This document shows, one piece after another, positions 1 to 64,000 of a stretch of DNA of 64,000 nucleotides. The DNA lies in assembly GCA_035609245.1 (NCBI GenBank), contig CP141202.1, positions 1,364,001-1,428,000 of the forward strand, written 5' to 3'. Each line of letters starts with the position of its first letter. Position 1 is the stretch's first letter. A program made the translations under genes and the position numbers. A model generated the notes under the pieces. It was not told the DNA's origin. It was given only the letters and a program-made list of their open reading frames with translations, and did not search any database. Source of the stretch: Bacteroidales bacterium MB20-C3-3. Lineage in GTDB: Bacteria > Bacteroidota > Bacteroidia > Bacteroidales > UBA932.

Positions 1-260
1 ATAATGGCCTTCTCAATCATTGGAATCATCTTTTTATCCCAAGGCTGAATCAGCATGGTTTTAGCATCAGGAGTGGTTATACTGGCTACCTGAGGAATAG
101 GTGTGGGCGAGCCGTAGTAGTCAATCATCACATTGTTGAAGACTGCAGGGTTAGCTTTTCCTGCCCTGTATGTCTTGAGCTCCTCTTCTAGGTGCAGCAA
201 CGCTTTATGCATTTTATCCTTAGCTGCATCAATTACCTCTTTCTGTTTGCTTATATCCAT
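1..260 (-). CDS. frr: Ribosome recycling factor, N-terminal part (cut by window edge)
   Basis: The reading frame starts at ATG 258-260 on the minus strand and runs off the left edge after about 86 codons. It begins MDISKQKEVIDAAKDKM and contains the RRF core around KTYRAGKANPAVFNNV, followed by YYGSPTPIPQVASI. RRF splits post-termination ribosomes together with EF-G. It lies just downstream of pyrH on the same strand, the common bacterial pyrH-frr order, but a TAnnTTTG element in the gap suggests its own promoter. The C-terminal half lies outside the window. Identification is firm. Confidence 0.95.
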   Translation of the reverse strand, partial: MDISKQKEVIDAAKDKMHKALLHLEEELKTYRAGKANPAVFNNVMIDYYGSPTPIPQVASITTPDAKTMLIQPWDKKMIPMIEKAI

Positions 261-279
261 ATTCTTAGAATTAATTTTA

Positions 280-287
280 CAAAGATA
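280..287 (-). promoter_or_regulatory. Bacteroidota -7 element (TATCTTTG) upstream of frr
   Basis: TATCTTTG on the minus strand lies 20 bases before the frr start and just after the pyrH stop. It matches the TAnnTTTG -7 consensus. I see no clear -33 TTTG at the expected distance, so the call rests on the -7 box and its position. Confidence 0.4.
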
Positions 288-289
288 GA

Positions 290-1000
290 TTATTGTGTGG
301 AAATTATTGTTCCTATACTCTCCCCTTTAACAATTCGTAAAAGGTTACCTGCTGTATTCATGTTAAAAACACCTATTGGCATTTTATTCTCTTTACAAAG
401 AGCAAAAGCTGTCATATCCATCACTTTAAGATTATCAGCCAAAGCTTTGTCATAAGTTAAACTATGGTATTTTACGGCATCCCTGTTTTTCTCCGGATCA
501 CTGTCATAAACGCCATCCACCCTTGTACCTTTAAGAAGAATATCTGCACTTAACTCTACTGCCCTGAGAGCAGAAGCAGAGTCTGTTGTAAAGAAAGGGT
601 TACCTGTTCCCCCGGCGATAATAGCCACACCCCCTCTCTCTAAAATAGACAGAGCACAGTCCCTTATATAATAGTTTGCAAAGGGTTCCATTGGTGTAGC
701 ACTGTATACCACAGCTTCAACCCCCAGCCCCTTCAGAGATAGCGAGAGACCTATACTATTAATAACTGTTGCGAGCATCCCCATCTGGTCACCTCTCACT
801 CTGTCAAAACCCATCTTTACACCGGAGAGACCTCTGAAGATATTACCCCCTCCAATAACTACAGCTACCTGAACACCCATAGAGGTGAGTTCTTTAATTT
901 CTGAGGCATATTTTTCAAACATATCCTCATCTATACCTTGGCCATCCGGCCCTCCTAGACTTTCTCCGCTCAATTTGAGCAGAACTCTTTTGTATTTCAT
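290..1000 (-). CDS. pyrH: UMP kinase
   Basis: A 236-residue amino-acid-kinase-fold protein that phosphorylates UMP to UDP in pyrimidine nucleotide synthesis in the cytoplasm. Visible signatures: the N-terminal LLKLSGESLGG phosphate-binding strand (residues 7-17), GGGNIFRG (50-57), and RGDQMGMLATVIN (69-81), typical of bacterial PyrH. The length equals the family norm (about 235-240). It precedes frr by about 30 bases on the same strand. Confidence 0.97.
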   Translation of the reverse strand: MKYKRVLLKLSGESLGGPDGQGIDEDMFEKYASEIKELTSMGVQVAVVIGGGNIFRGLSGVKMGFDRVRGDQMGMLATVINSIGLSLSLKGLGVEAVVYSATPMEPFANYYIRDCALSILERGGVAIIAGGTGNPFFTTDSASALRAVELSADILLKGTRVDGVYDSDPEKNRDAVKYHSLTYDKALADNLKVMDMTAFALCKENKMPIGVFNMNTAGNLLRIVKGESIGTIISTQ

Positions 1001-1057
1001 TAGTAGGATTTATCAAACAAAAATAGCCAAATATTATGAAAATACCAAGTTAGGGGT

Positions 1058-1065
1058 TATCTTTG
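1058..1065 (+). promoter_or_regulatory. Bacteroidota -7 element (TATCTTTG) upstream of sdhC
   Basis: TATCTTTG lies 37 bases before the chosen sdhC start, in the divergent gap between pyrH and sdhC. Its position would make the in-frame start at 1063 lie within the promoter, which favours the ATG at 1102. No convincing -33 box seen. Confidence 0.45.
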
Positions 1066-1101
1066 CGGCGGCTTGAAAAGAGTAATCAAAAGATAAAAAA
1101 T

Positions 1102-1767
1102 ATGGCAAACATTTTCACATCGTCTATCGGCAAAAAGCTTGTAATGAGCATATCCGGACTATTTTTGATTTTATTTCTACTGGTACACCTACTGGCAAAT
1201 TCCGCTTACCTTTTTGGGCCGGAGGCTTTTGATACAATTATTGTGATCATGAGTTCCCCAGTTGTTGTTGCTATGGTTCCGGTTCTGGCAGCAGGTTTTG
1301 CTGTTCACATTATCTATGCACTTATTCTTAACAGAATGAACTACAAAGCAAGAGGGAAAGAGAGATATGCTGTTACTCACAAGGGCGAAGCAGACTCATG
1401 GGCATCAAAAAACATGCTTGTACTGGGATTGATTGTTCTTGGTTTTCTGGTTTTCCACCTTTCACATTTCTGGGCTAAAATGCAGCTTCCGGAATTCACC
1501 GGTGGTCATGCAGAGAATGTTAATGATTTAATGCATATTACATTTGGCAACACTTTCATTTACATATCATATATTGTTTGGTTTGCAGCTCTGTGGTTCC
1601 ATCTTACCCACGGATTCTGGAGTGCTCTTCAGACTGTTGGGGCTAATAACCAGAAATGGATTCCCAGACTAAAAGCAGTATCATATATATATGCAACTGT
1701 AGTTTGCGGAGGATTCGTGATAATTGCAACTACTGCGTTCCTCAGAGCTAACGGCTACATAGGCTAG
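1102..1767 (+). CDS. sdhC: Succinate dehydrogenase/fumarate reductase cytochrome b subunit
   Basis: A 221-residue membrane protein of the b558-type SdhC family, the haem-binding anchor that links the flavoprotein and iron-sulfur subunits to menaquinone. It starts MANIFTSSIGKKLVMSISG, the usual start in Bacteroidota. There are about five hydrophobic segments and histidines within them (HLLAN near the start, VFHLSHFWAK, WFHLTHGFW) that fit haem ligands. I chose ATG 1102 over the longer frame at 1063 because homologues start here and the -7 box overlaps the longer start. Unusually, sdhA and sdhB do not follow: the next gene, hemW, is convergent 5 bases away. Confidence 0.93.
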   Translation: MANIFTSSIGKKLVMSISGLFLILFLLVHLLANSAYLFGPEAFDTIIVIMSSPVVVAMVPVLAAGFAVHIIYALILNRMNYKARGKERYAVTHKGEADSWASKNMLVLGLIVLGFLVFHLSHFWAKMQLPEFTGGHAENVNDLMHITFGNTFIYISYIVWFAALWFHLTHGFWSALQTVGANNQKWIPRLKAVSYIYATVVCGGFVIIATTAFLRANGYIG

Positions 1768-1772
1768 CTTAG

Positions 1773-2945
1773 TTATCTAAACAGTACCCTGATAATCCCG
1801 TCAGAGAGAAATAACTTTCCTGACGGGATTTTTATATTCCCGCCATCTCTTTGCAGTTCTCCTTTTTCAACCAGAAAGTTTATCTCATTTAAAAATGAGT
1901 CCCTGTCAACACTCTTAAACTTATCAAGCAGTACTGTTAAATTAAGTCCCTCTACTCTTCTTAAAGAGAGCATCAGACTCTCGTTGAAAAGGTCGTTTTC
2001 TGTCAAAACTTCAGTGGTAATGTAACCCTCCCTGTACCCTTGAGTTAGAGACAATGCAATACCTTCAGCAGAGTATCGTTTTATATAAGCACCCAGTGAA
2101 GGTCTGTTTGCATATCTCCGCACCCCGTCAAAAGAGTGTGCAGCAGGTCCCAGACCAAGATATGGAGTGTGATTCCAGTAACTGCTGTTATGTTTTGCCT
2201 CCCTCCCCTTTAATGCAAAACTAGAGACCTCATACTGCACATACCCCGCCTCTGCAAGTGTTGTTTGCAGAGTAGAGTACTGAAAATACGAGACATCATC
2301 CTCCAGAGGTTTGTAATCACCCTTTTCATAGTCCGCCCCCAACTTGGTTCCAGGTTCAATGCTAAGTTGATAGGAAGAAATATGATCAGGTCTGAGAGAG
2401 ATAGCTGTTTTAAGGTTATCACTCCAATCTTCAGCAGAGAGCCGGTCAAAACCAAAAATAAGATCAATACTTATATTGTCAAACCCCACCTCTCTTGCAA
2501 TATTATAGGCTTTGACAGCTGCAGCGGATGTGTGCCTTCTGTTCATCCATTTAAGATGAGTATCTTTAAACGACTGAATGCCCATACTGAGTCTTCTGAC
2601 CCCGGCTCCATAAAGCCCTCTCAGATACTCCTCCGTTACATCATCAGGATTAACCTCAACAGTAAACTCATCCAGATCCCCTACATCTCCCAACCTACTG
2701 TCTTTACAGACTGTATGAGCAATTTCTGCAATAACTTCAGGAGTAATCAAAGAGGGAGTACCACCCCCAAAATAGAGAGTGTTATTCCTATCTGAAATAC
2801 CATTGAAAAAACAACTCCTGGTTCCTGATTCAAGCAAAAGTGCTTCAGTGAACTTAGATACCCTTTTACCCGCCTTTACAGAGTAGAAATCACAATATGT
2901 GCAAAACTGCGAACAGAAGGGGATGTGTATATAGATACCGGCCAA
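1773..2945 (-). CDS. hemW: HemW-like radical SAM protein (coproporphyrinogen oxidase family)
   Basis: 390 residues. The N-terminus IYIHIPFCSQFCTYCDF carries the radical-SAM CX3CX2C motif (Cys11, Cys15, Cys18), and GGGTPSL follows at 60-66. The length and the simple N-terminus fit HemW, a haem chaperone-like member, rather than true HemN, which has a longer N-terminal extension. The start codon is TTG (2943-2945), chosen because the conserved AGIYIHIPFC begins directly after it and no ATG is available. It lies 6 bases after the coiled-coil protein gene upstream. Its 3' end contains the terminator of the convergent sdhC. Confidence 0.9.
   Translation of the reverse strand: MAGIYIHIPFCSQFCTYCDFYSVKAGKRVSKFTEALLLESGTRSCFFNGISDRNNTLYFGGGTPSLITPEVIAEIAHTVCKDSRLGDVGDLDEFTVEVNPDDVTEEYLRGLYGAGVRRLSMGIQSFKDTHLKWMNRRHTSAAAVKAYNIAREVGFDNISIDLIFGFDRLSAEDWSDNLKTAISLRPDHISSYQLSIEPGTKLGADYEKGDYKPLEDDVSYFQYSTLQTTLAEAGYVQYEVSSFALKGREAKHNSSYWNHTPYLGLGPAAHSFDGVRRYANRPSLGAYIKRYSAEGIALSLTQGYREGYITTEVLTENDLFNESLMLSLRRVEGLNLTVLLDKFKSVDRDSFLNEINFLVEKGELQRDGGNIKIPSGKLFLSDGIIRVLFR
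1794..1833 (+). terminator. Intrinsic terminator of sdhC, inside the hemW coding end
   Basis: An 11-bp perfect stem (AATCCCGTCAG at 1794-1804 with CTGACGGGATT at 1820-1830), a 15-base loop and a T-rich tail on the plus strand. It starts 27 bases after the sdhC stop and lies wholly within the last codons of hemW. Confidence 0.8.
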
Positions 2946-2951
2946 AATATA

Positions 2952-3818
2952 TTACCTTAACTGAAGCTCACCAGAGCCCAGTTTTGTCTCCTCGGTGAAA
3001 ACATCCACTGTGTAAAGCCCCTTCAGGTACGGAGGATTGCCCTGGTAGAATACACAAATCTCAATCTCCTCTCCCTGGTAATCAACCTCTCTTGATGCAG
3101 AGTATATCATCTGTTCTCCATTAAAAGAGAAGATTTGTTCCTGACCGGAGGTCAAAAGAATTCCGTCAGGTCCTTTAATCCTTATAAAAACTCTTCTTGG
3201 ACCTTTTGTGGCAATTGAATTTTCAACGAGACTCAAACAGGTACGAAGTTTAGCTGTTCTGCTGCTCCTGTCAGTATCCTTATTTGAAGAGTTGATTGCA
3301 GTCATTACAACACCTCTGCCCTTAACCACAGAGCCTATCTGGACCTGTTTTGCGTACTCCTCAGTTGTTGACTGTAGCTCCTGGAACTTCTCTTTACTCT
3401 GCTTGGCCTCGGTTCTTGCCTGAGTAGCCTCGTGCCTGAGCGAAATATTAAGTGTGTTAAGAGAGTCAATCTGCTTAATATATCCTCTCATTATACTCCT
3501 TAGTGTGCCAAGTTCCCTCTCATACTCCCTTAACTTAGACCTGTTAGTTGCCTCAGTACTTTTGACTCTTTCAATAAGCTGAGCAACCTTCTCTCTCTCT
3601 ACGGTCAACTGAACATTAAGCGAATCATTATTTGAGGAGAGACCCTGATAGTCTGCCTGCAACTGTATCATCTCTCCTGTGAGCTTCTCTTTCTCCACAG
3701 TAAGATCATCAATAACACCACTTCTCTCTACCCACATCCAGGCAAGAACTCCCACAAGAACCACTGCAATGGCAGCAAGAACTATTACAATAGTTTTCAG
3801 TTTCTTTTCGTTTTCCAT
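2952..3818 (-). CDS. Membrane-anchored coiled-coil protein of unknown function
   Basis: 288 residues: a short lysine-rich start, one transmembrane helix (about residues 9-29, IVIVLAAIAVVLVGVLAWMW), a long heptad-patterned coiled coil (about 38-155, rich in E, K, L and Q), then a C-terminal domain of about 120 residues with beta-like patterning (VFIRIKGPDGILL, EIEICVFYQ, LYTVDVF). Topology suggests an inner-membrane protein with the coiled coil outside the cytoplasm. It sits directly upstream of hemW on the same strand. Similar proteins occur in Bacteroidales, as far as I recall, with no known role. Confidence 0.8.
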   Translation of the reverse strand: MENEKKLKTIVIVLAAIAVVLVGVLAWMWVERSGVIDDLTVEKEKLTGEMIQLQADYQGLSSNNDSLNVQLTVEREKVAQLIERVKSTEATNRSKLREYERELGTLRSIMRGYIKQIDSLNTLNISLRHEATQARTEAKQSKEKFQELQSTTEEYAKQVQIGSVVKGRGVVMTAINSSNKDTDRSSRTAKLRTCLSLVENSIATKGPRRVFIRIKGPDGILLTSGQEQIFSFNGEQMIYSASREVDYQGEEIEICVFYQGNPPYLKGLYTVDVFTEETKLGSGELQLR

Positions 3819-3914
3819 AATATTGATTTTACTCGTGAATAAAATAACTCCAAATACAAAAATAGAAATTTTTAGTAGCTTTGCCTTAACATAACCAATA
3901 ATATTAACAAGGAA

Positions 3915-4400
3915 ATGGCAGGTTTTAACTTTACGCAGTATATTACCAGGGCCCTCAAATATGCAATATATCTGGGAGTTGTATTTGTTCTGATTGTCTC
4001 TGTTTTCTCTCTCACATCTTCAGGTGAGTTTGACTACAAAAACCTGTTTCGCCCCGGAACAGGCTACCAGCTCATAATATTCTTCGTTGTTGTATCTCTG
4101 ATTTACCCCATTTTTGGATTTGCAAAGAGAAAAGTCTATCTGAACAATGGATTTGCCAATGACAGAGATAAGATAATGGAGATATTTACAAACAGTAAAT
4201 ATTCAGTTATCTCTGAGACACCGGACTCAATAAAATTCAAACATAACTCTCCTATGCTCAGACTTATGAGGATGTACGAAGATACCATAACAGTAAATAT
4301 TTCTGACAATCCTATCATTATTGAGGGGCTCCGTAAAGATGTATACAGAATTGCCAGAACAATTGAGTGGCATATAAGAGATGACCGCAAAGAGGATTAA
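3915..4400 (+). CDS. Small two-helix membrane protein, unknown function
   Basis: 161 residues with two predicted transmembrane helices (about 15-34 and 52-71) and a basic loop after the second (FAKRKVYLNN). A C-terminal soluble domain of about 80 residues follows (KFKHNSPMLRLMRMYEDTITV), with a pattern reminiscent of PH-like membrane-associated domains, though that is only an impression. It stands alone on the plus strand between divergent and convergent neighbours, with a strong terminator just after it. Confidence 0.75.
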   Translation: MAGFNFTQYITRALKYAIYLGVVFVLIVSVFSLTSSGEFDYKNLFRPGTGYQLIIFFVVVSLIYPIFGFAKRKVYLNNGFANDRDKIMEIFTNSKYSVISETPDSIKFKHNSPMLRLMRMYEDTITVNISDNPIIIEGLRKDVYRIARTIEWHIRDDRKED

Positions 4401-4409
4401 TCTTTAATA

Positions 4410-5144
4410 TTATCTCGGATATTTATCGTGGTCCCACTCAGGGGCCACGATTTTTTTATCAGAAGGCAGTCTGAAACTCAAATAGGTTATTGGATGACCC
4501 TGGGATATAAATTGCTCTTCGTAATAAGTCTTTACTGAAAGTAGTTCTGCGATCTCCCCTGAAATACTCCCGTTATTAATTGAGCCATACACATCCTTGA
4601 CCATCTCCAGAACTTCCAGATTATTCTTTTCTGCCAAAGCACATGTGTATTCGTGAAGATAGGGGCTATCTGTCTTAAGGTGGATGACTCCCCCGGAAAC
4701 CAGGAATTTTTGGTATCTTTCCAGAAACACAGGAGCCGTAAGCCTCTTGTTATCCCGTCTGATCTGAGGATCTGCAAATGTTATCCATATTTCAGAGACC
4801 TCTCCCGGTGCAAAAAGCCACTCAATAAATTCAATCCTTGTTCTGAGAAATGCAGCATTATCCATACCGGACTCAGTAGCACTCTTGGCACCTCTCCACA
4901 ATCTTGCCCCTTTTATATCCATCCCGATAAAATTCTTATCAGGATATCTTTTAGCCATATCTATTGTGTATTCTCCTCTACCGCACCCCAATTCCAGAAC
5001 TATCGGTTTGCCGTTTTCAAAATATAGCTCCTGCCACCTTCCCTTTATATAATAGTCTTTTCTGAAGACCTCTTCAAATTCAGGCTGGAAGAGACATTTA
5101 AAGCTTTTGTTCTCCTCAAATCTGCGCAACTTATCCTTTCCCAT
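4410..5144 (-). CDS. trmB: tRNA (guanine-N7-)-methyltransferase
   Basis: 244 residues, a class I SAM-dependent methyltransferase that makes m7G46 in tRNA. The SAM-binding motif LELGCGRGEYT is at 50-60, followed by NFIGMDIKGARLW. The typical TrmB segment ISEIWITFADPQ is present, with proline and phenylalanine placement as in the family (WFxDPW region). Length is usual. It follows gldH on the same strand with a 14-base gap, so it may be the last gene of the holB-ricT-gldH-trmB unit. Confidence 0.94.
   Translation of the reverse strand: MGKDKLRRFEENKSFKCLFQPEFEEVFRKDYYIKGRWQELYFENGKPIVLELGCGRGEYTIDMAKRYPDKNFIGMDIKGARLWRGAKSATESGMDNAAFLRTRIEFIEWLFAPGEVSEIWITFADPQIRRDNKRLTAPVFLERYQKFLVSGGVIHLKTDSPYLHEYTCALAEKNNLEVLEMVKDVYGSINNGSISGEIAELLSVKTYYEEQFISQGHPITYLSFRLPSDKKIVAPEWDHDKYPR
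4425..4457 (+). terminator. Intrinsic terminator of the 3915-4400 gene, inside the trmB coding end
   Basis: Stem ATCGTGGTCCC (4425-4435) pairs with GGGGCCACGAT (4441-4451, one G-T wobble) around a 5-base loop, followed by seven T on the plus strand. It overlaps the final codons of convergent trmB, which starts its stop codon at 4410. Confidence 0.85.
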
Positions 5145-5158
5145 AAAAATATCAGAAA

Positions 5159-5626
5159 TTATCTTTTACTGAATATAAACCCAAGTTCTGTAAGCCCACT
5201 AACAGGATTACTTCCCTCAATTAAATCAACTCTAAAATACCAGGTCCCATTTTCAGGGAGAGTCACCCTGTTTCTGTAACTCCATTTATAATCCCTCCAG
5301 ACACCAGATCTGGCATACGACGGATATGCAGAGTTATTATTAGCATTAAGTCTCAGCGTATCTGCATATATCTTACCGGCAGGAGAAATAATTCTAATGA
5401 TCAGGGGTATTTTATCCGCTTTAGAAGAGTGGTGAATCCTGGCGTAGACATCAATATCATAAAAACAACTGGAGTCAGTTGATGGAACTCTGTACTCCAG
5501 AAACTCTCCCGAATCAAATTCTCTGTCTGAAGGCCTGTCGCTAAAGGCCACAACATTATCTTCGCTGTTTGTACAAGCAACAGTTGTAAAAAATATAATA
5601 ATCAGCAGAGAGAGTGTCCTGCTCAC
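5159..5626 (-). CDS. gldH: GldH-family lipoprotein
   Basis: 155 residues with a signal sequence ending TTVAC (lipidated Cys18 expected), then a domain of about 135 residues with beta-sheet patterning. Family features seen: DSSCFYDIDVYARIHHSS and GTWYFRVDLIEGSNPVSGL. GldH is needed for gliding in flavobacteria but is also found in non-gliding Bacteroidales, where its role is not settled. The start codon is GTG (5624-5626), giving a GTGA overlap with the ricT stop, so translation is probably coupled. Confidence 0.82.
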   Translation of the reverse strand: MSRTLSLLIIIFFTTVACTNSEDNVVAFSDRPSDREFDSGEFLEYRVPSTDSSCFYDIDVYARIHHSSKADKIPLIIRIISPAGKIYADTLRLNANNNSAYPSYARSGVWRDYKWSYRNRVTLPENGTWYFRVDLIEGSNPVSGLTELGFIFSKR

Positions 5627-6825
5627 TTTGAATTCTGATTGTTCTGGTTTCTGTTAGGATTCTTATTAAGCTTTCTTGGTCCATTATTCCCGCCATTTTT
5701 TTGAGGCCTGAAATTCTGACGCTTACCATTTCCCTGACCCTTATCATCAAATCTGCTTATGCTGTCATCACCAACTGAAGTAACAAACTCGGGAGATTTA
5801 GCCTCCACATCAGGCATAAGACTTTCACACTTTACTCCTCTGGCATTCATCCTTAGAATCTCTTTAACTCTAAAGGCATCCACAGGAAACATATTAGTCA
5901 TACTATTCTGTTCATATGAAAACCACATTATGCCTTTAAGAGTATCCGTTTTCACCAGATACGCCGGGCCATCCTCTGTATCAAGAGGCTCTCTTACATA
6001 TGGCATACTTGTCTGAGCATCTATATAGGTTGCGGCCTCATAATTTATACAGCACTTAAGTTTGCTGCACTGTCCGGCCAGTTTCTGCGGATTAAGAGAG
6101 AGGTCCTGACTCCTTGCCGCCTGCGTAGTAATTGACTGGAAATCCGACATATATCGTGAACAACAAAGCTCCTGTCCGCATACTCCCACACCACCAATCA
6201 GGCCAGCCTCCTGACGCGCCCCTATCTGCTTCATCTCAATTCTGATTTTAAACTCCTCGGCAAAATTCCTTATAAGCTGACGAAAATCAACTCTTTCGTC
6301 AGCTATGTAATAGAATATAGCCTTAGTCCCATCTCCTTGAAATTCAACATCTCCAATCTTCATATTGAGTTCCAGCTGAGAGGCAATCTGTCGTGACCGA
6401 ATCATGGTTTTATGCTCTCTGGCAATAGCCTCCTGCCACCTCTCAATGTCAAGCACTCTCGCTTTTCTGTATATCTTTTTGAACTCAAAGGTCTTTTTAT
6501 CAATATTGTGCCGTTTTAGCTGTTTAAGAGCCACAGGCCCTTTTATTGTCACAATTCCCACATCGTGACCATTGACAGCCTCAACCACCACTATATCTCC
6601 AATATTATAAGATATACCGGTCTCATTTCTGAAATATAGCTTTCTTGTATTCTTAAATCTTACTTCGTAAACCTCCTCTTTATCGAGATCCGGAACACCG
6701 CACATCCAGTCGAAAACATTTAGTTTACAACACCCTCCCTTGAAGCCACAGGCCAGCTCACCATCATCAGAACGATGGGCTGTTGTTCCCCTGCTGCAGT
6801 CATATTTTATATTAATTGTATCCAT
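5623..6825 (-). CDS. ricT: PSP1-domain protein, RicT (YaaT) family
   Basis: 400 residues. The N-terminal region has cysteines (GCCKLNVFDWMCG), the central PSP1 region spans about 100-200, and a conserved cysteine set GVCGQELCCS then QCSKLKCC lies around 220-260. In Bacillus subtilis RicT works with RicA and RicF, and the complex carries iron-sulfur clusters and affects RNase Y. The C-terminal 35 residues are rich in N, Q, K and R (low complexity), a tail common in Bacteroidota copies. It lies between holB (5 bases upstream) and gldH (4-base overlap). Confidence 0.88.
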   Translation of the reverse strand: MDTINIKYDCSRGTTAHRSDDGELACGFKGGCCKLNVFDWMCGVPDLDKEEVYEVRFKNTRKLYFRNETGISYNIGDIVVVEAVNGHDVGIVTIKGPVALKQLKRHNIDKKTFEFKKIYRKARVLDIERWQEAIAREHKTMIRSRQIASQLELNMKIGDVEFQGDGTKAIFYYIADERVDFRQLIRNFAEEFKIRIEMKQIGARQEAGLIGGVGVCGQELCCSRYMSDFQSITTQAARSQDLSLNPQKLAGQCSKLKCCINYEAATYIDAQTSMPYVREPLDTEDGPAYLVKTDTLKGIMWFSYEQNSMTNMFPVDAFRVKEILRMNARGVKCESLMPDVEAKSPEFVTSVGDDSISRFDDKGQGNGKRQNFRPQKNGGNNGPRKLNKNPNRNQNNQNSK

Positions 6826-6830
6826 ATTTG

Positions 6831-7952
6831 CTACAAAGTTAGAAAAAAGCGGTTAGCAAGGTCTGCAAAAATATATTTTGGATTTATGTTCCTCTCAATA
6901 TCTGCCATGGCCCCGTTTACCAAATCCATACCTCTGTTATAAAAGGCCGGATCAATTTTATTTGCCCAAACCCTGAATGTCTCCAGTCTGTTTGCAGGTA
7001 TAAAAGATATCTCATCAGCCCCGAGATTTAACATATAAATTCTCCTGATGTTTTCAAGTAATACCCTGCAAAAAGAGAGCTGATTCTCCCTGGTAAACTG
7101 AGCAACCTCCTCCCATACTCTGATAGAGCCTTCAAGATTCTTAGATAAGGAGGTGTTTATAAGCGCCTCGGCCAGCTGGTCGTATCTGCTGTCTTCAGAA
7201 GATTCTGAAATAAGAGAGAGAGCCCTGCTTACGCTTCCTCCCGACATTCCGGCCCAAAGCAAAGCCTCTCCAGTCTGTATAGATAGTTTTTTCTCAAGAA
7301 ATAATGCCAGCGAAGATCTCTCAACAGGCGGAACTCTTAAGAGCCTGCATCTTGACTGTATGGTAGGGAGAACCTTTTCAGGAGACTGGCTTACAAGAAT
7401 GATAAAAGTATCTGCAGGTGGTTCTTCAAGTAATTTAAGGAGTTTATTTGAGGCCTCCGGGTTCATTCTCTCGGCAAGCCATATTAACATATATTTATTC
7501 CCCCCCTCAAAAGAGGTCATTGTAAGTTTTTTGAAGATAGCCGATGCCTCTGCCACAGAGATGCGTCCCAATTTGTTCTCAACTCCGCATAACTCGTTAA
7601 ATTCCTGCTCTGTAACATATGGATTATTCTTTATAGCCTCTCTCCATATTGCTATAAAGTTATCGCTAACCGTTTTACTTCCTCCTGACGACGATGTACT
7701 CACAGGGAATGCAAAATGGAGGTCCGGATGAATCATTTTTGATATTTTGCTGCAAGAGGGGCAACTGCCGCAAGAGTCACCATCTTTCCGTTGTTTGCAG
7801 GAGAAGTACTGAATGAATGCAAGAGCTAAAGGTAATGCACCAAACCCAGGCTCCTCAGTAATAAGCATAGCATGCGGAACCCTGCCAGAATCAACAATCT
7901 TCACAAGCTCGTTTTTAGACCCTTCCAAACCTGTCACTTCAGAGAACCTCAT
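6831..7952 (-). CDS. holB: DNA polymerase III delta-prime (clamp loader) subunit
   Basis: 373 residues. The P-loop is degenerate (EEPGFGALPLA, no GKT), as expected for the non-ATP-hydrolysing delta-prime subunit. A zinc module CX8CX2CX2C (CKQRKDGDSCGSCPSC) follows, then the ASNKLLKLLEEPP motif and the SRC motif in IQSRCRLLRVPP. It acts in the clamp loader that puts the beta clamp on DNA. It heads the holB-ricT-gldH unit; holB next to a PSP1 gene is also seen in Firmicutes. Confidence 0.92.
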   Translation of the reverse strand: MRFSEVTGLEGSKNELVKIVDSGRVPHAMLITEEPGFGALPLALAFIQYFSCKQRKDGDSCGSCPSCSKISKMIHPDLHFAFPVSTSSSGGSKTVSDNFIAIWREAIKNNPYVTEQEFNELCGVENKLGRISVAEASAIFKKLTMTSFEGGNKYMLIWLAERMNPEASNKLLKLLEEPPADTFIILVSQSPEKVLPTIQSRCRLLRVPPVERSSLALFLEKKLSIQTGEALLWAGMSGGSVSRALSLISESSEDSRYDQLAEALINTSLSKNLEGSIRVWEEVAQFTRENQLSFCRVLLENIRRIYMLNLGADEISFIPANRLETFRVWANKIDPAFYNRGMDLVNGAMADIERNINPKYIFADLANRFFLTL

Positions 7953-7963
7953 CTTATTAAAAT

Positions 7964-9820
7964 TTATCCAAATATAACCATTTCACATTTACCACAGTCA
8001 AAGCCGAGTCTGAACCTCCTTCCGCCATTTACTAGATAAAGAGGCTCATCCATTTTCCCTCTGTAACCCTCGGAAGGACATTTTCCAATCTCATATTTGA
8101 TACAATATTTGCACCTCATAAGTTCTGCCTCCTGAGGAGGCTCTATCTCAAATGCTCTCTCTGTTTGTAGAGCTCCAAGCTCTTTGAACAATTCATCTGA
8201 GAGGGAGTTTGCGGAGTTCCCGAGATATGTTACCCTCTTCCCCTCCAGAGGCCTCCATGTGATTATATCTCTTCTGACCTCTACTCTTCTCTCGCATAAC
8301 CTTCTCTCACTCCATTGTCTCTCCCTTTCACTGTCCAGCCTTATAGCCAACTCTCTTCTTATACCGTTAAGAGCTGAGACAGGCAGGAAGGGAAGATCCC
8401 CACAGCCCTTTATTTCGGCCTTAAAAAGATATACCCCTGAACTTTTTGAAAGCTGTCCTAAAATACTTTCTGCTGCCCTCTCCCTGTTTTTAGCCTGATC
8501 AAATGGGCCCTCTGTTTTAAGGGTAACTTTTACACCATCTTCACTTACCCCCTCTGCTACAATTCCGGAAAGATCTGCATCTATGCAGAGCTTAACATCA
8601 ATTAGCCTTTTGGGCATATTTGCCTCCAGCTCTTTCTCAAACAGCCTGTTGTAATTCCTGTAAATATTTGTACCGGGAGCTATATCGGGCTGATCATTTA
8701 TCATCACAAATCCCTGAGATGCAACATTTACCCTCACACCCAAAACCTCTCCGTTCTTGTCAGTAAAACATATCCCGTCACCATTTTCAAGACGGGCAAA
8801 AGAGTCTAACTCTATTCTGGAGGAGCCCCCTCTTTCAAAATGAATCTCCTTAACTCTCCCTACCAACTCTCCCGATGCTTTCGCAATATCCCCGCTGCTC
8901 CACGCTCCCCTCTCACCATCAATAAAGAGATTTGTATATCCTCTGTTAAATGTGTTTTCCGGCCGGGGTGTAAATCCTCCATAAAGTCTTCCGCTTGATG
9001 CCTTGATGAATTTTTCATCCTTCTGAATAAAATTATCCAGCAGAGATCTGTAATACCTTACAACATTCTTGATGTATGAGATATTTTTCAATCTCCCTTC
9101 TATTTTAAAAGAAGATACCCCTGCATATGCAAGTTGAGGTATATACTCTCCAAGGTTGAGATCCTTCAGAGAGAGGAGTGGTTTATCTTTTACCAGAACC
9201 TTGCCTCCGGAATCTTCCAGATTGTATTTTGACCTGCAAGCCTGAACGCAAGAACCTCTGTTTGCACTTCTTCCTGCTATCCTCTCGCTCATATAGCACT
9301 GCCCACTGTATGAGACACACAAAGCACCATGGATAAAACTTTCCAGGTCAATTGTTGTATTTGCCCGAATCTCCATTATCTGTTCCCGGGAGAGCTCCCT
9401 GGCCAGGATAAGTCTGCTGAATCCAAGCCCTTCCAGCATCTTTGCCTGTTCAACACTCCTGATATTTGTCTGAGTGGATGCAAAAAGCGGAACAGGAGGT
9501 AATTTTGCTTTAAGTAGTCCAAGATCCTGAATAATCAATGCAGAGCAGCCGGCATTCCATGCCTGATTTGCAATCTTCTCAGCCTCCTTTATCTCGCTCT
9601 CATACAGGATTGTATTCAGTACAAGAAACACCTTAGTCCCAAATTTTGAGGCATACCGTGCAAGCTTCTCAACATCCTGCATTGAATTTCCTGCAGCCTC
9701 CCTTGCACCAAATGCAGGTCCGGCTATATAGAGAGAATCGGCACCGCAATCTGTTGCTGCAATGCCGATCTCTAAATTTCTGGCAGGTGCCAGCAGTTCA
9801 AGTTCTCTCCTTAATTGCAC
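7964..9820 (-). CDS. U32 peptidase-family protein (RlhA/TrhP-like RNA hydroxylation)
   Basis: 618 residues. The first about 300 are the U32 domain: LELLAPARNLEIGIAA at the start, and the signature FIHGALCVSYSGQCYMS followed by GSCVQACRSKY, whose cysteines probably bind an iron-sulfur cluster. The C-terminal part matches the longer RlhA/TrhP-type architecture and ends with more cysteines (CKYCIKYEIGKCP, DCGKCEMV). Relatives in E. coli hydroxylate 23S rRNA (RlhA) or tRNA (TrhP); which applies here cannot be decided. The start is GTG (9818-9820), overlapping the upstream TPR gene by 10 bases. Confidence 0.87.
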   Translation of the reverse strand: MQLRRELELLAPARNLEIGIAATDCGADSLYIAGPAFGAREAAGNSMQDVEKLARYASKFGTKVFLVLNTILYESEIKEAEKIANQAWNAGCSALIIQDLGLLKAKLPPVPLFASTQTNIRSVEQAKMLEGLGFSRLILARELSREQIMEIRANTTIDLESFIHGALCVSYSGQCYMSERIAGRSANRGSCVQACRSKYNLEDSGGKVLVKDKPLLSLKDLNLGEYIPQLAYAGVSSFKIEGRLKNISYIKNVVRYYRSLLDNFIQKDEKFIKASSGRLYGGFTPRPENTFNRGYTNLFIDGERGAWSSGDIAKASGELVGRVKEIHFERGGSSRIELDSFARLENGDGICFTDKNGEVLGVRVNVASQGFVMINDQPDIAPGTNIYRNYNRLFEKELEANMPKRLIDVKLCIDADLSGIVAEGVSEDGVKVTLKTEGPFDQAKNRERAAESILGQLSKSSGVYLFKAEIKGCGDLPFLPVSALNGIRRELAIRLDSERERQWSERRLCERRVEVRRDIITWRPLEGKRVTYLGNSANSLSDELFKELGALQTERAFEIEPPQEAELMRCKYCIKYEIGKCPSEGYRGKMDEPLYLVNGGRRFRLGFDCGKCEMVIFG

Positions 9821-10761
9821 TTAAGTTGTGTTTTCACTTTATATTCGGCAATCTGTTTGTATGTAGGATCAGTTAATATCTGTTTGTAATACCCGCAAGC
9901 CTTAGCGTTGTTCCCTTTGCCTTCATATGCTGTTGCCAGATTGTAAAGAGTTGATGCCTTATCTTTTGCATTTGTATCCATTGCATAATACTTCTCGAGT
10001 GTTTCAATTGCATCATCAAACTTTTTTAGTTGAACTGCAGAGAGTCCCATAAGCTTAAGAGACTGACCTGACTCGTTATACTCGTTTGATTTCTTTGCAT
10101 TTTCAAAAACACCTGCCCAGTTTTTTGCACCCATCAGAGCAGCAGATTTCTTGAGGTATATTACCGATAGTTGTCTGGAAGCGTTATCTTTTTCTCCAAG
10201 TTCCATTGCCTTTTCAAAAGCAGCTACTGCCTCAGCCTCTTTGTTTATACGGCTTAAAGCCATACCTGTTCTCAGGTAAGCTGTTCCGTTTTCAGGATCT
10301 GCCTTTATGACCTTTGCATACTCCGCAGCAGCCTCTGCAAATTTGCCGGTATTCAGAAGTTCATTTGCATCTGCCATCAATACCTGAGGGAGGAGTTCTG
10401 TTGCTTCTGTAACAACATCAGCAACAGAGTAGCTTTTGCCTGTCTCTATCGCCTTTTTTAGCTGTATTACAGCGCCATCAATATCTTTAGCCGCTGCAAG
10501 TTCTTTTCCGTATCTAAGGTGAATTTGCGGGATTATACTCTTTGCCTCCGCGAGCATTGTCTGACCCTCTTCACCCAGACCCTCAAGCATTTTCAGCGCC
10601 TTATTGAAATTTTCAAGTGCAGAGATGTAGTTGCCATCATTCAAAGATGTTGCTGCTGCATTATAGGTTTCCGTTGCTGCTGCAAGGTCTTGAGCCTGGA
10701 TTGTTCCGGCAGACAACAGTGCTACTGCACAAATTGCCAAAAATGTCTTGATTTGTCTCAT
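9811..10761 (-). CDS. Periplasmic TPR-repeat protein
   Basis: 316 residues with a Sec signal peptide (cleavage likely after TIQA, about residue 23) and about six tetratricopeptide-like repeats, e.g. YISALENFNKALKML, AAAEYAKVIKADPENG, AVAAFEKAMELGEKD and DDAIETLEKYYAMD. TPR proteins act as protein-interaction scaffolds; no specific partner is indicated. It is followed by the U32 gene with a 10-base overlap and is divergent from the M16 peptidase gene. Confidence 0.85.
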   Translation of the reverse strand: MRQIKTFLAICAVALLSAGTIQAQDLAAATETYNAAATSLNDGNYISALENFNKALKMLEGLGEEGQTMLAEAKSIIPQIHLRYGKELAAAKDIDGAVIQLKKAIETGKSYSVADVVTEATELLPQVLMADANELLNTGKFAEAAAEYAKVIKADPENGTAYLRTGMALSRINKEAEAVAAFEKAMELGEKDNASRQLSVIYLKKSAALMGAKNWAGVFENAKKSNEYNESGQSLKLMGLSAVQLKKFDDAIETLEKYYAMDTNAKDKASTLYNLATAYEGKGNNAKACGYYKQILTDPTYKQIAEYKVKTQLKCN

Positions 10762-10827
10762 CAGTTGTTTTTTTTAAACGATTCATGCAAAAATAAAAAA
10801 AAGTCAGAAACGATGCAAAATATTGGA

Positions 10828-10835
10828 TATATTTG
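10828..10835 (+). promoter_or_regulatory. Bacteroidota -7 element (TATATTTG) upstream of the M16 peptidase
   Basis: TATATTTG lies 35 bases before ATG 10871 in the divergent intergenic gap. It overlaps the longer in-frame start at 10823, supporting the shorter start. Confidence 0.45.
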
Positions 10836-10870
10836 TGATTGCTTATTTTAAAAAACAGATTAACTGCAAA

Positions 10871-13672
10871 ATGAAAAGATTTTTAACATCTATGGCGGCA
10901 ATTTTAATTGCAATTTCGGCAATTGCACAGATGCCCCAGAAACTTCCCCTTGACCCAAAAGTCAGGTCAGGCGTACTGGAAAACGGACTAACTTATTTTG
11001 TTGTCCAGAATAGTGAGCCTAAAGGACAGGCTGAATTTTACATTGCACAAAAGGTTGGTTCTATACTTGAAGAGGAGAGCCAGAGAGGTCTTGCTCACTT
11101 TCTTGAGCATATGGCTTTCAACGGAACTGAGAACTTTCCGGGCAATGGTGTAATATCATATCTTGAAAAGATTGGTGTTAAGTTTGGAGCAAATTTAAAT
11201 GCATATACTTCATTAGATCAGACCGTTTACAATATTTCAAATGTCCCTGTGAAAAGACAGGGTATAATTGACTCTTGTATGCTTATACTTAGAGACTGGT
11301 CTTGTGCAATATCTCTTACTGATAAAGATATTGATGAAGAGAGAGGCGTAATTCGCGAAGAGTTTCGTACAAGCAGCAGCGCAATGCTCAGAATGTACGA
11401 GAAGATTTTCCCCGAGATAATGCCAGACAGCAGATATGCTTACAGACTTCCTATCGGGCTGCTTGATGTTATCAATAATTTCACATACGAAGAGCTGAGA
11501 TCATACTATAACAAATGGTACCGTCCGGACAACCAGGGTATCATAATAGTAGGAGATATTGATCCTGTAGCGATTGAGAACAAAATCAAAACTCTTTTTG
11601 GAGCAATTCCTAAACACGAAAATGCTGCTGAGAGAATTCAGCTTCCTGTTCCTGACACTAAAGAGACACTTGTAGGAATAGCATCAGATCCTGAGGCATC
11701 TACAACCGAGTTGATGCTTATGTACAAACATGATGTGGTTCCCGTAGAGATGAGGGGTACTGCTGTTGGAATCGTAATGAATTTTATGAACAGTATGGTT
11801 TCAAGCATGCTCTCATCTAGACTTAACGAGATTGCTCAGAAACCTGAAGCTCCGTTTACATCTGCATACGCAGACTACGGCGGATACATTATTGCTCAGA
11901 CAAAAGATGCATTGAGTATTAGTGCAAGGGTTAAGGAGGGCAGAACAGCTGAGGCTCTTAAGATTATTACCAATGAGGCAGAGAGAGTTAAAAGACACGG
12001 GTTTACAGCATCCGAGTATGAACGCTCAAAGGCTACCTATATGAGTAACCTTGAACAGGTTTATAACGAAAGAGACAAACAGAAAAACAGCTACTATGTA
12101 AGTCAGGTTCTGAACCATTTCCTTACAGGGGAAGCATACCCGGGCATTGAGACAACTTATGCAATGTTACAGCAGGTTGCTCCTAATATTCCTATTGACC
12201 AGGTTAATCAATATGCAAAAGAACTACCAAGAGAAGAGAATATTGCAATAGCTCTTCTTATGCCTGAAAAAGAGGGTCTGGTAAAACCTTCAAAAGAGGA
12301 GATTCTTGCAATTTTTGAATCTGCAAGGAAAGAGGAAGTTAAAGCTTATGAAGAGACCGTTTCCAACGAGCCTCTTGTACCAGTTGCACCTGCAGCCGGT
12401 AAGGTTCTGTCAGAGTTAAAAGAGCCTATGAGCAGCTCAACTGTTTGGAATCTTTCAAACGGAGCAACAGTTGTTATTAAAAAGACCGATTTCAAACAGG
12501 ATCAGATACTTTTCTCAGCAAGTTCAAGGGGAGGAAGCTCTCTTATTGGCAAAGAAAATATTATTGAAACCAAAGACCTCGTAGGAGTGGCTACAGCCGG
12601 TGGCCTTGGAAAATACAATGTAACAGACCTGCGCAAAGTTCTTGCCGGAAAAAATGTAACAGTAAGACCAAGCATCAGCATAATGAGCGAATCAATAAGC
12701 GGAGCTTCAACTCCTAAAGATATTGAGACCTTTATGCAACTACTATATCTTAATTTCACCGGTATCAGAGAGGATCAGGAGGCATTCCAGACTTACAAAG
12801 CAAGACTTAAAGCTCAGATTGAAAACATGGATTCTCAGCCAATGTCTGCTTTCTCTGACACACTGCAGAAGGTAATGTACAACAACAATCCTTATGCAAA
12901 CAGAATGACCCTGGAGATGCTTGATAAACTTGATTATTCAAAATCTCTCGAATTATATCGCCAGAGATTTGCAAATGCCTCTGACTTTGTATTCACTTTT
13001 GTAGGAAATGTTGATGAAGCTATCCTTAAACCACTTGTAGAGACTTATATTGCTTCTCTTCCTTCTAACAAGAGCCAGAAAGAGAACTGGGCAAATGTTG
13101 GTTTGATCCCTGTTAAGGGCAAAGTTGTAAAGCATTTTGAGAAAGCGATGCAGACTCCAAAGGCAACAGTTTATACAATTATGTCAGGTAAAATTCCTTA
13201 CACTGTGGAGAATACAATCCTTGCAAGTTTTGCAAAGCAAGTATTTGATATGGTATTTACCCGTTCAATCCGCGAAGACGAGGGTGGAACATACGGAGTA
13301 GGGGTTAACATGTCTCTCTCTTATTATCCTGATGATAATTTTATGTTCTTGTTTGGCTTTGATACTGATGTGGCCCTTAGGGAAAAGCTTCTTGCCAGAG
13401 CACATAAAGAGATAGGTATAGTACTTGAGAAAGGTGTTAGCCAGGAGGATTTTGCCAAAATTATGGAGTATTCACAGAAGACATTCACTCAGAATCTTCG
13501 TGAAAATAATTACTGGCTGGGAGTTATCAATACAAGATTTATGCTTGGAAAAGACATGCACTCTACTTACGAAAGCACACTTAAGAGCATAACCCCTGAA
13601 AAGGTAACAAAATTCATTAAGCAAACATTAACTCAAGGCAACCAGATTGAGGTTGTAATGAATGGTAAATAA
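10871..13672 (+). CDS. M16 (pitrilysin-like) zinc peptidase, exported
   Basis: 933 residues from ATG 10871, which gives a clean signal peptide (MKRFLTSMAAILIAISAIAQ). The inverted zinc motif HXXEH is HFLEH at 76-80 (in RGLAHFLEHMAFNGT), with the downstream glutamate in EERGVIREEF. The size fits the tandem two-repeat M16B architecture: an active N-terminal half and a C-terminal half with no second HXXEH. Probably degrades peptides in the periplasm or at the outer membrane. The frame opens at 10823 but that region holds the promoter box. Confidence 0.92.
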   Translation: MKRFLTSMAAILIAISAIAQMPQKLPLDPKVRSGVLENGLTYFVVQNSEPKGQAEFYIAQKVGSILEEESQRGLAHFLEHMAFNGTENFPGNGVISYLEKIGVKFGANLNAYTSLDQTVYNISNVPVKRQGIIDSCMLILRDWSCAISLTDKDIDEERGVIREEFRTSSSAMLRMYEKIFPEIMPDSRYAYRLPIGLLDVINNFTYEELRSYYNKWYRPDNQGIIIVGDIDPVAIENKIKTLFGAIPKHENAAERIQLPVPDTKETLVGIASDPEASTTELMLMYKHDVVPVEMRGTAVGIVMNFMNSMVSSMLSSRLNEIAQKPEAPFTSAYADYGGYIIAQTKDALSISARVKEGRTAEALKIITNEAERVKRHGFTASEYERSKATYMSNLEQVYNERDKQKNSYYVSQVLNHFLTGEAYPGIETTYAMLQQVAPNIPIDQVNQYAKELPREENIAIALLMPEKEGLVKPSKEEILAIFESARKEEVKAYEETVSNEPLVPVAPAAGKVLSELKEPMSSSTVWNLSNGATVVIKKTDFKQDQILFSASSRGGSSLIGKENIIETKDLVGVATAGGLGKYNVTDLRKVLAGKNVTVRPSISIMSESISGASTPKDIETFMQLLYLNFTGIREDQEAFQTYKARLKAQIENMDSQPMSAFSDTLQKVMYNNNPYANRMTLEMLDKLDYSKSLELYRQRFANASDFVFTFVGNVDEAILKPLVETYIASLPSNKSQKENWANVGLIPVKGKVVKHFEKAMQTPKATVYTIMSGKIPYTVENTILASFAKQVFDMVFTRSIREDEGGTYGVGVNMSLSYYPDDNFMFLFGFDTDVALREKLLARAHKEIGIVLEKGVSQEDFAKIMEYSQKTFTQNLRENNYWLGVINTRFMLGKDMHSTYESTLKSITPEKVTKFIKQTLTQGNQIEVVMNGK

Positions 13673-13678
13673 ACAAGT

Positions 13679-14266
13679 ATGAGCCCTGTTATAGAGATTG
13701 GCAATTGCCTCGTTTCTTCTGAAATACTGACCGAGAAATTTGCTTGCGACTATCCCGTTTGTCACGGCGTATGCTGTATAATTGGTGATAGCGGAGCACC
13801 TCTTGAAAAAGAGGAGTGCTCTCTCTTAAAGGGTGAATATGAAAAATTTAAAAACGAACTCAGAGACGAGGGGATTCGCTCAATTGAGGAGCAGGGTCCC
13901 TTTGTCCTTGATTCTGACGGGGATTTTGTAACCCCGCTTATTAACGGAGAGGAGTGTGCCTACACTCTCTTTGATAATTCAGATAATTGCTTCTGCGGGA
14001 TTGAGGTGGCGTGGAATAAAAAAATGACAACATTCAGAAAACCAATATCCTGCTGGCTTTACCCTATAAGGGTATCAAAATTGTCAAATGGAATGACTGC
14101 ACTGAATTTGCACAAATGGCACATATGCACCGATGCATTTAAAAAAGGGAAAAAAGAGGGGATTCCCGTATATCAGTTTTTACGGGAACCCCTTATTTTT
14201 GCCTTTGGAGAGGAGTTTTGGACACAGCTTGACATCGCTTACAAAGAGCTTTTCTGCTCTGAATAG
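13679..14266 (+). CDS. DUF3109-family cysteine-rich protein
   Basis: 195 residues with many conserved cysteines: FACDYPVCHGVCC near residues 22-32, then EECS, EECAY, NCFCGIEV, ISCWLYPI and HICTDAF. These point to a metal or iron-sulfur site, matching the DUF3109 family (related to the CxxCxxCC zinc/iron-chelating families). No function is established. It starts 6 bases after the M16 stop, so probably co-transcribed. Its last 40 codons hold the terminator of the convergent ispB operon. Confidence 0.85.
   Translation: MSPVIEIGNCLVSSEILTEKFACDYPVCHGVCCIIGDSGAPLEKEECSLLKGEYEKFKNELRDEGIRSIEEQGPFVLDSDGDFVTPLINGEECAYTLFDNSDNCFCGIEVAWNKKMTTFRKPISCWLYPIRVSKLSNGMTALNLHKWHICTDAFKKGKKEGIPVYQFLREPLIFAFGEEFWTQLDIAYKELFCSE
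14141..14192 (-). terminator. Intrinsic terminator of the trxA-to-ispB unit, inside the DUF3109 gene
   Basis: On the minus strand, a 12-bp stem (14181-14192 with 14158-14170, one bulged base) is followed by a T-rich tail with two runs of six T (14141-14157). It lies about 80 bases past the ispB stop and within DUF3109 coding sequence. Confidence 0.75.
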
Positions 14267-14272
14267 TTGAGT

Positions 14273-15247
14273 CTACCTCTCTCTGCTTCCCATATACTTT
14301 GTCAAAGAGATCAAATGTGATTTGTAAATATTGTCCGGAAGAACATCCAGAGACTCTATTGCTATTGAACAATGCTCCTCAAGAGCTCTCTGAGCAATAA
14401 TTTTCCCTTCGTATTTTTCAACTAATTTATAAGCTTTCAGAGCAAGAGTATTATCCTCCGGATAAGCATCCTTTACCGCTTTTAACATCTCCTCCCGATC
14501 AGAGGACTCAGCCCTTTTAAGCGCTGCTATGAGCGGAAGAGTTAACTTTTTTTCCATTATATCACCACCTGCTGGTTTCCCTGTGTCCATCTGAGGTGCA
14601 TAGTCAAAAATATCATCCTTAATCTGGAAAGCGAGCCCCAGATGATATGCAAACCTGCCCATACTATCCACCACCTCTTTTCCGGGATTCATTGTAAAGA
14701 CGGCACTCTCCACAGCTGCTACGAACAGACTTGATGTCTTCTGACCAATAATTTTGTAGTAATCCTCCTCAGTAGTATCCAGTGAAGAGGCCTTCTGCAT
14801 CTGAAATATCTCACCCTCAGCCAGCTCCTGAACAGCCTTGGTAAAATAGCTCATTACACCCATATCCTTGTCATTTACAATAAGGGAGAGTGCCTTTGCC
14901 AGCCAATAATCACCTGTAAGTACAGATGCTGCCGGATTAAATCTGGATTGTACTGTTTCAGTCCCCCTTCTGTATTTAGAGTCGTCTGCCACATCGTCAT
15001 GAAGAAGAGTTGCTGTATGAATCATTTCAGAGACAACAGCACATGAAATAGTAAGTCTGTATGGTTTACCAAGTGCCCTGGCTGCAAGAATTGAGAGAAG
15101 AGGCCTTACCTGTTTCCCGTTATTCTCAACTAAGTAAGAGTTAATGGTATTAAGGAGATCAGAGCTGCTGACAAGTGTCTCTTTGAGAACTCTTTCGAAT
15201 TCTCCCCACTCTTCACCGATATCCTCTTTAATTTTATTTATGTCCAT
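14273..15247 (-). CDS. Long-chain trans-polyprenyl diphosphate synthase
   Basis: 324 residues. The first aspartate-rich motif is LLHDDVADD (Asp84-Asp88) and the second is KDDIFDY (211-215). The residue five places before the first motif is alanine (Ala79), not aromatic, which in this family goes with long products such as the octa- or decaprenyl side chain of menaquinone. It condenses isopentenyl diphosphate on an allylic primer. Resembles ispB/hepT-type enzymes; chain length is inferred only. It is the last gene of a minus-strand run after the LOG-family gene. Confidence 0.9.
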   Translation of the reverse strand: MDINKIKEDIGEEWGEFERVLKETLVSSSDLLNTINSYLVENNGKQVRPLLSILAARALGKPYRLTISCAVVSEMIHTATLLHDDVADDSKYRRGTETVQSRFNPAASVLTGDYWLAKALSLIVNDKDMGVMSYFTKAVQELAEGEIFQMQKASSLDTTEEDYYKIIGQKTSSLFVAAVESAVFTMNPGKEVVDSMGRFAYHLGLAFQIKDDIFDYAPQMDTGKPAGGDIMEKKLTLPLIAALKRAESSDREEMLKAVKDAYPEDNTLALKAYKLVEKYEGKIIAQRALEEHCSIAIESLDVLPDNIYKSHLISLTKYMGSRER

Positions 15248-15259
15248 CTATGCTATGGT

Positions 15260-15841
15260 TTAGGCAGGAGCATAATGAGCAGGATGCATTCTCTGAGGAA
15301 CAGCACATTCAAGCAATTCAACCAGCTCTTCTGTACTTTGAGCTATTATTAGTGAGTCACTCCAGTTACTGTTAAGCATTTTCTCATTCACAAGATGTTC
15401 AAACATCTTTAGCATTGGATCAAAAAATCCGTCAAGATTCAGAATTGCAACACACCCCTCGTAAATACCCAGCCTCTTTAGAGTGTAGGTCTCGATAAAC
15501 TCCTCAATGGTCCCTATTCCTCCGGGAAGAGCAACCACAGCATGAGTATTTTCTCTTAAGAGCTCCTTACGCCTGGCCATTGAATCTACTAAAATAAGGT
15601 TTTGCAGAGAGCGGTGCTCCAGTTCAATCTCCTTCATAAAAGAGGGCATTACACCCTCAATATCACCACCGAGATCAAGCATCCTGTCAATAATAATTCC
15701 CATAAGACCTCTGCGACTCCCACCGCATACAATGGTCCAATTACGGCCGGAAGCCGCCTCAGCAAAGGTGTTGGCGGCCTCCAGATATTTTTTGTCCAGC
15801 ACATTGCTGGAAGAACAGTAGACGCAGATTCTCTTTCCCAT
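15260..15841 (-). CDS. LOG-family nucleotide 5'-monophosphate phosphoribohydrolase (TIGR00730)
   Basis: 193 residues, Rossmann-like. GGSRRGLMG (about 41-49) and the diagnostic PGGIGTIEEF (PGGxGTxxE, about 105-114) define the lysine-decarboxylase-like LOG family, which releases free bases from nucleoside monophosphates (cytokinin riboside phosphates in plants; the bacterial substrate is usually unknown). The start ICVYCSSS is typical. It lies between the barrel protein gene and the polyprenyl synthase on the same strand. Confidence 0.9.
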   Translation of the reverse strand: MGKRICVYCSSSNVLDKKYLEAANTFAEAASGRNWTIVCGGSRRGLMGIIIDRMLDLGGDIEGVMPSFMKEIELEHRSLQNLILVDSMARRKELLRENTHAVVALPGGIGTIEEFIETYTLKRLGIYEGCVAILNLDGFFDPMLKMFEHLVNEKMLNSNWSDSLIIAQSTEELVELLECAVPQRMHPAHYAPA

Positions 15842-15847
15842 TATTAT

Positions 15848-16525
15848 TTAAAACATAAGAGCAACCGAGAGCTGAAACCCCTGAAGTTTAGCATTTTCGT
15901 ATTTTTGAGCCCATGTTGTATTTGTTGCCGACTCCAACCTGCCAAGACCCCAGTTGTATTTCCCTACAATCTGCAGTTTCCATATATCAAGACCAACACC
16001 TGCACCAACTCCGTAGTTAAATCTGTTAATGTTATCCCATTCCTGATCCTCCAGGTCTGCACCCTTCTGGAGAGCAAAAGATACATATGGACTTACAAAA
16101 ACAAATGGTCTGAATAGTAGCATATCTATCCCCAGCTGGATGTTTATTGGAAGAGTCAGATAGTCAAGCTCAATTTCTGCCGGATTGAATGTGTCGTCAA
16201 TAATAACTTGAGGGTATTGGGATGACACATAATAGGAAGATGGGGAAAACCGACCCTCTGCAGGGATGTCAGCAATATGCGTCTTTACCTTTGAGTAGAG
16301 AAGCTCAGGCTGAAGAGCAATGCCCAGTAGCGGAACCTTTATTTGCCAGGCTATACCAAAATGATAACCTGTCTGGCTTTTCCAGGCATTATCAACAGAA
16401 CCGCTCTGAGTAACATCTTCAAGAGTGTTAAAATTCAGTCCCGCCTTAATACCAAATCTTGACTGCGCCCCGGCAAAGGATGCTGTCATAATAAGCGCCA
16501 ATGCAAGGGTTATAAACTTTTTCAT
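15848..16525 (-). CDS. PorT-like outer-membrane beta-barrel protein
   Basis: 225 residues with a signal peptide (cleaved after FAGA, about residue 20). Alternating beta-strand patterning follows, with SRFGIKAGLNFNTL at the start, SYYVSSQYPQVIIDD in the middle and a terminal strand LQGFQLSVALMF ending in the C-terminal phenylalanine expected for an outer-membrane protein. The family (outer membrane protein beta-barrel) is abundant in Bacteroidota; some members act in type IX secretion, but nothing here shows that role. Confidence 0.85.
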   Translation of the reverse strand: MKKFITLALALIMTASFAGAQSRFGIKAGLNFNTLEDVTQSGSVDNAWKSQTGYHFGIAWQIKVPLLGIALQPELLYSKVKTHIADIPAEGRFSPSSYYVSSQYPQVIIDDTFNPAEIELDYLTLPINIQLGIDMLLFRPFVFVSPYVSFALQKGADLEDQEWDNINRFNYGVGAGVGLDIWKLQIVGKYNWGLGRLESATNTTWAQKYENAKLQGFQLSVALMF

Positions 16526-16530
16526 AACTT

Positions 16531-16848
16531 TTAAATAAGAGAATTGATCTTAGCTATAATATTAGCTTTGGAAGTAGATCCGACAATCTTATCCACAACC
16601 TCACCATTCTTAAAGAAGAGAAGAGTAGGAATATTACGGATTCCAAACTTAACAGGTACCTCCGAACTATTATCAACATCGCATTTTGCAATCACAGCTT
16701 TGCCCTCGTACTCAGCAGCAAGCTCCTCAACTATTGGAGCTATGACTCTGCACGGTCCACACCATGGAGCCCAGAAATCCACAAGTACAGGTTTATCTGA
16801 TTTGATCACTATCTCATTGAAATTCGAATCGTTAACTGCTATTGCCAT
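16531..16848 (-). CDS. trxA: Thioredoxin
   Basis: 105 residues, a canonical thioredoxin. The redox motif WCGPC has Cys30 and Cys33 within VDFWAPWCGPCR. The cis-proline is in IRNIPTLLFF, and the end GSTSKANIIAKINSL is typical. No signal peptide, so cytoplasmic. It leads the minus-strand run trxA - barrel protein - LOG - polyprenyl synthase, with gaps of 5 to 12 bases. Confidence 0.97.
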   Translation of the reverse strand: MAIAVNDSNFNEIVIKSDKPVLVDFWAPWCGPCRVIAPIVEELAAEYEGKAVIAKCDVDNSSEVPVKFGIRNIPTLLFFKNGEVVDKIVGSTSKANIIAKINSLI

Positions 16849-16924
16849 AATTATTTATAAATTTAATAGTTAATATTTTTTGCTTGGATGTGAATGCTAA
16901 ATTAACACCATTTTTTCTAAAAAC

Positions 16925-18124
16925 CTAAACCTTTCCCATCAATCCGGCCAATCCTCCTTCTGCAGTCTCCTTGTATAGACGAGGCAAATCGTGTCCCGTT
17001 CTCTTCATTGCCTCTACCACAGTGTCAAATGAGACAAGGTGTTTGCCGTCTGAGAGCAAAGCGTACATATTCGCATCTACTGCTCTTGTCGCACCAAAGG
17101 CATTTCTCTCAATACATGGAACCTGCACAAGTCCGCAAACAGGGTCACAGGTGAGGCCGAGAAAATGCTCTATTCCTATTGAAGCGGCGTACTCTATCTG
17201 AGCCGGAGTCCCTCCAAATAGCTGCACACCGGCCGCTGCCGCCATAGCACAGGCAGATCCAACCTCTCCCTGGCATCCAACCTCGGCACCGGAGATTGAT
17301 GCATTTGTCTTTATTATGTTGCCGATTAGTCCGGCTGTAGCCAAACCCCTTATTATTCTTTTATCAGAAAAATCATAGAACTGCTTGTTGAGGTATAGAA
17401 GAGCAGGTATTACTCCGGATGAGCCACAAGTGGGAGCCGTGACAACCAGCCCTCCCGAGGCGTTCTCTTCAGAGACAGCAAGAGCAAATGCAAAAGTCAT
17501 ACTCCTTCTCTGCATAGAGCCCTGATAACCCTTTGCTTTTATGTAAAAAGAGGCAGCCTTCCTCTGGAGTTTAAGACCTCCCGGAAGAACCCCCTCGGTC
17601 TCAAGCCCCCTCTCAACGGCATCCTGCATAACTTCCCAGGCATCTGCAAGGAAATCCCAGATATCGCCTCCTTCATACATCTGAACATATTCCCAGAAGG
17701 TCATCCCATTATCCTGACACCACTCTAGAATCTCTGACATTTTTGAGTGGGGATAGATCATATCTTTCACCTCCCTGGTGCCGGTATCGCTCAGGTCTCC
17801 GCCACCAATACTGAATGTTATCCATTCACCCATCTTTTTCCCAAGAGGGTCAAATGCTTCAAATTTGAGCCCGTTAGGGTGTTCCGGTAAAAAAATATCA
17901 GGGCGGAACTCAATCTTAGTCCTCTCTCTTCCCAGCACATCAAGCAGTGCAACATCAGTCATGTGCCCCACCCCTGTAGCTGCAAGTGAGCCATAAAGTG
18001 TTACAATAAAAGAAGAGGCAGCCTCCTGCCTCTTCAAAAATATTCCGGCGGCGCGGGCAGGAGCCATTGTATGGCTGCTTGACGGTCCCCGGCCTGTTTT
18101 AAAAATCTCTTTAATACTTTCCAT
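16925..18124 (-). CDS. sdaA: L-serine ammonia-lyase (iron-sulfur type)
   Basis: 399 residues from ATG 18122-18124, giving MESIKEIFKTGRGPSSSHTMAP, the usual start. An in-frame earlier start would overlap the upstream PII-like gene. The two halves match fused SdaAB (beta, N-terminal) and SdaAA (alpha, C-terminal). Conserved cysteines for the 4Fe-4S cluster lie in APTCGSSG, CQGEVGSACAM, and TCDPVCGLVQVPC. It deaminates L-serine to pyruvate. Ends about 75 bases before the trxA start. Confidence 0.95.
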   Translation of the reverse strand: MESIKEIFKTGRGPSSSHTMAPARAAGIFLKRQEAASSFIVTLYGSLAATGVGHMTDVALLDVLGRERTKIEFRPDIFLPEHPNGLKFEAFDPLGKKMGEWITFSIGGGDLSDTGTREVKDMIYPHSKMSEILEWCQDNGMTFWEYVQMYEGGDIWDFLADAWEVMQDAVERGLETEGVLPGGLKLQRKAASFYIKAKGYQGSMQRRSMTFAFALAVSEENASGGLVVTAPTCGSSGVIPALLYLNKQFYDFSDKRIIRGLATAGLIGNIIKTNASISGAEVGCQGEVGSACAMAAAAGVQLFGGTPAQIEYAASIGIEHFLGLTCDPVCGLVQVPCIERNAFGATRAVDANMYALLSDGKHLVSFDTVVEAMKRTGHDLPRLYKETAEGGLAGLMGKV

Positions 18125-18126
18125 CT

Positions 18127-18420
18127 CTATATTGCCGATTCCGCTTCCCATACAAAGGCTCTTAGCCCCTGCTTCTCTGCAGAATCATTTATTGCCTTTA
18201 ATTCGGCAAGCAATATAGACAATTTTTCCGGTTCAACAACCGCAAGGGTTGCCATGTTCATTGAGGGCCATGCGTGCGTACCATAGTGCGGTTCACCTTT
18301 TTGACTTCCTCTGCCCTGAACCTCCGGCCACTTTGTAAACCCCCTTACAGTACACTTATCAAGTGCTGCCTGAACAAGTGAGTTGTGGGCCTGATTATAT
18401 ATGATCATCACTGCTTTCAT
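18127..18420 (-). CDS. PII-like small protein attached to an RND pump operon
   Basis: 97 residues, no signal peptide. The pattern MKAVMIIYNQAHNSLVQAAL then RGFTKWPEVQGRGS, and the C-terminal SILLAELKAINDSAEKQGLRAF, resembles the ferredoxin-like fold of PII and PII-like proteins, including the TxWxEVxGRG segment that in PII precedes the T-loop. It starts one base after the RND permease stop and ends two bases before sdaA, so it is in the pump operon. A regulator or sensor of the pump is a fair guess but is not shown. Confidence 0.72.
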   Translation of the reverse strand: MKAVMIIYNQAHNSLVQAALDKCTVRGFTKWPEVQGRGSQKGEPHYGTHAWPSMNMATLAVVEPEKLSILLAELKAINDSAEKQGLRAFVWEAESAI

Positions 18421-18421
18421 A

Positions 18422-21400
18422 TTATGCTGTTTTAAGAGTTTTTAATTGTTTTGCCCATCTCTTTCTTCCCCTCTTTATATCTCCTGCATGGAAAGCTGTA
18501 TAAATTGACGGAATAACAATCAGGGTAAGGATAGTTGAGAGGGTGAGACCTCCAATAATTGCAATACCCATTGGCTGCCATATTTCAGAACCTTCACCAA
18601 TACCCATAGCCATTGGGAACATACCGAGAATAGTGGTTAAAGTAGTCATCAAAACAGGACGGAGGCGAGATTTACCTCCGGATATAACGGCTCTCTTTAC
18701 AGAAGCCCCTCTCTCTTTATTAAGATTAATATAGTCAATCAGCACAATACCGTTCTTCACCACAATACCCACCAGCATTACAGCTCCAATAAGAGCAATA
18801 AGGCTTAATGTTGTACCGGTTAACCACAGGGCGACAAACACACCGCTAAAAGCAAATGGCAGCGAGAACATAATTATGAAAGGATCTCTGAATGACTCAA
18901 ACTGGGCAGCCATAACAATATATGTTAGAAGAACAACCAGCGCAAGGAGGGTAAACATATCACCAAATGACTCCTGCTGCTCTTCAATAGATCCGGCCAG
19001 CTCAACAGCAATTCCCTGAGGCATCTTAATTTTAGCCACCTCTTTGTTTACATCTTCTGCTACATCCCCCAAAGATCTCTTGAATATAGTTCCGGTTACC
19101 TTAATAACCCTCTCTCTGTCAAGGTGCTCAATTGAAGGTGGCGCAAAACTTTCAATAACAGTTCCCACTTCGCTGAGTCTTACAGCCTTCCCTTGTGAGT
19201 TATAAAGAAGAATATTATTTATGTCATCAATAGTTGTTCTAAACTTAGCATCATTTTTAACAACTATATCATACTCCTCTCCATCTTCACGGAAGTAGGA
19301 GGCTGTAACACCATTTATTCTGTTTCTTACAACCGTAGCAGCCATGGTCATATTAAGGCCGTTCATTGCAAGTTTGTTCCTGTCAAACATCACCTGGAAC
19401 TGTGGCATATAATCCTCCCTGCTCAGTTTAACATCTCTCAGACCCTCTGTGTTTTTCATAATTTCGGAGATCTGGCCTGCAACAATTTCGGAGTTCTCAA
19501 GGTCATATCCAAGCACATCCAGCTCCAGAGTTGTTCCACCTGATCCCATTCCCATTCCTCCTCCGCCACCGGGAGTAACAGTATATCTGTAAAGTTCAGG
19601 CAACTCCTGAAGATCTTTTCTCATCTCATCTCCAATCTCAAACATATCCCTCTCTCTCTCCTTAGGATCACACAGTCTGGCTGTAAACGAAACCAGGTGA
19701 GTTCCGGAGCTTCTCATTGACATAAATACATTTGATCCGTCTGACTGACCCAGAGATGCTTGTAAAATCTCTATCTCAGGATATTTCTCATTCCACTTCT
19801 CATAAAGATATTCATTAAGTTTCCTGGCCTGCTCCACCCTTGAGCCCACAGGCAACTCAACCGTAATTGCTATCTGAGAGTTATCAGATTCAGGGAAAAA
19901 GTCTGTACCCACCTTTGAAAGCAACATAAGGCTGGTTATAAAAATTGCAGCCGATATAGCAATTACAACATATCTGTAATTTACTGCAGTTCTTAAAAGT
20001 CTCTCGTACCAGTTATCTAGTCCATCAAGACCCTTTTCAATTGGAGAGTAGAAGAACATAAACCATTTTGACCTCTTTGGATCCTGCTTGAGCATCATTG
20101 AAGAGAGCATTGGCGTAAGGGTTAGCGCAGCAACTGTTGACACAGTAATTATGATTGTTACAATCCATCCAAGCTGCTTAAACATAATCCCTGCAAGTCC
20201 TGACACCATTGTGAGAGGGAAGAAAACAGATATTATCGTTAATGTTGAGGCAATTACAGCCACAGCCACCTCATTTGTTGCATAAATTGCAGCATCTTTT
20301 GGTTTACTGCCCCTTTCAATATGAGTTGTGATATTCTCAAGCACTACTATAGCATCGTCCACAACCATACCAATTGCAATGGACAAAGAACTTAGTGATA
20401 TAATGTTGAGAGTGTTTCCGGTAATCATCAAATATATAAAAGCAGCTATTAACGATACCGGAATAGTCAGAATAATTATAAAAGTGGCACGCCATCTTCC
20501 AAGGAATAAGAGAACGACAATCATTACAAAGAGACCTGCAAGAAGAACTGTCTCAGTAAGAGATCCAATACTATCCTTTATAAATTCAGAAGTATCCAGA
20601 ATAACCTCAAGTTTAACATCAGGCGGCAGTGAATTTTGTATCATAGGCAACTCCTTAAGGATTTTGTCTGCAATTTCAACCACATTAGCACCGGATTGCT
20701 TCTGTACAACAAGTGTTGCACCCCTCTCTCCGTTAGTATATACCTCTGTTGAGCGCTCTTTAAGTGTATCTTTTACAACAGCAATATCCCTGACATAGAT
20801 ACTTCTTCCCAGGTAGCTGCCTGCAATTAGGTTTTTTATCTCGTCACTCTCTCTGAATTCACCATCTACCCTTAGTGAATAGGTATCTGTCCCTACATCA
20901 ATTGTACCACCCGGGATATTACGATTTTCCATTGCAATAAGATTTGCAACTTGCTCAACAGTAATACCATAGGCCTGCATTTTATTCGGGTCAGTAGAGA
21001 TTTGAATCTCTCTCTGAGGTGCACCGGAAATTGAAGTGGATGCAACCCCGTCAATTCTGTTAATAGGATTAGCGACCTTCTCTTCAAGAATTTTATAGAG
21101 CCCTTTCGAACTCACATCTGAGTTTGCGGAGATGAACATGATTGGCATCATGTCGGAACTGAACTTAAAGACAACAGGGTTATCACACTCCTCCGGCAGA
21201 AAGTTTCTCTGCATATCCAGAATTGACCGTACATCATTTACAGCCTCATCCATATTTGTCCCGTACTCAAACTCAATGGTAATAAGAGAGACATTATCCT
21301 TTGAAGTGGAGTTGATTCTCTTTAGGTCGCTTACTGTACTTAAAGATGTCTCCAGTCGTTTTGTTACATTCTGCTCAATATCCATTGTACTTGCACCGGA

Positions 21401-21553
21401 ATAGGTTGTCATCACCGTTACGGCATTGAGCTCAATTTCAGGATATAAGTCAACAGAAAGTCTGGAGAATGAGAAAAGTCCCAGAACTACCAGAGCCACG
21501 AATATGAGGGCCGTAGTAACCGGTTTCTTTACTGCACTTTCGTATATTTTCAT
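18422..21553 (-). CDS. RND-family efflux permease (HAE1/AcrB-like)
   Basis: 1043 residues, the full size of a hydrophobe/amphiphile RND pump. The start KPVTTALIFVALVVLGLFS is the first transmembrane helix; large periplasmic loops follow helices 1 and 7. Helix 4 carries the proton-relay aspartates in GMVVDDAIVVLE. A glycine/methionine-rich stretch (GGGGGMGMGSGG) lies near residue 665. It pairs with the adaptor and TolC genes upstream, forming a tripartite exporter through both membranes. Substrate cannot be told from sequence. Confidence 0.95.
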   Translation of the reverse strand: MKIYESAVKKPVTTALIFVALVVLGLFSFSRLSVDLYPEIELNAVTVMTTYSGASTMDIEQNVTKRLETSLSTVSDLKRINSTSKDNVSLITIEFEYGTNMDEAVNDVRSILDMQRNFLPEECDNPVVFKFSSDMMPIMFISANSDVSSKGLYKILEEKVANPINRIDGVASTSISGAPQREIQISTDPNKMQAYGITVEQVANLIAMENRNIPGGTIDVGTDTYSLRVDGEFRESDEIKNLIAGSYLGRSIYVRDIAVVKDTLKERSTEVYTNGERGATLVVQKQSGANVVEIADKILKELPMIQNSLPPDVKLEVILDTSEFIKDSIGSLTETVLLAGLFVMIVVLLFLGRWRATFIIILTIPVSLIAAFIYLMITGNTLNIISLSSLSIAIGMVVDDAIVVLENITTHIERGSKPKDAAIYATNEVAVAVIASTLTIISVFFPLTMVSGLAGIMFKQLGWIVTIIITVSTVAALTLTPMLSSMMLKQDPKRSKWFMFFYSPIEKGLDGLDNWYERLLRTAVNYRYVVIAISAAIFITSLMLLSKVGTDFFPESDNSQIAITVELPVGSRVEQARKLNEYLYEKWNEKYPEIEILQASLGQSDGSNVFMSMRSSGTHLVSFTARLCDPKERERDMFEIGDEMRKDLQELPELYRYTVTPGGGGGMGMGSGGTTLELDVLGYDLENSEIVAGQISEIMKNTEGLRDVKLSREDYMPQFQVMFDRNKLAMNGLNMTMAATVVRNRINGVTASYFREDGEEYDIVVKNDAKFRTTIDDINNILLYNSQGKAVRLSEVGTVIESFAPPSIEHLDRERVIKVTGTIFKRSLGDVAEDVNKEVAKIKMPQGIAVELAGSIEEQQESFGDMFTLLALVVLLTYIVMAAQFESFRDPFIIMFSLPFAFSGVFVALWLTGTTLSLIALIGAVMLVGIVVKNGIVLIDYINLNKERGASVKRAVISGGKSRLRPVLMTTLTTILGMFPMAMGIGEGSEIWQPMGIAIIGGLTLSTILTLIVIPSIYTAFHAGDIKRGRKRWAKQLKTLKTA

Positions 21554-21573
21554 ATTAAAAAATCTGTTATTAA

Positions 21574-22599
21574 TTAAAATGAGAGGTCTAATCCACCCTC
21601 TGTTACTTTAACTTTTGTGTCGTCAACCAGGTTATTAATTCCTGCAACAACAACCTTTTGACCAGCTTTTAGGCCTGATATAATCTCATAATTTGTTCCT
21701 ATTCTTCTCCCCAACTCAATTTTTGTGTACTTGACAATATCTCCGTCAAGAACATATACATATTTGTCATTAGTCCCCTGCTGTTTGATTACAGCCTTGT
21801 CAGGGACAACCACTCTTTTCTTTGCCCCTAACTCAACTTTAGCCCTGGCAAACATGCCAGGACGAATTTCCATACTTTGGTTTGCTATGCTCACCTGAAC
21901 CTGAAAAGTCCTTGTCATAGGATCTATTGTAGGATAAACCAGACTTACCTTGCCCTGATATTTTTTTCCGTCGTAGACATCAAGTGTTATCTCTACTGGT
22001 GTCCCATTTTTAACAACAGGATAGAACTCCTCTGATACAGCAACCATTATCTTAACCGGCTGCAATTGCATTACTGTTAATATTGGTTGTCCCACTGCAA
22101 GATCCCCGCTGTCAAAATTTCTTGCTGTTACAACACCATTTACCGGTGATACAAGTTTTGTATTTTTATCAAGGTTAGCAATACTCTCTTCTGAAACCCT
22201 AACCTGGGTCCTTAGTTGCTCAAACTGCTGCTGAGAGATCCCCCCTGCATTATAGAGAGCTTCAGTCCTTGCAAGGTCTGTTTTCAAATTTTCAAGTTGA
22301 ATCCTTGCATTGGCATAATTTAGATTCTCCATTTGAACAAGTAGCTGGCCCTTCTTTACATAAGATCCAACCTCAACAAATATCTTGTCTATGCGCTGAG
22401 CAGCAGAGCTGGAAATATTATTCTTTACAAAAGGTTCAATATTACCGGTATACTCAGCTATCTGATTTACCATCTCCTCTTTTGCATCAACCACCTTTAC
22501 AACCGGCAGTTCTTTGTCCTCAACAACAACATTGTTTGAGGAGTTGCAAGCACTGAACAGTACAAGCCCAATTGCAATCAAAAATGTAGCTTTCTTCAT
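21574..22599 (-). CDS. RND periplasmic adaptor (membrane fusion) lipoprotein
   Basis: 341 residues from ATG 22597-22599, which gives a signal sequence with lipobox LFSAC (Cys18). Domains in order: barrel-sandwich/lipoyl part with coiled-coil hairpin (about 55-150, QIAEYTGNIEPFV to NLDKNTKLVSPVNG), beta-barrel, and membrane-proximal domain (KAVIKQQGTNDKYVYVL). It links the RND pump to TolC. It lies between the TolC-like gene and the permease. The longer in-frame start would destroy the lipobox signal and is rejected. Confidence 0.94.
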   Translation of the reverse strand: MKKATFLIAIGLVLFSACNSSNNVVVEDKELPVVKVVDAKEEMVNQIAEYTGNIEPFVKNNISSSAAQRIDKIFVEVGSYVKKGQLLVQMENLNYANARIQLENLKTDLARTEALYNAGGISQQQFEQLRTQVRVSEESIANLDKNTKLVSPVNGVVTARNFDSGDLAVGQPILTVMQLQPVKIMVAVSEEFYPVVKNGTPVEITLDVYDGKKYQGKVSLVYPTIDPMTRTFQVQVSIANQSMEIRPGMFARAKVELGAKKRVVVPDKAVIKQQGTNDKYVYVLDGDIVKYTKIELGRRIGTNYEIISGLKAGQKVVVAGINNLVDDTKVKVTEGGLDLSF

Positions 22600-22618
22600 A
22601 TTATTAAACTGTAATTTA

Positions 22619-23935
22619 TTATTTTTCAATATTTTCCTTTCCAATGACCTTTTCGTACTCATTTTTAGCCTTTATAAAATCATAAAGAGTCTGCGTGTAA
22701 TTTAACCGTGACCTTGTAAGTGCCACTTCTGAATCATTCATCTCAAGAACTGTCCCCGCTCCGGTAGTGTATCTGACTTTTGATATTTCATATCCCTTCT
22801 TAGCCTGATCTACAGCCTCTTTGTCTGATTTAAGCTGTGCCCCGGCCCTCTTCATCTCGTTAACAGAGTTTAGCGCGGAGAGTGTCAGAGACTCTTTAAG
22901 TAATCTTCTCTGATATTCAAGTTTTCTTATCCCCACCATTGTCTGCTTCTCTTTCAGTGATATTGAAAGTTTATTGAAAATGGGTACCTGCAGTGAAAGA
23001 CCTACAGCAAAGGAGTTAGCCCACGGTTTATCAAAGTTGAATTTATCATTTTGCATCTGCATCTGGTAATTTGCAAATCCGGCAAGTACTGGCAGACGCT
23101 GAGATCTTATAAGTTCATAGCTCTTATTTAGTTTTTCAAGCTGGATATCCAGAGTTTTCAGATTACTATTCTCTTCAAGATTCAAAATCCCGGCTGAGTA
23201 ACTTACCATCAATCCTGAGAAGTGTTCAAAATCCCCGTTAACTTCTATCTCCTGTGTAAGGGGTAAAGAGAGAAGAATTTTTAGCTGGAGTTTTGCCAGT
23301 TCAAGTCCGTTTCTGGCCTGTGTCAGAGCCGGAGATATATTTCTTGCGGCAACCTCAGATCTAATTTTATCATATTCGCTTGCAAGTCCCTGCTCATACA
23401 TCTTTCTAATATTTTCAGCACTCTCCATTGCGTTTTTATAACTCTGCTCCAGAACTACCAGCGACTCCTCCATCATTACCACTCCGTAAAAGCCGTTTTT
23501 GACCTGCTGAATCAAATCCAGCTTTGTCGTTCTGGCAGATTCAAGTGCAGCCTTTATCTCAAGTTCAGTCATCTGAATATTCTTATACAATGCCATGGAA
23601 AAAATTGGCAACTGAGCAGCTCCTGCAAGAGAGTAGCTATGCTTTGATCCAACCTCCATTTTACCACCCGGGAAAAAATCCGAGAAGAAAACAGGTTTCA
23701 TAATATTGTTTGAGTATTGACCGGATGCATTGACTGATGGCAAAAGAGCATACCAGTTCTCCTGCCTGAGGTAATCAACCCTCTCCAGTTCTGCTCCTGC
23801 AATCTTAATATTCAGGTTTTCACTCAGGGCAATTTCAAGTGCCTCCTCAACCGTCAACCTGAGAGTGTCGGCAGGGCCAGCGGCGTTAATAGCCGTAGCT
23901 GACAGTAACATAAAAATAACTGCTAAAACTTTCAT
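22619..23935 (-). CDS. TolC-family outer-membrane efflux channel
   Basis: 438 residues with a signal peptide (cleavage near INAAG). The TolC pattern is visible: TVEEALEIALSENLNIKIA at the start, long helices with a repeated half-structure, and the ending RLNYTQTLYDFIKAKNEYEKVIG typical of outer-membrane efflux proteins. It would form the outer-membrane duct for the adjacent RND pump. Its start overlaps the TetR stop by 4 bases (ATGA), so regulator and pump are translationally coupled. Confidence 0.93.
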   Translation of the reverse strand: MKVLAVIFMLLSATAINAAGPADTLRLTVEEALEIALSENLNIKIAGAELERVDYLRQENWYALLPSVNASGQYSNNIMKPVFFSDFFPGGKMEVGSKHSYSLAGAAQLPIFSMALYKNIQMTELEIKAALESARTTKLDLIQQVKNGFYGVVMMEESLVVLEQSYKNAMESAENIRKMYEQGLASEYDKIRSEVAARNISPALTQARNGLELAKLQLKILLSLPLTQEIEVNGDFEHFSGLMVSYSAGILNLEENSNLKTLDIQLEKLNKSYELIRSQRLPVLAGFANYQMQMQNDKFNFDKPWANSFAVGLSLQVPIFNKLSISLKEKQTMVGIRKLEYQRRLLKESLTLSALNSVNEMKRAGAQLKSDKEAVDQAKKGYEISKVRYTTGAGTVLEMNDSEVALTRSRLNYTQTLYDFIKAKNEYEKVIGKENIEK

Positions 23936-24540
23936 TCTTTTATATTTAAATATTTGTCAATCATTTTAATTCCCTCTTCAGTGGATATTCCCCTGAAGTA
24001 CATAACCATAGATTCTCTAAAAAGCTGTTTTCTTGAATGATTTGCAAGTGAAAAAATTTCAGAATCTTGTATCATGCTTGCAATCTGAAATACCATCTTG
24101 CCCACAAGCTCCATATCAATATTTTTGAGAAAGATTCCCTCTTCCTGGCCCCTCTCAAGAAATTTAGTTGTTGTTATTTTGTGGTAATCTGTAAATCTCA
24201 CATACATTTTATTATAGAGCTCAGGGTAGTATTTTTTTAACTCGTCAAAGAATCTTATTCGCATATTAATCATTATATCTGTCTGACTCTCATGTTCAAT
24301 ACAGACAAGCTCCAATATACTCCTTGATCCGCTGAATGCTTTCTCTCCCACCTCTTTCATCTTCTCCTCCATCATAAGAAGGCACTCCTCCAGCAGATTT
24401 GTCTTATCCTTAAAGTGCTCATATAGTGTCCTCTTAGAGATGCCGTTAGCTGCAGCCACCTCATCCATAGTAACGCTTTTACATCCGTTACTCATGAACA
24501 GTTCAGATGAAACCTCTATAATTCTCTCCCTTAACTCCAT
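23932..24540 (-). CDS. TetR/AcrR-family repressor of the pump operon
   Basis: 202 residues. The N-terminal HTH reads LRERIIEVSSELFMSNGCKSVTM then ISKRTLYEHFKDKTNLLE, canonical for TetR. The C-terminal ligand domain is unassigned. It heads the operon TetR-TolC-adaptor-RND-PII-like, so it probably represses its own operon and is released by a pump substrate; inference from position. Confidence 0.93.
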   Translation of the reverse strand: MELRERIIEVSSELFMSNGCKSVTMDEVAAANGISKRTLYEHFKDKTNLLEECLLMMEEKMKEVGEKAFSGSRSILELVCIEHESQTDIMINMRIRFFDELKKYYPELYNKMYVRFTDYHKITTTKFLERGQEEGIFLKNIDMELVGKMVFQIASMIQDSEIFSLANHSRKQLFRESMVMYFRGISTEEGIKMIDKYLNIKE

Positions 24541-24582
24541 TTATTTTAAATTGGTTAATAATATCTTTTTTGTTTCGGGGCA

Positions 24583-24590
24583 CAAAGATA
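24583..24590 (-). promoter_or_regulatory. Bacteroidota -7 element (TATCTTTG) for the TetR-RND operon
   Basis: TATCTTTG on the minus strand, 43 bases before the TetR start. A likely operator would lie around it, but I see no clear inverted repeat. Confidence 0.45.
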
Positions 24591-24655
24591 TACGGAAAAC
24601 TAATAAAACGAAAATAGTTTTTATATTTTTATTTATAAATATCTTATTTACTTGC

Positions 24656-24663
24656 TAATTTTG
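24656..24663 (+). promoter_or_regulatory. Bacteroidota -7 element (TAATTTTG) for kbl
   Basis: TAATTTTG fits TAnnTTTG and lies 37 bases before the kbl start at 24700. It overlaps the longer in-frame start at 24652, supporting the shorter one. Confidence 0.4.
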
Positions 24664-24699
24664 TATAGAAATGGTGCAATTAATTTAATAATCAGAAAT

Positions 24700-25893
24700 A
24701 TGTACAAAGATTTTCAGAGTTTTCTCTCAAATGAGCTTGAGAGTATTGAAGCTGCAGGACTCTTTAAAAGAGAGCGTATTATTACAACTCCTCAGCAGGC
24801 TGCTATAAAAGTAAGTACAGGACAAGAGGTACTGAACTTCTGTGCCAACAACTATCTCGGACTGTCAAATAATGCAGAGCTGATAAAAGCATCAAAAGAT
24901 GCACTCGATTCTCACGGCTTTGGCATGTCAAGCGTTAGATTTATATGCGGGACTCAGGATCTTCATATTGAACTGGAGAAAAAAATTGCAGAATTCTTTG
25001 GGACAGAAGATTCAATTCTTTACGCTGCATGCTTTGATGCAAACGGGGGAGTTTTTGAGCCTCTGCTAGGTGAGGAGGATGCTATTATATCGGACTCCCT
25101 TAACCACGCATCAATTATTGACGGGGTAAGGCTTTGCAAGGCTCAGAGATACAGATACGCAAATGCCGATATGGAGGAACTTGAAAACTGCCTTAAACTT
25201 GCACAGGCTCAAAGATTCAGGCTAATTGTAACAGACGGAGTATTCTCTATGGATGGCAATGTTGCTCCTCTAGACAAGATCTATGAACTTGCGGGCAAAT
25301 ACAATGCTATGATAATGGTTGACGAATCTCACTCAGCCGGGGTAGTTGGTAACACAGGCCGTGGAACTACAGAGCTTTATGACCTCAGAGGAAAGGTTGA
25401 AATTATAACCGGCACACTCGGTAAGGCATTTGGTGGTGCGATAGGAGGATTTACAACCGGTAAGAAGGAGATTATTTCTATGCTCCGTCAGAGATCCAGG
25501 CCGTACCTCTTCTCTAATTCTATCCCGCCAATGGTTGCGGCATCGGGAATAGCCATGTTTAACATGATGTCAAGGACCAATGATCTTCAGGACAAATTGC
25601 ACAACAACACAAAATATTTTGTAGAGAAGATGCTTGCAGCCGGTTTTGATATTAAACCAACTCAGTCTGCAATTTGTGCATTGATGCTTTATGACGCGAA
25701 ACTTTCACAGGATTTTGCAGCAAAAATGCTTGAAGAGGGTATATATGTAATAGGCTTTTATTTCCCTGTGGTGCCAAAGGGACAGGCCCGCATCCGGATT
25801 CAGATAAGTGCCGGACATGAGCCTGAACATCTTGACAGAGCAATAGCTGCCTTTACCAAGGTAGGCAAGGAGCTTGGTGTTTTAAAAAGCTAA
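24700..25893 (+). CDS. kbl: Glycine C-acetyltransferase (2-amino-3-ketobutyrate CoA ligase)
   Basis: 397 residues, a PLP enzyme of the alpha-oxoamine synthase family. The Schiff-base lysine is Lys242 in TGTLGKAFGGAIGG; VDESHSAG carries the PLP-ring aspartate. The length and the segment NFCANNYLGLSN fit Kbl, which makes glycine and acetyl-CoA in threonine breakdown. No threonine dehydrogenase (tdh) gene is adjacent; a serine palmitoyltransferase-like role is less likely from the sequence but belongs to the same fold family. Its 3' end overlaps the convergent PspC gene by 41 bases. Confidence 0.9.
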   Translation: MYKDFQSFLSNELESIEAAGLFKRERIITTPQQAAIKVSTGQEVLNFCANNYLGLSNNAELIKASKDALDSHGFGMSSVRFICGTQDLHIELEKKIAEFFGTEDSILYAACFDANGGVFEPLLGEEDAIISDSLNHASIIDGVRLCKAQRYRYANADMEELENCLKLAQAQRFRLIVTDGVFSMDGNVAPLDKIYELAGKYNAMIMVDESHSAGVVGNTGRGTTELYDLRGKVEIITGTLGKAFGGAIGGFTTGKKEIISMLRQRSRPYLFSNSIPPMVAASGIAMFNMMSRTNDLQDKLHNNTKYFVEKMLAAGFDIKPTQSAICALMLYDAKLSQDFAAKMLEEGIYVIGFYFPVVPKGQARIRIQISAGHEPEHLDRAIAAFTKVGKELGVLKS

Positions 25894-27388
25894 AACCGCT
25901 CATAATCTCAATATCGCCGTCAAATCCAAAACGGATTGGATCCTTGAGCATAACTTTTACATTTTCCGGCAGATAGAGAGTAACTCTTTTGTTTGTACCA
26001 TCCCATTTAGCTTTTTTGGTATAGACATCCGGACGAATTACAATAAGGGAATCTGTCAGTTCATATACAGGCAGGTTCCTTTGTGCTTTCATCATTGCCT
26101 CACCTCCGGTGTACCCGAAAGATTGGGTTCTCATCTTCACATACCTGACAGAGTCATCAGTTGTCCTCTCAATTCTAATTTGCGGAAAGGCAACAAAATG
26201 TTTCTCTGAGCCGCTTTTATCTACCCAAAAGATTGAAAGGTCATTTTTATCACCCTCAATAATAAGGTTTTCATCCGGCATCGGTGTATCGTACATCAGA
26301 CTTAAATATATTGTGTCACTTTTTGTAACAAGAGGAACATCTACAACCTCCCTGCTATTCTCCCAATATGGTCTTGAAGACTTAACCGCAAGTGTGGCAG
26401 CGCCAAATCCGGAAATTATCCACAGAATAAAAATAATCAGACCGGGGCGGAATCTCGGATTAGGAAACTCAAAAAGAATCTGAATACCTCCGTATAACAT
26501 CCCGAGTAAAGGGAGGAAAAGAAATGCAAGTGAAGATATTTTTAACCAGAGAGTATTTTCAATACCAAGGGCAACATAATCCATAATATCCCCCGGATTA
26601 AATCCGTTAAAAATCTCTATACCAAGGAAAAGAAATGAAAATATCAGAATACCTCCTATCGAGAACAAGACAAGGAATACTGCAAAAACCTTGGATATTG
26701 CTCTGAATATATCATTTATAACAGGTGCCCCGTTTTTTCCGGCTCTCTTTATATCCCTGCCTACCCTCTGCGCACCTCTCTCTATATTCCTCTGAATATT
26801 TGAAAGATCCGGTTTTTCACCCCTCATTGCAAACTTCTGATGAACTGTTCTGGCTTCAGGAATCGCTATCCACATTATAATATATGCAAGAAAAACCAGA
26901 GATCCCACAGAATGAACACCCGTGAATGGGATTAACATAAACGGAACCCAGGAGAAAAAGAGAAGAACAAGTGTTATTACCCTTACAATAGCAATGTCAA
27001 TATTAAAATATGCAGCCAGGCCTGAGCATACGCCCCCAATCATCTTATTGTCGGGGTCTCTGTAAAGCCTCTTTTCCGCTCTTCCGGAGGCCGACACTCC
27101 GCCTCTTCTGAAATTTGTTGCATTACTCTCTTCGTCAATTATCTCAGGCCTTCCCAGCACCATAATAACTTCGTTAACAATAACTGAAGTTATGACAGAA
27201 GAGCGGCCACTTTTATCCAGAAACAGTTCGGCTATCCTCTCCTCAATCCCCTCTACAATCTCACTGCCGTTCTGAATCTCCCTGTAGTGATCATTTAGCT
27301 CCTCTATATATCCCTTTAGTATGAGGTATCCATCCTCTTCAACAGTGAAGGCAATTTTGCCAATACTCACCTTTACAACTTTTTTCAT
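25853..27388 (-). CDS. PspC-domain membrane protein (long form)
   Basis: 511 residues. An N-terminal cytoplasmic part of about 105 residues is followed by a PspC domain (LYRDPDNKMIGGVCSGLAAYFNID, about 107-130) with its membrane helices. More helices follow (about 230-350), then a C-terminal extracytoplasmic part. The N-terminal 95 residues and PspC part resemble the shorter protein at 27748-28323. Part of a PspC-PadR-PspC module; PspC proteins elsewhere work in envelope stress. The last 14 codons overlap kbl on the other strand. Confidence 0.87.
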   Translation of the reverse strand: MKKVVKVSIGKIAFTVEEDGYLILKGYIEELNDHYREIQNGSEIVEGIEERIAELFLDKSGRSSVITSVIVNEVIMVLGRPEIIDEESNATNFRRGGVSASGRAEKRLYRDPDNKMIGGVCSGLAAYFNIDIAIVRVITLVLLFFSWVPFMLIPFTGVHSVGSLVFLAYIIMWIAIPEARTVHQKFAMRGEKPDLSNIQRNIERGAQRVGRDIKRAGKNGAPVINDIFRAISKVFAVFLVLFSIGGILIFSFLFLGIEIFNGFNPGDIMDYVALGIENTLWLKISSLAFLFLPLLGMLYGGIQILFEFPNPRFRPGLIIFILWIISGFGAATLAVKSSRPYWENSREVVDVPLVTKSDTIYLSLMYDTPMPDENLIIEGDKNDLSIFWVDKSGSEKHFVAFPQIRIERTTDDSVRYVKMRTQSFGYTGGEAMMKAQRNLPVYELTDSLIVIRPDVYTKKAKWDGTNKRVTLYLPENVKVMLKDPIRFGFDGDIEIMSGFSFLKHQAPCLPW

Positions 27389-27393
27389 TTTAT

Positions 27394-27738
27394 TTACAGA
27401 GATTTATTGTTTCTTATTAACTCTATTGTCTCCACCAGCTCTTTCCATGCTGCATCCATCTCGGCAAGCACCTCCTTGCCCTTATCTGTTATGGAGTAGT
27501 ACTTTCTTGGAGGTCCCTGAGGAGACTCCTCCCATCTGTAGCTTAGCATACCCTGGTTCTTCTGTCTTGTAAGAAGTGGATAGAGAGTTCCCTCTACAAC
27601 AATCATCTTTGCACTCTTCAGCTCCTCAATCAGAGAAGATGCATACGCGTCATTATTATTAAGTATGCTAAGTATGCAATACTCAAGAACACCCTTGCGC
27701 ATTTGTGACTTTACATTATCAGTATTAATATCTGTCAT
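27394..27738 (-). CDS. PadR-family transcriptional regulator
   Basis: 114 residues, a winged-helix protein: KGVLEYCILSILNNNDAYASSLIEEL then VEGTLYPLLTRQKNQGML and KYYSITDKGKEVL, all standard PadR motifs. Genes of this type control neighbouring membrane-protein genes in many bacteria. It sits between the two PspC genes with gaps of 5 and 9 bases, so the three are probably one operon, perhaps autoregulated. Confidence 0.93.
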   Translation of the reverse strand: MTDINTDNVKSQMRKGVLEYCILSILNNNDAYASSLIEELKSAKMIVVEGTLYPLLTRQKNQGMLSYRWEESPQGPPRKYYSITDKGKEVLAEMDAAWKELVETIELIRNNKSL

Positions 27739-27747
27739 GGCTGTTTA

Positions 27748-28323
27748 CTATTTAAATGATGAAAATTTTCTCAGATTTTCTGCCGTTACAGGCAGACCTC
27801 TCATCTCGCATTTCTGGCTGGCAGTCATCGCCTGCGGAGCAATAATCCAGAAAATTATATAAGCCCAGAATCCAAGTCCTCCCAGGAACAGGCTTATAGC
27901 AAATATTACGCGGATAAGGACCATATCAATATTAACATAATAGCTTAAACCGCTGCAGACTCCTCCAATTATCCTGTTGTCCGGATCCCTGTATAATCTT
28001 TTTACCACAGTCTGATTCAGTCCTGCCGAAGCAGAATCGTTTGCAAAGTCTGCCGAGTCATCTGCTGCGGTACCATCCGGCATTCCAAGCTGGGCAATTA
28101 CCCTGTTAACAACAGAGATATTAACAACCTCCACACTCTTTGACAGCTCATCATAAAAGAGCTCTGCTATTCTCTGCTCCAGATCATCCATAATATCTGC
28201 AGCCTCACTGCCCTCTCCGGTCTTTTGGCGGAATTTTGCCAGATATCGCTCTAATTTCTGATAGGCATCCTCGTCAATAACAAAGGATCTGCCCCCAATA
28301 CCTACAGTTACAACTTTTTTCAT
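27748..28323 (-). CDS. PspC-domain protein (short form)
   Basis: 191 residues. An N-terminal segment of about 100 residues starts MKKVVTVGIGGRSFVIDEDAY and is followed by the PspC domain LYRDPDNRIIGGVCSGLSYYVNID with two helices. It is clearly a paralogue of the first part of the 511-residue protein two genes downstream. It ends shortly after the PspC helices. First gene of the PspC-PadR-PspC unit. Confidence 0.88.
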   Translation of the reverse strand: MKKVVTVGIGGRSFVIDEDAYQKLERYLAKFRQKTGEGSEAADIMDDLEQRIAELFYDELSKSVEVVNISVVNRVIAQLGMPDGTAADDSADFANDSASAGLNQTVVKRLYRDPDNRIIGGVCSGLSYYVNIDMVLIRVIFAISLFLGGLGFWAYIIFWIIAPQAMTASQKCEMRGLPVTAENLRKFSSFK

Positions 28324-28360
28324 TTTACGAATACTTAATTTGGTTTAGAATTTGGTACTG

Positions 28361-28368
28361 CAAATATA
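28361..28368 (-). promoter_or_regulatory. Bacteroidota -7 element (TATATTTG) for the PspC-PadR operon
   Basis: TATATTTG on the minus strand, 38 bases before the short PspC gene. Confidence 0.4.
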
Positions 28369-28410
28369 TATACTTTTTCTATTACCTTGTATCACATAGT
28401 ACTGTTTTTT

Positions 28411-28443
28411 TGCAAAAAAAGGCCCGCTACATTTGTAACGGGC
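28411..28443 (-). terminator. Intrinsic terminator after secG
   Basis: On the minus strand, GCCCGTTAC (28435-28443) pairs with GTAGCGGGC (28422-28430, one mismatch) around a 4-base loop and is followed by CC and seven T. It lies about 40 bases after the secG stop. Confidence 0.85.
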
Positions 28444-28483
28444 TGATATTCTGCGAGAAATTTTTTACAAAAAATTTACTCTT

Positions 28484-28849
28484 TTAGTTTGTAGGTGGTG
28501 TCTCTTGTGTTGCAGCAGGAGTTTGTTGCTGAGTTTCAGGCTGAGCTGAAGGGAATTCAGGCTGACCCTGTACAGGTGCAGACTGCTCAATTCTCTGCTG
28601 AATTGAATTGGCTCTGTTTGTGTTTCCGGTTGAAACAAATGCTGTAGCAAGAACGCAAAGAACAATTATTGCTATTGCCAGTGTCCAGGTTGCCTTTTCG
28701 AGAAAATCAGCAGTCTGGCGCACTCCAAATGTCTGGTTGCCCTGAGCAAAATTTGCGGCAAGTCCACCGCCTTTTGAGTTCTGCACCAATACTATTATAG
28801 TAAGCAGAATGCTTGCAATTACAATTACTATTGATATAGCTGTATACAT
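28484..28849 (-). CDS. secG: Preprotein translocase subunit SecG
   Basis: 121 residues with two hydrophobic helices (about 3-23 and 54-73). Between them is the SecG signature LVQNSKGGGLAANF (about 21-34). The C-terminus is a Q/P/T-rich tail of about 45 residues (QPETQQQTPAATQE), longer than the E. coli tail and typical for Bacteroidota. SecG joins SecYE in the inner membrane. It ends the minus-strand run sigma-54 regulator - LptE - 242-residue protein - SecG. Confidence 0.93.
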   Translation of the reverse strand: MYTAISIVIVIASILLTIIVLVQNSKGGGLAANFAQGNQTFGVRQTADFLEKATWTLAIAIIVLCVLATAFVSTGNTNRANSIQQRIEQSAPVQGQPEFPSAQPETQQQTPAATQETPPTN

Positions 28850-28851
28850 AA

Positions 28852-29580
28852 TTATATGTTGTGTTTGGTCTTTAACTCTTTAACAAGGGAGGCAAAGTAA
28901 ACACTTTTTTCCGGATATAGCAAAATTAGTTTTGCGTAAACATCCAGAGCCCTCTTCACAAATCCCTGTTCTGCATAGATAGCTGCAAGTGTTTCAGTAT
29001 AGAATCCCGAGTCATCAAACTCCTCCTGAATGTCAATAACTACAGGATCAGCAGCTGGAGAAGAACCCCTTAGAAGAGACGGCTTCTCAGCTATAAACTT
29101 GTCTATTGGACGAGAAGAGTCAAGATCTAATGACTCCATCTCATTTCTTGAGAAGTAGTCACCCCCCGGGATAATCTTTGGAGAGTCTACTACTATAATC
29201 TCTTCATCGCCATCCTCTATCAGCTCAATAAAATCCTCATCCTCCTGAACAACCTCGGCTGTTTTCTGCTCCGGTTCTGAATCGATATCCAATTCATGGT
29301 CCTCTATAAGATCTTCAACAAAACTTTCTGAAACCTCCGCCGGGTTTTCCTCAGGAAGCTCAATCTCTTGATTGACTGCAGGAGATGGCATATCGTGAAG
29401 TTCGGCAATTTCATAAAGCAGCTCCCGCGAGTGAACATATGCAGAGGCCCTGCCAAGGCAGGATTTTCTTGCCTCGGGACCCTGCTCGCTTATCTTTTTA
29501 TATAACTCAAGATGAGCAAGCGAATACCATGGGTACTTTTCAATAAGCTGCTCTAAAGCTGTCAGTTCATTGTCTTCCAT
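28852..29580 (-). CDS. Acidic protein with C-terminal TPR-like repeat, unknown
   Basis: 242 residues. The N-terminal 70 residues have a conserved-looking helical start (LTALEQLIEKYPWYSLAHLEL). The middle (about 75-135) is very acidic, and the C-terminus has a TPR-like pair (FYTETLAAIYAEQGFVKRAL then DVYAKLILLYPEKS). No signal peptide, so cytoplasmic. It lies 2 bases before secG and 4 bases after lptE. Known to me only as an uncharacterised Bacteroidales protein in this synteny. Confidence 0.78.
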   Translation of the reverse strand: MEDNELTALEQLIEKYPWYSLAHLELYKKISEQGPEARKSCLGRASAYVHSRELLYEIAELHDMPSPAVNQEIELPEENPAEVSESFVEDLIEDHELDIDSEPEQKTAEVVQEDEDFIELIEDGDEEIIVVDSPKIIPGGDYFSRNEMESLDLDSSRPIDKFIAEKPSLLRGSSPAADPVVIDIQEEFDDSGFYTETLAAIYAEQGFVKRALDVYAKLILLYPEKSVYFASLVKELKTKHNI

Positions 29581-29584
29581 ACCA

Positions 29585-30085
29585 TTACCAGTTTGCTACC
29601 GTACCGTTAAATATTGCCTCAGTGAGCTTCTCTACAATTGCATCCACAAGTCTTGCCTCAACAGCATCAAGAGATGTAGATGAGGGATAATCCTCAAATT
29701 CTGCAAAAGATCTTTCAAAATCCTCCTTTGGATATTTTTTATTGGAGAATCTGATTTTAATTGTGATTGTTAATCTGTTCATTGAGGCAACCTCATTAGC
29801 AGTAACAGCCATAGAGGTTATCTCATAATTGGTAATCTCCCCCTCAACCTGAAGATCTGCATCCATCTCTGTAATTGAGAGTTTTGTGAGCTTCCTGTAC
29901 TTCTCCTTAAGCCCCTCGGTAAGTATATTGCTGAGAGATGGATTTACACGCATTGCCCTGTTCTCTATCCTTGCAACCGATATCGATGTAACATCAGGAG
30001 CTATAGATGTCCCTGAAAAGGAGTATATTCCGCAGGATACCGGTCCAAACAGGATAACAATTATATATAACAGAACTCTCTTCAT
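29585..30085 (-). CDS. lptE: LptE-family LPS assembly lipoprotein
   Basis: 166 residues from ATG 30083-30085, giving a lipoprotein signal with cysteine in GPVSCGIYSFSG. The mature part shows IAPDVTSISVARIENRA and LTEGLKEKYRK, the pattern of the Bacteroidota LptE family (LptE plugs the LptD barrel that puts LPS into the outer membrane). An earlier in-frame start overlaps the upstream gene and spoils the signal sequence. Directly downstream of the sigma-54 activator. Confidence 0.87.
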   Translation of the reverse strand: MKRVLLYIIVILFGPVSCGIYSFSGTSIAPDVTSISVARIENRAMRVNPSLSNILTEGLKEKYRKLTKLSITEMDADLQVEGEITNYEITSMAVTANEVASMNRLTITIKIRFSNKKYPKEDFERSFAEFEDYPSSTSLDAVEARLVDAIVEKLTEAIFNGTVANW

Positions 30086-30095
30086 AAATACTCTT

Positions 30096-31244
30096 TTACA
30101 GGTCAAGATTCAGCTCTTTAATTTTTCTGTACAGCGTTCTTTCTGAAATGCCCAACTCGGCAGCAGCCAGTTTTCTTTTACCTCCGTGCTTCTCCAAAGC
30201 CTTTTTAATCAACTCTGCATTTACATTCTGGATTGAGAGGACTACATCCTCTTCGTAATCCACAATCGCATCACTTTTTGAAAAGTTCTTATTTATGTCC
30301 AGTACGGGTGAAACAGGCTCAACCTGATGTTTTGTCTCTAACCGTTTTTTAAGCTCCTCAACTTCGTGCCTCAGCTGATATAGTATTTTAAAAATTATAT
30401 CCCTGTCTGTAAGATACTCAGACCCTTGACTTTCAGAGGTTTTCACAGGAAGGTATTCCGGGCCCTCAGCAGGCAGGTATCTCACCAGATCCTCCGGTCC
30501 AATCTCCCTGTTATGTTCAATTACAGAAATCTGCTCCGCCAGACTTTTAAGTTGCCTGATGTTTCCCGGCCATCTGTATGATTCTAGCATTACTCTTGCA
30601 GGGTCCGTAAGTTTTATTGAAGGCATCTTGTACCTCTCTGCAAAATCAACAGCAAACTTCCTGAAAAGCAGGTATATATCATCTTTTCTCTCTCTGAGAG
30701 AGGGGATGGTTATTGGAACTGTATTTAACCTGTAGTAGAGATCTTCCCGAAACTTCCCTGCCTCAATGGCTCTCATTAGATTCTTGTTGGTGGCAGCAAC
30801 AACCCTGACATCTGTCTTTTCAACTTTTGATGAGCCCACTTTAATAAACTCGCCTGTCTGTAAAACCCTCAGAAGCCTTACCTGTGTAGAGAGGGGAAGC
30901 TCGGCAACCTCATCAAGAAAGAGAGTCCCCTCATCGGCAACCTCAAAATAGCCCTTTCTTGTCTCCACAGCGCCGGTAAATGCCCCCTTTTCGTGACCAA
31001 AAAGCTCTGAATCTATTGTCCCCTCAGGAATAGCTCCGCAGTTAACTGCTATGTACTTTTTATGTTTTCTTGGACTGTATGAGTGTATAATCTGAGGGAC
31101 AACCTCCTTACCAACACCGCTTTCTCCTGTTATCAATACTGAAAGATCTGTTCCGGCAACCCTGACGGCAGTTTCAAGAGCCATGTCAAGAGCAGGATTA
31201 TTGCCAATAATATCGAATCTTTGCTTTAAACTTCTCATGTCCAT
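30096..31244 (-). CDS. Sigma-54-dependent activator without a receiver domain
   Basis: About 382 residues from ATG 31242-31244 (ATG 31236-31238 is also possible; the longest frame begins with TTG). The AAA+ domain starts almost at residue 1: Walker A GESGVGKE, sigma-54 contact loop GAFTGA, Walker B GTLFLDEVAEL. The C-terminal Fis-type HTH is KRKLAAAELGISERTLYRKIKEL. There is no N-terminal sensory or receiver domain, so activity must be controlled by other proteins or by expression. It is coupled to lptE and secG, hinting at envelope control. Confidence 0.93.
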   Translation of the reverse strand: MDMRSLKQRFDIIGNNPALDMALETAVRVAGTDLSVLITGESGVGKEVVPQIIHSYSPRKHKKYIAVNCGAIPEGTIDSELFGHEKGAFTGAVETRKGYFEVADEGTLFLDEVAELPLSTQVRLLRVLQTGEFIKVGSSKVEKTDVRVVAATNKNLMRAIEAGKFREDLYYRLNTVPITIPSLRERKDDIYLLFRKFAVDFAERYKMPSIKLTDPARVMLESYRWPGNIRQLKSLAEQISVIEHNREIGPEDLVRYLPAEGPEYLPVKTSESQGSEYLTDRDIIFKILYQLRHEVEELKKRLETKHQVEPVSPVLDINKNFSKSDAIVDYEEDVVLSIQNVNAELIKKALEKHGGKRKLAAAELGISERTLYRKIKELNLDL

Positions 31245-31270
31245 AGGTGCAAAAATAGACAAAATATATA

Positions 31271-31278
31271 TATCTTTG
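31271..31278 (+). promoter_or_regulatory. Bacteroidota -7 element (TATCTTTG)
   Basis: TATCTTTG lies 39 bases before the lipoprotein gene at 31318, inside the divergent gap with the sigma-54 activator. Confidence 0.45.
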
Positions 31279-31317
31279 TGGAATAGCTATTGAAATTAAC
31301 ACCAAAACAAAGCAATA

Positions 31318-32973
31318 ATGAAAATGAAATTCCTTAAGCTTTTATCGTTTGCACTGATTGGTTTTGCAGTCGTTTCCTGCTCCAATCCGTCAAAGATGGC
31401 AAAAGACGCCGTGCTCATGGGAGTAGATGGCAATCCTAAAGTACTTGAAGTAGTCGCTGACGAAATCACAGCCTCCTACACCCTTACTTTTCCTGAAGGA
31501 TACTTCCACCCAAAGGCAATCCTTGAAATTGTACCTGTACTTGTTTATGAAGGTGGTGAAGCTGTAGCTCCAACACAAAAACTTCAGGGACAAAAGGTAA
31601 CAGACAACTTTAATGTTATTCCTTTAGATGGCGGAAAAGCCAGCAGTACTATTAAGTTTGCTTATGTACCGGGTATGGAAAAATCACATCTGGAACTTCG
31701 TGTTGCAGTATGGAACAATCTTAAAAAGATAGATTTTCCTGCTCCATACAAAGTTGCTGATGGCGCAAACATCACCTATAAGCTTGTTCATCAACATGGT
31801 TTGGCAGCTTACACTCAAGATAATTACAAGAAAATTATTTCTGAGAAAAAAGAGACTCAGATTCTCTATACAATCAACAGTCATAAAGTACGCCCTAAAG
31901 AGCTTACTAAGCAAGAGATTAAAGAATTTGAGAAATTCCTTGCAGATATCAAAGCAGATGAGCGCAGAGAAATTGTTGAGACAAACATAGTTGCCTATGC
32001 ATCTCCGGACGGACCAGAGAAGCTTAACAGCAAACTTTCAGACAAAAGAAGCGAAACTGCCAAGGCAGCTTTTGACAAGATTACCAAGAAAAACCCTGTA
32101 GATGCACCTGTTAATGTAACAACTGTTGCAGAAGACTGGGAAGGATTCCAGGAATTGGTTGCTGCTTCTGACATCCAGGATAAGGAACTGATTATCCGCG
32201 TTCTTTCAATGTATGGAGATCCTGCTGTTCGCGAAAGGGAGATTAAGAATATGTCATTTGTGTTTAAAACACTTGCAAGCAAAATTCTTCCGGAACTCCG
32301 CAGAGCAAGGTTTATTGCAAATGTAGACTATACAAACTATAGTGACGAGGAGCTTGTTGAGCTTACCAACAGTAATATTGAGATTATGGATGTTGAGGCT
32401 CTTCTGTATGCTGCAACACTTGTAAATGACTATGCTACAAAGGTAAAACTCTATACAAAAGCAGGTGACAAATTTAAATGTGACCGTGCATACAATAACC
32501 TGACAGCAGTTCATCTTGACAATGGCAAACTTGCAGATGCAAAAATGGCTATTGCAAAAGTTTCAAACAAAACCAGCAAGTTCTACTATAACAACGCTGG
32601 AGTTATCGCTTTGAGAGAGAAGAACTACAAACAGGCAGAAGATATGTTTGCAAAATCAGATCTTAAAGAATCAAAACAAAACACAGCTATCATTGATATC
32701 CTCAACGGAAGATACAGAGAGGCTGCTGCAAAACTTGCCGGAACAGGCGATTCTAACGAAGGTCTTGCATATATCCTAACCAACCAGCTTGATAAAGCTC
32801 TTCCTGTTCTTACTCACGACTGCCCTCACGCAGCATATATGAGAGCTATTGTTTACGCACGCAAAGGCGAAATGATAGAGGTTGCCAAGCAACTTAACAA
32901 AGTATATGAAAACGAGAACTTCAAAAAGCGCTCAGAGAAAGACATTGAATTTGCAAAATTCAGACAACAGTAA
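31318..32973 (+). CDS. Outer-membrane lipoprotein with OmpA-like and TPR parts
   Basis: 551 residues with a lipobox signal (FAVVSC, Cys21). An N-terminal beta-rich part (about 30-165) precedes a region with VAYASPDGPEKLNSKLSDKRSETA (about 223-246), which looks like the OmpA C-terminal peptidoglycan-binding motif (ASPDG, then N..LS..RA). TPR-like repeats follow from about 350 (YNNLTAVHLDNGKLADAKMAI, YYNNAGVIALREKNYKQAEDMF). Proteins of this layout are common and abundant in Bacteroidales outer membranes; function unproven. A strong terminator follows. Confidence 0.82.
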   Translation: MKMKFLKLLSFALIGFAVVSCSNPSKMAKDAVLMGVDGNPKVLEVVADEITASYTLTFPEGYFHPKAILEIVPVLVYEGGEAVAPTQKLQGQKVTDNFNVIPLDGGKASSTIKFAYVPGMEKSHLELRVAVWNNLKKIDFPAPYKVADGANITYKLVHQHGLAAYTQDNYKKIISEKKETQILYTINSHKVRPKELTKQEIKEFEKFLADIKADERREIVETNIVAYASPDGPEKLNSKLSDKRSETAKAAFDKITKKNPVDAPVNVTTVAEDWEGFQELVAASDIQDKELIIRVLSMYGDPAVREREIKNMSFVFKTLASKILPELRRARFIANVDYTNYSDEELVELTNSNIEIMDVEALLYAATLVNDYATKVKLYTKAGDKFKCDRAYNNLTAVHLDNGKLADAKMAIAKVSNKTSKFYYNNAGVIALREKNYKQAEDMFAKSDLKESKQNTAIIDILNGRYREAAAKLAGTGDSNEGLAYILTNQLDKALPVLTHDCPHAAYMRAIVYARKGEMIEVAKQLNKVYENENFKKRSEKDIEFAKFRQQ

Positions 32974-33010
32974 TCTCTAGTTTGAAATAATCTAGAGTTT
33001 GATAGACTCA

Positions 33011-33042
33011 GGGGCTGATCATTAATGATCAGCCCCTTTTTT
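33011..33042 (+). terminator. Strong intrinsic terminator
   Basis: A perfect 12-bp stem GGGGCTGATCAT/ATGATCAGCCCC with a 2-base loop, then six T. It ends the lipoprotein transcript and is related in sequence to the terminator at 48855-48886. Confidence 0.9.
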
Positions 33043-33202
33043 ATATCAGTTATCGGGAGCCAATGTTTTCCTTAGCTGATACAGATAACTGATAAATAAG
33101 CAAATATGAGAGTTGGGGGGTGACTAAAGTTTCCCACGTCTAAGACCAGAAGTAAACTATATACCCACACCGCTGTAACACGCTGATTAACTAAACATAA
33201 GC

Positions 33203-33235
33203 AATCCACCTGTCAGGTGACCTGACAGGTGGATT
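33203..33235. repeat. 33-bp perfect palindrome in repeat copy A
   Basis: Two 16-base arms (AATCCACCTGTCAGGT and its exact complement) around a single central G. The same 33 bases occur unchanged at 50461-50493. It could form a hairpin in RNA or be a protein-binding or recombination site. Confidence 0.9.
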
Positions 33236-33675
33236 GTTTATACATTGATAATCTGAGACTTAGAACCGCACGGGTTTCGCAAAAATCATCTGCCGAATGG
33301 CTAACATAAAGACGGGCGGGCGGGTATCCGCCAGGTAACCGCCAGGACTTCCCGCCCGGCACCATATAAATGCCTCCGCTCGGCAACAGAATGAGAAATG
33401 TGTTGACAGGGATATTCGTATATGTGCTTATAAATCTAGCAATTGCAAATCGCTTTTGGAAAAACTTTTTAAAAAACCAATTTCTAAACACCTAACTACC
33501 TGTTAGATAAACAAATACCCCTGTCAAACCTCCCACCAAGTTTAAAAGGTGCTTCGCAGTTTATACAGCCGGTTATCCGTCATACCTGCACCTCTGTATA
33601 ACGCTGTTTTTCTACTTATTAACACTTTTTTACGGATGATCTGCAATGTAAACTATGTTAAAAAGATTGCCATGC

Positions 33676-33776
33676 CCCTACCTGAATCACCCGAGACGCG
33701 AAGGAACCTCCGCCACAGCGAACGAAGTGAGCGAGGAGGAAAAGTTCCGGAGGGGCTGCGGGTGATTCAGGTAGGG
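33676..33776. repeat. 101-bp inverted-repeat module inside repeat copy A
   Basis: Perfect 18-bp arms (CCCTACCTGAATCACCCG at 33676-33693, complement at 33759-33776) enclose the AAGGAACCTCCGCC...GGAGGAAAAGTTCC module, itself self-complementary in part. A second copy of the inner module, without the outer arms, lies at 33797-33859. Confidence 0.85.
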
Positions 33777-33871
33777 ATAAGGAGCAGGTCTTTGAGCGAA
33801 GGAACCTCCGCCGGAAGCAGCGAAGCGGATGAGGAGGAAAAGTTCCGGAGGGGCTGCGGTTGACTTTGGAG

Positions 33872-35659
33872 TTAATCTAGTTTGAGGACAGCCATAAAGG
33901 CGCTCTGAGGAACCTCTACATTGCCTACCTGGCGCATCCTCTTCTTTCCTTTCTTTTGCTTTTCAAGGAGTTTGCGCTTTCTGCTGATGTCTCCACCGTA
34001 ACATTTTGCGGTTACATCTTTACGGACAGCTTTCACAGTCTCCCTTGCAATGATTTTGGCCCCAATGGCGGCCTGGATAGCTATGTCAAACTGCTGGCGA
34101 GGTATTAGCTCTTTAAGTTTTTCACACATTCTGCGGCCAAAGTCGTAAGCGTGATCCCTGTGAATAAGACTGGACAGGGCATCAACCTGCTCGCCATTAA
34201 GAAGAATATCGAGTTTAACAAGATCTGCCTCTTTGTATCCAACAACATGGTAGTCAAACGAGGCGTATCCTCTGGAAACAGATTTCAGTTTGTCATAAAA
34301 ATCAAATACTATCTCAGCAAGTGGCATCTCAAAATTTAGTTCAACCCTCTCACTTGTGAGGAAGTGCTGGCTGAGAAGAACTCCTCTCTTATCCAGGCAG
34401 AGTTTCATTATAACCCCAAAATACTCTGACTTTGAGATTATCTGAGCCCTTATGTATGGCTCTTCAATATAATCTACCAATGTTACGGCAGGAAGTCCGG
34501 ATGGATTGTGAACATCCATCATCTCTCCCTGTGTTGTATAAACTTTATAAGAGACGTTTGGTACGGTTGTAATTACATCCATGTCAAACTCTCTGTAGAG
34601 ACGCTCCTGTACTATTTCAAGGTGGAGAAGGCCAAGGAATCCGCATCTGAAACCAAAACCAAGAGCAAGCGAAGATTCCGGTTCAAAAACAAGTGAAGCG
34701 TCATTTAACTGGAGCTTCTCAAGCGAAGCTCTCAAATCCTCATACTCATCGGCCTCAACAGGATATACACCGGCAAAAACCATCGGCTTTACCTCCTCAA
34801 ATCCTCCGATGGATGTGCTGCAGGGTTTTGCAATATGTGTAATGGTGTCACCCACTTTTACCTCGCTGGCTGCCTTGATTCCGGATATAATATAACCTAC
34901 ATCACCGGTCTGAACTTCGCCGGAAGGTGTCATTCTAAGCCTCAGGATACCAACTTCATCTGCCTCGTACTCCTTCCCTGTATTGAAGAACTTAACTTTA
35001 TCTCCTTTCTTTATTGATCCGTTAACAACTTTAAAGTATGCTATAATCCCCCTGAAGGAATTAAAAACCGAGTCAAATATAAGTGCCTGAAGGGGAGCAT
35101 CGGGATCTCCCTTGGGAGATGGAACTTTGTTAATAATCGCATTGAGTATCTCCTGCACCCCTGTTCCTGTTTTGCCGCTGGCAAGAATAATATCCTCATC
35201 ATCACAACCTAGCAGGTCAATAATCTGATCTTTAACAGAATCTATCATTGCTGCATCCATATCAATCTTGTTAAGAACAGGAATGATTTCCAGATCGTGA
35301 TTGAGGGCAAGATACAGATTGGATATAGTTTGTGCCTGAATTCCCTGAGTTGCATCAACAACCAGCAGTGCCCCTTCACAGGATGCAATTGCTCTTGACA
35401 CTTCGTATGAAAAATCAACGTGGCCGGGAGTATCAATCAGATTTAGAGTGTATTTCTCACCCTCGTGGATATAATCCATTTGAATTGCGTGGCTCTTAAT
35501 TGTGATCCCCTTCTCCTTCTCCAGGTCCATTGAGTCTAAAACCTGCGCCTCCATATCACGCCCTATGACAGTATTTGTAAACTCCAATAGCCTGTCTGCC
35601 AGCGTACTCTTCCCGTGGTCAATATGTGCGATTATACAAAAGTTCCTAATGTTCTTCAT
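33872..35659 (-). CDS. lepA: Elongation factor 4 (LepA)
   Basis: 595 residues from ATG 35657-35659 ([24 protein letters not shown]); a longer in-frame start adds 30 unrelated residues. Canonical translational GTPase: P-loop [10 protein letters not shown]2 [14 protein letters not shown] with the catalytic histidine, NKID, then the LepA-specific C-terminal domain ending [19 protein letters not shown]4 acts on ribosomes during elongation or initiation. It abuts repeat copy A on its 3' side. Confidence 0.97.
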
Positions 35660-35703
35660 GGCTGCAAAGATAAAAATATTTAACAAATGCAAATTAATGG
35701 TAT

Positions 35704-35711
35704 TATCTTTG
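35704..35711 (+). promoter_or_regulatory. Bacteroidota -7 element (TATCTTTG) for the transketolase operon
   Basis: TATCTTTG lies 50 bases before the transketolase start at 35761, in the divergent gap with lepA. Confidence 0.45.
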
Positions 35712-35760
35712 TCAGCTAGCTCCTTAAAAAAAGAGTAAATCAGCAACAAAATATATTATA

Positions 35761-36606
35761 ATGACACAAAATTATCCATTGGGCGAAGTTGCCTCTCAGG
35801 TAAGGAGGGACATTGTGCGGATGGTAAATCTGGCAGCCTCGGGACACCCGGGCGGCTCGCTCAGCAGTACTGACATTTTAACGGCTCTCTTCTTCTCAGA
35901 GATGAATCACGATCCTGCAAACTGGAGAAGAGACGGAAAGGGAAGAGATATGTTCTTTCTCTCTGCAGGACACCTTTCACCGGTATTCTACAGCGTACTC
36001 GCCAGAAGCGGGTACTTTTCAGTTAGTGAACTGGCAACATTCAGAAAGATGGGGTCAAGACTTCAGGGACACCCATCAGTAGAGAGAGGTTTACCGGGGG
36101 TTCATGTTGCATCCGGCTCACTGGGACAGGGCCTTTCAGTGGCCTGCGGTGCAGCAATTGCAAAAAAACTTGAAGGAGAAAAGTGTGTTGTATTTGCACT
36201 TCTTGGTGACGGAGAACAGCAAGAGGGGCAAATCTGGGAGGCAGCAATGTTTGCATCTCACCAAAAACTCGGAAACCTGATAGCAATTACAGACTGGAAT
36301 GGTCAGCAGATTGACGGACCAAACGACAAGGTTATAAGCCTTGGCGATTTAAAAGCAAAATGGGACGCATTCGGATGGGATGTTGTTGTAGCAGACGGAC
36401 ACGATCTGGAAGCAATTAAGGCAGTTCTGAAGAGCGCCAGAGAGAGCGTCTCAGATGAGAGGCCAAAAATGCTCCTGATGAAGACCGATATGGGTAAAGG
36501 GGTAGATTTTATGCAAGGGACCCATCAGTGGCACGGAAAGGCACCAAATGCCGATCAGACAGAGAAAGCACTTTCACAACTTAAGGAGACTATAGGAGAT
36601 TTTTAA
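35761..36606 (+). CDS. Transketolase, N-terminal (thiamine-diphosphate) subunit
   Basis: 281 residues covering the thiamine diphosphate-binding half: ASGHPGGSLSSTD near residue 28, the active-site LSAGHLSPVFY, and GDGEQQEGQIWEAAMFA, followed by the metal-binding ITDWNGQQIDG. The pyrimidine-binding half is encoded by the next gene 2 bases downstream. Split transketolases are usual in many Bacteroidota, archaea and Firmicutes; the two chains make the active enzyme of the pentose phosphate pathway. Confidence 0.94.
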   Translation: MTQNYPLGEVASQVRRDIVRMVNLAASGHPGGSLSSTDILTALFFSEMNHDPANWRRDGKGRDMFFLSAGHLSPVFYSVLARSGYFSVSELATFRKMGSRLQGHPSVERGLPGVHVASGSLGQGLSVACGAAIAKKLEGEKCVVFALLGDGEQQEGQIWEAAMFASHQKLGNLIAITDWNGQQIDGPNDKVISLGDLKAKWDAFGWDVVVADGHDLEAIKAVLKSARESVSDERPKMLLMKTDMGKGVDFMQGTHQWHGKAPNADQTEKALSQLKETIGDF

Positions 36607-36608
36607 TA

Positions 36609-37565
36609 ATGAAGGAGAAATTTGAAAATACAGGGAACAAAGATACAAGATCAGGTTTTGGCGCCGGACTCCATCAAGTTGGAAAAACAAACAGAGATGT
36701 AGTTGCTCTTTGTGCAGACCTCACAGGATCTCTTAAAATGGATGCATTTGCAGCCGAATTCCCGGAGAGATTCATTCAGTGCGGAATTGCAGAAGCCAAT
36801 ATGATTGGAACAGCCGCAGGTCTTGCGGTATCCGGGAAAATCCCATTTGCAGGCTCTTTTGCCGAATTTGTTACCGGAAGGGTATACGATCAGGTGAGAC
36901 AAGTCGTTGCCTATTCAGACACAAATGTTAAAATTTGTGCATCTCACGCAGGAATCACCCTTGGGGAGGATGGAGCAACACATCAGACAATGGAGGATTT
37001 GGGGCTAATGAGGATGCTCCCCAATCTCACAGTTATAAATCCCTGTGATTATAACCAGACAAAAGCAGCAACCATAGCGATAGCAGACTACCATGGTCCT
37101 GTATATTTAAGATTTGGCAGACCATCTGTACCAAACTTCACCCCGGCTGACCAGAAGTTTGAAATTGGGAAGGCACTTCGTTTAACAGAGGGAGACGATG
37201 TTACAATTTTTGCAACAGGTCATCTTGTCTGGGAGGCTCTGGAGGCCGCCAAAAGACTTGAAGAGGATGGAATCTCTGCCGAGGTAGTAAATATTCATAC
37301 CATTAAACCTTTGGACAAAAAAGCAGTCATAGAATCAGCATCAAAGACAGGAGCAGTAGTAACTGCAGAGGAGCACCTGATTGCCGGAGGCCTGGGAGAA
37401 CTTATAGCCGGCCTACTGGCAACAGAAAAACCAACCCCGGTTGAATTTGTTGCTGTTGACGACCTCTTTGGGCAAAGCGGAGAGCCGTCTGAACTTATGA
37501 AAGAGTACAAACTGGATGCAGCAAGCATAGTAACAGCTGCAAAAAGAGCAATATCAAGAAAATAG
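36609..37565 (+). CDS. Transketolase, C-terminal subunit
   Basis: 318 residues covering the pyrimidine-binding and C-terminal domains. It contains FIQCGIAEANMIGTAAGLA (catalytic glutamate for thiamine activation), the KICASHAGITLGEDGATHQ segment, and the C-terminal VNIHTIKPLD. It starts 2 bases after the N-terminal subunit gene, so the subunits are made in step. Together they interconvert C5, C6, C4 and C3 sugar phosphates. Confidence 0.94.
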   Translation: MKEKFENTGNKDTRSGFGAGLHQVGKTNRDVVALCADLTGSLKMDAFAAEFPERFIQCGIAEANMIGTAAGLAVSGKIPFAGSFAEFVTGRVYDQVRQVVAYSDTNVKICASHAGITLGEDGATHQTMEDLGLMRMLPNLTVINPCDYNQTKAATIAIADYHGPVYLRFGRPSVPNFTPADQKFEIGKALRLTEGDDVTIFATGHLVWEALEAAKRLEEDGISAEVVNIHTIKPLDKKAVIESASKTGAVVTAEEHLIAGGLGELIAGLLATEKPTPVEFVAVDDLFGQSGEPSELMKEYKLDAASIVTAAKRAISRK

Positions 37566-37577
37566 AGTTTTAACTAA

Positions 37578-38120
37578 ATGACAGATAGGGAGCTTCTGGA
37601 GTTATACAGAGAGGAGGGCAAACAAAATTATGCCTTCAACCTTATTGTCAAAACATATAGTGAAAGACTTTACTGGCATGTTCGCAAAATGGTAGCTTCT
37701 CACGAAGATGCCAACGACATTATTCAGAATTCATTCATAAAGGCATGGGACGCCCTTCCGGATTTCCGGGAGGAGTCTCGTCTTTATACATGGTTGTACA
37801 GGATAGCGACCAATGAATCCCTAACTTTTCTGAAACGGAAAAAGACCCGGGCATTTTTATCACTTACTGATTACTCAAGGCAACTTGAGAATAAACTGGA
37901 GTCTGATCCATATTTTAACGGAGACAAGACACAACTTGTGCTTCACAAAGCCATTCTCAAATTACCGGATAAACAGAGAGCTGTTTTCAACATGAGATAT
38001 TTTGATGATATGAAATATGAAGAGATATCTGAAGTCACAGGCACATCTGTAGGGGCTTTGAAGGCATCTTACCATCATGCATTTCAAAAAATTCAACAGG
38101 CAATGGAAGAGCTCCTTTAA
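37578..38120 (+). CDS. ECF-type RNA polymerase sigma factor
   Basis: 180 residues. Region 2 reads HEDANDIIQNSFIKAWDALPDF then TWLYRIATNESLTFLKR; region 4 is LPDKQRAVFNMRYFDDMKYEEISEVTG followed by the recognition helix SVGALKASYHHAFQKI. It starts 12 bases after the transketolase stop, so read-through is possible. It heads a three-gene cassette with a membrane protein and a Spy-like protein. Confidence 0.93.
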   Translation: MTDRELLELYREEGKQNYAFNLIVKTYSERLYWHVRKMVASHEDANDIIQNSFIKAWDALPDFREESRLYTWLYRIATNESLTFLKRKKTRAFLSLTDYSRQLENKLESDPYFNGDKTQLVLHKAILKLPDKQRAVFNMRYFDDMKYEEISEVTGTSVGALKASYHHAFQKIQQAMEELL

Positions 38121-38150
38121 TCCTTTTTCATTTTAAGTAGTCAAAGAGAT

Positions 38151-38570
38151 ATGAAAGAAAAATTCAATATGGAAAATAAGCACCTTAGGGAAAATCCTTA
38201 CTCGGTTCCTGAGGGGTACTTCAATAACCTTCAGGATACAATCTCAGAAAGAGTTGCATCCGGAAAGAGAGGCTCTTCATTCTGGAGCGTTGCAAGGCCA
38301 CAGCTGGCTCTTGTAACATCATTTGCAATTATCTTTCTTATTGCCTACGCCACCATTAATATATTCAGTCCCGGGAAAGCAGATGAGACCTTAATCGTTA
38401 CAGAAACCGACCCTGTAGAGGGACTCTATATAAAGACCAGCTTTGTTGACTTTTACGATTCAACGGCTGATTCTCTCTACGCAGAAGAGGAGAAAGAGAT
38501 AGACCCCGAGGAGATCATGGACTATCTGAGCACTAATACAGGTTTAATATACTTAGCATCTATAGATTAA
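38151..38570 (+). CDS. Single-pass membrane protein, candidate anti-sigma factor
   Basis: 139 residues: about 50 cytoplasmic residues starting with ENPYSVPEGYFNNLQDTI, one transmembrane helix (about 62-82), and an acidic extracytoplasmic tail. The position right after an ECF sigma gene and the topology suggest an anti-sigma or sigma-linked regulator, although no classic zinc anti-sigma motif (HX3CX2C) is present. Confidence 0.7.
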   Translation: MKEKFNMENKHLRENPYSVPEGYFNNLQDTISERVASGKRGSSFWSVARPQLALVTSFAIIFLIAYATINIFSPGKADETLIVTETDPVEGLYIKTSFVDFYDSTADSLYAEEEKEIDPEEIMDYLSTNTGLIYLASID

Positions 38571-38576
38571 ATAAAA

Positions 38577-39086
38577 ATGAAAAAAATTGCTTTAGCAGTA
38601 CTGTTTTCTGCATTATATGTTCTTTCACTTGCTCAGCCTCAGCCGCTGCTGTCGCCATGGTCTGCCGGTGAAGATCAGCAAAACAGATACGAACAGATTC
38701 AGAGTGCGAAAATTGCCTTCTTCACAACAGAGTTAGAGCTCTCCCCAAAAGAGGCAGAGGAGTTTTGGCCCATCTACAATAATTTCTGGAAAGAGAGAGA
38801 AAAGTCTTACAGACGAATTCAGGGTAATCTGAAAAATATTGACAAAGCTCTCAGCGGAGAGAGTAAAATTTCAGAAACTGAACTTAAAACTCTTATGGAC
38901 AAGTATGTCTCAGAATTTTCCTCTGAGGGTGATATTTTTAAAAATTTCCACTCCCAGTTTATGAGGATTCTTCCTGCAGAAAAGGTAGCAAAAATTTATG
39001 TAACAGAAGAGAAGTTTCGTATTAAAATGATTCATCAGCTCAGAAGAGGACAGGGCGGGCCCGGAGCTACTCAGAACTTGAGATAG
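38577..39086 (+). CDS. Exported Spy/CpxP-like helical protein
   Basis: 169 residues with a signal peptide (cleaved near SLAQ, residue 20). The rest is helical and charged, with IAFFTTELELSPKEAEEFWPIYN, reminiscent of the LTxxQ segment of Spy/CpxP periplasmic chaperones. It lies 6 bases after the membrane protein gene. A sigma - membrane regulator - Spy-like set suggests an envelope-stress cassette. Its 3' end overlaps convergent trmN6 by 16 bases. Confidence 0.75.
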   Translation: MKKIALAVLFSALYVLSLAQPQPLLSPWSAGEDQQNRYEQIQSAKIAFFTTELELSPKEAEEFWPIYNNFWKEREKSYRRIQGNLKNIDKALSGESKISETELKTLMDKYVSEFSSEGDIFKNFHSQFMRILPAEKVAKIYVTEEKFRIKMIHQLRRGQGGPGATQNLR

Positions 39087-39814
39087 AAATCAGCTGTTAA
39101 TCTTCTGTAGTCATCAGAAAATGCTCCACCGGGGCTCTCTTGAACAGAGAGTCCCGATTTTTTTAATCCCAAATCCCTCGTTTTAGAAAACTCCATTAAC
39201 ACCCTCTTCTCAGGCTCTCCTGATAATGTGCTTACTTTGCATATATGACAAAGATAGAGCCCGTGTAAAGCAGCAGCAGAGACAAAAAATTCACCCGCCT
39301 CTGCCGGCAGAATGACCGAGAGAGTTCCGCAGGGAGTAAGCAGATTTGCAGAACAATCTGCCAGTTCATAAAAGGGGAGGCTCTCCGAATGCCTTGCATT
39401 ACTCCGTCTTTTAGCGGGTGCCTTTAGAGAGTTTATAAAATAGGGCGGATTGGAGACAATCAAATCAAAACAGCCACTGCCGGTGTTTGCAAATTCCTTT
39501 AAAGAGAGAGGTAATGACGAGAGAGAATTGCTCCACTTTGAAGCTTTAAAATTATACTCTGCCTCCTCTGACGATGGAGCATCCGGATCAATTCCTACAA
39601 TGTTGAAATTGTTAAACTGAGATGATAGCCGCTGAGCAACCATCAGGGCAATTACCCCGGTACCTGTTCCTACATCCAGAACCCTTACAGGCCTCTCAAG
39701 AGGCACCGATTGGGGAAGAGAGCACCAGGCACCAAGCAGAACACCATCTGTGTTTACCTTCATCGCGCTAATCTCCTGCCTTACAGAAAACTGCTTAAAC
39801 AAGAAACTCCCCAT
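39071..39814 (-). CDS. trmN6: tRNA1(Val) (adenine37-N6)-methyltransferase
   Basis: 247 residues. SAM-binding [19 protein letters not shown] (about 44-62) and the N6-adenine motif NPPYF (about 123-127, in [14 protein letters not shown]). The N-terminus [20 protein letters not shown] is diagnostic for the TrmN6/YfiC family. It starts inside the end of the ABC gene (20-base overlap). Its own 3' coding end carries the plus-strand terminator of the sigma cassette. Confidence 0.9.
39130..39164 (+). terminator. Intrinsic terminator of the sigma cassette, inside trmN6 coding
   Basis: Stem CGGGGCTCTCT/AGAGAGTCCCG (11 bp, one G-T wobble) with a 5-base loop, then A and seven T on the plus strand, 44 bases past the stop of the Spy-like gene. 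Lies about 60 bases inside trmN6. Confidence 0.85.
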
Positions 39815-40448
39815 CTTTCATTTCAAGAATTCTGTCACTCATTGAGGCTAGATCTCTGTCGTGAGTAACAATTATTATTGTCTGCCCGAATTTATCTCTA
39901 AGATCAAAGAAGAGTTTATGAATCTCTTTTTTTGTTACTGTATCAAGATTGCCTGATGGCTCATCAGCAAGGATTACAGAGGGATTATTCATAAGAGCTC
40001 TCGCTATGGCAACCCTCTGTTGCTCTCCGCCGCTAAGTTCTGATGGTTTATGATTAAGCCTCTCTCCCAAACCAAGAGAGGTTAGCATCTCAGCTGCTCT
40101 AGTACGAGCTTTTGACGCACTCTCCTTTGCAATCATTGCCGGTATAATTACATTCTCAACAGCAGAAAACTCAGGTAGAAGGTGATGAAACTGAAAAACA
40201 AAACCTATTTTTCTGTTTCTGAAATCAGCCAAAGCATTTGTTCCCAGAGAGAACAAATCTGTCCCGTCAATCATAACCCTCCCGCTATCTGGCTTTGAGA
40301 GGGTACCAAGAATTTGGAGCAAGCTGGACTTTCCAGCCCCGCTTGCTCCAACAATACTTACCACCTCCGCCTCCTTTGCCTCGAAATCAATTCCCTTGAG
40401 GACAAGAAGGCTTCCGTATGATTTTTTAATATCGGTTGCCTTAATCAT
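39795..40448 (-). CDS. ABC transporter ATP-binding protein (LolD/MacB family)
   Basis: 217 residues. Walker [10 protein letters not shown], signature [15 protein letters not shown], Walker [13 protein letters not shown], and the H-loop VTHDRDLA. The size and the SGNLDT segment match the LolD/MacB/FtsE type. No permease gene is next to it: neighbours are EF-G2 (6 bases upstream) and trmN6 (overlapping). A role in lipoprotein release is possible, as Bacteroidota LolD genes are often away from lolC/E, but not provable here. Confidence 0.9.
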
Positions 40449-40454
40449 CCAGTA

Positions 40455-42608
40455 TTATTCGTCCTTGTCGTTTGCTTCGTACTCTTTAAGCAACTTATCC
40501 TGAACCTCGGCAGGAACCTGCTGATACTCTGCAAAAGTCATAGTAAATGTAGCTCTTCCGGATGTAAGTGAACTCAGAGTAGTAGAGTACTTATTCAACT
40601 CTGCAAGAGGAACTCTTGCCTTAAGAATTTCAAAGCCTTTATCACTGCTCATACCCTCAATCATGGCCCTGCGATTCTGAAGGTCACTCATTACATCACC
40701 CATATAGTCACTTGGAACAAGAACCTCTACATTATAAACAGGCTCCATAATCTTTGGACCAGCCTTTTTAAAAGCCTCTTTAAAGGCGTTTCTACCGGCA
40801 AGTTTGAATGAAATCTCATTTGAGTCAACTGGGTGCATCTTGCCATCGTAAACAAATACCCTGATATCACGAGCATAAGAACCTGTAAGAGGTCCCTCCT
40901 CCATCTTTTCAAGAATACCTTTGAGGATAGCAGGCATGAACCTCGCATCAATTGAGCCACCTACAATACAGTTGAAGTACTCTAGTTTTCCACCCCAATC
41001 CATTTTGTACTCCTCTTTGCCCTTGATATTCAGGACAAGCTCCTTGCCCTCAATTTTGAACTTATTATTAGGAGCAACTCCCTCAACAACAGGCTCTATA
41101 AGGAGGTGAACCTCACCAAATTGTCCCGCTCCGCCTGATTGCTTTCTGTGTCTGTAATCAGCGATGGCAACCTTGGTAATGGTCTCTCTGTAAGGAATCT
41201 TTGGAGGGAATAGATCTATCTCAAGTTTATGAGTATTGGTAAGGTGCCACTTAAGGATGTTAATATGGTGCTCTCCCTGCCCGCTGAGGATAGTCTGCTT
41301 AAGCTCTTTTGAATACTCAATCTTAATAGTAGGGTCCTCTGCGTTTGCACGGTTGAGTATCTCTCCAAGTTTCTCCTCATCCTTCTCTGCCTTAGCCTTA
41401 ATAGCTGTACGGAATTTTGAAGGAGGGAATACTATAGACTCAAATGCCCACTCCTTATTTCCACCGTTCAAAGTCTGATTAGTCTTAACAGACTTAAGTT
41501 TTACGGTACAACCAATATCACCGGCTACCATCTCGGTAACTTTCTCTTTTTTCTTTCCGGCAACGGCATAGATAACTGAAAGACGCTCTTTAGATCCGTT
41601 TTCCGGATTCACAAGGTCCATACCCTCAGTGATTTTACCGGACATTACCCTGAAGAAAGAGACATCCCCCAAATGCTGCTCAACCGAAGTCTTGTAAATA
41701 AATACAGATGGCTGGCCCGCTGAATCACAAGGGACAGTTGTACCATCTTTTAACATCTGGACCATTTTGTCAGGTGAAGGTGCTGCATTAATTACAAACT
41801 CCATAAGCCTCTTTACGCCAATATCCTTTCTGCCTGAAAGGCAGAAGAGAGGCATAATCTCAGCCTTTGCAATTCCAATTCTGAGACCCGCTCTTATCTC
41901 CTCCTCTGTAAGCTGTCCTTTGTCAAAAAAGAGCTCCATCAGAGCCTCATCATTCTCAGCAGCCATCTCAGCAACAACCTGATGCAGCTCAGCAGCCTGA
42001 TCTGCCTGGTCAGCAGGGATTTCCAGCTCTTCACGGGTTCCGTTTTCATCTTTGAAGCGATACATCTTCATCTTAAGAACATCAATAAAGCTGTTGAATC
42101 CAACTCCTGTCTCTATTGGATATTGAATAACCAGTACCTTTTTGCCAAAAGTCTGTTTGACAGACTCCAGAGCCATCTCCCAGTTTGCTTTTTCGTGGTC
42201 CAGCTGATTTATAGCTAAAATCAGAGGCTTTTTGCACTTCTCGGCCTGTCTGGCGAATATCTCAGTACCCACCTCTACACCCTGCTGGGCATTAACCACC
42301 ATAACACCTGCGTCTGCAACCTTAAATGCAGAGATGACTCCTCCAATAAAGTCGTCAGAGCCGGGTGTGTCAATAATATTGAGTTTATGATCCATAAACT
42401 CTGTATACAATAGAGTGGGATAGATTGAACGCTGGTAGATTTGCTCAATTTCCGTATTGTCACTCACAGTGGTTTTAGCTTCAACTGATCCTCTGCGGTC
42501 AATAACTTTGCCTTCAAACATCATTGTCTCTGCCAGGGTTGTCTTCCCTGATTTCGTGCCTCCAAGCAGGACGATGTTGCGAATGTTCTGAGTAGGGTAA
42601 ACTTTCAT
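40455..42608 (-). CDS. fusA2: Elongation factor G paralogue (EF-G2 type), likely GTPase-defective
   Basis: 717 residues with the full EF-G domain order. The P-loop is GGTKSGKTT (16-24) instead of AHIDAGKTT. The G3 motif is DTPGSDDF (80-87), so the catalytic histidine of DTPGHVDF is serine (Ser84). The G2 region lacks RGITI, and G4 is NQLD instead of NKxD. These match the Bacteroides EF-G2 paralogue reported to support translation without GTP hydrolysis and to matter in gut colonisation. First gene of EF-G2 - ABC - trmN6. Confidence 0.92.
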   Translation of the reverse strand: MKVYPTQNIRNIVLLGGTKSGKTTLAETMMFEGKVIDRRGSVEAKTTVSDNTEIEQIYQRSIYPTLLYTEFMDHKLNIIDTPGSDDFIGGVISAFKVADAGVMVVNAQQGVEVGTEIFARQAEKCKKPLILAINQLDHEKANWEMALESVKQTFGKKVLVIQYPIETGVGFNSFIDVLKMKMYRFKDENGTREELEIPADQADQAAELHQVVAEMAAENDEALMELFFDKGQLTEEEIRAGLRIGIAKAEIMPLFCLSGRKDIGVKRLMEFVINAAPSPDKMVQMLKDGTTVPCDSAGQPSVFIYKTSVEQHLGDVSFFRVMSGKITEGMDLVNPENGSKERLSVIYAVAGKKKEKVTEMVAGDIGCTVKLKSVKTNQTLNGGNKEWAFESIVFPPSKFRTAIKAKAEKDEEKLGEILNRANAEDPTIKIEYSKELKQTILSGQGEHHINILKWHLTNTHKLEIDLFPPKIPYRETITKVAIADYRHRKQSGGAGQFGEVHLLIEPVVEGVAPNNKFKIEGKELVLNIKGKEEYKMDWGGKLEYFNCIVGGSIDARFMPAILKGILEKMEEGPLTGSYARDIRVFVYDGKMHPVDSNEISFKLAGRNAFKEAFKKAGPKIMEPVYNVEVLVPSDYMGDVMSDLQNRRAMIEGMSSDKGFEILKARVPLAELNKYSTTLSSLTSGRATFTMTFAEYQQVPAEVQDKLLKEYEANDKDE

Positions 42609-42676
42609 AGTAATTACTTGGTTATATGTTGTTTATAATTTTTTAATGTGCAAAGACTCAAATTTAACTATTTTTT

Positions 42677-42919
42677 TTAAGATAGAGGCCCCTTCCTGTA
42701 AAGAATTAACAACTCATCCAGGCCAATACCTGTCACTTTTTTGCTAATCCTCTCAATACTCCTTGCCGGTAAACACACTCCACCCCTGCGGAATAGTTTT
42801 ACTACATCAAAAGATGTAAGAGAGGGGTCAAGAAATATTTTTTTCTCTTCAAACAGGTCAATAAAAACCTCAGAAAATAAATCTCCTTTCATAAGAAGGA
42901 GCTTACATAATTTTTTCAT
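42677..42919 (-). CDS. Small protein of unknown function (uncertain)
   Basis: 80 residues from ATG 42917-42919 (a longer start at 42976 is possible). It reads as a compact helical protein with SFDVVKLFRRGGVCLP and KVTGIGLDELL. No signal peptide or membrane segment. I do not recognise it. The composition is like that of real genes and nothing overlaps it, but support is limited. It lies upstream of EF-G2 on the same strand with a 68-base gap. Confidence 0.5.
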   Translation of the reverse strand: MKKLCKLLLMKGDLFSEVFIDLFEEKKIFLDPSLTSFDVVKLFRRGGVCLPARSIERISKKVTGIGLDELLILYRKGPLS

Positions 42920-43116
42920 ACATTCTATGTTTTGATTACACACCAAAAGTATTTTTAATAAACGCTCATACAACACCTATTGTGTGTTTTTTTCCAAATC
43001 CATCAGATATGTTTTCAATTCTAGATTTTATCCTTCAGATAATTGCACTTTTAATACTGTTTACACACACTATCCGTGCGTATTGTTCTCCTGCAACAAA
43101 ATTTATATTTGTTTCT

Positions 43117-43533
43117 ATGAATATCGAAAACATTAAGCAGGCTATTGGAAAACGAAGACGAGAGCTAGGCTTGTCGCAGGAGTTTATGGCAGAAAAGCTT
43201 AAAATGTCACTTAATGGATATCGCAAAATTGAGGTGGGTACAACCTCAATTATTCATCCACAACTTTCAGAGATATGTTCACTTTTAAAGATCGCTCCTG
43301 AAGAGCTGATCTATCCGGAATCCGGATGGAACAACAAGGAGCAGATATCCGGTCTTGAGGCAGAACTTGTGCAATGCCGTTCATTAATTGAGGAGCTGGA
43401 GTCAAATTTCAATCTTATGAGGGGAGAATATGAAACTCTGCTGGATCAAAACAGAGCAGCACTTGAGAGTCAGAAAAAATTGATAGGAATGCTCAATGAA
43501 TCCCTTGCCCGATACAGGAAAGATTCTAAATAG
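43117..43533 (+). CDS. XRE-family HTH protein with coiled-coil tail
   Basis: 138 residues from ATG 43117: IGKRRRELGLSQEFMAEKLKMSLNGYRKIE is a standard XRE/Cro HTH (about 8-40), followed by ISGLEAELVQCRSLIEELESNFNLM, a heptad-like coiled coil (about 72-130) that probably dimerises it. The longer frame from 42982 begins with a hydrophobic stretch that fits non-coding DNA. Likely a transcription regulator; target unknown. rnhB follows closely. Confidence 0.85.
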   Translation: MNIENIKQAIGKRRRELGLSQEFMAEKLKMSLNGYRKIEVGTTSIIHPQLSEICSLLKIAPEELIYPESGWNNKEQISGLEAELVQCRSLIEELESNFNLMRGEYETLLDQNRAALESQKKLIGMLNESLARYRKDSK

Positions 43534-43534
43534 C

Positions 43535-43542
43535 TATCTTTG
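43535..43542 (+). promoter_or_regulatory. Bacteroidota -7 element (TATCTTTG) for rnhB
   Basis: TATCTTTG directly after the XRE gene stop codon. Transcription from it would begin near 43549, leaving a very short leader before the chosen rnhB start and excluding the TTG at 43540. Confidence 0.45.
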
Positions 43543-43557
43543 GGGAAAGTTTTTGAT

Positions 43558-44208
43558 TTGTTACTACCATACCACATAATGGGCGTTTCAGAGGCGGGCT
43601 GTGATGAGGCGGGCAGAGGAGCTCTTGCCGGGCCTGTATACGCCTCGGCAGTTATATTGCCACCGGATTTTTTCCACCCCCTTCTTAATGATTCCAAACA
43701 GCTCAAAGAGTCCCAGCGGGACAAGCTAAGAGCCATTATTGAGGCCGAAGCAATAGATTGGGCTGTTGCCTGGGCCACCCCTGAAGAGATAGACAAGGTT
43801 AACATCCTTAAGGCATCTATCCTCTCTATGCACAGAGCACTCGAGAATCTCAGGGTCAGGCCCCAGTCAATTATTGTGGATGGAAACAGGTTTTTACCAT
43901 ATAAAGATATTCCTTACAACTGCTTTGTCAAAGGCGATGGCAGATATTCATCAATTGCAGCAGCCTCTGTTCTTGCAAAAACCCACAGAGATGAGTTTAT
44001 GAAGAAAATAGATATCGAATTTCCCTGTTACGGATGGGCAAAAAATATGGCCTACCCTACTTCCGGACACAGGGAGGCCATTAGAAAAAACGGGGTTAGT
44101 AAATATCACAGAGTCTCGTACAGACTCCTTCCTGAGCCGGATCTATTCAGCTTCACGAATTGCGAATCTCCCCAGAGAGAAGAGGGCACATGTTGTAAAG
44201 AATATTGA
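43558..44208 (+). CDS. rnhB: Ribonuclease HII
   Basis: About 216 residues from TTG 43558, which gives MLLPYH, matching the MLLPY start usual in Bacteroidota RNase HII; ATG 43579 is the alternative. Catalytic residues lie in GCDEAGRGALAGPV, in IIVDGN, and in the later conserved helix of the family (SSIAAASVLAKTHRD). It cuts RNA-DNA hybrids and misinserted ribonucleotides. The last 66 bases overlap the convergent DUF5056-like gene. Confidence 0.93.
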   Translation: MLLPYHIMGVSEAGCDEAGRGALAGPVYASAVILPPDFFHPLLNDSKQLKESQRDKLRAIIEAEAIDWAVAWATPEEIDKVNILKASILSMHRALENLRVRPQSIIVDGNRFLPYKDIPYNCFVKGDGRYSSIAAASVLAKTHRDEFMKKIDIEFPCYGWAKNMAYPTSGHREAIRKNGVSKYHRVSYRLLPEPDLFSFTNCESPQREEGTCCKEY

Positions 44209-44481
44209 GATAACTATCTCCGGTGTTGCAGATTTATAATCTGTAGCTATTGAACCCATTTGTGATAATCCGTCAATTAAAGCGGAATACCCGCCCAGTA
44301 AAGCGAACAAAAGAGCTCCGGCTACTCCAAACATAGCTATGATTACTCTTGTTTTGTCATATCTGGGCTTTGGTTCGGGTAATACATCAATGGTTGCAAA
44401 CAATCTGCCTGAAAAGCCTTTATCATCAATACTCTGTTTGTGTTCATCAAAGAACAACTTTATTTTTTCATCATCTTTCAT
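44143..44481 (-). CDS. Single- to two-pass membrane protein after an ECF sigma gene (DUF5056-like)
   Basis: 112 residues from ATG 44479-44481 (the frame extends to a TTG two codons earlier). A cytoplasmic N-terminus (KIKLFFDEHKQSIDDKGFSGRLFATID) is followed by two hydrophobic segments (about 46-63 and 88-104). The start overlaps the sigma stop by 11 bases, so it is probably the regulator of that sigma factor. The DUF5056 assignment is from memory. It overlaps rnhB by 66 bases on the other strand. Confidence 0.75.
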   Translation of the reverse strand: MKDDEKIKLFFDEHKQSIDDKGFSGRLFATIDVLPEPKPRYDKTRVIIAMFGVAGALLFALLGGYSALIDGLSQMGSIATDYKSATPEIVISIFFTTCALFSLGRFAIREAE

Positions 44482-44965
44482 AACCAATCGTGTTTAAATG
44501 GTTTGACAAATTGCCCCTTGCCCTTGACAGGTGAGACTTAACTGTATTCTCCGGCATCCCTGTTATGCCGGAAATCTCCTTGAGACTCTGATCCTCCATA
44601 TAAAAAAGAAGCACTACTGTTCGCTCCTTCTCATTCAGTTTTGACATAGCCATATAGAGCTCCTGGTTTTTGTATCTGGAATCTGCTCTGTCTGTCTCTA
44701 TGCTCAGTCTATCATCCAGCTCCACTGAGGCGAATCTGGAAGAGGCTCTTTTATTGTCACAAAAACAATTGTAAGCAATTCTGAACAGCCATGTAGAGAA
44801 CTTTGACTTACCGCTGAATGATGAGAGGTTAATATAGGCTTTAATGAAAGCCTCCTGGACTATGTCGTCCCCCAAAGCAGCATCACCGCCGCAAAGGTTG
44901 CAAAGGAACCGCCTGAGCGGCTCCTGATTAATAATTACCTCTTTTTCAAATTCAGATCTGTTCAC
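44471..44965 (-). CDS. ECF-type RNA polymerase sigma factor
   Basis: 164 residues with region 2 GDDIVQEAFIKAYINLSSF then TWLFRIAYNCFCDNKR, and region 4 LNEKERTVVLLFYMEDQSLKEISGITG followed by MPENTVKSHLSRARGNL. The start codon is GTG (44963-44965). It is part of the unit DUF6249-like protein - sigma - DUF5056-like protein, with gaps of 9 bases and an 11-base overlap. Not closely alike to the ECF factor at 37578. Confidence 0.92.
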   Translation of the reverse strand: MNRSEFEKEVIINQEPLRRFLCNLCGGDAALGDDIVQEAFIKAYINLSSFSGKSKFSTWLFRIAYNCFCDNKRASSRFASVELDDRLSIETDRADSRYKNQELYMAMSKLNEKERTVVLLFYMEDQSLKEISGITGMPENTVKSHLSRARGNLSNHLNTIGYER

Positions 44966-44974
44966 TTGAATTTG

Positions 44975-45328
44975 TTACTTGCCGTTTTTCTTGTTTATAA
45001 GATACGCTGTCAGCTGACCGAGTCCAACAAAGAGCGGAATAAGACCAAAGGCTGCAAATTTGAGCTGGTTGTCAAAGAAAAGGAAGAGGGCTATAAAAAT
45101 TGCTATTCCTGCTCCAATTGTAACCAGAGAACTTGTAAGAGGGTCCTTCGGCTGCTTCTCTTTCTCGATTCCCCTGAATAGTTCAGGCGATAACTCTTTA
45201 CCATGTTCAATTGCTTTTTCGATGAGTCTGTTTCTTGATCTATCCCTCATTATCTTAGTTGTATAGACGATTGCGAGGATAATAATTGCTGTGAGAAACG
45301 GCATTAAAATTGCTAATACTCCTTCCAT
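44975..45328 (-). CDS. Small membrane protein (DUF6249-like)
   Basis: 117 residues with an N-terminal helix (about 3-24), a basic stretch (KIMRDRSRNRLIEKAIEHGKE), and two more helices near the C-terminus (about 65-85 and 91-110). It precedes the ECF sigma gene by 9 bases. Such proteins, which I recall as DUF6249, often neighbour ECF sigma and DUF5056 genes in Bacteroidales. Function unknown. Confidence 0.8.
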   Translation of the reverse strand: MEGVLAILMPFLTAIIILAIVYTTKIMRDRSRNRLIEKAIEHGKELSPELFRGIEKEKQPKDPLTSSLVTIGAGIAIFIALFLFFDNQLKFAAFGLIPLFVGLGQLTAYLINKKNGK

Positions 45329-45350
45329 TTTGTTTTAGTTTTTAGGGTTT

Positions 45351-46592
45351 TTAGTTTGTTTGCCTATTTGACTGCAATTCTGAAAGAAAAGTTGCAGACT
45401 CAGCAGAAATTTTTTCAAGCAATTGCTTTGCCCTTGATATAGAGTCGTTTAAATTTTTTGCATTTGGGGAAATTTCAAATACTTTACTAATGTGAGCACC
45501 TATTAGTTCCTCCTCTGAGAGGTTGTTTTCACCACAATAAACCCAGCAAGGCTTCCTGTACCGGTTGGCTAATATTGAGATTCCCTCCACAAGTTTACCG
45601 GAAAGAGTCTGCTTATCTAATCTCCCCTCTCCGGATATAATCAAATCTGCTTTTGCAATAGCCTCCTCTACATTTGCAAGTGTGGCGGCGACCCTCCAGC
45701 CCGGAATAAGATCTGCCTTAAGAAAACTTCGCAATGCATATCCAACTCCTCCGGCCGCTCCGGAACCGGGAAAGTCAGAGAAATCATAGCCAACATAGGA
45801 TGAGGAATCACACAGAAAGCAACTGTTAAACCCAAGGTGTCTTTCAGAAACCTCTGCAAAGTTCCGCATCCCCGCCTCCATCTTTATAAGATCAGATTCA
45901 TCCGCACCCTTTTGTTTAGCATAAACATAAGTAGCACCATCTGCACCTAGCAGCGGGTTATCAACATCGCAGGCAACTGTTATTCTGACCCTTTTAAGCG
46001 CCCTCTCCGCCCCTGAATCATCTATTGAAAATATCTTACTAAGGAGAGAACCGGACATAAACTGATCCTCTTCCCCGCAAATTACCTCCCCCGATTTATC
46101 TCTGAATGTATATCCAAGAGCCTGCAACATTCCTGTTCCACCATCATTTGTTGCACTTCCTCCAATACCTGCTATTATTTCAGATACACCATCCTTTATT
46201 GCATTTAAGATTAGTTGTCCAAAACCAAAAGAGGTTGCCTCCACCGGATTGTACTCCTCTTTCTCAAGAAGTCCAAGTCCGGAAGCCAGAGCCATTTCAA
46301 TAACTGCAACAGGATCTTTTTCTGACAACAGATAATGGCTTTTAATCGTTCTGCCCAAAGGATCAACAATCTCCACCTCTCTTCTTTTATAAAAACCATT
46401 TCTTCCGGCAACTGAGAGAAAACCCTCCCCTCCATCTGCCAGAGGAATCTGAAGTATCTTAATCTCATCAAGTGACAAAACTGAAGAGACACCTCTCTTT
46501 AAACCATTTGAAATAGATACTGAGGCCTCCTGTGCAGTGAGACTCCCCTTGAACTTATCCGTGGCGATGACAATGTTAATGGGATGTCGCAT
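45351..46592 (-). CDS. glxK: Glycerate kinase
   Basis: 413 residues, glycerate kinase type I family (GlxK/GarK). Signatures: TDKFKGSLTAQEASVSI at the start, PLADGGEGF (about 50-58), IAGIGGSATNDGGTGMLQAL (about 140-160), and ISGEGRLDKQTLSGK (about 319-333). It phosphorylates D-glycerate. It is some 30 residues longer than the E. coli enzyme. No glyoxylate or glycerate pathway genes adjoin it. Confidence 0.93.
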   Translation of the reverse strand: MRHPINIVIATDKFKGSLTAQEASVSISNGLKRGVSSVLSLDEIKILQIPLADGGEGFLSVAGRNGFYKRREVEIVDPLGRTIKSHYLLSEKDPVAVIEMALASGLGLLEKEEYNPVEATSFGFGQLILNAIKDGVSEIIAGIGGSATNDGGTGMLQALGYTFRDKSGEVICGEEDQFMSGSLLSKIFSIDDSGAERALKRVRITVACDVDNPLLGADGATYVYAKQKGADESDLIKMEAGMRNFAEVSERHLGFNSCFLCDSSSYVGYDFSDFPGSGAAGGVGYALRSFLKADLIPGWRVAATLANVEEAIAKADLIISGEGRLDKQTLSGKLVEGISILANRYRKPCWVYCGENNLSEEELIGAHISKVFEISPNAKNLNDSISRAKQLLEKISAESATFLSELQSNRQTN

Positions 46593-46637
46593 AGTTTAAT
46601 TATGCATTATTGAACTATAAAAATACAAATAAAAAAT

Positions 46638-46645
46638 TATCTTTG
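46638..46645 (+). promoter_or_regulatory. Bacteroidota -7 element (TATCTTTG) for the S46 peptidase
   Basis: TATCTTTG lies 37 bases before the S46 start, in the divergent gap with the glycerate kinase gene. Confidence 0.45.
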
Positions 46646-46682
46646 TATAAAGAGTTAAATTAAACAACCAGATAATAAATTA

Positions 46683-48827
46683 ATGAAAAAAATTACACTA
46701 ATCCTCATTGGTGCCATCTTGTTTTCGATAGCACCACTTAGAGCAGATGAAGGGATGTGGATACTTCCCCTTATTGAAAAACTCAATAATAAAAAACTTG
46801 CTGAACTTGGTTTCAAAATATCTGCAAAGGATATTTATGACATCAACAAATCAAGCCTCAAAGATGCAATCGTGCACTTTGGCGGTGGATGTACCGGTGA
46901 GATTATATCAGGAGAGGGTCTGCTTCTTACAAATCACCACTGCGGATACGGAGTTATCCAGAGATTGAGTACTGTAGAGAATGACTATCTTCAAAACGGA
47001 TTCTGGGCTATGAACCGTGAGCAGGAGCTTCCTTCTCCCGGTCTTACTGTAACTTTCCTTGAGTCTTTTACAGATGTTACAAATGAAGTTGTTAAGGCAA
47101 CTGCAGCTGTGGAGAACACTCCTGAGTTTGCAAAAGCACTACAGGCTGTTTCTGATGATATTATCAAAAGAGCTGTTGGTGATAACAAATATCTTCGCGG
47201 AAGAGTATCCTCTTTCTACGGTGGAAATGCATACTACCTTGTTGTTACAAAAACCTACACAGACATACGCTTTGTGGGAGCACCCCCGTCATCAATAGGT
47301 AAATATGGTGCCGATACAGATAACTGGATGTGGCCCCGTCATACAGGTGACTTCTCAATGTTCCGTGTTTATGCAGACAAGGATAACAATCCTGCTCCAT
47401 ATTCTCCAGATAACAGACCATATATTCCTAAAAAGCACCTTACTATCTCTCTTAAAGGGGTAAAACAGGGAGACCCTGCAATGATTATTGGATATCCCGG
47501 AAGGACAAACCGTTTTATGACATCTTCCGAGGTTAAGGAGACAAGTGATATTACAAATGCTATCGTAATTTATGTAAGAGGTATCCGTCAGGAGGTTCTT
47601 ATGGCAGATATGGAGGCAGATCCAAAAATTCGCCTTCAGTACTCAAGCAAATATGCTGGCTCATCAAACTACTGGAAGAAAGCCATTGGTATGAACGAGA
47701 CCTTTAAGAAGCTAAAAGTTCAAGAGCGTCGTGCAGATGAAGAGGTTAAATTCCAGGAGTGGGTTAACGCTAATCCGGCAAGAAAAGCAAAATACGGAAC
47801 TGCTCTTGAAGAGATCAGGGGAGCTGTTTCAAACAGGGCAGAAGCTCTTTATTTATCTGCTTATCTGAGAGAGGCGCTTGGTTCAATCGAGATGCTCTCT
47901 GTTGCTGCAAGTTTCACTGACTATGCTGAAAATCTAGCTAAAGGCAATACAGAAGAGGCAGGAAAAGCTCTGGAGTTTGGGAAAAGAAGACTATCGGCTT
48001 TCTACAAGGACTACTCCGCTCCAACAGACAGAAAGGTTGCCAAGGCTCTTATAAAAGTATTCAGGGACAAAATAAAAGGAGAGGAGAGACCTGCTTTTTA
48101 CAATGTAATTGACGAGAAATTCGGTGGCAATATTGATGCTTTTGTTGATAATCTTTATGACAACTCGGTATTCCCTTGTGAAGAGAAATTTAAGAAAGCT
48201 CTTGAGACACCTGAAGTTATTGCAAACGATCCTGCTATTGCTATTGTTAAGACAATCGCGCCTGTTCAGATGAAAGCTATGCAGATTCTTTCAAAAGAGA
48301 ATCCTGTACTCGCAAAAGGTCAGAAGGCATACATAGCAGGCCAGCTTGAGATGAAGCAGGGTCAGGCAATGTACCCGGATGCAAACTCAACTATGAGAAT
48401 GACTTATGGTCAGGTACTTAATTACTCTCCAAAGGATGCTGTTATTTATGAGCACATTACAACACTTAAGGGGGTAATGGAAAAAGAGGATCCAAACAAC
48501 TGGGAATTTGTGGTTCCGGAGAAGCTGAAAGAGCTATACAAAAAAGCCGATTATGGTCAGTATGCAATGGAGGATGGCCGTATGCCTGTGGCTTTCTTAA
48601 GCACAAACGACATTACCGGAGGTAACTCAGGCAGCCCTGTTCTTAATGGTAAAGGAGAGCTTATTGGTACTGCATTTGACGGCAACTGGGAAGCAATGAG
48701 CGGTGATATTATTTTTGAACCAAACCTCCAGCGTACAATCAGCGTAGATATTCGCTACACCCTCTTTATAATGGATAAGTTTGGCGGAGCTGCACATCTT
48801 CTTAATGAGATGACAATAGTGAAATAA
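46683..48827 (+). CDS. S46-family dipeptidyl-peptidase, DPP7-like
   Basis: 714 residues with a signal peptide (cleaved near PLRA, residue 21). Chymotrypsin-like core: histidine in LLLTNHHCGYG (His85/86), aspartate in the DNWMWPRHTGDF region, serine in GGNSGSP (Ser649). The residue 18 after the serine is glycine (FDGNWE); in Porphyromonas DPP7 this position is Gly and in DPP11 Arg, so a DPP7-like preference for hydrophobic residues is expected rather than Asp/Glu. It removes dipeptides from oligopeptides in the periplasm. Confidence 0.92.
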   Translation: MKKITLILIGAILFSIAPLRADEGMWILPLIEKLNNKKLAELGFKISAKDIYDINKSSLKDAIVHFGGGCTGEIISGEGLLLTNHHCGYGVIQRLSTVENDYLQNGFWAMNREQELPSPGLTVTFLESFTDVTNEVVKATAAVENTPEFAKALQAVSDDIIKRAVGDNKYLRGRVSSFYGGNAYYLVVTKTYTDIRFVGAPPSSIGKYGADTDNWMWPRHTGDFSMFRVYADKDNNPAPYSPDNRPYIPKKHLTISLKGVKQGDPAMIIGYPGRTNRFMTSSEVKETSDITNAIVIYVRGIRQEVLMADMEADPKIRLQYSSKYAGSSNYWKKAIGMNETFKKLKVQERRADEEVKFQEWVNANPARKAKYGTALEEIRGAVSNRAEALYLSAYLREALGSIEMLSVAASFTDYAENLAKGNTEEAGKALEFGKRRLSAFYKDYSAPTDRKVAKALIKVFRDKIKGEERPAFYNVIDEKFGGNIDAFVDNLYDNSVFPCEEKFKKALETPEVIANDPAIAIVKTIAPVQMKAMQILSKENPVLAKGQKAYIAGQLEMKQGQAMYPDANSTMRMTYGQVLNYSPKDAVIYEHITTLKGVMEKEDPNNWEFVVPEKLKELYKKADYGQYAMEDGRMPVAFLSTNDITGGNSGSPVLNGKGELIGTAFDGNWEAMSGDIIFEPNLQRTISVDIRYTLFIMDKFGGAAHLLNEMTIVK

Positions 48828-48854
48828 CTTTCGTTTTTTTATATGTTAATTCAG

Positions 48855-48886
48855 AGGCTGACCATTATTGGTCAGCCTTTTTTTTA
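48855..48886 (+). terminator. Intrinsic terminator after the S46 peptidase gene
   Basis: A 9-bp perfect stem AGGCTGACC/GGTCAGCCT with a 6-base loop, followed by a run of eight T, 27 bases after the stop codon. Related in sequence to the terminator at 33011-33042. Confidence 0.88.
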
Positions 48887-48985
48887 TTTTCAAACTATAT
48901 ATAAACATATATAAATATATAAACAATGTGCTTATCTGTATCAGCACATACCATTATATGTTATCAATAATTATATACAGGTATA

Positions 48986-49022
48986 ACTACAGTTTCCCAT
49001 ATCAAAAACTCGCAATAAACTC
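48986..49022 (+). repeat. Dispersed repeat copy B, left fragment
   Basis: About 37 bases (AACTACAGTTTCCCAT onward) that align with the start of copy A at 33123 and stop exactly at the IS left end. The sequence resumes after the IS at 50418. The A/T-rich stretch 48886-48985 holds nothing I can name. Confidence 0.75.
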
Positions 49023-49078
49023 TGTGCCGTCCTGAAATAGGTTGACTGATTTTAACAAATATAAGTAAACGAGTTCAT

Positions 49079-49957
49079 TCAGACTTTGATTTTTTTGTTT
49101 AGGAATTTGTTTCGATACTCTATCCTTCTTAATTGTCTCTGATTGTGCATGTTGTCTGGTGTTAACATGTGACATGATAAGTGAGGTCTGAGGTGGTTAT
49201 AAGAATGGACTGCTTGAGCAAGTAGTAGTTTTAACTCAAGCAAAGAGTGATGCTGGCCATCAATGAGGAACTCATGTTTGATTATCCCGTTAACTCTCTC
49301 TGCGATTGCATTGGTATAAGGGTCGCTGTTTTCAGTCATACTTGTAATGACACTCATTCTTCTTAATTTTTCCTGGTATGCTTTGCAGCAATATTGAGAC
49401 CCCCGGTCTGTATGATGGGTGAGCTTGGTCTGATATTGTCTGTTATTAAAAGCCATTGCCAGTGCCTTGATAACTAACTCTACATTCATATTTTCATCAA
49501 TGCAATAGCCCATAATCTTCTTCGAATAAGCGTCAGTAATCATTGACAGGTAGTAGTATTTATCCTTTGCATTGATGTATGTTATATCTCCAACCCACAC
49601 CTGTTCTGGTTGAAAAATTCTGGTTCCGGTAACAAGATCCTTGTATTTTGGAAAGTGATGTCTTGAGTTTGTTGTTATTTTGTATTGCCTTAGAGGAGGA
49701 ACCAACATCCCGTTGGCCTTAATAATCTCGTTCAGCTTATCTCTTCCAATTTTGATTTCTTTTAATGGTTGAGAAAGCATGTGGTGTAGCTTCTTTGTTC
49801 CTATTCGTGGTAATGACTCCCGCTGGCTTTTAACCAGCGATATCGCTACGAAGGCCTGAACCTTCTTTGTCTTCAGACTTTTCTTGTGTTTATAATAGGC
49901 TTGTTTTGTTTTCCCGAGTAATCTGCACCCAAAAACTATTCCTCCTTGTCCCCCTTT
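49079..49957 (-). CDS. IS3-family transposase orfB (DDE integrase), read by -1 frameshift
   Basis: The frame is open from the orfA overlap down to the TGA at 49079, about 293 residues from the slippery site. The upstream part reads RLLGKTKQAYYKHKKS and PRIGTKKLHHM, usual for IS3 orfB. The catalytic triad lies in WVGDITYI, HHTDRGSQY and the later NAIAERVNG glutamate (DDE). ATG 49780 is only an internal methionine, so production is probably by frameshifting from orfA, giving a fused OrfAB. Stop at 49079-49081. Confidence 0.9.
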   Translation of the reverse strand, partial: KGGQGGIVFGCRLLGKTKQAYYKHKKSLKTKKVQAFVAISLVKSQRESLPRIGTKKLHHMLSQPLKEIKIGRDKLNEIIKANGMLVPPLRQYKITTNSRHHFPKYKDLVTGTRIFQPEQVWVGDITYINAKDKYYYLSMITDAYSKKIMGYCIDENMNVELVIKALAMAFNNRQYQTKLTHHTDRGSQYCCKAYQEKLRRMSVITSMTENSDPYTNAIAERVNGIIKHEFLIDGQHHSLLELKLLLAQAVHSYNHLRPHLSCHMLTPDNMHNQRQLRRIEYRNKFLNKKIKV

Positions 49958-50373
49958 GGAGATGTAGGTGTCGACTGCCCGGGCATAACTTTTTTTAACA
50001 GGTCAATGTTGTAATCTTCTTTGACTACCTGCACGATAGCGTCGAACATAATACCCTTTTGCTTGAGAAGAAATATCTCCTTTCGCATCCGCTCGTTCTC
50101 ATCTTCCTTAGCCTTGAGCTGATCTTTCAAACGCTTGACATTACTGGGATCACCGGCATTTTTCATGGTATGAATGATTGTGTAATCAGGATTAAAAATA
50201 CCATATTTTCTCATCCATTGTAATATCGTCTCTTCATCTTTGATGTTGTACTTCTGGATCACATCTCGCATTGTCATCCGTTTGTGCTCTACTGCAGAGA
50301 CTATCCTGCGTTGAAATTGTTCGAGCTTTCTCTGAAAAATTGATTGCTCATCCTCGACTGTAAATTTTTTCAT
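49936..50373 (-). CDS. IS3-family orfA (HTH protein)
   Basis: 145 residues: an N-terminal DNA-binding HTH (QRRIVSAVEHKRMTMRDVIQKY) and a leucine-zipper-like coiled coil (VKRLKDQLKAKEDENERM). Near its end the codons A AAG GGG (minus strand, 49951-49957) form a heptamer slip site before the TAG at 49936-49938, and orfB continues in the -1 frame. Alone it would regulate transposition; fused with orfB it would be the transposase. Confidence 0.9.
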   Translation of the reverse strand: MKKFTVEDEQSIFQRKLEQFQRRIVSAVEHKRMTMRDVIQKYNIKDEETILQWMRKYGIFNPDYTIIHTMKNAGDPSNVKRLKDQLKAKEDENERMRKEIFLLKQKGIMFDAIVQVVKEDYNIDLLKKVMPGQSTPTSPKGDKEE

Positions 50374-50417
50374 AAAAATTGAGTTTTTGAGTCAACCTAT
50401 TTCAGGACGGCACACTC

Positions 50418-50864
50418 TCTACCCTTGTCGCTGTAACACGCTGATTACCTAAACATAAGCAATCCACCTGTCAGGTGACCTGACAGGTGGATTGTCTATA
50501 CATTGATAATCTGTGACTTAGGACCTCACGGGTTTCGCAAAAATCATCTGCCGAATGGCCAACTCAGGCCGGGCGGGCGGGTATCCGCCAAGCCTCACGC
50601 CCGGCACGGGTTGACAGGGATATTCGTATATGTGCTTAAAAAATAAGTAATTGCAAATTGCTTATTGAAAAATCATTTTTTAAGTGCCTAACTTTCTGGT
50701 ATATAAACGAATCTCCCTCTCAAACCCCTTCCTGCTTTCCTTCAATTCACCGGTTCCCGGCCGGTTTATCTGCCATGTCCCTTCCTGAATCAACCGAGCC
50801 ACGAAGGAACCTCAGCCACAGCGAACGAAGCGAATGAGGAGGAAAAGTTCCTGAGTGGCAGCGG
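50418..50864 (+). repeat. Dispersed repeat copy B, right part (no genes)
   Basis: The continuation of copy B after the IS: CGCTGTAACACGCTGATT, the 33-bp palindrome, CACGGGTTTCGCAAAAATC, a shorter GGGCGGGCGGGTATCCGCC block, TTGACAGGGATATTCGTATA and one AAGGAACCTC...AAAAGTTCC module. It is shorter than copy A, which has the last module twice. The gap of about 540 bases between IS and mrp has no gene; the frame at 50747-50992 is repeat noise. Confidence 0.85.
50461..50493. repeat. 33-bp perfect palindrome in repeat copy B
   Basis: Identical in all 33 positions to 33203-33235, although flanking bases differ between the copies. Confidence 0.9.
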
Positions 50865-50919
50865 ATGAATGCAACAGAAGAATGCAACAGCATACTTGAG
50901 AAATAAACCAAACTGCATG

Positions 50920-50927
50920 TATCTTTG
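50920..50927 (+). promoter_or_regulatory. Promoter of mrp: TTG -33 and TATCTTTG -7
   Basis: TATCTTTG at 50920-50927 with TTG at 50896-50898, spaced 21 bases, both matching the Bacteroidota consensus. It lies 32 bases before the mrp start, just downstream of the repeat. Confidence 0.55.
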
Positions 50928-50958
50928 TTGTTATAAAATATTAAGCAAGTAATAACAA

Positions 50959-52023
50959 ATGGATAAGAACAGAATAGAGAAAGCTCTGGCAAGAGTGATA
51001 CATCCGGTTAAGGACAAAGATCTTATAACGCTTGAGATGATTGAGGATATAAAGATTGAAGAGGGAAGAGTAAGGTTTAAACTTGTTTTTCCTTCGCCTG
51101 ATCCGCTGGCATCATCTATTAAAAAGAGCTGCGAAGAGGAGATAAAGAGAGAGTATCCGGATCTGGACTTCAAAATATCTATCATGGAGTTGGTACGGGA
51201 GCGGAAAATTCAGAAACGGCTCAATCTTGAACTTGGTCAGGAGGCAATTGCAAATGTGGGACATATTATTGCAATAGCGTCAGGTAAAGGGGGAGTGGGA
51301 AAATCAACAGTTGCAGTCAATCTAGCTGTTGCCCTCGCTAAAGAGGGTTACAGAGTGGGACTTACTGACGCCGATGTATATGGCCCTTCGGTACCTAAGA
51401 TGACAGACACCGAGTTTGAGAAGCCGCTTGTGGACGATTCCAGTGGTAAGGATATGATTATTCCTATTGAAAAATATGGTATTAAATGGATGTCAATAGG
51501 ATATTTTTCTCCACCGGCCCAGCCGCTTATATGGAGAGGCCCTATGGCAAGCAACGCTCTTAAACAGATGATTCTTCAGGTAAAATGGGGAGAACTTGAT
51601 TTTCTTCTGATTGACCTTCCTCCAGGAACCGGTGACATCCATATTTCGCTTGTCCACGACATTCCTCTGTCAGGTGCAATTATAGTTAGCACACCCCAGG
51701 CAGTTGCCCTTGCAGATGTTGAAAAGGGGGTAAATATGTTCCGTCAGAAAGATATTAATAAGCCGATTCTGGGACTTGTAGAGAATATGGCCTGGTTTAC
51801 ACCGGAAGAGCTCCCTGATAATAAGTATTATATATTTGGAAAAGAGGGGGGAAAGAGAATGGCTCTTAAATTTGATATCCCATTGCTGGGGCAGATTCCT
51901 ATCGTTCAAAGCATAAGGGAGAGCGGAGATATTGGAGAACCTGTCGCTCTTTCAGATGAGAGCCGTCCTGATACTGTTGCATTCCGTAAACTGGCAAAAA
52001 ATCTGTTAAAGGAGCTGGAGTAA
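50959..52023 (+). CDS. Mrp/ApbC-family P-loop ATPase (iron-sulfur carrier type)
   Basis: 354 residues: an N-terminal MIP18/DUF59-like domain (about 1-85), then the Mrp NTPase domain with the deviant Walker A ASGKGGVGKST (107-117), LTDADVYGPSVPKM, and DLPPGTGDIH. Family members carry or transfer Fe-S clusters. The usual C-terminal CXXC is absent: the segment reads ENMAWFTPEELPDNKYYIFG. This variant is, as I recall, common in Bacteroidota. It stands alone on the plus strand. Confidence 0.92.
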   Translation: MDKNRIEKALARVIHPVKDKDLITLEMIEDIKIEEGRVRFKLVFPSPDPLASSIKKSCEEEIKREYPDLDFKISIMELVRERKIQKRLNLELGQEAIANVGHIIAIASGKGGVGKSTVAVNLAVALAKEGYRVGLTDADVYGPSVPKMTDTEFEKPLVDDSSGKDMIIPIEKYGIKWMSIGYFSPPAQPLIWRGPMASNALKQMILQVKWGELDFLLIDLPPGTGDIHISLVHDIPLSGAIIVSTPQAVALADVEKGVNMFRQKDINKPILGLVENMAWFTPEELPDNKYYIFGKEGGKRMALKFDIPLLGQIPIVQSIRESGDIGEPVALSDESRPDTVAFRKLAKNLLKELE

Positions 52024-52040
52024 ATCCTTGAACCGGAAGG

Positions 52041-53084
52041 CTAGAGGTGTTTGTATTTTTCAACCCTCTCCTTCCATCTCTCACGGGCATATTGCTGCAT
52101 ATCTGCGGCAACATCCCTCTCATCCATTATTTCAAGACCCAGAATGGTCTCAATTATATCCTCCAGGGTAACTATCCCTTCAAACCCTCCGTACTCGTCC
52201 ACTATAAGGGATATATGTGTCTTTTCAGCAAGAAGCCTCTCCCATAAAACCGTTAGCGGCTGCATATTGGGAGCCACCAGTATTGGCTTACGGATTTGAC
52301 CCAATGTTAAGTCAAACCTGTCATTTGCCAGATTTTCAAACACATCCTGTCTGTAAACAAAACCGGTGATATTCTCCATATTCCCCGAGTAGACAGGGAT
52401 TCTTGAGAAGTGAAGATAGTGCTTGTTAAGAGGAAAGTCACTCATCTTCATCTCCTCCGGAGCAGTGGCAACCACAACCCTGGGTGTCATTACATCCTCA
52501 GCTTTGACGCTCCTCAGCTTAATAAGATTCTGTATAATCCTGTTCTCTGTAGTTGCAAAGGTGCCCTCCTCTGTTCCAATATCTACCATTGCACTTACCT
52601 CCTCACGGCTGACCGTTGCCTCCTCCCTGGAACTGCTCGATATTAGCTTTGTCATAAATTCAGAGGCAATAACAAATGGATAGGTCAGATATATCATCCA
52701 CTGTATAATATGTCCTGAACTCATTGAGAGTTGTTTCCAGTAGTATGCCCCCAGTGTCTTTGGAAGGATTTCTGAAAATATCAGAATAAGAAGTGTCAGA
52801 ACAGCAGAGATTACCCCAAAATATGCATCTCCAAAGATTGCTGTTGCCTGGGCACCCACTCCGGCTGCACCTACGGTATGAGCGATGGTGTTCAGAGTTA
52901 GGATTGCAGAGATGGGCCGGTCAATATTCTGCTTAATTTTCTTAAATACAGCTGCAGATTTAACACCCTGATTCTCCTTCATATTGATAAATGAGACAGG
53001 TGTTGACAGAAGTACAGCCTCCATTACAGAGCAAAGAAATGAAACTCCAAGCGCAAGAAAAAGATAGGTAAGTAATAGACCCAT
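52041..53084 (-). CDS. CNNM/CBS-domain membrane protein (CorC/hemolysin-like, short form)
   Basis: 347 residues. The N-terminal DUF21/CNNM domain (about 1-180) has four hydrophobic segments, including SFLCSVMEAVLLSTPVSFI and FSEILPKTLGAYYW. Two CBS-type repeats follow (about 195-320), with TPRVVVATAPEEM and DEYGGFEGIVTLEDIIETI. The C-terminal CorC_HlyC domain of longer relatives is missing. Relatives are linked to Mg2+ or Co2+ export. It ends 17 bases from convergent mrp. Confidence 0.88.
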   Translation of the reverse strand: MGLLLTYLFLALGVSFLCSVMEAVLLSTPVSFINMKENQGVKSAAVFKKIKQNIDRPISAILTLNTIAHTVGAAGVGAQATAIFGDAYFGVISAVLTLLILIFSEILPKTLGAYYWKQLSMSSGHIIQWMIYLTYPFVIASEFMTKLISSSSREEATVSREEVSAMVDIGTEEGTFATTENRIIQNLIKLRSVKAEDVMTPRVVVATAPEEMKMSDFPLNKHYLHFSRIPVYSGNMENITGFVYRQDVFENLANDRFDLTLGQIRKPILVAPNMQPLTVLWERLLAEKTHISLIVDEYGGFEGIVTLEDIIETILGLEIMDERDVAADMQQYARERWKERVEKYKHL

Positions 53085-53105
53085 AAAGAAAATTTATAAT
53101 TCCGT

Positions 53106-54032
53106 TTAAAGTTTTACCCTCATCTTTGCCAGACGGGGGTCAATCATATTTTGAGGGATGATACTTTTAATAGCCGCTACTATCGAGTTTAAAAGTTTCT
53201 CTTTTACGAAATCCATTCTGAATACCATAGATATCTCTCTTCTGGGCTCTTCTCCTGAGAAAGGTCTTACATTTTTCTGCTGCTCCGGAGAGAGCATCGG
53301 CAGGTGAAGCTCCGGGAAAATTGTAAACCCGCCGTTTTCATCTACAACATTTATCAGAGTCTCTATGCTGCCTGCCTCATACTGCTGATACGAGTTTAGA
53401 TTTCTGTGACAGATATTCAGAATCTGGTCACGGAAACAGTGCCCCTCTTCAAGAATCCACATTCGTGAGTAATCCAGCTCAGAAGCATTTATAAACTCCT
53501 TTGAGTAGAGTTCATCTGATGGTGATATATAGGCAAGAAAGCGCTCGTAATAAAGGGGAACCTCCAGTATATCCGGGTCTGAAAGTGGCGTGGCAACAAT
53601 TGCAAGTTCAATCTCCGCACTCTTTAATTTTTCAATAATGACAGATGTTTTCATTTCAGAGACCTTGCACCTTAATGAAGGGAGCCTTCTTCTGAACTCA
53701 CCAAAAAGCTTTGGAAGAAGATAAGGGGCAACTGTTGGAATAATTGACATCTCCAGATCTCCCTGCAGACTCTCTCTTGATGAATCTGCAATCTCCCTGA
53801 ACTGTTTAATATTGTAGAGAACAACACGAGCCTGAGTAATTATCATCTCCCCAATTTTATTAACGCCAACAGGCGTGCGGGAGCGATCAAAGATCTCAAC
53901 CCCTATCTCATCCTCAAGTTTCTGAATCATCATTGAGAGTGTGGGCTGAGATACTCCGCAGTGCTTTGCCGCCCTTGCAAAGTGACGGTGCTGATCTACT
54001 GCTACAATATACTCAAGCTGTTGTATATTCAT
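53106..54032 (-). CDS. oxyR: OxyR, hydrogen-peroxide-sensing LysR-type regulator
   Basis: 308 residues. The N-terminal LysR winged helix reads YIVAVDQHRHFARAAKHCGVSQPTLSMMI. The redox pair is in GHCFRDQILNICH, with two cysteines nine positions apart, the same spacing as Cys199 and Cys208 in E. coli OxyR. Peroxide oxidises them to a disulfide and activates antioxidant genes. It lies 2 bases after aspS, so shares its transcript. Confidence 0.93.
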   Translation of the reverse strand: MNIQQLEYIVAVDQHRHFARAAKHCGVSQPTLSMMIQKLEDEIGVEIFDRSRTPVGVNKIGEMIITQARVVLYNIKQFREIADSSRESLQGDLEMSIIPTVAPYLLPKLFGEFRRRLPSLRCKVSEMKTSVIIEKLKSAEIELAIVATPLSDPDILEVPLYYERFLAYISPSDELYSKEFINASELDYSRMWILEEGHCFRDQILNICHRNLNSYQQYEAGSIETLINVVDENGGFTIFPELHLPMLSPEQQKNVRPFSGEEPRREISMVFRMDFVKEKLLNSIVAAIKSIIPQNMIDPRLAKMRVKL

Positions 54033-54034
54033 TA

Positions 54035-55804
54035 TCAGTTCTGTTTAGTGAGTGTGCTCTTAAGAAATAATTCATCCATCTGAGACTGGTCAATCTTTCC
54101 CGGAGCATCAAGCATCATATCCCTGCCTGCATTGTTCTTAGGGAATGCGATGAAGTCACGAATGGTCTCCTGCCCTCCAAAGAGCGCGCAGAAACGGTCA
54201 AATCCAAAAGCAATCCCACCGTGAGGAGGAGCCCCGTATTTAAATGCATTAATAATGAAGCTGAATTTGTAATCTGCCTCTTCATCAGTAAAGCCAAGAA
54301 CTTCAAACATCCTTTTCTGTACTGCCGAGTCGTGTATCCGGATTGACCCGCCTCCTATCTCAGTCCCGTTTAGGACAAAGTCGTAAGCATTCGCGGCCAC
54401 CTCAGCAATCTGACTCCTGTCACTGCTGTAGAACTTCTCCATATCCTCCGGTTTAGGAGAGGTAAATGGATGGTGCATAGCATAAAAACGCTGTGTCTCT
54501 TCGTCCCACTCAAGAAGCGGGAAGTCGTAAACCCAAAGAGGAGCATACTCACTGCTCTTTCTTAAGCCGAGTCTGTTACCCATCTCTATTCTCAGTGTTC
54601 CTAAGGCCTCCTGAGTCTTTTTCTTTGCTCCGGCAAGAATAAGTACAACATCTCCGGTTTTTGCTCCGGCAGCTTCTGCGAAAACCTTAAGCTCTTCAGG
54701 GGTATAAAATTTGTCAACTGAAGACTTAATGCCATCCTCGGCAACGCGAATATATACAAGCCCCTTAGCACCCACCTGAGGACGCTTAACCCATTCGGTA
54801 ATTTCATCAAGCTGTTTACGAGTATATGCTGCTCCGCCCTCTACTGCAATACCGCCTACATATTCGGCCTCATCAAAGACCACAAAATTTTTCCCGCCGG
54901 TAAGATGTTTTAGCTCGGCAATCCTCATACCAAAGCGGATATCGGGTTTATCTGAGCCGTAGAATTTCATTGCGTCTGCATAAGCCATTCTTGGAAAATC
55001 GCCCTCCATCTCACGACCAAGTACATTTTTAAAAAGGGATTTAATAAGCCCTTCAAATGTGTTAAGAATATCTTCTCTCTCAACAAAGGCCATCTCACAG
55101 TCAATCTGAGTAAATTCCGGCTGACGGTCTGCACGAAGGTCTTCATCTCTGAAACAACGGACAATCTGAAAATATCTGTCGTAGCCTGCAACCATAAGCA
55201 GCTGCTTAAATGTCTGCGGGCTTTGCGGGAGAGCATAGAATTCGCCCGGATTCATCCTTGAAGGGACTACAAAATCTCTGGCCCCCTCAGGGGTAGACTT
55301 GATAAGAACCGGAGTCTCTATCTCCATAAATCCTATACTATCCAGATACTTGCGAGTCTCCTGGCCCATTTTGTGTCTTAGCTCAAGTGCCCTTTTCAGC
55401 GGATTTCTGCGAAGATCCAGATATCTGAATTTTGCACGAATCTCCTCTCCTCCATCGGTTTCATCCTCAATTGTAAAAGGAGGAGTTACCGAACTATTAA
55501 GAACAACTATCTCAGTTATCTTAATCTCTATATCACCTGTTGAAATTTTACTATTCTTTGCACTCCTCTCGGCAACGACACCTTTAGCCTGAATAACATA
55601 CTCCCGACCAAGCTTTTCTGCCTCAAGGTTAAGATTATGACTCACACTGTCATCAACAACCAGTTGAGTAATACCATATCTGTCACGAAGGTCAATGAAA
55701 CTCATCCCTCCCATTTTTCTAATTCTCTGAACCCATCCGGCCAGAGTAACCTCCTGTCCCGCGTGAGAAATACGCAACTCCCCGCAAGTGTGTGTCCTGT
55801 ACAT
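54035..55804 (-). CDS. aspS: Aspartyl-tRNA synthetase
   Basis: 589 residues, the bacterial-type class II enzyme. Domains: N-terminal OB-fold ([24 protein letters not shown]), class II motif 1 region, motif 2 ([23 protein letters not shown], split here) and motif 3 (GIAFGFDR, near 540), with the bacterial GAD insertion in the middle. It charges tRNA-Asp. It leads the unit aspS-oxyR-CNNM protein. Confidence 0.97.
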
Positions 55805-55838
55805 ATTTACTAAATTAGTTTAATCTATATTATTGGCA

Positions 55839-55846
55839 CAAATATA
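55839..55846 (-). promoter_or_regulatory. Bacteroidota -7 element (TATATTTG) for aspS
   Basis: TATATTTG on the minus strand, 35 bases before the aspS start codon. Confidence 0.42.
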
Positions 55847-55870
55847 GTCAAAAGATATTATGGTTCTTGT

Positions 55871-56674
55871 CTATTTTGCAGGAGAATACTTAAGCGCTTC
55901 AGGTATTACTGCCATTATGTTTTGAATTCTCCTTTCATCTGAAGGGTGAGTACTAAAAAATTCAGGCATATTGCTCCCTCCCTGACTCATCTTTTGCCAG
56001 AACCCGGGAGCCACATTAACATCATATCCGGCCATAGCCATAATTATAAGACCAAGTCTGTCCGCTTCATATTCATGCTTTCTTGAGTATGGGAGGAGAA
56101 CACCTAACTGACTTCCAACATTAAAGGCAAGACCAAATATTGCCTGGGTTTTCTGACTCTCTGTTCCCACAAATTGTGACAGAGCCTGGCCTGCAACACC
56201 TACAAGTGCCTCCTGGCTCATTCTCTCATTGCCGTGTTTTGCCAGGGCATGTGCAATTTCGTGACCCATTACAACTGCAACCAAATCAGGAGTATTGGTA
56301 ATTTTCAAGATTCCTTCGTAGAATACGATATTACCATTAGGCAGACAGAATGCATTCACCTGATCGCTTTTGACAACATCAAACTGCCACCTGATTCCTT
56401 CAAGCTCTCTCTCCAGGCCATTCTGTTTAAGGTAGTTTGCAACTGCTCCGGTAATTCTCTCGCCAACCTCTTTAACCATTCTTACATTTCTCTGGTCTGA
56501 AGAAATTGTGGATTTTGCCATCAAATCAATATAGGCCTGATTTGAGAGTGATGTTATCTGTCCCTGATCATACAGCAGAACCTGATTTCTTCCTGTAATG
56601 AGAACCTTGCTGCAGCTTCCCGCCAGAATTGCAGTAAAAACAGTTAATACTATTATTGTAAAGATCTTTTTCAT
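55871..56674 (-). CDS. M48-family zinc metallopeptidase lipoprotein
   Basis: 267 residues with a lipobox signal (LAGSC, Cys21). The active site is VVMGHEIAHALAKHGNERM, HEXXH in HEIAH, with the third ligand expected in the downstream YEADRLG (glutamate). This is the LoiP/BepA/Oma1-like M48 group, which handles misfolded envelope proteins. Start is ATG 56672-56674. It is on the same strand as aspS but has its own -7 box. Confidence 0.91.
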   Translation of the reverse strand: MKKIFTIIVLTVFTAILAGSCSKVLITGRNQVLLYDQGQITSLSNQAYIDLMAKSTISSDQRNVRMVKEVGERITGAVANYLKQNGLERELEGIRWQFDVVKSDQVNAFCLPNGNIVFYEGILKITNTPDLVAVVMGHEIAHALAKHGNERMSQEALVGVAGQALSQFVGTESQKTQAIFGLAFNVGSQLGVLLPYSRKHEYEADRLGLIIMAMAGYDVNVAPGFWQKMSQGGSNMPEFFSTHPSDERRIQNIMAVIPEALKYSPAK

Positions 56675-56699
56675 AATTCTTTGTTTTAATGATTATTTA

Positions 56700-56707
56700 C
56701 AAATATA
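56700..56707 (-). promoter_or_regulatory. Bacteroidota -7 element (TATATTTG) for the M48 peptidase
   Basis: TATATTTG on the minus strand, 26 bases before the start codon; implies a short leader. Confidence 0.4.
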
Positions 56708-56709
56708 AC

Positions 56710-58206
56710 TCAATTAAACATTGATCCCAGATAAACAAAAAGGGTAATTAGTAAGGCACCTATAAGATTTATCATAAGTCCGGTTTTTGCCATTGTCTTT
56801 ACCGACACTCTGCCGGTCCCGAATATTATTGCATTTGGAGGAGTTGCCACAGGCATCATAAATGCCATGGAGGCCGATATTGTTGCAGGAATCATAAGCA
56901 TTAAAGGGTTTAAACCGGTTGTCACAGCTATACCGGCCAGAATGGGCAGCATCATCTCTGTTGTAGCTGTGTTGGATGTAAGCTCCGTCAGGAAAGTCAT
57001 AATCAGACTAATGACTAGGATCACAATAAAAGGGTGTAATGAGGCTACTCCGGCAAAATGGCTCCCAACCCACAGAGAGAGTCCACTCTCTTTAAACCCT
57101 GTGGCCAGAGCAAACCCTCCTCCAAAAAGAAGAAGAATACTCCATGGCAATTTTACGGCACTCTTCCAGTCCATAATCATACCCCTTTTTCCTGTAGATG
57201 AGTGCCCCCCTTTTCCAGCGGGAATAATAAACAGTATTATGGCCATAAAGATTGCAACAGTACCATCGTTAATATATTTTGAATCAGGGAAAATTCCCGA
57301 CCACCCGGGCAGGGTAAACCCTCCCAATTCAATATCGGCTCTGAAAATCCATAATAAAGCAAGCAGAGAAAATATTACAAATACAATTTTTTGTTCTCTT
57401 GTGGTACTCCCCATCTCCTTTAACTTTATATGAAAAATATCTCTCTCTACCTCCCTCCATTCTCCCTTAGCAGGACGGAAAACGAAATAGAGATAGATCC
57501 AGATAAAAGCAGCAATTGAGAGAGCCAAGGGAAGGGCAAAAATTAACCATTTGTAAAAAGAGACCTCCGGAAGTTCAGGAAAATAAATATGAAATATCCT
57601 GGCGAATGAGAGGTTAGGAGGTGTCCCTACGAGTGTAGCCACTCCGCCAACTGAGGAGCTGTATGCAACTCCAAGCAGAATAGCAATTGAAAAGCGGCCG
57701 GAACCTCTCCCCTCCATAAGTTTATCCAGCTGAAATATTATTGCCATTGCAATGGGCAGCATCATCATTGCAGTTGCTGTATTAGAGATCCACATAGAGA
57801 GGAAAAAAGAGGCTGCCATAAACCCCAGAAGGATTCTTGACGGACTAACACCTGTTATACACAGAATCTTATAAGCTATTCTTTTGTGAAGCTCCCACCT
57901 CTCCATAGCCAGAGCCACCAGAAAACCTCCCATAAAGAGGAATATTGTATCATTAAAATATGTTGCCGACACAGCCTTGCCATCCATAATCCCCAGGATG
58001 GGGAAGAGCGCAACAGGCAACAGAGAGGTTACGGCAAGAGGGAGAGCCTCGGTTATCCACCATGTTGCCATAAGAATTGCGACAGCCAGTGTGGCGGTCA
58101 CCTTTGGGTTTTCCGGGTCAATATCTCCAAAAAAGAGCAGGAGCAGTGCCAGCACCGGAACAACTACAAAACTTATAATTTGTTTGAGTCTCAATTGGTT
58201 TGTCAA
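56710..58206 (-). CDS. SLC13/DASS-family sodium-coupled carboxylate transporter
   Basis: 498 residues with about 11-12 hydrophobic segments. The family pattern is visible: ATWWITEALPLAVTSLLPVALFP, the first SNT motif WISNTATAMMMLPIA (about 140-154), and the second LTSNTATTEMMLPIL with TPPNAIIFG. Likely imports C4-dicarboxylates, citrate or similar anions with sodium. The start is TTG (58204-58206), since an in-frame TGA lies just upstream and the first ATG is far inside the conserved region. Confidence 0.9.
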   Translation of the reverse strand: MTNQLRLKQIISFVVVPVLALLLLFFGDIDPENPKVTATLAVAILMATWWITEALPLAVTSLLPVALFPILGIMDGKAVSATYFNDTIFLFMGGFLVALAMERWELHKRIAYKILCITGVSPSRILLGFMAASFFLSMWISNTATAMMMLPIAMAIIFQLDKLMEGRGSGRFSIAILLGVAYSSSVGGVATLVGTPPNLSFARIFHIYFPELPEVSFYKWLIFALPLALSIAAFIWIYLYFVFRPAKGEWREVERDIFHIKLKEMGSTTREQKIVFVIFSLLALLWIFRADIELGGFTLPGWSGIFPDSKYINDGTVAIFMAIILFIIPAGKGGHSSTGKRGMIMDWKSAVKLPWSILLLFGGGFALATGFKESGLSLWVGSHFAGVASLHPFIVILVISLIMTFLTELTSNTATTEMMLPILAGIAVTTGLNPLMLMIPATISASMAFMMPVATPPNAIIFGTGRVSVKTMAKTGLMINLIGALLITLFVYLGSMFN

Positions 58207-58213
58207 TCTTCTT

Positions 58214-58221
58214 CAAATATA
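58214..58221 (-). promoter_or_regulatory. Bacteroidota -7 element (TATATTTG) for the SLC13 transporter
   Basis: TATATTTG on the minus strand, 8 bases before the TTG start, implying a nearly leaderless message. Confidence 0.38.
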
Positions 58222-58245
58222 CAGGAATTTCAAAAATAATATTCA

Positions 58246-58253
58246 TACATTTG
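58246..58253 (+). promoter_or_regulatory. Bacteroidota -7 element (TACATTTG) for the B12 operon
   Basis: TACATTTG fits TAnnTTTG and lies about 35 bases before the start of the cobalamin riboswitch, where its promoter is expected. Confidence 0.45.
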
Positions 58254-58284
58254 CAGTGAAATGGTAGTATTTATTTGCTTACTG

Positions 58285-58460
58285 CAAATGAAACTTTAAA
58301 ATGGGAATCAGGTTTAAATCCTGAGCTATACCCGTAGCCGTAAGTTCATTTTATGTTTTTCGAACTCTTTGACCACTGAGAGAATCAGGAAATATCACCT
58401 GAGAGTACTTGGGAAGGTCTCGAAAAACTGAACAAGCCGGAAGACCTGCCATAAAAAATA
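58285..58460 (+). ncRNA. Cobalamin riboswitch 1 (leader of the B12 uptake operon)
   Basis: Conserved blocks in order: GGGAATCAGG and AATCCTGAGCTATACCCGT, AGCCGTAAG, CCACTGAGAGAATC, GGGAAGG, and the B12 box AGCCGGAAGACCTGCC at 58435-58450. Between box and ATG 58544 lies a hairpin (58467-58493, GTAAAACTT with AAGTTTTTAC) that could act in the expression platform. Binding of adenosylcobalamin would lower expression of the downstream genes. Confidence 0.92.
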
Positions 58461-58543
58461 TTATTTGTAAAACTTCGGGAATAAAGTTTTTACGGGCAAT
58501 CTTTTTTATTGCACCCTTATTCCTGTTTAAACATTCAGTCTCT

Positions 58544-59941
58544 ATGAGAGCCTTTATCTCCTGGAGTGGTGGCAAAGATTGTACTCTTGCACTACATCAT
58601 TTTTTAAGCAATCCTCAAAATAAGGCCTGCTATCTTGTCCACTTTCAAACAGAAGAATCCGGGATTTCAAAACATCACAGATTTGGTAAAGATGTATTTG
58701 ATATGCAATCTGACTCCCTGGATATCCCACTGCTCTATGAGGAGGTTACCGCTATGGGATACGAACACCATCTTAAGAGAATAATTGACAGATGCAAGTC
58801 AGAAGGGATTTATGCAGGAGTCTTTGGAGATATATTTCTGGAGGAGCACAGGGCCTGGATTGAGAGGATCTGTAAGGAGAGTAATATTACCGCTCTTTTC
58901 CCATTATGGGGAATGAATACATTATCTGCAGTCCGGGAGTTCTGTAATTTAGGATACAAAGCAAGAGTTACCGGGACCAGAGAAGAGGAAGAGTTTTTGC
59001 CGCTTAAAGGGATGGATATTAATAACGAGTTCATCCAAAAGATTCAGACAATTGAAGGTGCTGATCCATGCGGCGAAAAGGGAGAGTATCATACTATGGC
59101 TTATGACGGACCTCTTTTCAAAAAGATAATCTCAATAATTGCTATACTATTGTTGTTGTTGCCGGGCATTAAGCTATCAGCGGAAAATTTCAGAAGAATT
59201 ATCTCTCTTACCCCATCTGTTACACAAAGCATATACTATTTAGGAGCCCGGGAGGCTCTCGTTGGTTGTACCAGTTATTGTCATATTGCAAAAAAAGATG
59301 GAGTAGAAATTGTCTCTTCTGCAATCAAACCAAATCTGGAAAAAATAGCAGCATTAAAACCAGATCTTGTCCTTGCATCCGGGATGATTTCTGAAAGAGA
59401 TATTAATACCCTTAGAAGGCTTGGGATAAAGGTAGAAATTCTCTCAACACCTAAGTCATATGAAGAGATTTGTACCCAGTTTGCAGCAATCGGAAAATTA
59501 ACCGGCAAAGAGCATGAAGCAAATCAAATAATCAAAAATTCCAGAGAGAGAGTCAATTCAGTTTACACAAAAATGAGGGCATCTGGAAAGAGGGATAGAT
59601 TTTTTATTCAGATTGGAGCTGCACCCATCTATACTGTAATACCACACACATTTATGGATGATTATATTAAATTTTCATATGGAGAAAACATTGCTTGTGA
59701 CCTGGAAAGTGGAACCATAGGAAGAGAGTTTGTTGTAGCAAGAGACCCTGACTACATTTTTATAGTCACTATGGGGATTGTTGGAAAAAACGAGGAGAGT
59801 GTGTGGAGAGGCTTTAGGAATTTAAAAGCTGTACGAAAAAATAAAATATTTATACTGGAATCTGAACAGGCATGTCAGCCAACTCCTGTGACTTTCGCAG
59901 AGACACTGGAAATTATTAATAAATACATATCAGAGAAATGA
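58544..59941 (+). CDS. Fusion: Dph6-like PP-loop ATPase plus BtuF-like cobalamin-binding domain
   Basis: 465 residues from ATG 58544; the frame upstream of it overlaps the riboswitch. Residues 1-194: adenine nucleotide alpha-hydrolase/diphthamide-synthase-like domain with SGGKDCTLA (8-16), FLEEHRAWIE (98-107), FPLWGMNT (119-126), and GEKGEYHTMAYDGP (177-190). Residues 195-209 are strongly hydrophobic and preceded by KK. Residues 218-465: periplasmic-binding fold like BtuF (RRIISLTPSVTQSIYYLGA, PDLVLASG, ACQPTPVTFAETLE). Predicted: ATPase in the cytoplasm, binding domain outside, one membrane span. Confidence 0.88.
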   Translation: MRAFISWSGGKDCTLALHHFLSNPQNKACYLVHFQTEESGISKHHRFGKDVFDMQSDSLDIPLLYEEVTAMGYEHHLKRIIDRCKSEGIYAGVFGDIFLEEHRAWIERICKESNITALFPLWGMNTLSAVREFCNLGYKARVTGTREEEEFLPLKGMDINNEFIQKIQTIEGADPCGEKGEYHTMAYDGPLFKKIISIIAILLLLLPGIKLSAENFRRIISLTPSVTQSIYYLGAREALVGCTSYCHIAKKDGVEIVSSAIKPNLEKIAALKPDLVLASGMISERDINTLRRLGIKVEILSTPKSYEEICTQFAAIGKLTGKEHEANQIIKNSRERVNSVYTKMRASGKRDRFFIQIGAAPIYTVIPHTFMDDYIKFSYGENIACDLESGTIGREFVVARDPDYIFIVTMGIVGKNEESVWRGFRNLKAVRKNKIFILESEQACQPTPVTFAETLEIINKYISEK

Positions 59942-60468
59942 AGACAAAGGGATTAATTCATGTTTATACCGGAGATGGAAAGGGCAAAACCACCTCTGCA
60001 ATTGGATTGGCTTCCAGAGCGCTAGGTGGAGGAATGAAAGTTTGTTATGTATCATTCCATAAACGCCCTGAGCTTTATGGATATACAGAAATGGATAGTT
60101 TGAAAAAACTGGGGGCAACTGTTCTGAATTTTGCCAAGGGTCATCCCCACCTGGACCAAAGCATAGATTCTGAAGAACTCTCAAATGAGGTCAGGAATGG
60201 GCTTAATCATATATCAAATTTGATCTCCAAAGAGAAATATGACCTGCTTATACTTGACGAAATAATAATATCAGTAAGAGACAAATATCTTAATGAGGAG
60301 GAGTTAATCTCATTTATTAAGGAGAAGCCGGAGGGGCTTGAACTGGTAATAACAGGCAGATCCGCAACTGATAATATGATTGAGATGGCAGACTATGTTA
60401 GTTTCATTAAGAAAATAAAACACCCTTACGATAATGGAATTACAAGCCGTAAAGGCATTGAGTATTAA
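59938..60468 (+). CDS. cobO: Corrinoid adenosyltransferase, CobO/BtuR type
   Basis: 176 residues. The P-loop is HVYTGDGKGKTTSAIGLA (about 8-25, GDGKGKTT), followed by VCYVSFHKRPE. The ending DLLILDEIIISVR (Walker B-like) and ELVITGRSA fit CobA/CobO/BtuR. It attaches the adenosyl group from ATP to cob(I)alamin or its precursors. Slightly shorter than the E. coli enzyme (196). Starts in an ATGA overlap with the fusion gene, so translation is coupled to transport. Confidence 0.93.
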   Translation: MKTKGLIHVYTGDGKGKTTSAIGLASRALGGGMKVCYVSFHKRPELYGYTEMDSLKKLGATVLNFAKGHPHLDQSIDSEELSNEVRNGLNHISNLISKEKYDLLILDEIIISVRDKYLNEEELISFIKEKPEGLELVITGRSATDNMIEMADYVSFIKKIKHPYDNGITSRKGIEY

Positions 60469-61444
60469 AACAGGAAAAATTGCTCTCCTTATTGCTTTAT
60501 TGTTTTTTGCATCCCTTCTATCCCTGGGGACCGGGGAAATAAATATTTCATTTAATGAACTTCTTCATTTTATTAATAATGAAGGATCTGTTTATTATGA
60601 GGTTCTTCACAATATAAGAATTCCCAGAACGCTTCTTGCAATTGCAACCGGAGGAGCATTAGGATTGTCAGGTACAATACTTCAGGGAGTCTACCGGAAT
60701 CCCTTAGTTGAACCATATACACTGGGTATTTCCGGAGGGGCATCTCTGGGTATAACGATTGTTATCGTCACAGGTATTAACGCAACCGGCATAGTATCAT
60801 TACCTCTTGCCGGCTTTTCCGGAGCACTTGTGACAATTTTTCTGGTATACTTTCTTAGCTACAGGAGAGAGGGTATAAATATTACAAAAATGCTTCTTAC
60901 AGGAGTTATGATAAGCTTTATCTCAGCCTCTGCTGTTATGTTCCTGATGTCAATCACTGCTGTTGAGAACATCCACGGGATAGTCTTCTGGACAATGGGC
61001 TCTCTTAATGAATCAGATCCGTTTATGGTTTATGGAATGCTGACTATATCAATTTTGGGCCTCCTCTTGTCATACCTCTTTGTATCTCCTCTAAATGCAT
61101 TAAGGCTGGGAGAATCAGCAGCAAGATCTCTTGGAGTTAACACAAAATTGACAATATGTATTCTCTTCCTGATAACATCACTGCTGACAGGAAGCGCAAT
61201 TGCAGTTTCCGGTGTGATAGGATTTGTAGGGCTTGTCATTCCTCACATTTCCAGGCTAATAGCAGGCACAAATTACAGAACTCTTCTTATTATCTCATTT
61301 TTGTCCGGAAGTGTATTTATGCTCCTCTGTGATATGCTTGCGAGAACACTGGTCTTTCCAAACGAGCTCCCTATAGGAGTTATAACAGGTATTTTTGGTG
61401 GTATAACATTTATTGCACTCATATGGATAAAAAAGAGTACTTGA
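60434..61444 (+). CDS. btuC: Cobalamin ABC transporter permease (BtuC/FecCD family)
   Basis: 336 residues with about ten transmembrane segments. FecCD-family features: NIRIPRTLLAIATGGALGLSG, VEPYTLGISGGASLG, and VIGFVGLVIPHISRLIAG near the cytoplasmic coupling region. It would import corrinoid (possibly another chelate, but the riboswitch argues for B12) with the fused BtuF domain and BtuD. It overlaps cobO by 35 bases and btuD by 22. Confidence 0.93.
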   Translation: MELQAVKALSIKTGKIALLIALLFFASLLSLGTGEINISFNELLHFINNEGSVYYEVLHNIRIPRTLLAIATGGALGLSGTILQGVYRNPLVEPYTLGISGGASLGITIVIVTGINATGIVSLPLAGFSGALVTIFLVYFLSYRREGINITKMLLTGVMISFISASAVMFLMSITAVENIHGIVFWTMGSLNESDPFMVYGMLTISILGLLLSYLFVSPLNALRLGESAARSLGVNTKLTICILFLITSLLTGSAIAVSGVIGFVGLVIPHISRLIAGTNYRTLLIISFLSGSVFMLLCDMLARTLVFPNELPIGVITGIFGGITFIALIWIKKST

Positions 61445-62235
61445 TAATTAAGAACCTCACCTGTGGGTATATGGGTGGATTTAAACTTGAACCTGTCAAT
61501 TTAGTATTGAAAAGGGGATGTTTTGCAGGTGTTATTGGATGTAACGGATCCGGAAAAAGTACCCTTTTCAAAGGACTCTCAGGCGAGTTAAATCTTTCAG
61601 GAGGAGAAATTCTCCTTGATGGTATTAGTTTATCAAAACTCTCACTTAAAGAGAGGGCAAGGAGGGTCGCTCTTGTTCCACAGTTTATTGAAAAAAGTCC
61701 CATAACGGTAGAGGAGTATGTTCTTATGGGACGAATGCCGTACCAGAGGCTCTTTCAATATTCAGAGTCAAAAGAGGATATTGAAATAACTAAAGAGAGC
61801 CTTGAACAGACAGGGATATTTCACCTCAGGAAGAAGAGGGTGACAGAGATCAGCGGAGGAGAACAGCAGATGACTGCTATAGCATGCGCACTTAATCAAA
61901 AACCGGGACTTATGCTTTTAGATGAACCCACTTCCCATCTTGATATCAAGTTCCAGTCAAAAATCATGAATCTTCTTCAGCGGTTAAATGAGGAGGAGAG
62001 GCTCACTGTAATTATGATAATACACGACCTTAATCTGGCAGGAGAGTACTGTGACCACCTTTCACTTATAAAAGAGGGTAAAATAATTATACAGGGGAGT
62101 CCGGAAGAGGTGCTTACATACACGAACATTGAGCTTGCGTATAGTTCTGTAGTTGTTGAGAGCAGGAATCCTGTATCAGGCAAACCGGCAATATTTCAAG
62201 TATCAGAAAAGTTTTCCGGGAGGGGGATATCATGA
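61423..62235 (+). CDS. btuD: Cobalamin ABC transporter ATP-binding protein (BtuD/FepC family)
   Basis: 270 residues. Walker A GCNGSGKST, Q-loop in LVPQFIEKSP, signature ISGGEQQMTAIACAL, Walker B LMLLDEPTSHLD, and H-loop IIHDLNLAG. Typical of siderophore/B12 importers. It overlaps btuC and the following phosphatase gene (ATGA), so all five genes from 58544 to 62816 form one coupled unit. Confidence 0.94.
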   Translation: MDKKEYLIIKNLTCGYMGGFKLEPVNLVLKRGCFAGVIGCNGSGKSTLFKGLSGELNLSGGEILLDGISLSKLSLKERARRVALVPQFIEKSPITVEEYVLMGRMPYQRLFQYSESKEDIEITKESLEQTGIFHLRKKRVTEISGGEQQMTAIACALNQKPGLMLLDEPTSHLDIKFQSKIMNLLQRLNEEERLTVIMIIHDLNLAGEYCDHLSLIKEGKIIIQGSPEEVLTYTNIELAYSSVVVESRNPVSGKPAIFQVSEKFSGRGIS

Positions 62236-62816
62236 AAGTAGTACTGGTTAGACATGGAGAAACAATAGAGAACAGAGAGGGAATCTGTCAGGGGCAAACC
62301 GAAGGGAGGCTGAGCGAGCTTGGAGTATTACAGGCCTGGCTTACGGCCGGAGAGTTAAAAAACACAAATATTGATCTCTGCATTTCCAGTGATTTAAAAA
62401 GAGCGATTGAGACTGCAGAGATTATTTTAACCGGAAGAGATATCTATATAGATAAAGAGCCCTCCCTCAGAGAGAGAAATTATGGAAAACTTCAGGGAAG
62501 ACATTTTTCTGACTTTTCAATTACTCCTGATCTGATGGAAAATATGGAGAGCGAAGAGGAGCTTAAAAATCGTGTAAGCTTTATTGTAAGATTACTAAAG
62601 AGGTCTCCTCTGTCCAGCAATGTTTTAATTGTCAGTCATGGAATAACATTAAGAATCCTGATACTCTCACTTATTGAAAATAGTGAGAAGTGTGATTTAG
62701 TCAATTCTGAAAAAATTGATAACTGTTCAATTACAATTTTAGAAAGAGATGACTCGGGTCATTTCACCATAAAAGAGTTCAATAATACAAACCACTTAAA
62801 AACTAACTGCCTATGA
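62232..62816 (+). CDS. Histidine phosphatase, CobC-like (alpha-ribazole phosphatase type)
   Basis: 194 residues. The catalytic motif is LVRHGETIENREGICQG (Arg7, His8, Gly9), and the second histidine is in VLIVSHGITLRIL (SHG). The phosphoglycerate-mutase-like fold includes CobC, which dephosphorylates alpha-ribazole phosphate in nucleotide-loop assembly. The B12 operon context supports that; sequence alone cannot separate it from other small phosphatases. Confidence 0.85.
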   Translation: MKVVLVRHGETIENREGICQGQTEGRLSELGVLQAWLTAGELKNTNIDLCISSDLKRAIETAEIILTGRDIYIDKEPSLRERNYGKLQGRHFSDFSITPDLMENMESEEELKNRVSFIVRLLKRSPLSSNVLIVSHGITLRILILSLIENSEKCDLVNSEKIDNCSITILERDDSGHFTIKEFNNTNHLKTNCL

Positions 62817-62847
62817 CAATTTAACAAAAAGCCTTAAATCAAAAAAT

Positions 62848-63000
62848 GTCGACACAATGGAATCCGGTAATCTTATTGTATAGAAAAGCCGGAGCTGTAC
62901 CCGCAGCCGTATGTCATTTAATACTTCTGAAGCACATAAGCCACTGTCCTATAGGATGGGAAGGCGTCAGAAGCAAGACAAGCCGGAAGACCTGTCGCCA
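62848..63000 (+). ncRNA. Cobalamin riboswitch 2 (leader of the TonB receptor gene)
   Basis: Conserved blocks: GGAATCCGGT, AGCTGTACCCGCAGCCGTATG, CCACTGTCCTATAGGATGGGAAGG and the B12 box AGCCGGAAGACCTGTC (62981-62996). A hairpin follows at 63036-63055 (GTTTATG with CATAAAC), possibly the expression platform. The start ATG of the receptor is at 63082, 86 bases after the box. An upstream promoter was not identified. Confidence 0.92.
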
Positions 63001-63081
63001 AGAACCATCGCTTTCGGGAAAAAAGGCACTCGAGAGTTTATGGTTAAGCATAAACGTTTAACTAATAACTTTTTTACAATA

Positions 63082-64000
63082 ATGAATTTTAAAACATTTA
63101 CAGGAGCTGTAATTATGCTCCTTCCCCTTGGTGCATTCGCACAAGCAGAGCCAATTGATACTACAAAAAATTATGAAATTGAAAAGGCTGTGGTCACAGC
63201 CTCTAGAATGCAACTTCCTCTTAAAAGCATTCCCCAGAAGGTGGAGATTTTAGATAAATCCATAATAAATAAAAGCCCTAATGAAAATCTTGGTGAAATT
63301 CTGAAGAGAAGGACAAATCTGGATATTATTCAATACCCGGGTGCAATGACAACAGTAGGACTCAGAGGGTTTCCTGCAACAGCACACTCAAGAAACTACA
63401 CTCTTATTCTAATTGACGGCCTGCCCGCCGGCACAAATAATCTTGCCACAATTCCCTCCGATTTTATTGAAAAGGTGGAGATTGTTAAAGGGCCATACTC
63501 TGTTATGTATGGATCCGATGCAATGGGAGGGGTAATTAATATCATTTCTAAAAAACCGGCAAAAGAGGCTCAGGGTGGAGCATCTGTTGGAGCAGGTAAT
63601 TTTGGTCAAACTCATTTCAGCGGATATGCAAGCGGAGGCGTAACTGACAAGCTGCTCCTCTCAATTTCATACAGCAGAATGGAACAAACAGCAGATTACC
63701 AGATTGGTTCAAAAAACATTCTGGGGATTACTGAGACCGAAAAGAATATCCTGGACAAAAAATCATATGGAGATATTATGGAGAATTCAAAATTCCGGAT
63801 AAGTCAGTTTAATGGAAAAATTGAATACAACATTAATAATAAGGTTAAGGCTGGTATATTTTCATCATTGATGCTATCAAATGATATTGAGACTCCCGGA
63901 AACTACTGGCATAGTTACGGGAAATCAAAAAAAGAGATTACCAGATTCTCAAACTATGGAGAGATAAGCTATTCAGAGAAGAATAACCTTCTGCTGGTCT
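63082..64000 (+). CDS. btuB: TonB-dependent vitamin B12 receptor (BtuB-like), N-terminal part
   Basis: The frame from ATG 63082 stays open to the window end (306 codons). It encodes a signal peptide (MNFKTFTGAVIMLLPLGAFA), a TonB-box-like EKAVVTASRM (about 35-44), then a plug domain with LRGFPATAHSRNYTLILIDG and VEIVKGPYSVMYGSDAMGGVINIIS (written here in part), and the first barrel strands. It would import corrinoids through the outer membrane with TonB energy. Riboswitch control upstream supports B12 as the substrate. Confidence 0.9.
   Translation, partial: MNFKTFTGAVIMLLPLGAFAQAEPIDTTKNYEIEKAVVTASRMQLPLKSIPQKVEILDKSIINKSPNENLGEILKRRTNLDIIQYPGAMTTVGLRGFPATAHSRNYTLILIDGLPAGTNNLATIPSDFIEKVEIVKGPYSVMYGSDAMGGVINIISKKPAKEAQGGASVGAGNFGQTHFSGYASGGVTDKLLLSISYSRMEQTADYQIGSKNILGITETEKNILDKKSYGDIMENSKFRISQFNGKIEYNINNKVKAGIFSSLMLSNDIETPGNYWHSYGKSKKEITRFSNYGEISYSEKNNLLLV

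Follow-up and report, generated by a model that had tools for sequence, protein, structure and literature searches.

A DUF71-B12 ATPase and a BtuF-like binding protein encoded as one gene behind a cobalamin riboswitch in Bacteroidales

The window analysed here is a stretch of 64,000 nucleotides from the genome of Bacteroidales bacterium MB20-C3-3 (contig CP141202.1). Near its 3′ end, the first gene downstream of a cobalamin riboswitch encodes an ATPase and a BtuF-like binding protein in one frame, and is followed by a run of genes for the uptake and salvage of vitamin B12. The features that concern us are the following:

58245..58467, + strand: cobalamin riboswitch aptamer (RF00174, 73.4 bits, E 3.4e-16), 76 bases 5′ of the fused gene
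58544..59941, + strand: fused gene for a DUF71-B12 ATPase and a BtuF-like binding protein, 465 aa (translation, Pfam, same fusion in other species)
58544..59119, + strand: DUF71/COG2102 PP-loop ATPase part, residues 1-192; a C-terminal tail of about 25 residues is gone and the PF01902 match stops at 199/219
59096..59098, + strand: in-frame ATG (M185), where translation of the BtuF part might also begin in two of the three fused species; the third (G012) has none
59120..59182, + strand: former signal peptide, residues 193-213, with KK, an apolar run of 12, PGIK, and LSA preceding Glu214
59198..59938, + strand: BtuF-like periplasmic part, predicted corrinoid-binding, residues 219-465 (PF01497, E 6.7e-24; matches 1n2z, 5ysc)
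59938..60468, + strand: CobO/BtuR-like corrinoid adenosyltransferase (NCBIfam cobA, E 5.2e-44, under its cut-off), with a 4-base ATGA overlap with the fused gene
60434..61444, + strand: BtuC-like permease (best match NF003001 BtuC, E 3e-62, under the curated cut-off)
61423..62235, + strand: BtuD-like ABC ATPase (best matches are heme, F420-0, FecE and corrinoid ATPase models)
62232..62816, + strand: CobC-like phosphatase (TIGR03162, E 1.6e-22, under cut-off)
62800..63013, + strand: second cobalamin riboswitch, preceding a TonB-dependent receptor and a CobU-CobT-CobS-CobC-CobQ-CobD-CbiB run

Translation of 58544-59941 gives 465 residues with a single terminal stop and no internal one, just as a first-pass annotation of these letters had stated. 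The motifs SGGKDCTLA (residues 8-16) and GEKGEYHTMAYDGP (177-190) lie where that annotation placed them, while the hydrophobic span that it gave as 195-209 is found as an apolar run at 195-206. Pfam assigns residues 1-199 to PF01902 (E 6.8e-36) and residues 219-440 to PF01497, the latter in agreement with a BtuF-like domain proposed at about 218-465. The BtuF signal sequence comes directly after the truncated ATPase, and residues 193-213 do have the signal-peptide-like KK and hydrophobic start that had been described for the second half.

The CobO and the CobC-like phosphatase that had been reported from the same operon are both present, with model scores under the cut-offs. For the BtuD-like ATPase the best 25 model matches all fall under their cut-offs, and the name rests on context. 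The TonB-dependent receptor after the second riboswitch was assigned by PF00593 and PF07715. Beyond the 64-kb window CobU, CobT, CobS, CobC, CobQ, CobD and CbiB follow in succession, with CobT, CobC, CobQ and CbiB above a curated cut-off and CobU, CobS and CobD below. A cobalamin riboswitch also lies directly 5′ of the corresponding gene in three relatives (G022, G012 and G007), whose matching regions hold two such riboswitches each.

The second half of the protein matches BtuF (1n2z) and the vitamin B12-binding protein 5ysc, and covers positions 1-233 of the 235 of PF01497. As expected of a BtuF, the Peripla_BP_2 domain has BtuCD-like partner genes adjoining it; the match to the NCBIfam BtuF equivalog is under its cut-off (88.2 vs 234 bits). 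The signal peptide expected of BtuF is not at the N-terminus, and the signal-like segment is at 193-213. There is one other PF01497 match in the genome (G000:C1:231644-232348, in L094:2492-3583). Its start resembles a lipoprotein signal by eye, and visual inspection of the surrounding 6 kb showed no recognisable B12 gene.

The ATPase half had been called Dph6-like. The solved relatives found by sequence are 3rjz/3rk0/3rk1 and 2d13 (for 3rjz, which is PF0828, E 8e-17), and PF01902 is matched over positions 1-199/219 with 124.3 bits against a curated cut-off of 23.2, the tail missing. However, His183, within GEKGEYH, aligns with Glu188 of PF0828, and the EGGE/DxE188 motif is not present, so we rejected the Dph6 identity. 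In the accessible text of the paper that predicted its role, His in place of Glu188 marks the DUF71-B12 subgroup (PMC3541065). The locus also shows the context of that subgroup, with B12 transport genes and cbiB clustered around the fused gene. In the ENGE(F/Y)H motif the N has become K in the window species and is kept in G022 and G012; the residues of the PP-loop (S8-D12) and of GE.GEYHT are invariant across the three fused species. On these sequence features, the ATPase part is a member of the DUF71-B12 subgroup of COG2102/PF01902.

The same accessible text reports that 75/102 DUF71-B12 genes adjoin B12 transporter genes and that DUF71-B12 and CbiZ are strictly anti-correlated in bacteria. 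It predicted in 2012 that DUF71-B12 acts in B12 salvage, perhaps replacing CbiZ, by adenosylpseudocobalamin cleavage or in another salvage step (PMC3541065). A table of 2016, as far as its accessible part goes, still enters the subgroup as ‘function unknown, B12 salvage’ (PMC5041015). Given the prediction of 2012, the remark in the first-pass annotation that bacterial roles are open is correct only in part. In the literature searched (published papers, few of them subscription ones) we found no test of the role of DUF71-B12 after the prediction, and no description of a DUF71-BtuF fusion. The neighbouring DUF71-BtuF pair is already known; the merged single-gene form appears to be new.

The DUF71-B12/BtuF fusion is genuine, and it is one gene. 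Profiles and neighbours bear out the proposal of a COG2102/DUF71 PP-loop ATPase fused to a BtuF-like protein in a B12 operon, and the arrangement is conserved beyond this genome (G000). In another assembly of the species (G060), 1 of the gene's 1398 bases differs, and the same fused frame is found in two further members of the genus, each a different species: a Bacteroidales MAG (G022, 68% identity) and Bacteroidetes bacterium 41-46 (G012, 63%). An assembly or sequencing error that masks a stop or a frameshift at the junction would agree with the two genes of the other relatives read closely. Nevertheless, the same open junction frame in four assemblies from three species leaves this with a negligible probability; the second assembly and the two other species effectively exclude it.

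With the fused protein as query we searched 60 relatives, and genomes of the genus (25), family (199), order (393), class (395) and phylum (395), sets which overlap. A single stop-free row over both domains came only from these four assemblies (for the class and phylum, among the matches listed), but a distant fusion would show as two rows. Four of the 25 genus genomes (the three fused species) carry the fusion, the two genes are separate in G007, only a BtuF-type match came from G010 and G006, G016 has a weak partial match, and the remaining 17 gave no match to the fused protein. Among the order genomes the fusion is found in 1/393, the window's own, and four others (G045, G323, G344 and G398) have both matches side by side in the order of the fusion. 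In G047:C13, G331:C126, G810:C15 and G918:C5 the BtuF-like and DUF71 genes are adjacent in the reverse order, with BtuF first. All ten relatives read closely (the sister G007 and nine others) have two genes side by side. The count of fused against split forms suggested by the first-pass annotation thus gives both: these relatives are split, yet two further species are fused.

Some less clear matches were read individually. Rows with a stop, or reaching only slightly into the second half, came from G010, G298, G601 and G614. The first two both begin near residue 160 and have one TAA each; the sequences fetched for G601 and G614 are plain DUF71 genes, and these were rejected as fusions. Fourteen DUF71 matches with longer reported frames (L070-L073 and ten other regions) were read and none is fused to BtuF. 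Frame lengths from the genome search are unreliable, e.g. those of G045 (522) and L104 (557) span a stop. In L104 (G704), behind a distant DUF71 gene and its stop, a BtuF-like stretch continues in the same frame; this distant split pair illustrates that in-frame DUF71/BtuF neighbours exist elsewhere without fusion. Tandem pairs of divergent DUF71 genes were seen at G330:C14:7234-8528, G910:C1:479714-480961 and G774:C66:3371-4635. Despite this search, independent fusions may exist elsewhere.

The split pairs show what the fused gene has lost. In nine of them and in G045 the ATPase runs about 23-28 residues past the last conserved motif and then stops, after which btuF begins with its own signal peptide. 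The btuF start lies -8 to +48 bases from the ATPase stop in 8/10 split pairs, and 134 and 244 bases from it in L064 and G344; for G007 we took the ATG 4 bases past the stop, rather than the earliest in-frame ATG, which lies 44 bases short of the ATPase end. The fused forms lack the ATPase tail, its stop and the btuF start, and their PF01902 profile match ends at 195-199/219, against 210-216 in four split relatives.

Maximum-likelihood trees were built for the BtuF part (39 rows with at least 200 aligned residues and at least 38% identity, one row per locus) and for the ATPase part (33 rows with at least 170 aligned residues and at least 33% identity). The three fused rows form one clade in both (100/94 for BtuF, 97/97 for DUF71), with the split G007 as sister in each, and the first-branching fused species differs between the two. 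A single fusion event in the ancestor of the three species is the simplest reading of these trees. The DUF71 tree also has two well separated Bacteroidota groups, one of 13 rows that includes the B12-operon ones, and one of 20.

Identity among the fused species is 59-68% in the ATPase part, 71-75% in the BtuF part and 21-39% in the link. For the ATPase part dN/dS (NG86) is 0.11, 0.11 and 0.19 for the three fused pairs, and 0.13 by YN00 for one pair, ratios that are rough as dS is saturated (1.2 to 2.9); in the BtuF part dS is saturated as well and yielded no ratio. From these comparisons both the ATPase and the BtuF parts look maintained, with the link freer to vary. Could the truncated DUF71 part nevertheless be inactive, a decaying domain riding on BtuF? 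The early end of the PF01902 match and the long DUF71 branch to this genus (0.73 in the ML tree) are what such decay might leave behind, and the loss of the last 25 or so residues could have impaired the ATPase. That said, the PP-loop and GE.GEYHT residues are invariant in all three species, and the dN/dS ratios of 0.11-0.19, even with saturated dS, argue against decay, which we regard as highly improbable.

The link between the two parts resembles a signal peptide. In all three fused species it has at least two Lys/Arg, an apolar run of 12, 12 or 13 residues, and small-residue sites of the cleavage type. The candidate sites are LSA/E, IGS/S or GSS/E, and TLS/C or LSC/E, the last two in G012; our home-made filter for them found a site in 10/11 segments, and missed that of G007, whose LSA/ED is farther from the apolar run. 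Maximal 19-residue hydropathy is 1.71-2.42 in the fused spans vs 1.57-2.14 in eight split signal peptides, and since these ranges overlap an anchor and a cleavable signal look alike by sequence. The first-pass annotation took the protein to span the inner membrane. A permanent span does not follow from the sequence: the span has the same character as the signal peptides of the split relatives, and nothing in it proves a membrane anchor. Because its make-up is still that of a cleavable signal peptide in 3/3 fused species, cleavage appears at least as likely as a permanent membrane-spanning two-domain protein. BtuF may thus be freed by cleavage while the ATPase stays anchored. A literature search on internal signal sequences found no paper.

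Taken to its end, cleavage would make the product a self-splitting polyprotein, in which signal peptidase I cuts every chain to give an ordinary soluble BtuF in the periplasm and an unchanged ATPase, the fusion being a neutral means of 1:1 translation. The small residues at the candidate sites in 3/3 fused species and the short apolar run ending in Pro agree with this, and 8/10 split pairs are so tightly packed (-8 to +48 bases) that a small deletion could fuse them. However, the fusion has been retained through the divergence of three species (63-68% identity), it is not obvious that losing the ATPase tail is neutral, and the TLS/C and LSC/E sites of G012 are less typical than LSA/E. We therefore consider the polyprotein possible, if somewhat doubtful.

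A normal BtuF precursor could also be made from a second start. It had been claimed that no methionine precedes the second half, but there is an in-frame ATG (M185, base 59096) roughly 10 residues ahead of the apolar run in the window species and in G022, with GGAGAG upstream in both. Initiation there, besides translation of the long ATPase chain, is possible in these two of the three fused species, and this counts against the single-chain account that we favour below. Met occupies the site in 2/40 DUF71 rows, both of them fused; two unfused DUF71 proteins, L113 and L104, also have HTM there, so the residue is weak evidence. Furthermore, GGAGAG encodes a conserved Gly-Glu, and M185 was probably inherited once by both species. 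In G012 the stretch from residue 167 to the apolar run lacks ATG, GTG and TTG codons; extended to the BtuF domain, it contains one, a TTG at 219 behind that run. Barring a rarer start, the exported BtuF of G012 must derive from the long chain. We therefore rejected internal initiation as an account that holds for all three species, and overall we judge it improbable.

CbiZ and CbiR belong to protein families different from DUF71. We did not find CbiZ in any of 14 genomes searched, nor CbiC, the corrin-ring marker, in any of five (completeness 61-99%), while CbiB is present in the window genome and, in both G022 and G012, adjoins the fused operon. Gene content of this kind, without CbiZ or CbiC but with CbiB and CobUTSCQD, fits the 2012 prediction of DUF71-B12 in salvage, and the host looks like a B12 salvager. 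Nine of the 14 CbiZ-less genomes carry DUF71 and BtuF as a pair or fused. The remaining five (G006, G010, G042, G244 and G480) gave a BtuF-type match only and no DUF71 match, so a lack of CbiZ does not by itself call for DUF71. In a search that covered CbiZ and CbiC, DUF71 would be a fitting candidate for the step that yields cobyric acid for CbiB. A CobQ, cobyric acid synthase, is encoded at G000:C1:1432011-1433477 (L093:10512-11978), in the salvage operon of a genome in which CbiC was not found. If salvage is limited to finished cobamides this CobQ is unexplained, which counts against the account that follows.

We propose the following account as a whole, and put its probability at roughly 55%. 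The fused gene would be translated as a single chain whose residues 1-192 form a DUF71-B12 PP-loop ATPase in the cytoplasm. Residues 193-213, formerly the signal sequence of BtuF, would then enter the Sec machinery with their N-terminal side cytoplasmic, carrying the BtuF domain to the periplasm, where it would pass corrinoids to BtuCD. Whether or not signal peptidase cuts behind residue 213, the tail-less ATPase would gain a membrane helix and be located at the inner membrane. There it would act early in the salvage of incoming corrinoids. The likeliest reaction, which we infer from the genomic prediction for DUF71-B12, is an ATP-dependent removal of the unwanted lower-ligand arm, giving cobyric acid that would be rebuilt by the membrane protein CbiB.

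The stricter form of this proposal has an intact one-pass chain, in which capture by BtuF and entry through BtuCD would be coupled to a cytoplasmic ATP-dependent remodelling enzyme feeding CbiB; this we offer tentatively. If true, uptake and remodelling would be linked within one protein, an unusual enzyme with a transport receptor in the periplasm and a catalyst in the cytoplasm, and the role of DUF71-B12 would gain direct genomic support.

Cut or uncut, the fusion would hold a DUF71-B12 enzyme at the membrane through which B12 comes into the cell. That the enzyme is joined in nature to a corrinoid-binding protein links it to incoming cobamides and not to some other step, and the gene is a compact one-gene target for probing a role predicted since 2012. 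The fusion is also relevant to the idea of a membrane-based organisation of B12 salvage. In the accessible text of their paper, the authors of work on CobS suggest that CbiB and CobS anchor a late-pathway complex at the membrane, perhaps including corrinoid transporters and an adenosyltransferase (PMC8092220); another source, likewise seen in its accessible part, suggests that the action of CbiR and CbiZ is possibly coupled to uptake (PMC7733943). The fusion fits both ideas.

How does the fused protein compare with known systems? It shares with the cobamide-remodelling hydrolases CbiZ and CbiR its proposed place in the pathway and, going by the accessible text on them, a suggested coupling to uptake (PMC7733943); unlike in CbiZ-based remodelling, CbiZ was not found here and a DUF71-B12 ATPase is present. 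With the diphthine-ammonia ligase Dph6 it shares the PP-loop family by sequence (3rjz/PF0828, E 8e-17), but the window ATPase has no Glu at the 188 position, is bacterial and is located in a B12 operon. DUF71-B12 as described in the accessible part of PMC3541065 is closer, with His for Glu188, btuCD/btuF and cbiB as neighbours, and CbiZ not found; the window protein differs in having lost the last 20 or so profile positions, in the K for N in its motif and in being joined to BtuF. Finally, like BtuF itself (1n2z, 5ysc), it has an end-to-end PF01497 domain with btuC- and btuD-like genes alongside, whereas its signal sequence is internal, behind a 192-residue enzyme that is predicted to be cytoplasmic.
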